A DNA stretch of 23,895 nt from a virus (IMGVR_UViG_3300027771_000101:1-23895), one strand, 5' to 3'; positions 1 through 23,895 are shown, counted from the first letter of the stretch. A program made the numbers and translations. Notes: generated from the sequence alone by a model not told the origin.

Positions 1-1622
1 CCAGTGAAACCGCCGCCTTCAAATGAGGCTAAAGTGGTGCCTGCAACTACACCTGCCTTTGCATAACCAATTGCGGTAATAGCCGCTTCAGTTGCAAACC
101 ATGCCTGTGGGCCACCTATGGCAGCAACTGCAGCCGCCTTAGATGCTGCTGCGTGAGTGTTAATGATGATGCTAGTGATCGCTAAAGCCTTCTCTATCGC
201 AAATGCGGCCTTCTGAGCGTCTGTTCCATCTTTAAGTGCGCTACCCATCATAGCCATGGCAGATTCAGCCGTACTGATAGCCTGCAATTCAATCTGGGCC
301 TGCTTCTCAGCAGCATCCTTCTTGATCCTAATCTGCTCTTCTGCAAGGTCTCTAGCAGCTAGTACAGCCTTATGATCCGCTGCAATCCTGCCTGCCTCAC
401 CAGACTCAATATATTCTTGCTCTAACCTGTATTCATCTTCAAGAGCTGCTTTACGGGCTGCTAGAGTTTCTTCTGCAGCAGCTTCCCTATTGTCTATAGC
501 TGTCTGTATTCCAGCACCAACCAAAGCCTCTTCCGCTGCCATTTCATTGATTCTTGCATCACGCGCTGCTTTAACTCTTGCTGCTTCTGTTACAGTGGCC
601 TTTCTAGCATTCTTTACGGCTGTCTCATAACCCTGCATGACGATAGATTCTTCAGCAGCCATCTGATTGGCTACAGCTTCAAGAGAGTCCTTGTCTAGCT
701 TGTCTGACTTCTTCTTCTTCTTCTCAAAGCCTGCCACTTCTAATGGCGTGTTTAGCTTCTCCTCTTCACGCTTTAACTTGAATAGACCTAGAGCGTACTC
801 TGCTGCAGCTAACTTAGCGTCAGAGAAGGCTTCAGTGGTGCCCTGTATGCCCATTAATTGTTCTATACTTGCTTTTACTTGGTCTGAGGTCTTTGCACCG
901 AATAGATCTTCAATAACCTCCTTCAACTCAACGCCACTAGTACCGAACTGACTAATTAGATCAAGCTCAGATTGCTTGTTAACTTCAGCCATGAACTCAC
1001 GCTGCTGTTTGGCAAACTGGTCATTACCTTGAGCGATGTTTTCTTGCATAGCAAGTAAATCGGATGAAACTCCTACTGAGCCACCTAACGCACTAATTAA
1101 TGCTTCTTTATTAGATTCTATACCTATGGCAAGCTTATTAAGTGCGACATCCATTTGCATGCCAGCAAGTGCAGCACTAACGTCAAGAAGCTCTTGATAC
1201 TCAGCAGTAGCTTCGCCAATGCTTGTGTTAGCCATTATCTTATTTACGGCATCTTGCGCTTCAGCGAGTTTATCTAGGGCTTTAGTTGCGCCAAACACTC
1301 CAGGCATAAAGGCTGTACCCAAAGCTGCACCAACAGCCAAGAACGCACCTAATATAGCTCCGTGAGGGCCGAAAAGTGATGCTATTTGAGATCCCTGCTG
1401 TCCGAAGATAAGCATAGCGTTTTGCCCCATTTGGAGCTGTACTGCTATATCCTGAACTTGATGTCCGACTTGACCCAGACCGCCCCGCATAAAGCGGAAC
1501 TGTTGGTTCATGTGACTCGCAGTCTTTGAAGTCCTGCGCATGTTTTGATTTACTGCGTTGAAGGCACGGTCAGTTTCATTGACTGCCCGTACGACTACAA
1601 CTGTTTCTGTGGTGTTCGCCAT
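1..1622 (-). CDS. Tail tape measure protein (C-terminal part beyond window)
   Basis: Sets tail length and is threaded through the tail tube; by family knowledge it is released or guides DNA during ejection. The frame is open from the ATG at 1622 to the left edge, about 540 codons, so the end of the protein lies outside. Residues about 48-95 carry the signature of lambdoid tape measures: a G-rich turn, QVQDIAVQLQMGQ, FGQQGSQIASLFGP, then a hydrophobic stretch. Residues from about 240 to 450 are Ala/Glu/Lys-rich and likely helical or coiled coil, followed by a second hydrophobic segment and an FEGGGFTG motif near the left edge. The start shares bases with the stop of the frameshifted chaperone product (TGATG at 1620-1624), as expected for the GT-to-H junction of lambda-like tails. 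Identity is firm; total length cannot be seen. Confidence 0.9.
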   Translation of the reverse strand, partial: MANTTETVVVVRAVNETDRAFNAVNQNMRRTSKTASHMNQQFRFMRGGLGQVGHQVQDIAVQLQMGQNAMLIFGQQGSQIASLFGPHGAILGAFLAVGAALGTAFMPGVFGATKALDKLAEAQDAVNKIMANTSIGEATAEYQELLDVSAALAGMQMDVALNKLAIGIESNKEALISALGGSVGVSSDLLAMQENIAQGNDQFAKQQREFMAEVNKQSELDLISQFGTSGVELKEVIEDLFGAKTSDQVKASIEQLMGIQGTTEAFSDAKLAAAEYALGLFKLKREEEKLNTPLEVAGFEKKKKKSDKLDKDSLEAVANQMAAEESIVMQGYETAVKNARKATVTEAARVKAARDARINEMAAEEALVGAGIQTAIDNREAAAEETLAARKAALEDEYRLEQEYIESGEAGRIAADHKAVLAARDLAEEQIRIKKDAAEKQAQIELQAISTAESAMAMMGSALKDGTDAQKAAFAIEKALAITSIIINTHAAASKAAAVAAIGGPQAWFATEAAITAIGYAKAGVVAGTTLASFEGGGFT

Positions 1623-2112
1623 CAAGTTTTCCCCTGTTGCCGTTCACCCTTTATTCTTAGGTATGAGTACCAGTGATTAAACTCAGTAACTGTCATATCT
1701 AATATGGTCGATAGTGGTTGACCAAGGTGTTCGGCTAAATTGTACATTAAGTATAACTCAGTCGGGGTACCTTGGTCATCTATCAGTTTTTTTCGCGGTC
1801 GGCCTCAGCCTTATCGGGTACAGCTAACACGAAGTTGGCTATACGTGAAACAAGTTCAGGATTCACATTGTTACGAAGCCTAGTCTTATCCGCAATATCA
1901 AACACCATTTCCCCTTCTGCATCGGTAACACCGAAGATGACGGAGTAGCATAAATAATCAGTAGTATCGTTGTCCGCACGACCCAGCCACTTGGCTTTAT
2001 CGTTCAGAGTGAGGTTCTTCGCATATAGCGTAGCATCCCACTCTGGCACTTCTAGTGTGCGAATTACACAATTACTAAAGTGAGAAACAGCCACATCAAT
2101 TAGCTTACCCAT
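1622..2112 (-). CDS. Tail assembly chaperone, frameshifted long form (gpGT-like)
   Basis: Fusion predicted from a minus-one slip at 1786-1792. Ribosomes decode 109 codons to AAC, slip back one base, and continue CTG ATA GAT GAC in the new frame for 54 more codons to the TGA at 1622-1624, giving 163 residues. The extension begins LIDDQGTPTELYLMYNL and ends YLRIKGERQQGKT; its middle (LSTILDMTVTEFNHWYSYL) looks like the DUF4035/gpT-type extension of other phages. By analogy with lambda GT, this domain recruits the tail tube subunit to the chaperone-coated tape measure. The extension has no ATG with a convincing ribosome site at its head, so frameshifting is the simplest way to express it. Confidence 0.85.
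1719..1792 (-). promoter_or_regulatory. Programmed -1 frameshift signal: slippery heptamer plus stem
   Basis: On the minus strand the heptamer A AAA AAC (1792-1786) lies in the correct phase inside a run of seven A, directly before the TGA. Seven nucleotides downstream begins a perfect 10-bp stem: TGACCAAGGT (1778-1769) pairs with ACCTTGGTCA (1728-1719) across a 40-nt loop. Spacing and stem length are typical of stimulators of minus-one frameshifting; the long loop could allow a pseudoknot, which I did not establish. Confidence 0.85.
1783..2112 (-). CDS. Tail assembly chaperone, short form (gpG-like)
   Basis: 109-residue protein between the tail tube and tape measure genes, the place of gpG in lambda. 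By family knowledge it coats the tape measure during tail assembly and is absent from the virion. The N-terminal part is beta-rich (DVAVSHFSN, IRTLEVPEWDATLYAKNL) and the C-terminal part helical, as in phage tail assembly chaperones. The final codons are GAA AAA AAC TGA, so the stop directly follows a canonical minus-one slippery heptamer. No strong ribosome site precedes 2112; it begins 4 nt after the tail tube stop and is probably coupled to it. Assignment rests on position, size and the frameshift signal together. Confidence 0.85.
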   Translation of the reverse strand: MGKLIDVAVSHFSNCVIRTLEVPEWDATLYAKNLTLNDKAKWLGRADNDTTDYLCYSVIFGVTDAEGEMVFDIADKTRLRNNVNPELVSRIANFVLAVPDKAEADREKN

Positions 2113-2116
2113 ATTA

Positions 2117-2509
2117 TTACGCTACAGTGCCGTAGGTCATAGCTCCGTTACCAGTAAAGCTAACTGAAGCCTTAATGATTTCAGGGTTTGAGCCAGTGCG
2201 GTTAACACCAGTAACTTGAATAGCGCCAGAGAAATATGCAAGCCCTGAAGTATTGCCAAGAGGGTACATATTTAAGGTAACCTCATCGCCTTCTTTCAAG
2301 CCTTCCTGACCGTTAGTGTCAGAAGGATCCCACTGAACATTGATTGAGCCTGACCAAGCCTTTGTAGTAACTTTGCTGGTTTCCCAAGCGTCACCCATAA
2401 CTGTGTCATTAACTGTATTAGCAGTTGTGTCAACAGACCAATCTATCAACTCAGCGACTGCATTCGCACCAACGTAAACTGAACCGTCATTACCTGTATG
2501 GCTAGCCAT
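2117..2509 (-). CDS. Major tail (tube) protein
   Basis: 130 residues, the expected size for siphovirus tail tube subunits, which stack as rings to make the tail tube. The N-terminus (SHTGNDGSVYVGANAVAEL) and the segment DTVMGDAWETSKVTTKAWSG are typical of this class; alternating beta segments and the closing ASVSFTGNGAMTYGT fit the tube fold. A strong ribosome site (GGAGAAG) lies before the ATG at 2509, fitting high expression. It is the gpV equivalent in the order terminator protein, tube, chaperone, tape measure. A 47-nt gap, the largest among the tail genes here, separates it from the gpU-like gene. Confidence 0.85.
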   Translation of the reverse strand: MASHTGNDGSVYVGANAVAELIDWSVDTTANTVNDTVMGDAWETSKVTTKAWSGSINVQWDPSDTNGQEGLKEGDEVTLNMYPLGNTSGLAYFSGAIQVTGVNRTGSNPEIIKASVSFTGNGAMTYGTVA

Positions 2510-2556
2510 TTAACTTCTCCAATGCGCTAGTGCGCGTTTATTTAAACTATTCTCTA

Positions 2557-2994
2557 CTACTGGCTTTGCGAGCCTTCAATAGACCTGTACCTAACCATTA
2601 TTGATAAAGTACCTACAGCGATGGGCTGTTCACCTTCAACGCTAAAACTTGAGTCGAACCCTGTTATCTGAGTATCCAGTGCATAAGTGCCACGGCTTAA
2701 ATCCGTGTACAAAGCTGCCTCTACCTGCTCAGATATCGCATCCAATGAGTCATCATACCCTGTTGAACCTTTAACGTAAATCTCCACACTCATATTCAAT
2801 GTGTGCTGTACTGAACGTGGCGATCCTACCGTGGAATAGTCTGATTCCTGGCCCTGAGTAAACACGCCTAAACTAGGCAACTTATCTCCAGTTAGAGGAT
2901 AGCTCTTAGACTGAAACACATTAGATCCTGTGGTAGCTAACCCTGTTAGAGTAGTGACTACATTATCTCTAATCAACTTGCGCAAATGTGCCAT
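2557..2994 (-). CDS. Tail terminator / minor tail protein (gpU-like)
   Basis: 145 residues. It begins MAHLRKLIRDNVVTTLTGL, a helix often found in gpU-type proteins, followed by beta segments and a central helix (DDSLDAISEQVEAALYTD). By family knowledge this protein caps the growing tail tube and forms the interface with the head. It starts in a TAATG overlap with the FII-like gene and precedes the tail tube gene, which is the lambda order FII-(Z)-U-V except that Z is missing from this spot. The assignment is by length, N-terminal pattern and synteny; the protein is not close to lambda U. Confidence 0.7.
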   Translation of the reverse strand: MAHLRKLIRDNVVTTLTGLATTGSNVFQSKSYPLTGDKLPSLGVFTQGQESDYSTVGSPRSVQHTLNMSVEIYVKGSTGYDDSLDAISEQVEAALYTDLSRGTYALDTQITGFDSSFSVEGEQPIAVGTLSIMVRYRSIEGSQSQ

Positions 2995-3284
2995 TACTTC
3001 AGCTCCAGAGCCAATTCAGTCATACCATTACCGTCTGGCATAGTTACACGAACGTAGTAGTCGACACTTCCAACCTCTAGTTCATCTCCATTGGAGAGTC
3101 CAACAATGTCACTGGTTTGGCATAGAAATCTAGGCTGAGACATTGCAAAGGCAGTTCCACCACCAATATCATCATCAGAGTAGTAGCTGTCAAATATACC
3201 AACCACAGAACCTCTAGACCAGTTGGCAGTTACGCCAAAGTCCTTTAGGAGTAGTAGACGCTCGTCTGCTGTCTCTACTGCCAC
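2994..3284 (-). CDS. Head-tail joining protein (gpFII-like)
   Basis: 96-residue protein with an N-terminal ADERLLLLKDFGV helix and beta segments later (DELEVGSVDYYVRVTMPDG). This matches the size and outline of the small FII-type connector that joins the filled head to the tail. The start is a GTG at 3284 overlapping the preceding gene's TAG by one base (TAGTG), so it is probably translated by coupling; no ATG alternative exists near the N-terminus. Its stop forms a TAATG junction with the gpU-like gene. Function is inferred mainly from position and length. Confidence 0.65.
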   Translation of the reverse strand: MAVETADERLLLLKDFGVTANWSRGSVVGIFDSYYSDDDIGGGTAFAMSQPRFLCQTSDIVGLSNGDELEVGSVDYYVRVTMPDGNGMTELALELK

Positions 3285-3499
3285 TATTTGCTCTTGCGGG
3301 AACGAGTCTTAGGCTTTTCGGAAGATGTTTCCAAACCTACTGATCTGTTTTCCGTCTTTGTCTTTGGTTCGTCTTTATGAGCGATAACACGGCCCATAGA
3401 AACTAGAATCTTTGCAGTGTCTATACTAATCTCAGTAATAGAACCTGTCTTATATGACTTACCTGCGATTACACAACCGCTAATTACTTCATACTTCAT
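3284..3499 (-). CDS. Small uncharacterised protein after the capsid gene
   Basis: 71 residues from the ATG at 3499, chosen because GGAG lies 7 nt upstream; a TTG four codons earlier has no support. The first half (KYEVISGCVIAGKSYKTGSI) looks like a small beta domain. The C-terminal third is very Lys/Arg/Ser/Glu-rich and probably disordered (ending KTRSRKSK). It lies in the place of lambda FI, between capsid and FII-like genes, but I see no FI motif. It is the first gene after the terminator that follows the capsid gene, so its expression depends on read-through or antitermination. Confidence 0.65.
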   Translation of the reverse strand: MKYEVISGCVIAGKSYKTGSITEISIDTAKILVSMGRVIAHKDEPKTKTENRSVGLETSSEKPKTRSRKSK

Positions 3500-3510
3500 A
3501 ACATACTCCA

Positions 3511-3540
3511 AAAATAAAAGGGGGCGTTTGACGGCCCCCT
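3511..3540 (-). terminator. Rho-independent terminator after the capsid gene
   Basis: On the minus strand AGGGGGC (3540-3534) pairs perfectly with GCCCCCT (3525-3519) around an 8-nt loop and runs into a U-rich tract (3518-3511, interrupted by one A). It lies 10 nt past the capsid stop and upstream of all tail genes, so it is suited to limiting tail-gene transcription relative to capsid. Confidence 0.8.
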
Positions 3541-3550
3541 ATCTTGGCTA

Positions 3551-5416
3551 TTAACCATCGTTACCGAAAGCAAAGCTTTGAGCATGACGTACTGCTATGT
3601 CTACTGACTGCAACGCAACGATACGGATCGTACCAGAGGTGCTGTGAGTATACGGATCAACAGTAAGGTCAAGTCCGCCGAATAGGCCAACTAACAAGTC
3701 GTTGAAGTTACCGAAGTACATGTTACCTGCAGTACCTTGGTTAGACACGATTGACTTATAACCGTTGATGTCACCACCGCCAGCTACAAACTGAGCCGTA
3801 CCAGATGCTTTCTCAGTGGTCTTAAGAGCACCGTTCATTGCAGATGGTAAGATGTATGCTAAGTTACCCATTAGGGCGTTATCGTTAGCAATGGCAGTTT
3901 CTAGTCCGACTACTTCAGCAAACGTAGGGTTTGCAGCAGCGAAGGCAGTAACAGTGTTAACACCAGTAGTATTCAAGATACCAGTTGGCTGACCGCTAGA
4001 TCCAGAACCTTCCAAACCAGCTAAGTCGATGGCAAGTGCCAAAGCTTGTGCTAGATCGTCACGGATCAAGTTCTCAACGTCCATGCTTGACTGGATCAAT
4101 AGCTGGCGGGTTACGTCAGTGAAGGCACCTAAAGTCTTAGGTGTTAAACTAACCTGACCTACAGTCATTTCGCTTTCAGTAGCAGCGCCACCTTCAGTTG
4201 CGATCCAAGCAGCAGCAGCCGCTGTAGCCTTCTTAGGAATCTTAACGTCACCAGACAAGCCACCTAGTACGCGAGCACCAGCTTGCATAACAGAAGATGA
4301 GTTACGTAGAACGTCAATGAAGTCGCTTCCACGGAAGTCGTCAGCGAACAAAGATGCTTCGTCAGCAGAGTTCAAGTCACGCTTCTTCCAGTTACGCATT
4401 ACTTCAGCAGGAAGCATGATGCCTTGGGCAGTGCGACCATAGCTTTCAGCAGCAGCGCGTGAACATTCAAATTCAAATGCAGCAGCTTCTTGAGCACGGC
4501 GATCAGTTGGGTTAGCAAGAGCGTGGATAGCGCGAACTAGAGAGAAGCGTTTAACTTCTTCCTTCTTCATGCCGATGTCCTTAGCTTCTAAGCCGCGAGT
4601 AGAACCAACACTCTCTAGTAATTCACCACGGAATTCTTCGATAGTAGTTCCTTCAGCGATAGCTTTACGAGCCATGTCACTCTTGTTGTGTCGGGCACCT
4701 AGCTCAACAATTTGAGCGGCGTTACGTTGTGCGGATTTCATGGCGTCAGCCTTCACCGCTTCAATATCAATCTCAGACATAATGTCTTCCTTAAATGAAG
4801 TTTCTATAATAGGGATGGGTGAAGGTTCGCTAGATCGACCGACTCCAACTGTCACATCGGCGGGGATCGATACCAAACTCGCTTCGACAGGTCGCCAAGA
4901 TACGGCGCGATAAGTTGCCTCATCGTCTTTACCGCCTTTGCTAACCATCTTTAATTCGTTGATGCGGTAGCCAACGCTAATATTAGCCTTGATACCATCT
5001 ACAACATCAGTAAACGCTTCATTAGCAAGTACACCTTTTCCAAAGCGTACTGTCGCCCGTAGTCTTCGGGCCGAGCTATCCAAGTTTACAGATTCTATAA
5101 CGCCAATTTGCTTCTCAGGATCGTGATCCAGTAGCAAAGGTGCGCGACCTGATGCCAAGAACTCCAAATCAATGGATTTCTCAGTATGGTCTAATATTTC
5201 ATTACCGAAGTAACGTGATACAGGCTCTTCACTGGAAATAGCAATTTCAACAGTTCGTGAACCCTCATTAATATGATCAGCCTGAGCAATGCCTGCTCGA
5301 TGCTGTACAGCCGTAGTATCGAACCGCTCTTCTACAGTGTCCTCAACTACAACTTCTTCAATTACTTCCTCGGAACGGATCTCTTCGACCACTTCCTCAG
5401 CTATTTCTTCGCTCAT
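3551..5416 (-). CDS. Fused prohead protease - HK97-fold major capsid protein
   Basis: One 621-residue frame holds two proteins that are usually separate. Residues about 40-195 match the HK97/S78-type prohead protease: His98 in LLLDHDPEKQIG, Ser147 in ANISVGYR, then PVEASLVSIPAD. Residues about 213-621 form the HK97-type capsid subunit: a helical scaffold-like delta region (about 215-330), then WIATEGGAATESEMTVGQ, SLTPKTLGAFTDVTRQLL and a long C-terminal core. By family knowledge the protease cleaves the scaffold region from the capsid during maturation. The first 30 residues are a highly acidic Glu/Val repeat. The start at 5416 has a strong TAGGAG site. An internal ATG at 4780 with its own ribosome site could yield the 409-residue capsid part alone. 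No separate protease or scaffold gene is present nearby. Confidence 0.93.
   Translation of the reverse strand: MSEEIAEEVVEEIRSEEVIEEVVVEDTVEERFDTTAVQHRAGIAQADHINEGSRTVEIAISSEEPVSRYFGNEILDHTEKSIDLEFLASGRAPLLLDHDPEKQIGVIESVNLDSSARRLRATVRFGKGVLANEAFTDVVDGIKANISVGYRINELKMVSKGGKDDEATYRAVSWRPVEASLVSIPADVTVGVGRSSEPSPIPIIETSFKEDIMSEIDIEAVKADAMKSAQRNAAQIVELGARHNKSDMARKAIAEGTTIEEFRGELLESVGSTRGLEAKDIGMKKEEVKRFSLVRAIHALANPTDRRAQEAAAFEFECSRAAAESYGRTAQGIMLPAEVMRNWKKRDLNSADEASLFADDFRGSDFIDVLRNSSSVMQAGARVLGGLSGDVKIPKKATAAAAAWIATEGGAATESEMTVGQVSLTPKTLGAFTDVTRQLLIQSSMDVENLIRDDLAQALALAIDLAGLEGSGSSGQPTGILNTTGVNTVTAFAAANPTFAEVVGLETAIANDNALMGNLAYILPSAMNGALKTTEKASGTAQFVAGGGDINGYKSIVSNQGTAGNMYFGNFNDLLVGLFGGLDLTVDPYTHSTSGTIRIVALQSVDIAVRHAQSFAFGNDG
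4778..4792 (-). promoter_or_regulatory. Internal ribosome site and start within the capsid fusion gene
   Basis: On the minus strand AAGGAAGA (4792-4785) is followed after 4 nt by ATG (4780-4778) in the frame of the fusion, exactly at the boundary between the protease and capsid domains (Met213, then SEIDIEAV). The residues before it (GRSSEPSPIPIIETSFKEDI) look like a linker. This is a plausible second start giving free capsid protein, comparable in logic to nested C/Nu3 in lambda. Use in the cell is inferred. Confidence 0.55.
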
Positions 5417-5456
5417 AACATGCTCCTAAAGGCATTTAACCCGATTCTACCATTTT

Positions 5457-6935
5457 TTAGTCATCATCGGTAATATCTGGTGCCACTTTCTCTAAATTAC
5501 CGCCAAATGGCTCCATTGCGTACTTAATACCGAACTGTTCAGCTAACGCCTTGTCACGCTTGATCTGCCCAAGTAGCTCCTCAACGTCCTTACCATACTG
5601 ACTAGCGACATCATCTAACGACAATACACCGTTCTTCAGTCCAGTAACTGCTGCGTTCATCTCCTTAAGAGGATCAACCCAGCTCCAAGCACGACCTCTG
5701 AACTGAGCAGCTTCTGCAAAGTGATCAAATCGTGAAACAGGAATTCCTAGAGTGCCCATCTCCATAGAGGATCCAAGCCAAGCTTCAAACACAGGTCGGA
5801 TTAAGTGGGTAATCAAGAACTCTTGTACGTTCTCGTAGTAATCTCGCTCGTCTAACGCGCCTTGGCGGATAGAACTGTAGCTAACTCCCTCTAGATCACC
5901 AGATAATGATGGGTAACTTGGGCCTAAACCTACAGCTACACCCTTTAGGACAGCCTTATGGAAGCCATCGAACTCATTATTAGGGTATTGCGGGTCAAAC
6001 GACTTAAAGTCCACGCCAACAGGTAGTTGGTGCATAGTGCCTGGTTCTACTTCCATAATAGGAATATCTTCAGCCATATCATCTGGCACGAAACCATCAC
6101 CGCCAGAAGAGGTGAAGAAACCCATCTTTGATGCGCCAATACGGGCATTTACAATAGCTGCCTCACGTAAAGCGCCTAACTGATTCATTGCCGCCATCGA
6201 TGCAGTCAGCCACGGTTCACCGCGAGTCTGACCTACGCGAGTAGGCTCTAGTAGATGTATAACCTTGTCGGCAGTAACGCGAGCATACTTCTCTTTGACA
6301 GTCATTGACGAGAAATTGGAATCGCCAGGATGAGCTTGAAGGAAGTAATACGCTATAGGCTTCTTAAACTGGTTAAGCTCGATACCCATACGGATTTCGT
6401 TGCCACCTTGAGCCTTACGATTAAAGGTAACATCAACCTGATCAGACTCTACGAACTCAAGAGCGAACGAATCATGGAAGCTTGCACCACGATGCTTGAT
6501 AATAAACACTTCACCATCACGGGCCAGTGTCTCAGTAGCTAACTTCTGTACATCTATCCATGAGAGCTTGCCATCTACCGTACAGTTACCTAACCTGCAC
6601 CATCGGGCAAACTTAGACTCGATTAGCTGGTTAGCAGGCTGATCCAACTTAGTATCGCCTCCAAATGCCCTAACCTGAGTATTAAATCCCTTCTTACCAA
6701 TGACGTTGTTACGTAGCAGCTTCATATACCGCTTGGCATACTCGTTATTACGAACCAAGTCCCTTGAGCGAGACCTTAGCTTAGGTAATGCTGACTGCAG
6801 CTCACTGTCTGCACTACGTTCTGAGGAACCGAAACTGGATGAAAACAACCTTGATGTTGCCGCACCTGAGTAATTTCGTACTCGTCTAGGTTTAGCGTCT
6901 GTCTTTGTACTGCGGAATATGTCTAGAATCCCCAT
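5457..6935 (-). CDS. Portal protein (lambda gpB family)
   Basis: 492 residues, near the usual length of lambda-type portals, which form the dodecameric DNA channel at one capsid vertex. Recognisable features are the N-terminal NYSGAATSRLF with LRSRSRDLVRNNEYAKRY, then NVIGKKGFNTQVR, the FVESDQVD region, HLLEPTRVGQTRGEPWL, and the late LEGVSYSSIRQGALDERDYY. The start at 6935 lies in a TAATG overlap with the upstream gene, so it is coupled to it. The C-terminus ends in an acidic tail (ITDDD). It is followed after 40 nt by the protease-capsid fusion, the expected order. Confidence 0.93.
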   Translation of the reverse strand: MGILDIFRSTKTDAKPRRVRNYSGAATSRLFSSSFGSSERSADSELQSALPKLRSRSRDLVRNNEYAKRYMKLLRNNVIGKKGFNTQVRAFGGDTKLDQPANQLIESKFARWCRLGNCTVDGKLSWIDVQKLATETLARDGEVFIIKHRGASFHDSFALEFVESDQVDVTFNRKAQGGNEIRMGIELNQFKKPIAYYFLQAHPGDSNFSSMTVKEKYARVTADKVIHLLEPTRVGQTRGEPWLTASMAAMNQLGALREAAIVNARIGASKMGFFTSSGGDGFVPDDMAEDIPIMEVEPGTMHQLPVGVDFKSFDPQYPNNEFDGFHKAVLKGVAVGLGPSYPSLSGDLEGVSYSSIRQGALDERDYYENVQEFLITHLIRPVFEAWLGSSMEMGTLGIPVSRFDHFAEAAQFRGRAWSWVDPLKEMNAAVTGLKNGVLSLDDVASQYGKDVEELLGQIKRDKALAEQFGIKYAMEPFGGNLEKVAPDITDDD

Positions 6936-7504
6936 TAGAATCTTACCTTAACAGTTGCGCCACCTTTGCGGCCTTGTTTAGCGTTAGACACTGCTTTTTC
7001 CCTAGCAGCCTCGTTGCGGTAGTAATCTCTGGCTTGAAGCATCTCAGTAAACGTAAGTTTAACTAAAGACCTGCCAGCTATAGAATATGAAGCCACATCA
7101 GAGTCTGCCTTGCCAGATAGCAAGGATTCGATCTTACCAAGCATGATAGTTACATGAGTACGGGGATCTTCTTCTGAGTCTAGGTCAGCAAGCACAGTAA
7201 ATGTGCCTCGGCCTACAACAAGTCGCTCGTTATCAGAGTTGCGAAGAATCTCCAACTGCCACTGGTAATCACCCTTGGCGTAAGCAGATGAAGCGGAACT
7301 GCTAATTGCAGCCACATATGCCGTCATTACTGTCTTGAACTCATTGTCACCGCCTAGTGCGGATCTTGCAATGTATGTTGCAGTATATAAAGCTGCGGGA
7401 TAGTCACTCTCTAAGTCAGTGCGCTTCCACTGAATGAAGTCACCGACAACAATATCTTTAGGTTCGCCTTCGGGGGCATTTGCTACATCGAATGCGTTAG
7501 CCAT
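6935..7504 (-). CDS. gpW-region head-tail connector candidate
   Basis: 189 residues between large terminase and portal, the place of lambda gpW, but about three times gpW's length. The N-terminal part (VVGDFIQWKRTDLESDYP, then YQWQLEILRN and GRGTFTVLADL) looks like a beta-sandwich. The C-terminal part (SYSIAGRSLVKLTFTEMLQARDYYRNEAAREK) is a helical hairpin resembling the helical part of gpW-like proteins. Other phages have proteins of this build in this position. A reasonable reading is a two-domain connector or neck protein; the exact role is not shown. It starts 7 nt past the terminase stop and couples to the portal through TAATG. Confidence 0.65.
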   Translation of the reverse strand: MANAFDVANAPEGEPKDIVVGDFIQWKRTDLESDYPAALYTATYIARSALGGDNEFKTVMTAYVAAISSSASSAYAKGDYQWQLEILRNSDNERLVVGRGTFTVLADLDSEEDPRTHVTIMLGKIESLLSGKADSDVASYSIAGRSLVKLTFTEMLQARDYYRNEAAREKAVSNAKQGRKGGATVKVRF

Positions 7505-7510
7505 ATATTA

Positions 7511-9340
7511 TCACCGCCATGAATTAAGGAATCCACCCTTGGTCTTTGGCACAAACGGTTTACGTGGGGCCGAATACTCTTCAGGTACTTTCTCAACATC
7601 AGACTCAACCGCTTCTTTTTCATGACGATCAGCCATAGTGTTGACATTTATATTCATAATAGCATATGCAGCGAGTGCGTACACCATGCAATCCAAAGCT
7701 TCGTTCCTTGGACGTATCTTTTCAAACACTCTCTTCTGATACCCTCGATGATAACGGGTGACAATCTTCTCTGCAGTGAGCTGCCTAAAGTACTCATTAT
7801 CTAGTGTATCGTTGAAGTGGACAAAACCTGGGCCTTCCTCAGCTATACGCAAACGAGAAAACAACAAGTCCTTAACCGTGTTTACGCCGATAGGGAATAG
7901 TGGGCACCGTACAGTGTTATTCTTAGACGGTTTACCCGCTATCGCCCTGCCCTCACCACCAACACCCTTGATAGCGAACACCCTTCGACCATAGTTCTTC
8001 TTGCAGTAAGAATACACCGAGTTAGTGAAGTGACCGCCTGAGTCAACGCATGTTGCTCTAATACTCATATCCTTGCCATAAGCAGTCTCATGCCTAGCAA
8101 ACAGGAACGAATCAAGTGAAGTCCACAATTGAGGAGTGGAAGGGTCACCATACAACGTCTTATGGGAAATTACCCAAGACTCATCATCACGGCCCCAGCC
8201 AATGACTGATAGCTCAAGTCGGTTATCCTGTACGTCAACGCCACAAGTAAGGAACACTACCTCCTCTGGTATGTACTTCATCTCCTCACGGCGCTCATAC
8301 AACAGATAGTCATCTACTGTCTCGCCCTGATCTTCCCAAGTCTCGCCAAGATACGTGTTAGTCCATACCCGCAATTGCTCAGGATTCTTCTTAACCAGCA
8401 AGAAGTCCCTAACTCCATCAGGTAATGGCGTCCACGGTGAGTTAAGTGCAGATATGGCAAATCCAGCCACACCCTTTAGCTCCTTGGTCGCATGCCATTC
8501 CCCGTTACGGATGCCCCATACCCTGTCAGCGTCAGTCCATAAGACAGCGCATTCCTCACATTCGTACTTAGCGGTGTCAGGATCATCGTCAATCCACTTT
8601 ACGTTCTTCCACTTCATTACTTGCAGATGTTCGCAGTGCTTGCACGGTATGTAATACTTACGTTGATCAGAGTGTTCGTATGCAAACTCGATTCGGCTGT
8701 TGCCTTTGTTGGTCGGCGTAGACACCATCACGATCTTACGGTTCCAAAAGGTAGCCGCACGTTTCCTTGCTAGCTGGATAGGGTCACCCTCTGAGCCAGC
8801 ACTAGCGGGATAGCGATCCACTTCATCGCAGAGTACTAATCGTATCGGACGACTCGCCAAACCTGAAGGTGAGTTAGCGCCCACTATCGATACAGAGCCA
8901 CCAGGGAATAGCTTGTGCAGAGTTGTGTTACCAGAATCTCGTGAACGGGCCTCATTCACCTTAGCCGTTAAGCAAGGGGTCGATTTGATTAGGCCGTTGG
9001 CTACACGATCCTTAGAGAATGACTGCGCCATATCCAGCGTAGGCTGCAATACAAGTATAGGGCTTGGATCGTGATCCATGTGAAAGCCGATGATGTTTAA
9101 GATAGCCTCGGTCTTGCCTAACTGAGCTGCCGCCATCACTACTACTTCAGGTATGGACGGGTCAGAGCAAGCATCCATTATGCCACGCTGGTATTCCGCT
9201 CTCGATGTGTACCACCTGCCAGGCTCGGCACTGGTTTGAGAGTCAAGGCGTCTTTCTTGATCGGCCCACTGACTTACGCTTAATTTTGGCGGCGGCTTTA
9301 GCACTTTCAGCGTGTTCAGCAACATCTGTTGTGGGGTCAT
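7511..9340 (-). CDS. terL: Terminase large subunit (GpA family)
   Basis: 609-residue packaging motor with an N-terminal ATPase and C-terminal nuclease. Seen: a Walker-A-like AAAQLGKTE at about 70-78, Walker B RLVLCDEVDRYP at about 167-178 (Asp172, Glu173), a Cys cluster (CKHCEHLQ, then YECEEC) at about 233-265, and the nuclease acidic strand TCGVDVQDNRLELSVIGWG at about 365-385. The QLGKTE form and the nearby lambda-type portal point to the GpA family, whose studied members cut at cos. The ATG at 9340 has an AGAGGA site about 11 nt upstream and lies inside the small-subunit gene, overlapping it by 98 nt. Confidence 0.95.
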   Translation of the reverse strand: MTPQQMLLNTLKVLKPPPKLSVSQWADQERRLDSQTSAEPGRWYTSRAEYQRGIMDACSDPSIPEVVVMAAAQLGKTEAILNIIGFHMDHDPSPILVLQPTLDMAQSFSKDRVANGLIKSTPCLTAKVNEARSRDSGNTTLHKLFPGGSVSIVGANSPSGLASRPIRLVLCDEVDRYPASAGSEGDPIQLARKRAATFWNRKIVMVSTPTNKGNSRIEFAYEHSDQRKYYIPCKHCEHLQVMKWKNVKWIDDDPDTAKYECEECAVLWTDADRVWGIRNGEWHATKELKGVAGFAISALNSPWTPLPDGVRDFLLVKKNPEQLRVWTNTYLGETWEDQGETVDDYLLYERREEMKYIPEEVVFLTCGVDVQDNRLELSVIGWGRDDESWVISHKTLYGDPSTPQLWTSLDSFLFARHETAYGKDMSIRATCVDSGGHFTNSVYSYCKKNYGRRVFAIKGVGGEGRAIAGKPSKNNTVRCPLFPIGVNTVKDLLFSRLRIAEEGPGFVHFNDTLDNEYFRQLTAEKIVTRYHRGYQKRVFEKIRPRNEALDCMVYALAAYAIMNINVNTMADRHEKEAVESDVEKVPEEYSAPRKPFVPKTKGGFLNSWR

Positions 9341-9650
9341 AGCTCGATAATTCCTCTAGTGCTTCGTTAATCACATCTTCCAACACTGACTTACATCCTG
9401 CAGTAGTGGTCTCTGATGCGAGAACGGGTGCAATCTTTGATGGCAGTGCTAGTAGCTTACCTTTGAGTGCTACTAGTACACCTTCCCATTCCTTGATAAC
9501 GTCTTCGGTTGGCATTAACCTACCATGTATGGTTTCTAGGTGCAGTTCTGCCACTTCAGCTTCAGCGTTAACTTTACGTGTTCTTGCTTCGTCATAGGTT
9601 GATCCTACTTTAACGCCACCTGTTGATCCTGTGGTCTTTTGATAGGCCAT
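9243..9650 (-). CDS. terS: Terminase small subunit (Nu1-like, no visible HTH)
   Basis: 135 residues starting at the ATG at 9650, supported by GGAG 7 nt upstream. The core (ARTRKVNAEAEVAELHLE, then GRLMPTEDVIKEWEGVLVAL and KLLALPSKIAPVLA) matches the helical central part of Nu1-type small terminases, which bind DNA at the packaging start and load the large subunit. The usual N-terminal winged HTH of lambda Nu1 is not visible; only about 20 Gly/Thr-rich residues precede the helices. The C-terminus is basic (KIKRKSVGRSRKTP) and might contribute to DNA contact. The 3' end overlaps the large subunit gene by 98 nt in a different frame. Confidence 0.8.
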   Translation of the reverse strand: MAYQKTTGSTGGVKVGSTYDEARTRKVNAEAEVAELHLETIHGRLMPTEDVIKEWEGVLVALKGKLLALPSKIAPVLASETTTAGCKSVLEDVINEALEELSSYDPTTDVAEHAESAKAAAKIKRKSVGRSRKTP

Positions 9651-10228
9651 TACTTTACTCCAACAATAGTTGAGTACAATTATACATAATAATCTGATAG
9701 TTACTACGATAAATTAGTTTTTGGTTATTCTGTCACTAAATGAAAACTGTGGTGCGAAATTACCCACGGCTAGACGGCCCCAAAGAACCTATCACTTTTC
9801 AGCCTCACTGATGGCCCTGGGTGCCCTCGCTTGAGCCGCTCTGAGCGTCCCCATACAAAGTGTAGGCATCATTCAATCGCCCCTTACACGGCCTTACAGG
9901 AGGACAAACATTAAATATCACGCATGTTGCATATAAACACTTGGCACAGATCTTGCCAATGATTAGATAAATTCATGCATCGCCTGGACTCCCTCACAAG
10001 CTGCAGGCGTGGCGTATTGCTTGCCCCCTTACGGGTGTATAGTTGGCGGAATTGATCGTGTAACCAACCTCACAGATGCTAGGCATTGTTAGGCGTGTTA
10101 GCCCCCTAGATAATTAAAGGCCTATTGAGTCTGGATTAAGTGGGCGATATGTTGCGGCGTGTGGTTTGCGTGGCGTGTGGGTGCGGCTATGAGTGCTAAT
10201 ACATTGCCCCCGCATAAACTGCAGGCAT
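9651..10228. other. Gene-poor region upstream of terminase; candidate cos/packaging region
   Basis: About 580 bp with no convincing gene, between the accessory operon's terminator and the small terminase gene. In cos phages with GpA-type terminases the cos site usually lies just before this gene, so this is the most likely packaging region; no cohesive-end sequence can be read from one strand of sequence alone. Seen here: C-rich blocks beginning GCCCC at about 9879, 10023, 10101 and 10206, and CTGCAGGC at about 10001 and 10219. A 26-codon minus-strand frame (9872-9792) has a good ribosome site (AAGGGG) but nothing else to support it. Confidence 0.4.
9679..9684 (-). promoter_or_regulatory. Candidate late promoter -10 before the terminase genes
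   Basis: On the minus strand a perfect TATAAT, preceded directly by TG, lies 29 bp before the small terminase start. No good -35 element stands 16-18 bp upstream, so if it works it may need an activator or an extended -10. It is the only clear -10 just upstream of the virion operon. Confidence 0.35.
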
Positions 10229-10250
10229 AAAAAAACCCGCGCTTGGCGGG
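10229..10250 (-). terminator. Rho-independent terminator of the accessory operon
   Basis: On the minus strand CCCGC (10250-10246) pairs with GCGGG (10240-10236) around CAAGC, followed by seven U (10235-10229). It lies 24 bp past the last small gene and ends the 12967-10274 transcription unit before the gene-poor region. Confidence 0.85.
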
Positions 10251-10273
10251 TGTGGGTGTGGTCGTGGGTGTGG

Positions 10274-10375
10274 CTAGCCTATGAGCAAGGCGATACCGAA
10301 ACAAAGCGCGACTGTTACTAATGCGCTACACACTTGAGCTAGTGCGCTTCCATAGATATCATCGTTGCTATACAT
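10274..10375 (-). CDS. 33-residue single-span membrane peptide
   Basis: The short frame starts at ATG 10375 within the last codons of the preceding gene (8-nt overlap) and ends at TAG 10276-10274. A GAGG motif lies 9 nt upstream of the start. The product begins MYSNDDIYGS and continues as one hydrophobic helix (about residues 10-32, ALVTVALCFGIALLIG), so it is a small inner-membrane peptide with a short polar N-terminus. It is the last gene before the operon's terminator. Tight coupling and the membrane helix argue for a real gene; its role is unknown. Confidence 0.6.
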   Translation of the reverse strand: MYSNDDIYGSALAQVCSALVTVALCFGIALLIG

Positions 10376-10565
10376 CGCATTGATCCTCTAAGGCTTCATT
10401 GATCCACGCCATAGCCGTGCAAATATCATCCCACTGGCTATCGTGGTGCTCTATGCCTTCAGGTATAAGCAACTCACGCGCCGCGTGTAAAGCTTCCCAA
10501 ATTAGCGCCTCTGCTTGGTTAGTATCAAAACCCGATAATGGGCCGCTAACTATCGTTTTAGTCAT
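10368..10565 (-). CDS. Small uncharacterised phage protein (65 aa)
   Basis: The start at 10565 is chosen because AGAGGG stands 8 nt upstream; in-frame ATGs further out have no ribosome site. The protein (MTKTIVSGPLSGFDTNQAEA at the start) is acidic and mainly helical, with DDICTAMAWINEAL near the end, a pattern seen in small phage proteins of unknown role. No Cys pair or membrane segment is present. It follows the methyltransferase-like gene by 16 nt and overlaps the 33-codon membrane peptide gene, so it is part of the same operon. Confidence 0.6.
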   Translation of the reverse strand: MTKTIVSGPLSGFDTNQAEALIWEALHAARELLIPEGIEHHDSQWDDICTAMAWINEALEDQCDV

Positions 10566-10581
10566 AGTCAAACCCTCTATA

Positions 10582-11319
10582 TTATACTGCATTGTGTAGC
10601 ATTGCCGCTTCAGCAAACCCGCGCGGCGTTGCGCTTCTTATATTCTTTGTACGTGCCGAGGTGCCGCCAAGCTTCATAGTGGCGGTATTGTACCCGTTCC
10701 CGTGGTATTGTTCGGGATCCACTGGCACCATAGGGGGCATAACAAAACCCCCGCCAACCCATAGGCAAGTTTGCTTCTTGTATGCGTCCCGTGGCGCGAT
10801 ATAGTCAGGGTATAGCGGGTGCATTGCATCGCCTTGCTGAATGTATCCGCCATACTGGTACGGGTGGAAGCGGTGATCTGGCTTCCGCCATTGAGTGGCT
10901 AACACGCTCACTGGATTTTCCACGTAATAAGGTACGCGCAGATCCTCGAATATTTCAGCGCACCATTTAGCATACTTAACCGCTTTAGTCTGGAAGTCAG
11001 GATCTTTTAACGCCTTGCTTTTGAAGTGTGACGCGCCACTGACTGCCATGTCAGTGCAAACGGGAAACGCCATGGCAAAAACCGTATCTAAGGCATAAAA
11101 CGCATTCATTATCGATAGCACTTGCTCACGTTCGTGCAAGTCCGCATTAATGTAGTAAATAGCGCCGCCACTATCAAAGCGCGTGATCTTGCTATCATCG
11201 TGTTGTATGTCGTAACAGTAGCACTGATACCCACGTTCGGCCCATGGGATGCAAGCAACCCCCGTATAATCATACAAAGATAAAACCACTTTGTGATTAT
11301 TAGATTCTAATATATTCAT
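10582..11319 (-). CDS. Divergent C5-cytosine-methyltransferase-like protein
   Basis: 245 residues from the ATG at 11319. That start forms an ATGA overlap with the upstream 54-codon gene and has GGGTGG upstream; a GTG 99 nt earlier is disfavoured because it would run through that gene. Landmarks in Dcm order: motif-I-like SLYDYTGVACIPWAERG (14-30) for the cofactor, then an acidic strand end (CYDIQ); motif-IV-like FPVCTDMAVSGA (85-96) with possible catalytic Cys88; motif-VI-like VENP (133-136); and SATPRGFAEAA (229-239) near the C-terminus. The usual PPCQ is PVCT and ENV is ENP, and the protein is short, so it could modify cytosine in an unusual context, act on nucleotides or be non-catalytic. 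Many phages carry such proteins; the substrate is unknown. Confidence 0.65.
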   Translation of the reverse strand: MNILESNNHKVVLSLYDYTGVACIPWAERGYQCYCYDIQHDDSKITRFDSGGAIYYINADLHEREQVLSIMNAFYALDTVFAMAFPVCTDMAVSGASHFKSKALKDPDFQTKAVKYAKWCAEIFEDLRVPYYVENPVSVLATQWRKPDHRFHPYQYGGYIQQGDAMHPLYPDYIAPRDAYKKQTCLWVGGGFVMPPMVPVDPEQYHGNGYNTATMKLGGTSARTKNIRSATPRGFAEAAMLHNAV

Positions 11320-11480
11320 AGTGCAACCACCCTTTGATTCATTGAGAAATAAAACCACGTTCCCGCATATGCTATCGGCTCTAATAAAACCGCCGTGCGT
11401 GTTGAACGCTTCAACCACTTATTGCCACTGCTATTGAACTCAGCACCAACCTTTACCCGTTTAAACTCTATACGGCGCAT
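11316..11480 (-). CDS. Small basic phage protein (54 aa)
   Basis: A short gene locked between its neighbours: ATG at 11480-11478 overlaps the upstream gene's TAA (TAATG), and its TGA (11318-11316) overlaps the next gene's ATG (ATGA). The product starts MRRIEFKRVKVGAEFNSSGN and continues KWLKRSTRTAVLLEP, then WFYF near the end. The order F-x-R-V-x-V-G-x-x-F, G-N-x-W-x-K-x-S-x-R-T-A, WFYF reads as a compact beta domain, a type I associate with small phage proteins of unknown role. The double overlap is the main evidence that it is translated. Confidence 0.65.
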   Translation of the reverse strand: MRRIEFKRVKVGAEFNSSGNKWLKRSTRTAVLLEPIAYAGTWFYFSMNQRVVAL

Positions 11481-11740
11481 TATAGATCCCCTGCTAAATA
11501 CTGCTTTTGTGCTCTATAGGCCGATATTTCCCATAGCTGGAATATTTTAAACCCGCCGAAATAATCAGCCGTTACACTTGCCACAACATCGGCCCACGTT
11601 TTATCGGTGCGCGAATCATGCCAAGCTAAGAATATTGACCCGTCTGCATTCTGGCACCTGCAAACACACTCCCCATCCCATGGCCCAAAACAATCTATTA
11701 CACTGTTTTGTGTCTCGCTTTTAATGCTTAGATTAGCCAC
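11480..11740 (-). CDS. Uncharacterised phage protein (86 aa)
   Basis: Starts at a GTG (11740) that overlaps the upstream stop as TAGTG; GGGGAGGA stands about 8 nt upstream, a near-ideal ribosome site, which supports GTG. The protein has a Cys-x-Cys-x-Cys cluster within GECVCRCQNADGS, then AWHDSRTDKTWADVVASVTADYFGGFK and an aromatic C-terminal half. The Cys spacing might bind metal but no known zinc motif is recognised. No membrane segment. Fifth-from-last gene of the accessory operon. Confidence 0.6.
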   Translation of the reverse strand: MANLSIKSETQNSVIDCFGPWDGECVCRCQNADGSIFLAWHDSRTDKTWADVVASVTADYFGGFKIFQLWEISAYRAQKQYLAGDL

Positions 11741-11901
11741 TAGTATTCCTCCCCTTCCATTTGTTCCGTTTCCGATTCATGACGCGCCCACAATTGTTCC
11801 CAGTCTGCAGACGTTAACAAGTCCATTATTTCGACTAACTCTAACAACTCAGAGTCGCGCTGCAGTAGCTCAAGATATGTTTTATCAATTAATACTTTCA
11901 T
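11740..11901 (-). CDS. Small acidic uncharacterised protein (53 aa)
   Basis: Starts at ATG 11901, one base past the TAA of the upstream gene (TAACATG), with GGGGTG upstream. An earlier in-frame start would lie inside the upstream gene. The protein is Leu/Glu-rich and probably all helical (YLELLQRDSELLELVEIMDL), ending EQMEGEEY. It resembles small helical adaptor or inhibitor proteins in composition only; no family is recognised. Its last codons supply the ribosome site of the next gene. Confidence 0.6.
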   Translation of the reverse strand: MKVLIDKTYLELLQRDSELLELVEIMDLLTSADWEQLWARHESETEQMEGEEY

Positions 11902-11902
11902 G

Positions 11903-12658
11903 TTACACCCCAACCGTTTCAATTAAGCGCGTATTGAATCGCTTTGACCGCGACCCGTGCACCTCTATAACCACGTTTTGGCTTGCGCCATCGCATAGCT
12001 TGCAATCTAAGCAACTAATGCCGTGGGTATCTGCTTTGCATTGAATTTCACCCTTAATAAGCGAATCACCCGCCATGGCAACGCGGAACGTCATAGCCCC
12101 CATTGATTGATATTTTAACGCCTGCTTTGGGCTATCGGCGCTTACTTGGCAAGTGCTCAAGAATGCAGGATCAAAGCCAATATGATTTATTTGATGAGTG
12201 TAGCCAGTATGGGACGCCGTGTGGGCTAACAATTCAGACCAAACCCCATGTTTAATCGCTGCAGGGTCGCCGTATGATCCCATTCGTAAAGCACGGCCCA
12301 CGATATAACGGGAATGAATGGCGTCATTATAGATAGGATACGCGCCGCGCTTGTATGCCTTAAAAATGGCTAGTGGCGCATGCCCTATATTTACGTAACA
12401 AGCCCCCTTGTTAAAATGCCTATGAATGCAATTGCCACAAATACTATCATCTTGGCCCGTCTTGGCGGCTTCAGTTGGTAGCATATCGGCTCGCATGATC
12501 CATGATTGAATCATATTGCCCGTTTTAGCGTTGTTACTGCTTAGAGTAATGATGGCAACCACGGGGGCACCATCTAAGGCGCTCGGCCCTTCATAGATAA
12601 CAAAACCTTTAACGGGTGCTAGTTTTGTGGGTTTGACCTGCTTTTGTAATAACGTCAT
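11903..12658 (-). CDS. Cys-rich conserved phage protein (DUF7227-like)
   Basis: 251 residues, the largest protein in the accessory operon with the methyltransferase-like one. The start at 12658 has AGGTGA upstream. Its N-terminal half has a pattern I recognise from many phage proteins annotated only as a domain of unknown function: NNAKTGNMIQSWIMRADMLP, then SICGNCIHRH with Cys74, Cys77 and Cys87, then CYVNIGHAPLAIFKAYKRG. The C-terminal part has a second cluster, Cys207, Cys216, Cys219 and Cys222 (SCLDCKLC), and ends with a basic stretch (HGSRSKRFNTR). The two clusters could bind zinc or an iron-sulfur centre; no catalytic signature is certain. Shared operon with the methyltransferase-like gene suggests a role around DNA or host takeover, but this is inference. 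Confidence 0.65.
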   Translation of the reverse strand: MTLLQKQVKPTKLAPVKGFVIYEGPSALDGAPVVAIITLSSNNAKTGNMIQSWIMRADMLPTEAAKTGQDDSICGNCIHRHFNKGACYVNIGHAPLAIFKAYKRGAYPIYNDAIHSRYIVGRALRMGSYGDPAAIKHGVWSELLAHTASHTGYTHQINHIGFDPAFLSTCQVSADSPKQALKYQSMGAMTFRVAMAGDSLIKGEIQCKADTHGISCLDCKLCDGASQNVVIEVHGSRSKRFNTRLIETVGV

Positions 12659-12694
12659 ATTTTCACCTATTTGTGATTATTAATTATGGTTTGA

Positions 12695-12967
12695 TTATTT
12701 AGATACTGAACAAGTGCCAGAAACGCGGATAATATCGGCACGTTCAACGCCTTGCGATATCCAATGCGCTATGCATACGTTTTCGGCGTTGTAGTTAGAT
12801 TCATGCATATTGAAGTTAACTGCAGCACTAACAGCAAATAGGCCTAGTGCAATAATGATCAAAACGCCTAGTACTGCTTTAGCTACAATTAAGCTATTAG
12901 GATTAGCAGCGCGGCGCATTCTATCGGCGCGGCGTAGTTTTATAATGGTGCGGTTTTTATTGCTCAT
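12695..12967 (-). CDS. Small membrane protein (90 aa)
   Basis: First gene of the accessory operon, ATG at 12967 with AAGG about 10 nt upstream. The N-terminal 24 residues are strongly basic (NKNRTIIKLRRADRMRRAANP). A single hydrophobic helix at about 27-50 (LIVAKAVLGVLIIIALGLFA) follows, then a polar C-terminal domain with two cysteines (NVCIAHW and SGTCSVSK) that could pair outside the membrane. The positive-inside rule predicts a cytoplasmic N-terminus and a periplasmic C-terminal domain. No family is recognised; superinfection exclusion or envelope change are options only by analogy. Confidence 0.65.
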   Translation of the reverse strand: MSNKNRTIIKLRRADRMRRAANPNSLIVAKAVLGVLIIIALGLFAVSAAVNFNMHESNYNAENVCIAHWISQGVERADIIRVSGTCSVSK

Positions 12968-13005
12968 AATTCAGGCCTTCTTTGTTTGTTTACTTCAGTA
13001 AGTGG

Positions 13006-13034
13006 ATATTAGCGCCTATTACTAGTTAGTGCAA
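13006..13034 (-). promoter_or_regulatory. Candidate promoter of the accessory operon
   Basis: On the minus strand TTGCAC (13034-13029), a 17-bp spacer, then TAATAT (13011-13006), about 40 bp before the 90-residue membrane protein gene. The boxes are moderate matches to sigma-70; spacing is ideal. A direct repeat TATTAAACAA (13040-13049 and 13052-13061) lies just upstream. Confidence 0.4.
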
Positions 13035-13295
13035 CAAAATATTAAACAAACTATTAAACAAGTCTAAATGAAACGGGGGTGCGCGAATACCACGCAAGAC
13101 AAACAAAAAGCAACATATAAAAACGGGCCATAGTTTTGGGGTATTTATTTTACTATAGGGATTTTAGGTTATTTCAGGCCGATGCCTGGACGAAACGCCC
13201 ATATAGCTGACGCTTAGAGCATTTGGTATATTAGAAGGGGGTAATACTGGTTAAAAAGTGATCAATCGTGCCGCCAAAGTGGCCCAAAAGTGTAT
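13035..13295. other. Gene-free, A-rich region beside the 11-bp repeats
   Basis: No gene seen in about 260 bp. It holds two direct copies of TATTAAACAA with a 12-bp period (13040-13061), an A-rich stretch (about 13030-13125), and a short hairpin CAGGC-CGAT-GCCTG near 13176. An A+T-rich segment beside tandem 11-mers could be a replication origin; nothing in the sequence proves it. Confidence 0.35.
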
Positions 13296-13372
13296 CCGTG
13301 GGATAGCCGTGGGATAGCCGTGGGATAGCCGTGGGATAGCCGCAGTTATGCTGAACTTATACCGTGGGATAG
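13296..13372 (+). repeat. Tandem 11-bp repeat CCGTGGGATAG (4 copies plus 1)
   Basis: Four perfect head-to-tail copies of CCGTGGGATAG occupy 13296-13339 with an 11-bp period, and a fifth perfect copy lies at 13362-13372 after a 22-bp gap. The last copy ends 5 bp before the stop of the gpZ-like gene. The period is close to one helical turn, so bound proteins would line up on one face of DNA. The copies are not self-complementary and form no hairpin. Confidence 0.9.
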
Positions 13373-13376
13373 CCTT

Positions 13377-14039
13377 TCACTTAGCGGTTGCTAAAGCCTT
13401 GCGGACTCGGTTCTTTAGGATTGCAGCACCATACCTAGCGATATAGTTCTTAGCGACAGTATCAATCTTGAATATTCGCTTCTGTGTTCGGCTTCTCTGG
13501 CCCATGAATATAAGCATCTTTAACTTCTTGCCGTCACCAATGCGCTCATACATTCCGTAATTCTTATCGCCTGCTTTCTGACCGCCTGGTGAGCCTATAA
13601 AGAACCTATCTTGATTCTTCCCTGTCATACGCTTTCTGATGTACTTGTTAGCAATGTTACCGTATTTGTTAGTCTTCATTGCTGCAGGGATAACTAAGGT
13701 TCTAGACTTACCAGCGCCTCCAGTTTTACTACTGCGGGGCTTTACTTTTCCACCACGCATAAGGGTCTTCAGGTAAGGTCTGTTTGCTTGGATATAAACT
13801 TCTCCAACCATACGGCGCTTTGTTGCCCTTCTGAACCTAAAAGCCTTCTTGGTAAATGGGGTTGCACCGCCATCGAACTTATCTACTTCTTTTACCGCAA
13901 GCTTCTGCACATTAGCAATAAGCGTGTTTATAGTGAGCATAACAGCAAAAGCAGCCTGTTTCTTTTGGGCACCTAACTGTCTTTCTAGCTTACCTACATC
14001 AAATTCAACTGTAACCATAACCGTGGGATAGCCACTCAC
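13377..14039 (-). CDS. gpZ-like tail/morphogenesis protein, displaced
   Basis: 220 residues, very basic. The pattern (FDVGKLERQLG, AAFAVMLTINTLIANVQ, ATPFTKKAFRFRRATKRRMVGEVYIQ, PYLKTLMRGG, then FFIGSPGG, YGMYERIGDGKKLKMLIFM) fits the minor tail protein Z / phage morphogenesis class found between connector and tail genes. Here it is about 10 kb from the FII-U junction where lambda has Z. The GTG at 14039 overlaps the previous stop as GTGA, which supports it; an ATG at 14018 is the alternative. The N-terminal residues GYPTV are encoded by one copy of the 11-bp repeat, and other copies lie on both sides of the gene. The Z assignment is by pattern and not certain. Confidence 0.6.
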   Translation of the reverse strand: MSGYPTVMVTVEFDVGKLERQLGAQKKQAAFAVMLTINTLIANVQKLAVKEVDKFDGGATPFTKKAFRFRRATKRRMVGEVYIQANRPYLKTLMRGGKVKPRSSKTGGAGKSRTLVIPAAMKTNKYGNIANKYIRKRMTGKNQDRFFIGSPGGQKAGDKNYGMYERIGDGKKLKMLIFMGQRSRTQKRIFKIDTVAKNYIARYGAAILKNRVRKALATAK

Positions 14040-14054
14040 TTAACCGTGGGATAG
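14021..14054 (+). repeat. Two further copies of the 11-bp repeat, inside coding sequence
   Basis: Perfect CCGTGGGATAG copies at 14021-14031 and 14044-14054, same orientation as the tandem array. On the minus strand each reads GGC TAT CCC ACG GTT and encodes GYPTV in both genes it touches: the C-terminus of the 41-residue protein and the N-terminus of the gpZ-like protein. With the downstream array they bracket the gpZ-like gene. Confidence 0.9.
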
Positions 14055-14161
14055 CCTTCCTTCTCCTCGATAGCACTGCGGATCTTTTGGGCCTTCTGAC
14101 CCTTTAGCTTTTCAGCCGCCGCCTTAATTATCTTAAATCGCTTTGCTTCTTCTTCAGTCAT
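14036..14161 (-). CDS. Small basic helical protein (41 aa)
   Basis: A short frame from ATG 14161, overlapping the end of the ribbon-helix-helix gene (ATGACTGA), to TGA 14038-14036, which overlaps the GTG of the gpZ-like gene. An ATG three codons earlier (14170) is also possible. The product starts MTEEEAKRFKIIKAAAEKLK and is Lys/Glu/Ala-rich and probably one long helix, with the repeat-coded tail GYPTVK. Both junctions are translational-coupling overlaps, which is the main support; no clear ribosome site is seen. Function unknown. Confidence 0.5.
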   Translation of the reverse strand: MTEEEAKRFKIIKAAAEKLKGQKAQKIRSAIEEKEGYPTVK

Positions 14162-14336
14162 TACTTTCATTATCATCGATCATTCCTAACCCGATTTCTA
14201 CCAATTGTAACAGAACAGCGTTAACCGATAAATCGTTTTTGTCTGCCACGGCTTTTACCCGTAGGTAGGTATCGGTAGGGAAGTAGATTGCTGAACGCTT
14301 TGCCTCTGGCCTGCGCTTTAGTTTAACAACACTCAT
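14154..14336 (-). CDS. Ribbon-helix-helix DNA-binding candidate (60 aa)
   Basis: Start at ATG 14336, with GAGAG about 8 nt upstream; an ATG five codons earlier has no ribosome site. The order basic N-terminus, short strand (RSAIYFPTDTY), helix (LRVKAVADKND), turn with LSVNAV, second helix (LLQLVEIGLGM) matches small Arc/MetJ-type repressors that bind operators as dimers. If so, the nearby direct repeats are candidate targets. The acidic C-terminus overlaps the next small gene. Fold assignment is from pattern only. Confidence 0.55.
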   Translation of the reverse strand: MSVVKLKRRPEAKRSAIYFPTDTYLRVKAVADKNDLSVNAVLLQLVEIGLGMIDDNESND

Positions 14337-14408
14337 ACTGTGTACTCTCATTTAGTTACGGAAACTGATCATAACAATTTGTTTCAACAAGTACAACAGT
14401 ATATGTAA

Positions 14409-14594
14409 TTAGGTTGCTGTTCCTACCCGCCTTAGCTCTTCTGACCACCTACGTGCTGCGTTATTAGCAGCGTTGCATGCAGTGATAATCGATGCAAGAT
14501 CTAACGAGCCAGTGGCCCTGTTGTATGCGTATATCTGATCGTATTCATCGAATGCTTCTTTACGCTTAAGTGCTAACCTTTCTAATTCAGTCAT
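14409..14594 (-). CDS. Small uncharacterised protein (61 aa)
   Basis: Start at ATG 14594 with GAGG 7 nt upstream, 7 nt after the stop of the zinc-finger gene. The protein begins MTELERLALKRKEAFDEYDQ and is helical, amphipathic and mildly basic, probably a helical hairpin. No motif recognised. It is in the helicase operon by spacing; a 72-nt gap separates it from the ribbon-helix-helix gene. Confidence 0.55.
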   Translation of the reverse strand: MTELERLALKRKEAFDEYDQIYAYNRATGSLDLASIITACNAANNAARRWSEELRRVGTAT

Positions 14595-14601
14595 ACGTAC
14601 C

Positions 14602-15018
14602 TCACTTAGTATATGGGTGCAGATAATCCTGCGGAACCATGGCCTGATGCCTTGCTCTGGCTAACTTATACCTACGGTAATCTGCGAGTGATTGCTCACG
14701 CCCTCCGCGCTGATCAGCTTGGTAGATCATAATGATAACCTTATCTTGCTCAATTGTAGCCCTTTGCTCATTAGTAGGGCCAGCAGGCCTATCTGAGTCT
14801 AGTGGGAATAGCTCACTAACATTAACTCCTGCTGCCTCAGCTATCTCCACCCCATTAGCACCGCAAGCAAAGCAATTCATTAGCACCGTGCCATCATCAC
14901 ATTCCTTAATGCCCATGCTTGGTGATCTATCGCCATGTACAGGGCAAAGTGCCATCCATCTACCCTTACCGCTAGGCTTAACTCCCTCTAGCATCATCAA
15001 TATTGCTTCTACGCTCAT
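14602..15018 (-). CDS. Stand-alone CHC2 zinc-finger (primase-type) protein
   Basis: 138 residues, much shorter than a DnaG primase. The N-terminal part has the CHC2 pattern: Cys25 and His28 in LCPVHGD, then Cys49 and Cys52 in NCFACGANG, with GRWMALCPVHGDRSPSM typical of primase zinc domains, which read template sequence when primers start. No TOPRIM or other catalytic primase domain follows; the remainder is charged and helical. It may work with a polymerising subunit elsewhere, help the helicase, or draw on host primase. It starts in an ATGA overlap with the helicase gene, so the two are coupled. Confidence 0.8.
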   Translation of the reverse strand: MSVEAILMMLEGVKPSGKGRWMALCPVHGDRSPSMGIKECDDGTVLMNCFACGANGVEIAEAAGVNVSELFPLDSDRPAGPTNEQRATIEQDKVIIMIYQADQRGGREQSLADYRRYKLARARHQAMVPQDYLHPYTK

Positions 15019-16499
15019 GCGACCTTACCTTTTCCCTTTGCCCAACGTATTTGACTGCTTGTTATGTAATCATGAGTGTCATTTGAAATACCTGGTACCC
15101 ATATAGGCTTTATAGCATTAGGCCAAACTCCGTACCTGTCACGGTATTTATGTGCCGCCCATGAATCCTTATATCCCTTACTCCTTGTAAACAATAATAG
15201 CTCAGAATAGAAGGTTCTTTTATCCTCACTTGTATGCTTACGGTTACGTTGCTCAGGTGACAACTTAGTCAACATCTCGTCAGTAGACTCCATCTCACGT
15301 TGCTTCATGGGCACCTCGTATCCACACTTACAACGAACGCCACACATCTGCTGCGTACACTGTGGGCACTGTCTAGCCTTGGTTTCCTTCTTGTTCTTAA
15401 GTAGATCCTTCTCGCTATACCGTTGAGTACCGTCATCCAGTACGTCTGGCACAATCGATTCGGCTGGCCCGTGGCGTCCATAGTTTCCTGCATGATCAAG
15501 TACTATAGCCTTTTCCTTACCTTCTGATATTCTAAGCACACGGCCTATTCTCTGCTGGTACACAATCTTACTGAAGGTTGGGAAGCAGTCAATACAGCAA
15601 CTCACCCTTGGTGCGTCATAGCCTGTGTTTAATAGCCGACTACATGACAGTATCATAAACTCACCGTTATCATGAGCCTTGTATATAACCTCACGCTCTT
15701 CTTCGTCCATGTACCCATCGATGTGCTCTGCAGTGATGCCAGCCTCATTGAACTGCTTCACTAACTCCTTTGAGTGCCTGATACTAGGTGCGAACGCTAT
15801 GCTTTGACGGCCTTCAGCCCACTTAAGCCAGTTCTTGATGATGTCACCCACCAGCTTTTCGTCCTTCTCGGTAGCATCAGACAGTGACTTAGGGTCATAG
15901 TCAGTGCCACCCGTAGGAAGTGCCCTGCGAGTAACGCTATCTAGGTTAGCTTTACGACCTCCGTAGTAATCCACTTCACACAGGTAGCCTTGGTCTATTA
16001 GCTGCTCTGTAGTGATTGGCACGAGTAGGTCATTGAAGTACTTGCCCAGCCCCTTAGAGTAAGGCGTAGCTGATAAGCCGATGAATGGTAGGTTGTTATA
16101 CACTTCCATTAGCTTCTTATGCGCTTTATGTAGCGAGTGGATTTCATCCATGATGCAGATGTCGAATATAGGAAGGTGCTGCTTACGTGCTAGGGTCTGT
16201 ATAGAAGCTATCTGTACAGGTGCGCTGTAGTTGGTGCGCTCATGGTTACCCTGCATAACGCCGACATCGATACCGAATCTATCGAATGTCTCCAGTGTCT
16301 GTTGTACTAACTTAATGCGGTCACAGATAAACATCACTCGTTTACCCTTCTTTGCTGCCATCATTGCTATTTGTGCGGCTACTACCGTCTTACCAAATCC
16401 TGTTGGTGCTGCCAATAAAGGCCTGTTTAGCCCCTTACTGAGCGAGTTCCTAAGCATATCAATTGATTGCGTTTGGTGCGGTCTAAGATCCATCATCAT
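15015..16499 (-). CDS. SF2 DEAD/DEAH-box DNA helicase
   Basis: 494 residues. First RecA-like domain: LRPHQTQSIDML (Q-tip region), Walker A APTGFGKT (31-38), DEIH (118-121) and SAT (143-145). Second domain: about 235-330 with NTGYDAPRVS and motif VI QQRIGRVLR (315-323). A Cys cluster follows (Cys378, 381, 386, 390, 392), probably a zinc finger, then a charged C-terminal region. The layout fits phage SF2 helicases used in replication or recombination-dependent replication. ATG 16499 is the first of three in a row and has GGAG 7 nt upstream. It heads the operon that runs to the gpZ-like gene and, lacking a replicative DnaB here, is the main helicase visible. Confidence 0.9.
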   Translation of the reverse strand: MMMDLRPHQTQSIDMLRNSLSKGLNRPLLAAPTGFGKTVVAAQIAMMAAKKGKRVMFICDRIKLVQQTLETFDRFGIDVGVMQGNHERTNYSAPVQIASIQTLARKQHLPIFDICIMDEIHSLHKAHKKLMEVYNNLPFIGLSATPYSKGLGKYFNDLLVPITTEQLIDQGYLCEVDYYGGRKANLDSVTRRALPTGGTDYDPKSLSDATEKDEKLVGDIIKNWLKWAEGRQSIAFAPSIRHSKELVKQFNEAGITAEHIDGYMDEEEREVIYKAHDNGEFMILSCSRLLNTGYDAPRVSCCIDCFPTFSKIVYQQRIGRVLRISEGKEKAIVLDHAGNYGRHGPAESIVPDVLDDGTQRYSEKDLLKNKKETKARQCPQCTQQMCGVRCKCGYEVPMKQREMESTDEMLTKLSPEQRNRKHTSEDKRTFYSELLLFTRSKGYKDSWAAHKYRDRYGVWPNAIKPIWVPGISNDTHDYITSSQIRWAKGKGKVA

Positions 16500-16983
16500 T
16501 ATTATTCTCCACTTTCTTCAGGCAATACTTCTCATTAAGATGGTTAGGGACACCTATTAGATATACCTACCAACAATATGCTATTTGCTTGATCCAATCA
16601 CACAATTTACCTAAACCATTTATCATCCGTGATGGGCTGGTCTGCCCCCTTCTGTGTGTGTCCGCTATATAGGTTTGTATCTCGGCATTGCGCTGCGTTG
16701 ATCAGTCCCATCATTCCTGTGCGTGATTGCTATCCCACGTTTTAAGCCAGTGGTTGGCATGAGCTTTGTTTTTTCGAGTGGCAACGCTAAATAAACCCAC
16801 ATATTATGTTGGTTCAAGCATGCGAAAATGAGAAGGGATTGCACCGCATAAGAGCGGATGATACACTACGCCTGTGTTGGCGCTGGTTTTCTCTCCTGAC
16901 TTTCGCTGGCTCGATTGGGGTTGTCGCCCCGTCACCAACACACCCATTCTAGCCTCTTGATCTTTTACGGTCAAGGGGCTTTT
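16500..16983. other. Intergenic region with plus-strand terminator and possible small RNA
   Basis: About 480 bp between two minus-strand genes with no strong gene on the minus strand. It contains an inverted copy of the 11-bp repeat, a plus-strand 48-codon frame ending exactly at a plus-strand terminator, and a strong long-range stem. A 35-codon minus-strand frame (16714-16607), ending QPITDDKWFR, looks protein-like but its ribosome site is poorly spaced, so I do not call it a gene. Confidence 0.5.
16729..16739 (-). repeat. Inverted, distant copy of the 11-bp repeat core
   Basis: The plus strand reads GCTATCCCACG, the exact reverse complement of CGTGGGATAGC, which is the repeat core plus its usual next base. 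The flanking bases differ from the array, so 11 positions match. It is about 2.7 kb from the other copies and in the opposite orientation. Confidence 0.7.
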
Positions 16984-16986
16984 TTA
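16766..16986 (+). ncRNA. Candidate plus-strand small RNA or leader unit
   Basis: Possible promoter TTGTTT (16766-16771), 16-bp spacer, TAAATA (16788-16793). A plus-strand frame of 48 codons runs from ATG 16806 to TAG 16950-16952 (starts MLVQACENEKGLHRIRADDT, later CWRWFSLLTFAGSIGVVAPS) but has no ribosome site. Its stop touches a plus-strand terminator. Inside, TGTGTTGGCG (16873-16882) faces CACCAACACA (16933-16942), and GGGG/CCCC makes an inner hairpin. The 10-bp outer stem is complete with one G-U on the minus strand, but has an A-C mismatch on the plus strand, so the strand of the functional RNA is open. The layout recalls immunity or leader RNAs of P4- and P1-like elements; I cannot confirm a family. 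Confidence 0.35.
16951..16985 (+). terminator. Rho-independent terminator on the plus strand
   Basis: AGCCTCTTGA (16951-16960) pairs with TCAAGGGGCT (16971-16980), ten pairs with one U-G, around a 10-nt loop, followed by five T. On the minus strand there is no U tract after the stem. It therefore points against all neighbouring genes and implies a plus-strand transcript here. Confidence 0.75.
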
Positions 16987-17493
16987 TAGCTCCTTAAACC
17001 ACATAGAATCAAGTACATACGATTCTTTGGCATTACCAGAGTTATCATTAACCCTTTCATTGTACGTATGCAACTTAGCAGCACCCCTAGAGATAGCCTT
17101 TTGTATATCCCTTATTGGCGCATAGCATAACCGAGCGAAATCATCGTACTTAACGTCAAATATGATGATGATATGCGGGTATTTAGCTACATACCTGTCA
17201 ACATCTTTCTTATTTAGCGTTATTGCTGAGTAACTATTGATACCATACCTGTCTGAAGTCCTGAACCTAGTCCTAATGGTCTTTAGGTCAGATGGCATTA
17301 CGATAAAGAAGTCATGTGTGTACTTATTCTCTGCCTTTGCAGGGTTCATAAATACAGAACAACTAGATGCCAGCATCTTCGATACAAACTCAACCTCAGT
17401 CTTATCTCCGTACTCACACCATGCTGACTTGTCTTGGTTGTTGATTGGCTTGTCTATCACGGTAACCCCTTCATCCCAAAAAGCATCCTTCAT
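16984..17493 (-). CDS. Conserved phage protein, possible nuclease-like fold
   Basis: 169 residues. Segments such as DKTEVEFVSKML, YTHDFFIVMPSDLKTIRTRFRTSDRYGI, ITLNKKDVDRYVAKYPHIIIIFDVKYD and ERVNDNSGNAKESYVLD recall conserved phage proteins of unknown function. The order Glu-bearing helix, HDFF strand, DLK-x-I strand, long beta strand with IIIIFDV is compatible with a PD-(D/E)xK-type nuclease core, but the second acid-x-Lys pair is not clear, so this is a guess at fold only. It starts in an ATG overlap with the upstream gene (4 nt) and ends at the plus-strand terminator. Second and last gene of the unit driven from 18098-18075. Confidence 0.6.
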   Translation of the reverse strand: MKDAFWDEGVTVIDKPINNQDKSAWCEYGDKTEVEFVSKMLASSCSVFMNPAKAENKYTHDFFIVMPSDLKTIRTRFRTSDRYGINSYSAITLNKKDVDRYVAKYPHIIIIFDVKYDDFARLCYAPIRDIQKAISRGAAKLHTYNERVNDNSGNAKESYVLDSMWFKEL

Positions 17494-18002
17494 GCTTTAC
17501 CCCTCCAAATTGCTAGGGCTTCGTTCAATGGAAGATTATTCATAACAATAGGATTCTCAAATTTCTGAGAAGAAAGAATCTCTTTGATTAGATCATATTT
17601 TGTAAATTGCTTGTACTTATTAATGCTCCAAGCGTAAAAGTCACCTTTTCCGCACGTATCATCTTTAATAAGAATCTTTGCCCTAAGCTTTGACTTCATG
17701 TCTTTTTCAAAAAGGTAAGTTTCAAGAAGCTGATCAACAGCACCTTCTAGCTCAAACTTATAAGTAAAAATTTCATCAGAATCGTGTAAGCAATAGTCAG
17801 TCACTATATCGGGTTGAGTTTTAGCCCAAGCTTCAGCTTCTTTCTCAACACCTCTATCTGACCAATGAATTCCAGTGCAGCCACCTTGACCTGAATTTTC
17901 AGCATAACCAGCTTTTTTACCATTCCAATAAATAGTCGCTTCAAAACAGTTAGTTTCGTGAGAAGCAAATTCGCTGTGCTTTACATTTTTAATAGTTAAC
18001 AT
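17490..18002 (-). CDS. Uncharacterised phage protein (170 aa)
   Basis: Start ATG 18002 with a strong AGGAG 7 nt upstream. The N-terminal half looks like a beta-rich domain (MLTIKNVKHSEFASHETNCF, ATIYWNGKKAGYAENSGQGG, then TGIHWSDR), a pattern seen in phage proteins of unknown role; the C-terminal half is helical and Lys-rich, with KSKLRAKILIKDDTCGKGDFYAW. No catalytic motif or membrane segment. It is visibly more A+T-rich than its neighbours. It overlaps the next gene by 4 nt and has its own regulated-looking promoter and leader hairpin. Confidence 0.6.
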   Translation of the reverse strand: MLTIKNVKHSEFASHETNCFEATIYWNGKKAGYAENSGQGGCTGIHWSDRGVEKEAEAWAKTQPDIVTDYCLHDSDEIFTYKFELEGAVDQLLETYLFEKDMKSKLRAKILIKDDTCGKGDFYAWSINKYKQFTKYDLIKEILSSQKFENPIVMNNLPLNEALAIWRGKA

Positions 18003-18017
18003 AATCTTACTCCTAGC

Positions 18018-18034
18018 ACCAAGTGCCGCTTGGT
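18018..18034 (-). promoter_or_regulatory. Leader hairpin before the 170-residue protein gene
   Basis: On the minus strand ACCAAG-CGGCA-CTTGGT makes a 6-bp stem with a 5-nt loop, ending about 4 nt before the AGGAG ribosome site of the gene starting at 18002. It could affect ribosome access or message stability. Confidence 0.45.
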
Positions 18035-18074
18035 CGGTGTGGGCTAACTCAACCCATATTATTAGTGTTAGGGT

Positions 18075-18103
18075 ATTCTATACAGTTCTGTATGCTATGT
18101 CCA
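18075..18103 (-). promoter_or_regulatory. Strong candidate promoter with an internal palindrome
   Basis: On the minus strand TGGACA (18103-18098), 17-bp spacer, TAGAAT (18080-18075): each box matches sigma-70 consensus at five of six positions. The spacer is largely the palindrome ATACAG-AA-CTGTAT (18093-18080), a likely operator. A second inverted pair TTCTATAC/GTATAGAA (18076-18083 and 18111-18118) flanks the promoter. It would transcribe the genes at 18002 and 17493 separately from the ERF operon. Confidence 0.65.
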
Positions 18104-18126
18104 CACTTATGTATAGAACCTGTCCG

Positions 18127-18705
18127 TTAACTGTGCATTTTCTTCTTGAGCTTAAGTTTCCTGGTGAATATCTGCTTGATCCTTCTAAGGTATTTTATGT
18201 CATGCCTTACAATGTCATTGTTGTGCTCCAGGCTTTCAGTGCGCTCGATGCCAATACGCTCTATAAGCTTGAGGCGATACGCCACAATATTACCACCCAA
18301 ATAACGGTTACATCGTGAACACTGCTTCGCGCAGTTGTGTAAATTAAAGCTTAGATGGCGAGAGGAGCCTCTTGAACGGTAGTGCCCAGCGTCAAAGTAC
18401 CCGCCTAGACTGTCATTTGTGCCCGTAACGTCACAACTTATGCAAGGTAAGTCCCTATCACGGTACCTTACGTAGGCGTTAAAGGCTGTTTGAGCTTCTA
18501 CGCGCCACTGTGAGGCTGTTTTAAGCTCTGTCTTTAACTTGGTCAGGGTTTCTTTCTTGCGCTTGTCTGAGGCTGCTCTAGCGCCCTTTTTACCATGTTC
18601 AATTACACACGACATAGAACAGAAAAAGCCGAGAGGGACTTTTACGCCCGACTCAGCTATGGAATACTCTTTACAGTGCCTACACTTCTTCTTAGCGTTA
18701 GCCAT
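18127..18705 (-). CDS. ninG: NinG/Rap recombination protein
   Basis: 192 residues from ATG 18705, four nt past the NinB stop, with TAGG upstream; longer in-frame starts lie inside ninB. NinG (Rap) of lambda acts in RecBCD- or Red-linked recombination and cuts branched DNA. Matching features: two N-terminal Cys pairs (Cys8/Cys11 in CRHC, Cys29/Cys33 in CSMSC), a Lys/Arg helical linker, WRVEAQTAFNAYVRYRD, PCISCD (Cys88, Cys91), the core DAGHYRSRGSSRHLSFN (106-121), and CAKQCSRCNRYLGGN (125-139). The C-terminus is strongly basic. Together with ninB and ERF it forms a lambdoid-style recombination set. Confidence 0.93.
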   Translation of the reverse strand: MANAKKKCRHCKEYSIAESGVKVPLGFFCSMSCVIEHGKKGARAASDKRKKETLTKLKTELKTASQWRVEAQTAFNAYVRYRDRDLPCISCDVTGTNDSLGGYFDAGHYRSRGSSRHLSFNLHNCAKQCSRCNRYLGGNIVAYRLKLIERIGIERTESLEHNNDIVRHDIKYLRRIKQIFTRKLKLKKKMHS

Positions 18706-18709
18706 TAGC

Positions 18710-19171
18710 CTACCTAGTATTCTCGTACTCAGATAGTGTATCGTCAGTGAACTCAACCCCGAACTCTGCGCCCTTAACGAATAGGTACTCTATGTACTCA
18801 CTACCTATCTTCTTATTGAAGCTATTGGTAGTTGGCCTATGTGCGACCATGTAGGTTCCGCATAGACTCGGTGAGAATGAATTTCCCTCAGTTAGAGGCT
18901 CACCCATTAACTGCTTCTCTCTAGCGAACTCAGATACGAGCAGATCCTTCCATTGAGCAACTGTAGTGTCACCGCCAACCCTATTAGCCTGCTTCTGTAT
19001 ATCACCGATCATTGCATGCTGACATTTCTGCTGACGCCTAGACTGCCTTGGACGTCCAAGAGTAACTACAACAGGCTCACCGCTTTTCAATCCCTTGTTA
19101 GTCGTTACCCAGACTTCTTTCATCTCAGCAATAACATTATCCAGCGTAATTAAATATTCAATGTCCGCCAT
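18710..19171 (-). CDS. ninB: NinB/Orf recombination mediator
   Basis: 153 residues from ATG 19171; the start overlaps the HTH gene by 14 nt and has a GA-rich stretch just upstream, while the earlier in-frame leader is only coding sequence of the previous gene. NinB (Orf) of lambda binds ssDNA and SSB and can replace RecFOR. The signature EPVVVTLGRPRQSRRQQKCQHAM is split here as SGEPVVVTLGRPRQSRRQQ and KCQHAMIGDIQKQ, followed by VAQWKDLLVSEFAREKQLMG and, at the C-terminus, EYIEYLFVKGAEFGVEFTD. Spacing to ninG suggests coupling. Confidence 0.9.
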   Translation of the reverse strand: MADIEYLITLDNVIAEMKEVWVTTNKGLKSGEPVVVTLGRPRQSRRQQKCQHAMIGDIQKQANRVGGDTTVAQWKDLLVSEFAREKQLMGEPLTEGNSFSPSLCGTYMVAHRPTTNSFNKKIGSEYIEYLFVKGAEFGVEFTDDTLSEYENTR

Positions 19172-19379
19172 CTTCTTCACCCAGTGCAAGAAACTCAGCA
19201 ACCTCAATATTAAAATATGCAGCCAGCTTAATAGCAAGTGACACTTTCATATCCTTACCACTACGCCACCTTTGCACCTGATGCGAATGCACCTTAAAGC
19301 TTCTCGCTAAAGAGATATTACTTACCTTGCCTTTAGCTTGGGCTACCATTAAGCTAACCCCAGTATCTATCGTTTTCAT
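19158..19379 (-). CDS. Small helix-turn-helix regulator
   Basis: 73 residues from ATG 19379, supported by GAGGGG 4 nt upstream. The segment ISLARSFKVHSHQVQRWRSGKD is an XRE/Cro-type helix-turn-helix, followed by MKVSLAIKLAAYFNIEVAEFLALG, the rest of the small five-helix fold. It is alone, without an oligomerisation domain, so it resembles Cro or an early activator more than CI. Candidate targets are the palindromes in 20465-20533 and at 18080-18093. It overlaps ninB by 14 nt. Confidence 0.8.
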   Translation of the reverse strand: MKTIDTGVSLMVAQAKGKVSNISLARSFKVHSHQVQRWRSGKDMKVSLAIKLAAYFNIEVAEFLALGEEDGGH

Positions 19380-19406
19380 GGTTCCCCTCATGTAATGTGT
19401 TGATAT

Positions 19407-19436
19407 AAGCCCACCTTAAACAAGTGGGCTTTTTTT
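19407..19436 (+). terminator. Rho-independent terminator on the plus strand
   Basis: AAGCCCAC (19407-19414) pairs with GTGGGCTT (19424-19431), followed by a T run to 19436. On the minus strand the stem is preceded by A and followed by a mixed sequence, so as a terminator it works toward the right. In minus-strand messages it would be an 8-bp hairpin between the SSB-like and HTH genes, possibly an RNA-processing or attenuation element. Confidence 0.7.
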
Positions 19437-19443
19437 GTCTACC

Positions 19444-19707
19444 CTAGAACGGAATGTCTCCATCTGCGTCAAAATCATTAACTGGAGCTACTGTTGGCTG
19501 AGACTTAGCTGTCTGCTGATCTTTAACAGTGAAGCTAAACGACATAGCAGGCGCTTTAGGATTAGCATCTGCCTTACGTAACCATCCAGATACCCAGTAC
19601 TCAACGCCGTTCACTTCAGCACTACCCTTAAACTGCGGGTGGGTTTCAGACTTACGGTCTTCGTTCTTCCAAACTGATCCACGGTTGTTGTTATCATATC
19701 CACTCAT
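19444..19707 (-). CDS. SSB-like protein with acidic C-terminal tail
   Basis: 87 residues directly after the ERF gene (TAA then ATG, with GGGGAAG upstream). The core begins SGYDNNNRGSVWKNEDRKSE, and continues PQFKGSAEVNGVEYWVSGWLRK and APAMSFSFTVKD, consistent with a small OB-like beta-barrel. The last 11 residues, NDFDADGDIPF, are very like the acidic tip of bacterial SSB (ending DIPF) that recruits RecO, exonuclease I, helicases and primase. I infer an ssDNA-binding partner of ERF; I cannot rule out a protein that mimics the SSB tail to recruit host factors. Confidence 0.7.
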   Translation of the reverse strand: MSGYDNNNRGSVWKNEDRKSETHPQFKGSAEVNGVEYWVSGWLRKADANPKAPAMSFSFTVKDQQTAKSQPTVAPVNDFDADGDIPF

Positions 19708-20433
19708 TTACTTCCCCTTTTTCTGTGATGCTGCTCTGATTTGATTTTGCTGCTTGCCATTAAAGAATCTCCAAACATGATCTTCTTCTTCTTGGCTAAG
19801 GTCATCGAATATCTCACTAATTCCTGCATCGTCATTTGCGCCACACATAGCCACAAGTCCGATTACTACTTCCTGCATAAGCGCCTTATCAATACGCTTC
19901 TTCTTAGGTGGCTCAGATACTACACCAGCTAAACCCTCTAGCGTCATATCGTTGCCAACTTCTACTTCAATATTCGCACCCTTATTATGTGCTGCGACTT
20001 GGTAATCGTTATCGATGTCCATTTCAGATTCATCGATTGCGAACAGGCCGTTCAAACAATACTTACGTGCGTAGGAACTACATGATCCAGAACCCATCGC
20101 TGGATCTTGACCCTTCTTCACTGCCGCTTCACGGGCATACGCCGAGGTAACTATGGAATCCTTACCATCCGTTAGAGTGGCAGTAGCCTTAATGTAAGTG
20201 CGCTGGGTCTGAAGCTTAACCATCTTATCCCCACTACCTACTAACTCGTCCTCCAATATGCCGCTAAATATGATCTCATCATTAAGTAGTAATACCAGAT
20301 CACCCAGTAATGGCTTGACCGCTAATAGGATATCTTCGGCACTCCTGTAGTTGAATCCACCGAACTTACTCACCTTACCTTTAGGTGCCTTTAGCTCTCG
20401 TTGAACCCTTCTTAGTTCTTCATATATACTCAT
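19708..20433 (-). CDS. erf: ERF-family single-strand annealing recombinase
   Basis: 241 residues; first gene of the recombination operon. ERF-family proteins anneal complementary ssDNA in phage recombination and genome circularisation (P22 Erf). Visible signature: the N-terminal helix LRRVQRELKAPKG and FGGFNYRSAEDILLAVKPLL, then SIVTSAYAREAAVKKGQDPAMGSGSCSSYARKY split over 95-125, and CLNGLFAIDESEMDIDND (126-143). The C-terminal third is variable and Lys/Gln-rich. The start at 20433 has AGGAG 9 nt upstream, and a near-consensus promoter lies 28 bp further up. Confidence 0.92.
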   Translation of the reverse strand: MSIYEELRRVQRELKAPKGKVSKFGGFNYRSAEDILLAVKPLLGDLVLLLNDEIIFSGILEDELVGSGDKMVKLQTQRTYIKATATLTDGKDSIVTSAYAREAAVKKGQDPAMGSGSCSSYARKYCLNGLFAIDESEMDIDNDYQVAAHNKGANIEVEVGNDMTLEGLAGVVSEPPKKKRIDKALMQEVVIGLVAMCGANDDAGISEIFDDLSQEEEDHVWRFFNGKQQNQIRAASQKKGK

Positions 20434-20464
20434 ACATACTGCTCCTGATTTCTTATAGTGCCAA

Positions 20465-20496
20465 AGTATTTTAATACTATGGGATCAATTAGTCAA
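20465..20496 (-). promoter_or_regulatory. Strong promoter of the ERF operon with overlapping palindrome
   Basis: On the minus strand TTGACT (20496-20491), 17-bp spacer, TAAAAT (20473-20468), each five of six to consensus. The -10 lies inside the inverted repeat AGTATT-TT-AATACT (20465-20478), a natural operator for a repressor. It should start transcription near 20461, with a 28-nt leader before the ERF start. Confidence 0.75.
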
Positions 20497-20516
20497 CAGT
20501 ACGGTATAGCTAATTA

Positions 20517-20555
20517 TACAAGTATGTATTGTAATCTTGTTGATTTGTCTATAAT
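20517..20555 (+). promoter_or_regulatory. Rightward early promoter with overlapping operator
   Basis: A perfect TATAAT lies at 20550-20555, 31 bp before the first plus-strand gene. The -35 is weak (TATTGT at 20527-20532, 17-bp spacing, or TTGTAA at 20529-20534, 15-bp spacing). A 17-bp inverted repeat TACAA-N7-TTGTA (20517-20533) overlaps it, and ACAAG/CTTGT (20518-20540) extends the symmetry. This size resembles lambdoid operators. Confidence 0.6.
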
Positions 20556-20585
20556 ATAGGTGTAGTAAATTAATTGGAGAGTTAT

Positions 20586-20879
20586 ATGAAAAGGTCTAAC
20601 CCAGACTATAGTGATCAGGATATCTTAGAAGCCCAGGATGATTTGTTCTACGAGTTGCGTAGCACAAGCAGTGTTTATATATGCAATGAACTATTTGAAA
20701 TATATGAGCTTCTTGAGGATATCGATGAGGAGTGCAAGGATACTATCATTTCAATGCTGGTGATCGGCAATGATGAAGCTAAAGAGTACGCCATAGAGGT
20801 ACTATGGAATACGTTTAAGTCTAACTTTGACTCTGAGGTTATAGCAGCTCATCTAACGAATGAAGGAGAGTCATACTAA
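20586..20879 (+). CDS. Uncharacterised early protein (97 aa)
   Basis: First gene of the rightward early operon; ATG 20586 has GGAG 6 nt upstream, better than the TTG four codons earlier. The protein is strongly acidic and helical (MKRSNPDYSDQDILEAQDDL at the start; LFEIYELLEDIDEECKDTII; DEAKEYAIEVLW), and reads like a small HEAT-like or helical-repeat fold. Acidic early proteins of this size often bind host proteins or mimic DNA, but nothing specific is seen. Its TAA overlaps the next ATG (TAATG). Confidence 0.7.
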   Translation: MKRSNPDYSDQDILEAQDDLFYELRSTSSVYICNELFEIYELLEDIDEECKDTIISMLVIGNDEAKEYAIEVLWNTFKSNFDSEVIAAHLTNEGESY

Positions 20880-21148
20880 TGGCAACTAAGAATGACATCA
20901 CAGGTGACTCATTAATCACTAAGCCAGCCACAGAGAAATTCCGTGACGGATGGGATACAGCATTTACCAAGCCTCCAATTGGTGAAGACACTCGACCTAA
21001 AGACCGCGTTAAGCAGGGCATTAGCGGTCACTGCATTATAGAAGACTGGCCTGAATCAAAACCCAAGGGTCAGCGAATCGTCCTTAATATCAATGGGCAA
21101 TACATATCCCTTGCTCCAACAGATAGCATCACAATTAAATACGAATAA
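20879..21148 (+). CDS. Small conserved phage protein with NDITGD-type N-terminus (89 aa)
   Basis: Starts in a TAATG overlap with GAAGGAG upstream. The first 30 residues (TKNDITGDSLITKPATEKFR, then DGWDTAF) follow a pattern seen in many short phage proteins of unknown role (N-D-I-T-G-D ... Y/F-R-D-x-W/Y-D). The C-terminal half looks like one beta hairpin (GQRIVLNINGQYISLAPTD). Those relatives that I recall are often about 60 residues, so the extra hairpin domain may be an addition. No function is known to me. Confidence 0.7.
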   Translation: MATKNDITGDSLITKPATEKFRDGWDTAFTKPPIGEDTRPKDRVKQGISGHCIIEDWPESKPKGQRIVLNINGQYISLAPTDSITIKYE

Positions 21149-21160
21149 GGAGTTTTGGTT

Positions 21161-21505
21161 ATGAGTAAATCATACGAAAGTAAGAACGACCTTGAAATGC
21201 ACTGGATACCAGTACGCCATGGCTGGATCCTTGATGACGGCGATGACGGCGCTAGTGCCTTCCTTTATAAAGATGGTGAAATGATCGAGATTCACTCCCT
21301 TGTAGGTAAATGGACTTGTATATCAGTTAATAACCTATCTTTTATTGCCGAAAGGCTAGGTGACTTTGCTCTACAGATTGAAGAGTTTGAGCACGATTTG
21401 GAACTAAGGGGATGGCCTGATGATGATAGTTGCATACATCCTGAACACGATGAAATATTAACAGAGTTTGACCAAGCACAAATAAACTGGAGAAAGAAAG
21501 CATGA
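21161..21505 (+). CDS. Uncharacterised acidic protein (114 aa)
   Basis: ATG 21161 is chosen because AAGGAG lies 8 nt upstream; the earlier TTG codon is inside this site. The protein is acidic, with Asp/Gly-rich stretches (WILDDGDDGASAFLYKDGE) that suggest beta turns, then FIAERLGDFALQIEEFEHDLELRGW, a helix, and a polar C-terminus. No motif recognised. It overlaps the next gene by 4 nt (ATGA). Confidence 0.65.
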   Translation: MSKSYESKNDLEMHWIPVRHGWILDDGDDGASAFLYKDGEMIEIHSLVGKWTCISVNNLSFIAERLGDFALQIEEFEHDLELRGWPDDDSCIHPEHDEILTEFDQAQINWRKKA

Positions 21506-21846
21506 GCATCATATTTAAGTCTAAGATAGCAGAGAACTACGATTACCTTAAGCCAGAGAAGGCCACCGCCGCTGTAGCTAAGGTGATCAAGACTGCATTT
21601 AGCTTTGGTAGTGGTAAGCGCGGCCCTGTAGTTAAGACCGTATCCCGTGAAACTGTATTCTGGGCCAAGAAGGATCTATCCATACTGGTTAACTTGAGAG
21701 CTATTGGTGTTACCTATAAAGTATGCGGTGTAACCCTTGGCAGGTCAGCTAACTCATGCGGTAGTGCTATCCAGACGAATAACCTTTATAGTGCTGTCCA
21801 GACTAGGCGAGACCAACTAATTAAAGAGGCATTAAATGACACTTAA
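21502..21846 (+). CDS. Possible Myb/SANT-like DNA-binding protein (114 aa)
   Basis: Starts in an ATGA overlap. The basic first half (KIAENYDYLKPEKATAAVAK, SFGSGKRGPVVKTVSRET) is followed by WAKKDLSILVNLRAIGVTYK and VCGVTLGRSANSCGSAIQ. A Trp, then D-L-x-x-L, then L-R-x-x-G-x-x-Y-K, then LGRS is close to the three-helix Myb/SANT-like or GcrA-like binding domain found in small phage proteins. A role in early gene control is likely but inferred. The 3' end overlaps the next short gene by 11 nt. Confidence 0.6.
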   Translation: MSIIFKSKIAENYDYLKPEKATAAVAKVIKTAFSFGSGKRGPVVKTVSRETVFWAKKDLSILVNLRAIGVTYKVCGVTLGRSANSCGSAIQTNNLYSAVQTRRDQLIKEALNDT

Positions 21847-22003
21847 AGAGAAGATACTGATTCAGAAGAAACTGGATTACGTCAAGGGAGAGATAGCTAA
21901 CTATGAAGCAGCTATCAAAGTAAGTAAGAACCAAACGTACAATACCTACAATGAAATGCGAATAGCCCTACTTAATGCAGAGCTTGATTCTATTTTAGCT
22001 TGA
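21836..22003 (+). CDS. Small helical protein (55 aa), convergent with the holin gene
   Basis: A short frame with an excellent ribosome site (AAAGAGG, 6 nt before ATG 21836). It starts inside the end of the previous gene. The product starts MTLKEKILIQKKLDYVKGEI and continues as charged helix (YEAAIKVSKNQ, NEMRIALLNAELDSIL), probably a two-helix hairpin or coiled coil. Its last 14 nt overlap the 3' end of the holin gene on the other strand. It ends the rightward operon; no terminator is seen after it. Confidence 0.65.
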   Translation: MTLKEKILIQKKLDYVKGEIANYEAAIKVSKNQTYNTYNEMRIALLNAELDSILA

Positions 22004-22433
22004 TGCCACTCAGCTTGCCAGACATCAGTTTGGTGAGCAGTCCGCGCATACCGAACTTAACAACATACACTCCTATAACTAAATACTGGTACCACTCAGG
22101 CATAGCAGCAAATGATTCAAATGCTGCTGTTATCTCTGTTTGGTATCCAAGGAATGATGCCGCTATAGGAACTAGCAATAAGGCAATCATAATCTCGTCA
22201 AGGAATGACTTATCCATTTGCTGCATAGCTACCAGATCTAGGTTAAATTCCTGGGTCTGACCATTATCTGCTAGCTTATTAGCTGCCCGTACACCTGCAA
22301 TCTTCACATCAGCTTCGGCCTGAACACCTATGATAGCTGCTGCCTGTTTGGCTTTAGCAATATCATTCTTGCCGCTAAGATAGGTCTTGCCTAAATCAGC
22401 TATCGGGCCAACTATTGATGAGAAAATACCCAT
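21990..22433 (-). CDS. Holin (3TM, GTA-type)
   Basis: 147 residues. The N-terminal half is amphipathic and Ala-rich (SSIVGPIADLGKTYLSGKND, AKAKQAAAIIGVQAEADVKI). It is followed by KSFLDEIMIALLLVPIAASF (about 76-95), a central AAMPEWYQYLVIGVYVVKFG (about 108-128), and a basic C-terminus. FLDE and the PEWYQ-helix are typical of the 3TM holin family, which forms the membrane lesions that release endolysin. It starts two nt after the endolysin stop; the ribosome site is the AAAGGAT at the end of that gene. Confidence 0.85.
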   Translation of the reverse strand: MGIFSSIVGPIADLGKTYLSGKNDIAKAKQAAAIIGVQAEADVKIAGVRAANKLADNGQTQEFNLDLVAMQQMDKSFLDEIMIALLLVPIAASFLGYQTEITAAFESFAAMPEWYQYLVIGVYVVKFGMRGLLTKLMSGKLSGIKLK

Positions 22434-22434
22434 A

Positions 22435-22821
22435 CTAATCCTTTAACTCAAAGTGAGGCATATCTTGCCAGCTCTTCCAGTTACCGCCCCACTTTAATGG
22501 GTAGCCTAGTTGAGCTGCTGCTTGAAGCATTGCTGTTGCGCATAGGGCTAAATGGAGTTTGTCCCACGAAGCTTTCCCGTCAACGTAAGCGTACAGATCA
22601 ACGGCTTTGCCTGATTGATGGTACGACTTATTATTGACTCCGTCTGCCTTAGACTTTCCGTCTGTGAACAACTTGGCTTGATCTTCAGTGGTGCGCAAGC
22701 CGCCAGTAGAAGGGATGCCGAAATCAATATTAGATAGGGTGATTGCGAGGTCTGCAATTTCAACGAGTCTACCATCTACGCCTGTTAAGTTTATGATACT
22801 GTTATTGCCTAGCTTGAACAT
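22435..22821 (-). CDS. Endolysin, M15 L-alanyl-D-glutamate-type peptidase
   Basis: 128 residues, the usual size of single-domain M15C endolysins. These zinc peptidases cut the stem peptide of peptidoglycan. Seen: FKLGNNSIINLTGVDGRLVE, IDFGIPSTGGLRTTEDQ, then SYHQSGKAVDLYAYV with zinc ligands His68 and Asp75, and WQDMPHFEL with His123 and nearby Asp120/Glu125. No signal peptide, so export must be by the holin. Starts in a TAATG overlap with the upstream gene. Confidence 0.93.
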   Translation of the reverse strand: MFKLGNNSIINLTGVDGRLVEIADLAITLSNIDFGIPSTGGLRTTEDQAKLFTDGKSKADGVNNKSYHQSGKAVDLYAYVDGKASWDKLHLALCATAMLQAAAQLGYPLKWGGNWKSWQDMPHFELKD

Positions 22822-23033
22822 TACTTGTCAGCCTTATTATCCAGTTTATCAAATATAGCGCCAAGCATCTTCTTGATTTCTAGCATATCGTCCCTGTGGT
22901 CTTCGCGCCTAATGTAATTCCTAGGCAAATCCTTCTCTACCTCACGTATGGCTTCCCACATGGATCTAAGGAACCATCCCGCAACTGCCATTCCTGACGC
23001 AACTGCGAAGTTAAAAACGATTTGCTCTTCCAT
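22821..23033 (-). CDS. Small membrane protein of the lysis group (70 aa)
   Basis: ATG 23033 is chosen because GAGAT lies 8 nt upstream; an ATG three codons earlier is also possible. An N-terminal hydrophobic helix (about 8-24, FAVASGMAVAGWFLRSMW) is followed by a charged helical tail with RREDHRDDMLEIKKMLGAIF and KLDNKADK. The short-TM-plus-coiled-coil layout is common beside phage endolysin genes; it could be a holin partner or spanin-like anchor. No lipobox partner gene is seen overlapping it, so an Rz/Rz1 pair is not supported. Confidence 0.6.
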   Translation of the reverse strand: MEEQIVFNFAVASGMAVAGWFLRSMWEAIREVEKDLPRNYIRREDHRDDMLEIKKMLGAIFDKLDNKADK

Positions 23034-23043
23034 GTGATTCATC

Positions 23044-23607
23044 TCAATTTGCTAACGGGTTATCTAAGGCCCGTTGCAGTTTTTTGTTTAACCGTGTTTC
23101 AAGATCGGTTAGTTTGCGTTCAACATCTTCCCGTATTGTATCAGACTTCTGCACATAATCCTTCTGTAGTTGATCACGCTTACTTTCAAACCTGCCCTCA
23201 GCGGTGTCTATAGTAGCCCTGACGTCACTCTCTATGCCTGAGATATCATCTTCTACCTTATCGATGATCTTCTCCTGACGGTCAATATCGTCACGTACAG
23301 ACTGCTTTAAGTCTTTTATCGTAATGTACTGCTTCTCAGTGTTCTCTTTAATCAAGGTGATCTCATCCTTAACCAAGGAAATTCCCCTATCGATAACAGC
23401 GAACTTGTTCTCCATGATGGCTATGCGCTTGTCATAGTCAGATAGGTCTGGCGTAACGAACTCATTAATCCTGGCTTCCATACTCAGGTAGCGTTGATAC
23501 GCCTCAAACCCACCCCATAGCCCACCTACGATGGTGCCGATCAATGGCACTATAAGGAGCAGCTTACTACCACCAAGTTTGACACCACCGTACTCTATCT
23601 CTGCCAT
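23044..23607 (-). CDS. Membrane-anchored coiled-coil protein (187 aa)
   Basis: Starts at ATG 23607, two nt after the upstream stop. An N-terminal stretch (SKLLLIVPLIGTIVGGLWGG, about 14-33) forms one membrane helix; the rest, from about 35 to 180, is highly charged and almost free of Pro/Gly, reading as a long coiled coil (IENENKEK-like heptads around KDEITLIKENTEKQYITIKD, KVEDDISGIESDVRATIDT, KLTDLETRLNKKLQ). It could span part of the periplasm, or act at the membrane during infection or lysis. By place it belongs to the lysis group; by sequence no family is known to me. Confidence 0.6.
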   Translation of the reverse strand: MAEIEYGGVKLGGSKLLLIVPLIGTIVGGLWGGFEAYQRYLSMEARINEFVTPDLSDYDKRIAIMENKFAVIDRGISLVKDEITLIKENTEKQYITIKDLKQSVRDDIDRQEKIIDKVEDDISGIESDVRATIDTAEGRFESKRDQLQKDYVQKSDTIREDVERKLTDLETRLNKKLQRALDNPLAN

Positions 23608-23608
23608 A

Positions 23609-23895
23609 CTATCCCCCTAACTGTAGCCGTCTAAGGGCGTTTAATTCTGTTTCTAGCTTCATTATCTCAAGACGTTTTTTGCTCAACTCTAGCTCGTAAA
23701 GTGTGTTGCAGTTGATCCTCTCTTCTGGCGCATTCAATGGCATGATGATCCTAGCAAACACACCAAGGTCTTTTGACTTTGGCAATGCACTAGAGCTAGA
23801 CCACAGGCTGGTCGCATTGTTAATGATGCCCGTTACACCAAACTCTAGGTTGATCGTGCCACCTATGGCATTGGAGCAATCCAGATCGCCTGTCT
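23609..23895 (-). CDS. Partial conserved phage protein (C-terminal 95 aa)
   Basis: Open from the right edge to TAG 23611-23609, so its start is outside. Residues visible: TGDLDCSNAIGGTINLEFGV, TSLWSSSSALPKSKDLGVFA, RIIMPLNAPEERINCNTLYE, then a charged helix ending LNALRRLQLGG. Two spaced Cys in the first part (SNAIGG and RINCNT regions) could pair in the periplasm or virion, which would fit an exported protein, but no signal sequence can be seen. One nt separates it from the coiled-coil gene, so it is in the same operon. Confidence 0.6.
   Translation of the reverse strand, partial: TGDLDCSNAIGGTINLEFGVTGIINNATSLWSSSSALPKSKDLGVFARIIMPLNAPEERINCNTLYELELSKKRLEIMKLETELNALRRLQLGG

Follow-up and report, generated by a model that had tools for sequence, protein, structure and literature searches.

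We lean slightly towards reading the eight-gene operon of this viral DNA as a mosaic accessory operon, in which the Cys-rich DUF7227-like protein and GP88, the protein that takes its place in related phages, are interchangeable immediate-early radical-SAM-like enzymes acting in host takeover or counter-defence. The window, meaning the whole stretch of DNA that was analysed, is the linear viral contig IMGVR_UViG_3300027771_000101:1-23895 of 23,895 bases, and coordinates are counted on the whole window unless the sister contig is named.

Organization of the operon

The operon consisted of eight ORFs, all located on the minus strand (12967..10274), and start-to-stop overlaps were observed between several of them (Table 1). 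The original prediction had described an eight-gene unit placed between replication and packaging modules and containing a Cys-rich DUF7227-like gene, a methyltransferase-like gene and two membrane peptides, and these points were borne out. The terminase/packaging module was located downstream, whereas primase and helicase were located upstream, beyond a minor-tail-like gene (13377..14039, phrog_1924) that is the immediate upstream neighbour of the operon. The 90-aa and 33-aa products were one-helix membrane proteins with maximum Kyte-Doolittle values of 2.8 and 2.5, respectively. The six small genes are real, since dN/dS between the window and its sister phage was 0.06-0.25 (0.21 for the 90-aa, 0.13 for the 53-aa, 0.25 for the 86-aa, 0.06 for the 54-aa, 0.09 for the 65-aa and 0.21 for the 33-aa gene).

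The operon had also been credited with a promoter and a terminator of its own. The terminator was recovered as a hairpin followed by a T-run, but the promoter was not: sigma-70-like sites in 9600..13600 occurred at chance level (10 found, 8.6 expected), and the promoter scan revealed no minus-strand sigma-70-like site in the gap upstream of the operon (12968..13376). The Rfam scan of the window returned no match, and no near match to the window was found in phage or plasmid records. The 86-aa orphan had no relative among the phage records searched, and its sole relative detected in IMG/VR was in the sister contig.

Table 1 Features of the operon in the window (L153, sister contig).
Feature	Coordinates	Strand	Evidence
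mem90, 90-aa one-helix membrane protein, first gene of the operon	12695..12967	-	phrog_19839, 9.6e-9
Cys-rich DUF7227-like protein, 251 aa	11903..12658	-	phrog_2554, 3.5e-70
Exchange slot, window vs L153	11911..12690	-	blastn, window vs sister contig
53-aa protein, function not assigned	11740..11901	-	ORF kept in L153
86-aa orphan protein	11480..11740	-	ORF kept in sister contig
54-aa protein	11316..11480	-	weak phrog_1648 match, 7e-4
Dcm-like methyltransferase, 245 aa	10582..11319	-	phrog_757, 4.9e-69
65-aa protein, function not assigned	10368..10565	-	ORF kept in L153
33-aa one-helix membrane peptide	10274..10375	-	hydropathy; ORF kept in L153
Intrinsic-terminator-like hairpin, then T-run	10251..10235	-	sequence scan

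Comparison with a sister contig

Comparison with the sister contig IMGVR_UViG_3300031660_000017 (L153/L154) showed that the operon is real but is not a conserved system: of the two genes named in the original prediction, one was absent from L153 and the other was replaced. DNA identity around the operon was 85-98% (blastn), and the six small genes were retained, with identities of 92% (90-aa), 94% (53-aa), 96% (54-aa), 78% (65-aa) and 70% (33-aa). The methyltransferase gene was missing from L153, in which the positions corresponding to window 11314..10594 were 6759..6776, with just 16 bases between. The swap of the Cys-rich gene was confined exactly to the interval that separates mem90 from the 53-aa gene. 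The edges of the exchange slot were located at 12690 (L153 5278), 5 bp beyond mem90, and at 11911 (L153 6162), 10 bp ahead of the 53-aa gene, and the replacement gene in L153 (5295..6149) encodes a protein of 284 aa with a Pfam GP88 match of 5.7e-32. Upstream of the operon, the minor-tail-like gene had diverged too, with 52% identity between the window and L153.

Exchange of DUF7227-like and GP88 genes in the same slot

In-place exchange of DUF7227-like and GP88 genes was also observed between other sister phages. The cluster A mycobacteriophages Severus and RhynO carried different genes in one slot, gp83 (GP88) and gp74 (DUF7227-like), respectively, and the 87% homology between the two genomes stopped 7 and 5 bp ahead of the two start codons and resumed downstream. 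In the same cluster, Turbido gp94 and BiancaTri92 gp89, both of which are GP88, were located in the same slot as the DUF7227-like gene of Equemioh13. In podophage contigs, whose genes were named from our own reading of the sequences, gene order placed GP88 in L159-L164 where L022/L023 carry the DUF7227-like gene; this slot lies between divergent terminase genes and primase, in the same order in both contig sets. The two families were not found together above the cut-off in any record examined: GP88 was present in none of 33 contigs with DUF7227-type genes, many of which are fragments, and in none of 13 named phages with such genes, and phrog_2554 was present in none of 20 GP88 records.

The shared early slot and the swaps suggest that DUF7227-like and GP88 proteins do the same job. 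Early phage slots are variable, so in-place exchange is not a proof of equal function. A rather unlikely alternative is that the slot is a hypervariable early locus, at which DUF7227-like and GP88 genes with different functions arrived independently and were never found together because each slot holds one gene. The early ends of phage genomes do vary, and in a terminase-based sample neither family was present in 30 of the 34 loci with at least 3 kb upstream; GP88 was found in 4 of the 34 usable loci, in a different same-strand layout, which makes the sample neutral on whether the two families exclude each other. What argues against independent arrival is that the same pair was swapped in at least three phage groups, together with the relationship between the two families described below.

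Relationship among DUF7227-like, DUF7227 and GP88 proteins

Profile comparisons indicated that DUF7227-like and GP88 proteins are likely distant homologues, with DUF7227 as the bridge between them. The DUF7227-like family matched one DUF7227 member with an E value of 1.6e-5 (hhalign) and a three-member DUF7227 alignment with E values of 5.8e-9 and 2e-10. The comparison of GP88 with DUF7227 gave 8e-4 and 1.3e-4, whereas control pairs scored 0.12 or worse, and PaP1 gp135, a DUF7227 protein (1.9e-107), also matched Pfam GP88 at 2.3e-4, just under the cut-off. These weak-to-moderate scores support a probable homology between DUF7227 and GP88. Direct profile comparison of DUF7227-like with GP88 was not significant (E 0.18), which would fit independent arrival at a hypervariable locus, and neither was that of an enlarged profile of DUF7227-like plus DUF7227 with an enlarged GP88 profile (E 0.41 local, 0.83 global), although the motifs were in register in the local alignment. 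Independent arrival is opposed by the DUF7227 bridge, by motif spacing common to both families, and by the presence of GP88 among the BFVD structural matches to the DUF7227-like model.

The three families shared a motif layout. DUF7227 (PF23872; exemplified by PaP1 gp135 and by the product of the first P-SSP7 gene) shares phrog_2554 with the window protein and, like it, contains three N-terminal cysteines ending in GCYA/GACYV, R-x-[GN]-x-x-G-D, YTH, and C-terminal C..C-x2-C-x2-C and HG. The two differ in the spacing of the first three cysteines, which is CX3CX6C in DUF7227 and CX2CX9C in the window protein, and the latter also has an extra N-terminal beta region. GP88 (PF17338, phrog_1617), which is found in cluster A mycobacteriophages and pelagiphages, has the slot and the early position in common with DUF7227-like, as well as a three-Cys motif, R-x-N-x-x-S-D, a Y-T motif and the profile link via DUF7227, and unlike the window protein its cysteines are spaced CX6CX3C. 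GP88 is also without the C-terminal four-Cys cluster, which counts against our preferred reading.

A motif string built after inspection of the families matched 94 of 95 DUF7227-like and 20 of 23 GP88 proteins, the families used to compose it, and one of 1818 other ORFs; this single match, L134, is a true DUF7227 protein. Among proteins fetched later, the string was found in 2/2 DUF7227, 9/10 DUF7227-like and 1/5 GP88 proteins. The low count for GP88 arose because mycobacteriophage GP88 reads YTA: four such proteins kept R-x-N-x-x-S-D and Y-T, with the final K/H missing (YTA vs YT[KH]).

DUF5131 (phage Gp37/Gp68, PF07505) contains a three-Cys motif ending in CYA, N-x-x-S-D and LTKR in a similar order, and the CYA, N-x-x-S-D and LTKR motifs of GP88 and DUF5131 aligned in register (E 0.014 and 0.04). 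As a relative of DUF7227-like, DUF5131 was rejected, its profile score being not significant.

Conserved residues and predicted fold of the Cys-rich protein

The window protein matched phrog_2554 over residues 7-243 and belongs to this family (Table 1). Its score against DUF7227 was 19.7 bits, under the Pfam gathering cut-off of 27; by profile comparison it is a distant DUF7227, and it had no Pfam match to GP88. Relatives were found in 148 phage records, 171 IMG/VR stretches, 6 plasmids and 4 bacterial contigs, and no mention of DUF7227 was found in the literature searched. The residues invariant across 29 sequences included C74, C77, C87 (CX2CX9C in the window protein), R125, G127, G130, D131, Y153, T154 and H155, and, further towards the C terminus, C207, C216, C219, C222 and H234.

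The AlphaFold (AF2) model of the protein was confident (pLDDT 88.8). In radical-SAM cores the cluster loop follows the first core strand and the SAM motif follows the second. In the model, the three cysteines came after strand 47-56 and R-x-G-x-x-G-D closed strand 123-129, an order of elements that matches the partial beta/alpha TIM-barrel layout of radical-SAM enzymes, with VIA-align Z scores below 5, a range that barrel architecture alone can reach. The best 11 rows of the VIA-align search, and 12 of 29 overall, were radical-SAM enzymes (Z at most 4.7), the top rows being QueE, PFL-activase, SuiB, viperin-like, SkfB, RlmN and a sactipeptide maturase. QueE and the PFL-activating enzyme were the leading matches (Z 4.7 and 4.5); both carry a canonical CX3CX2C-type motif, and no sequence similarity between them and the Cys-rich protein was found. 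The structural matches in BFVD included DUF7227 and, more weakly, GP88, Gp37/Gp68 and radical-SAM proteins, whereas Foldseek against PDB returned nothing significant and a PDB sequence search with the Cys-rich profile returned no match.

It is most likely, judging from the model and the conserved residues, that the Cys-rich gene encodes a standalone radical-SAM-like enzyme with putative Fe-S/SAM chemistry. We use the term radical-SAM-like, rather than member, because the canonical CX3CX2C cluster motif is not present in the protein and no Pfam radical-SAM match was obtained for it or for 29 relatives at E values up to 1. The non-canonical cysteine spacing and the lack of a Pfam match would also be expected of a zinc-binding barrel or a binding protein without radical chemistry, such as an inhibitor of a host factor, and the two Cys groups resemble the kind found in zinc sites. 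We consider such a protein distinctly unlikely, since the three cysteines after a core strand and the conserved R-x-G-x-x-G-D after the next follow the layout of a radical-SAM core, and the top structural rows were radical-SAM enzymes.

The methyltransferase gene

The methyltransferase belongs to phrog_757, as judged from the profile match and the conserved candidate catalytic Cys and Glu. This Dcm-like family is common, with 1541 phage records, many of which are annotated as cytosine methyltransferase, and the window protein was ~47% identical to homologs in E. coli phages. Its motif IV is F-P-V-C-T and its motif VI is E-N-P; in the alignment C88 and E134, the candidate catalytic residues, were invariant and ENP was kept. 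It belongs to a subgroup with FPVCT, compared with FPPCT in other phage Dcm-like members, and, with Val-Cys in place of the Pro-Cys dipeptide, it had no Pfam match to the DNA C5-methyltransferase family PF00145. Its AF2 model was not used (pLDDT 62.5), the fold search yielding generic Rossmann folds, mainly dehydrogenases. CmoX, a phage cytosine carboxymethyltransferase, was considered as a possible relative, and its SPPC motif and Arg350 point to a longer protein (PMC12783734).

Co-occurrence of the Cys-rich and methyltransferase genes had been set beforehand as the test of a joint role in DNA modification or anti-restriction, and it failed in both directions. A close methyltransferase homolog was found in none of 43 records carrying the Cys-rich gene, 6 of which had weak matches (22-28 bits) to the wider methyltransferase superfamily. 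The Cys-rich domain was found in none of 15 records carrying the methyltransferase, in which seven weak phrog_2554 matches all fell in another region of the profile. Divergent Dcm-like genes were located near 7 of 91 Cys-rich loci, which does not point to a fixed pair. A two-gene DNA-modification or anti-restriction module, which the shared operon in the window, the retained PxC motif and ENP and these seven loci would favour, is thus highly improbable and was rejected on the co-occurrence counts and on the sister phage, in which the methyltransferase is gone and the Cys-rich gene is replaced.

Early expression and proposed role

At five minutes, transcription in Kampy is mainly limited to genes 82-88 (PMC4626039); gene 87 is GP88, and this timing refers to one phage and to GP88 alone. 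The early promoter Pleft of cluster A phages is located close to the right genome end (PMC6550527), and the Pleft region adjoins the DUF7227-like/GP88 slot in these phages. The DUF7227 gene of P-SSP7 is the first gene of its record. Host takeover, as originally suggested for the operon, is plausible for the Cys-rich gene, given that several phages carry these families at their early end and that GP88 is transcribed at five minutes in Kampy.

Under our preferred reading, of interchangeable radical-SAM-like enzymes in a mosaic operon, the operon would be a string of early accessory genes without a single shared job. The Cys-rich enzyme would form a partial beta/alpha barrel, in which the three cysteines following the first core strand may hold a catalytic [4Fe-4S] cluster and R-x-G-x-x-G-D after the second may serve as the SAM site; a second cluster may be held by four cysteines near the C terminus. 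Made soon after infection, it would modify a molecule of the host or of the phage by a radical reaction. DUF7227-like and GP88 proteins, as putative distant relatives, probably act at the same early-infection step, because they are found at one early position and take each other's place between sister phages, with the neighbouring genes retained. More tentatively, DUF7227, DUF7227-like and GP88 may together form one unrecognised immediate-early radical-SAM-like class, whose members could displace each other because they perform the same takeover or counter-defence reaction.

Two families without an assigned function in hundreds of sequenced phages would thereby acquire a shared role that can be tested, along with a prediction of their chemistry, and the natural swaps between sister mycobacteriophages, which can be grown on a laboratory strain, make cross-complementation directly feasible. 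The hosts of phages with these families include mycobacteria, Gordonia, cyanobacteria, Pseudomonas, Klebsiella, roseobacters and SAR11.

Sequences flanking the operon

The minor-tail-like gene upstream of the eight-gene operon was only 52% identical between the window and the sister phage (contig IMGVR_UViG_3300031660_000017), whereas most of its neighbours were 88-98% identical. Located directly 3' of this gene was the CCGTGGGATAG repeat, and related repeats were also found in the sister phage. In the comparison stretch L089, a minor-tail-like homolog was located immediately upstream of that stretch's own DUF7227-like gene. As a guess, the window's gene-poor stretch at 9651..10227 could be a cos or terminase-binding region.

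Features in and around the operon
Feature	Window position	Description
Stretch without convincing gene	9651..10227	~580 bases, ahead of small terminase gene
Methyltransferase gene	10582..11319	FPVCT motif
11-bp tandem repeat CCGTGGGATAG	13296..13342	4.3 copies, perfect
Minor-tail-like gene (phrog_1924)	13377..14039	flanked by replication genes and operon

Methyltransferase subgroup and related gene contexts

In the methyltransferase, Val replaces Pro before the candidate catalytic Cys, and this FPVCT subgroup is common to the window and the comparison stretches L028-L032.

DUF7227-like genes were carried by four bacterial contigs, and plasmids of cyanobacteria and Methylobacterium carry such genes. 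DUF5131 genes in three further stretches (L124, L125 and L127) were adjoined by a gene for a protein of 264-371 aa, which presumably resembles the three-Cys-motif partner.
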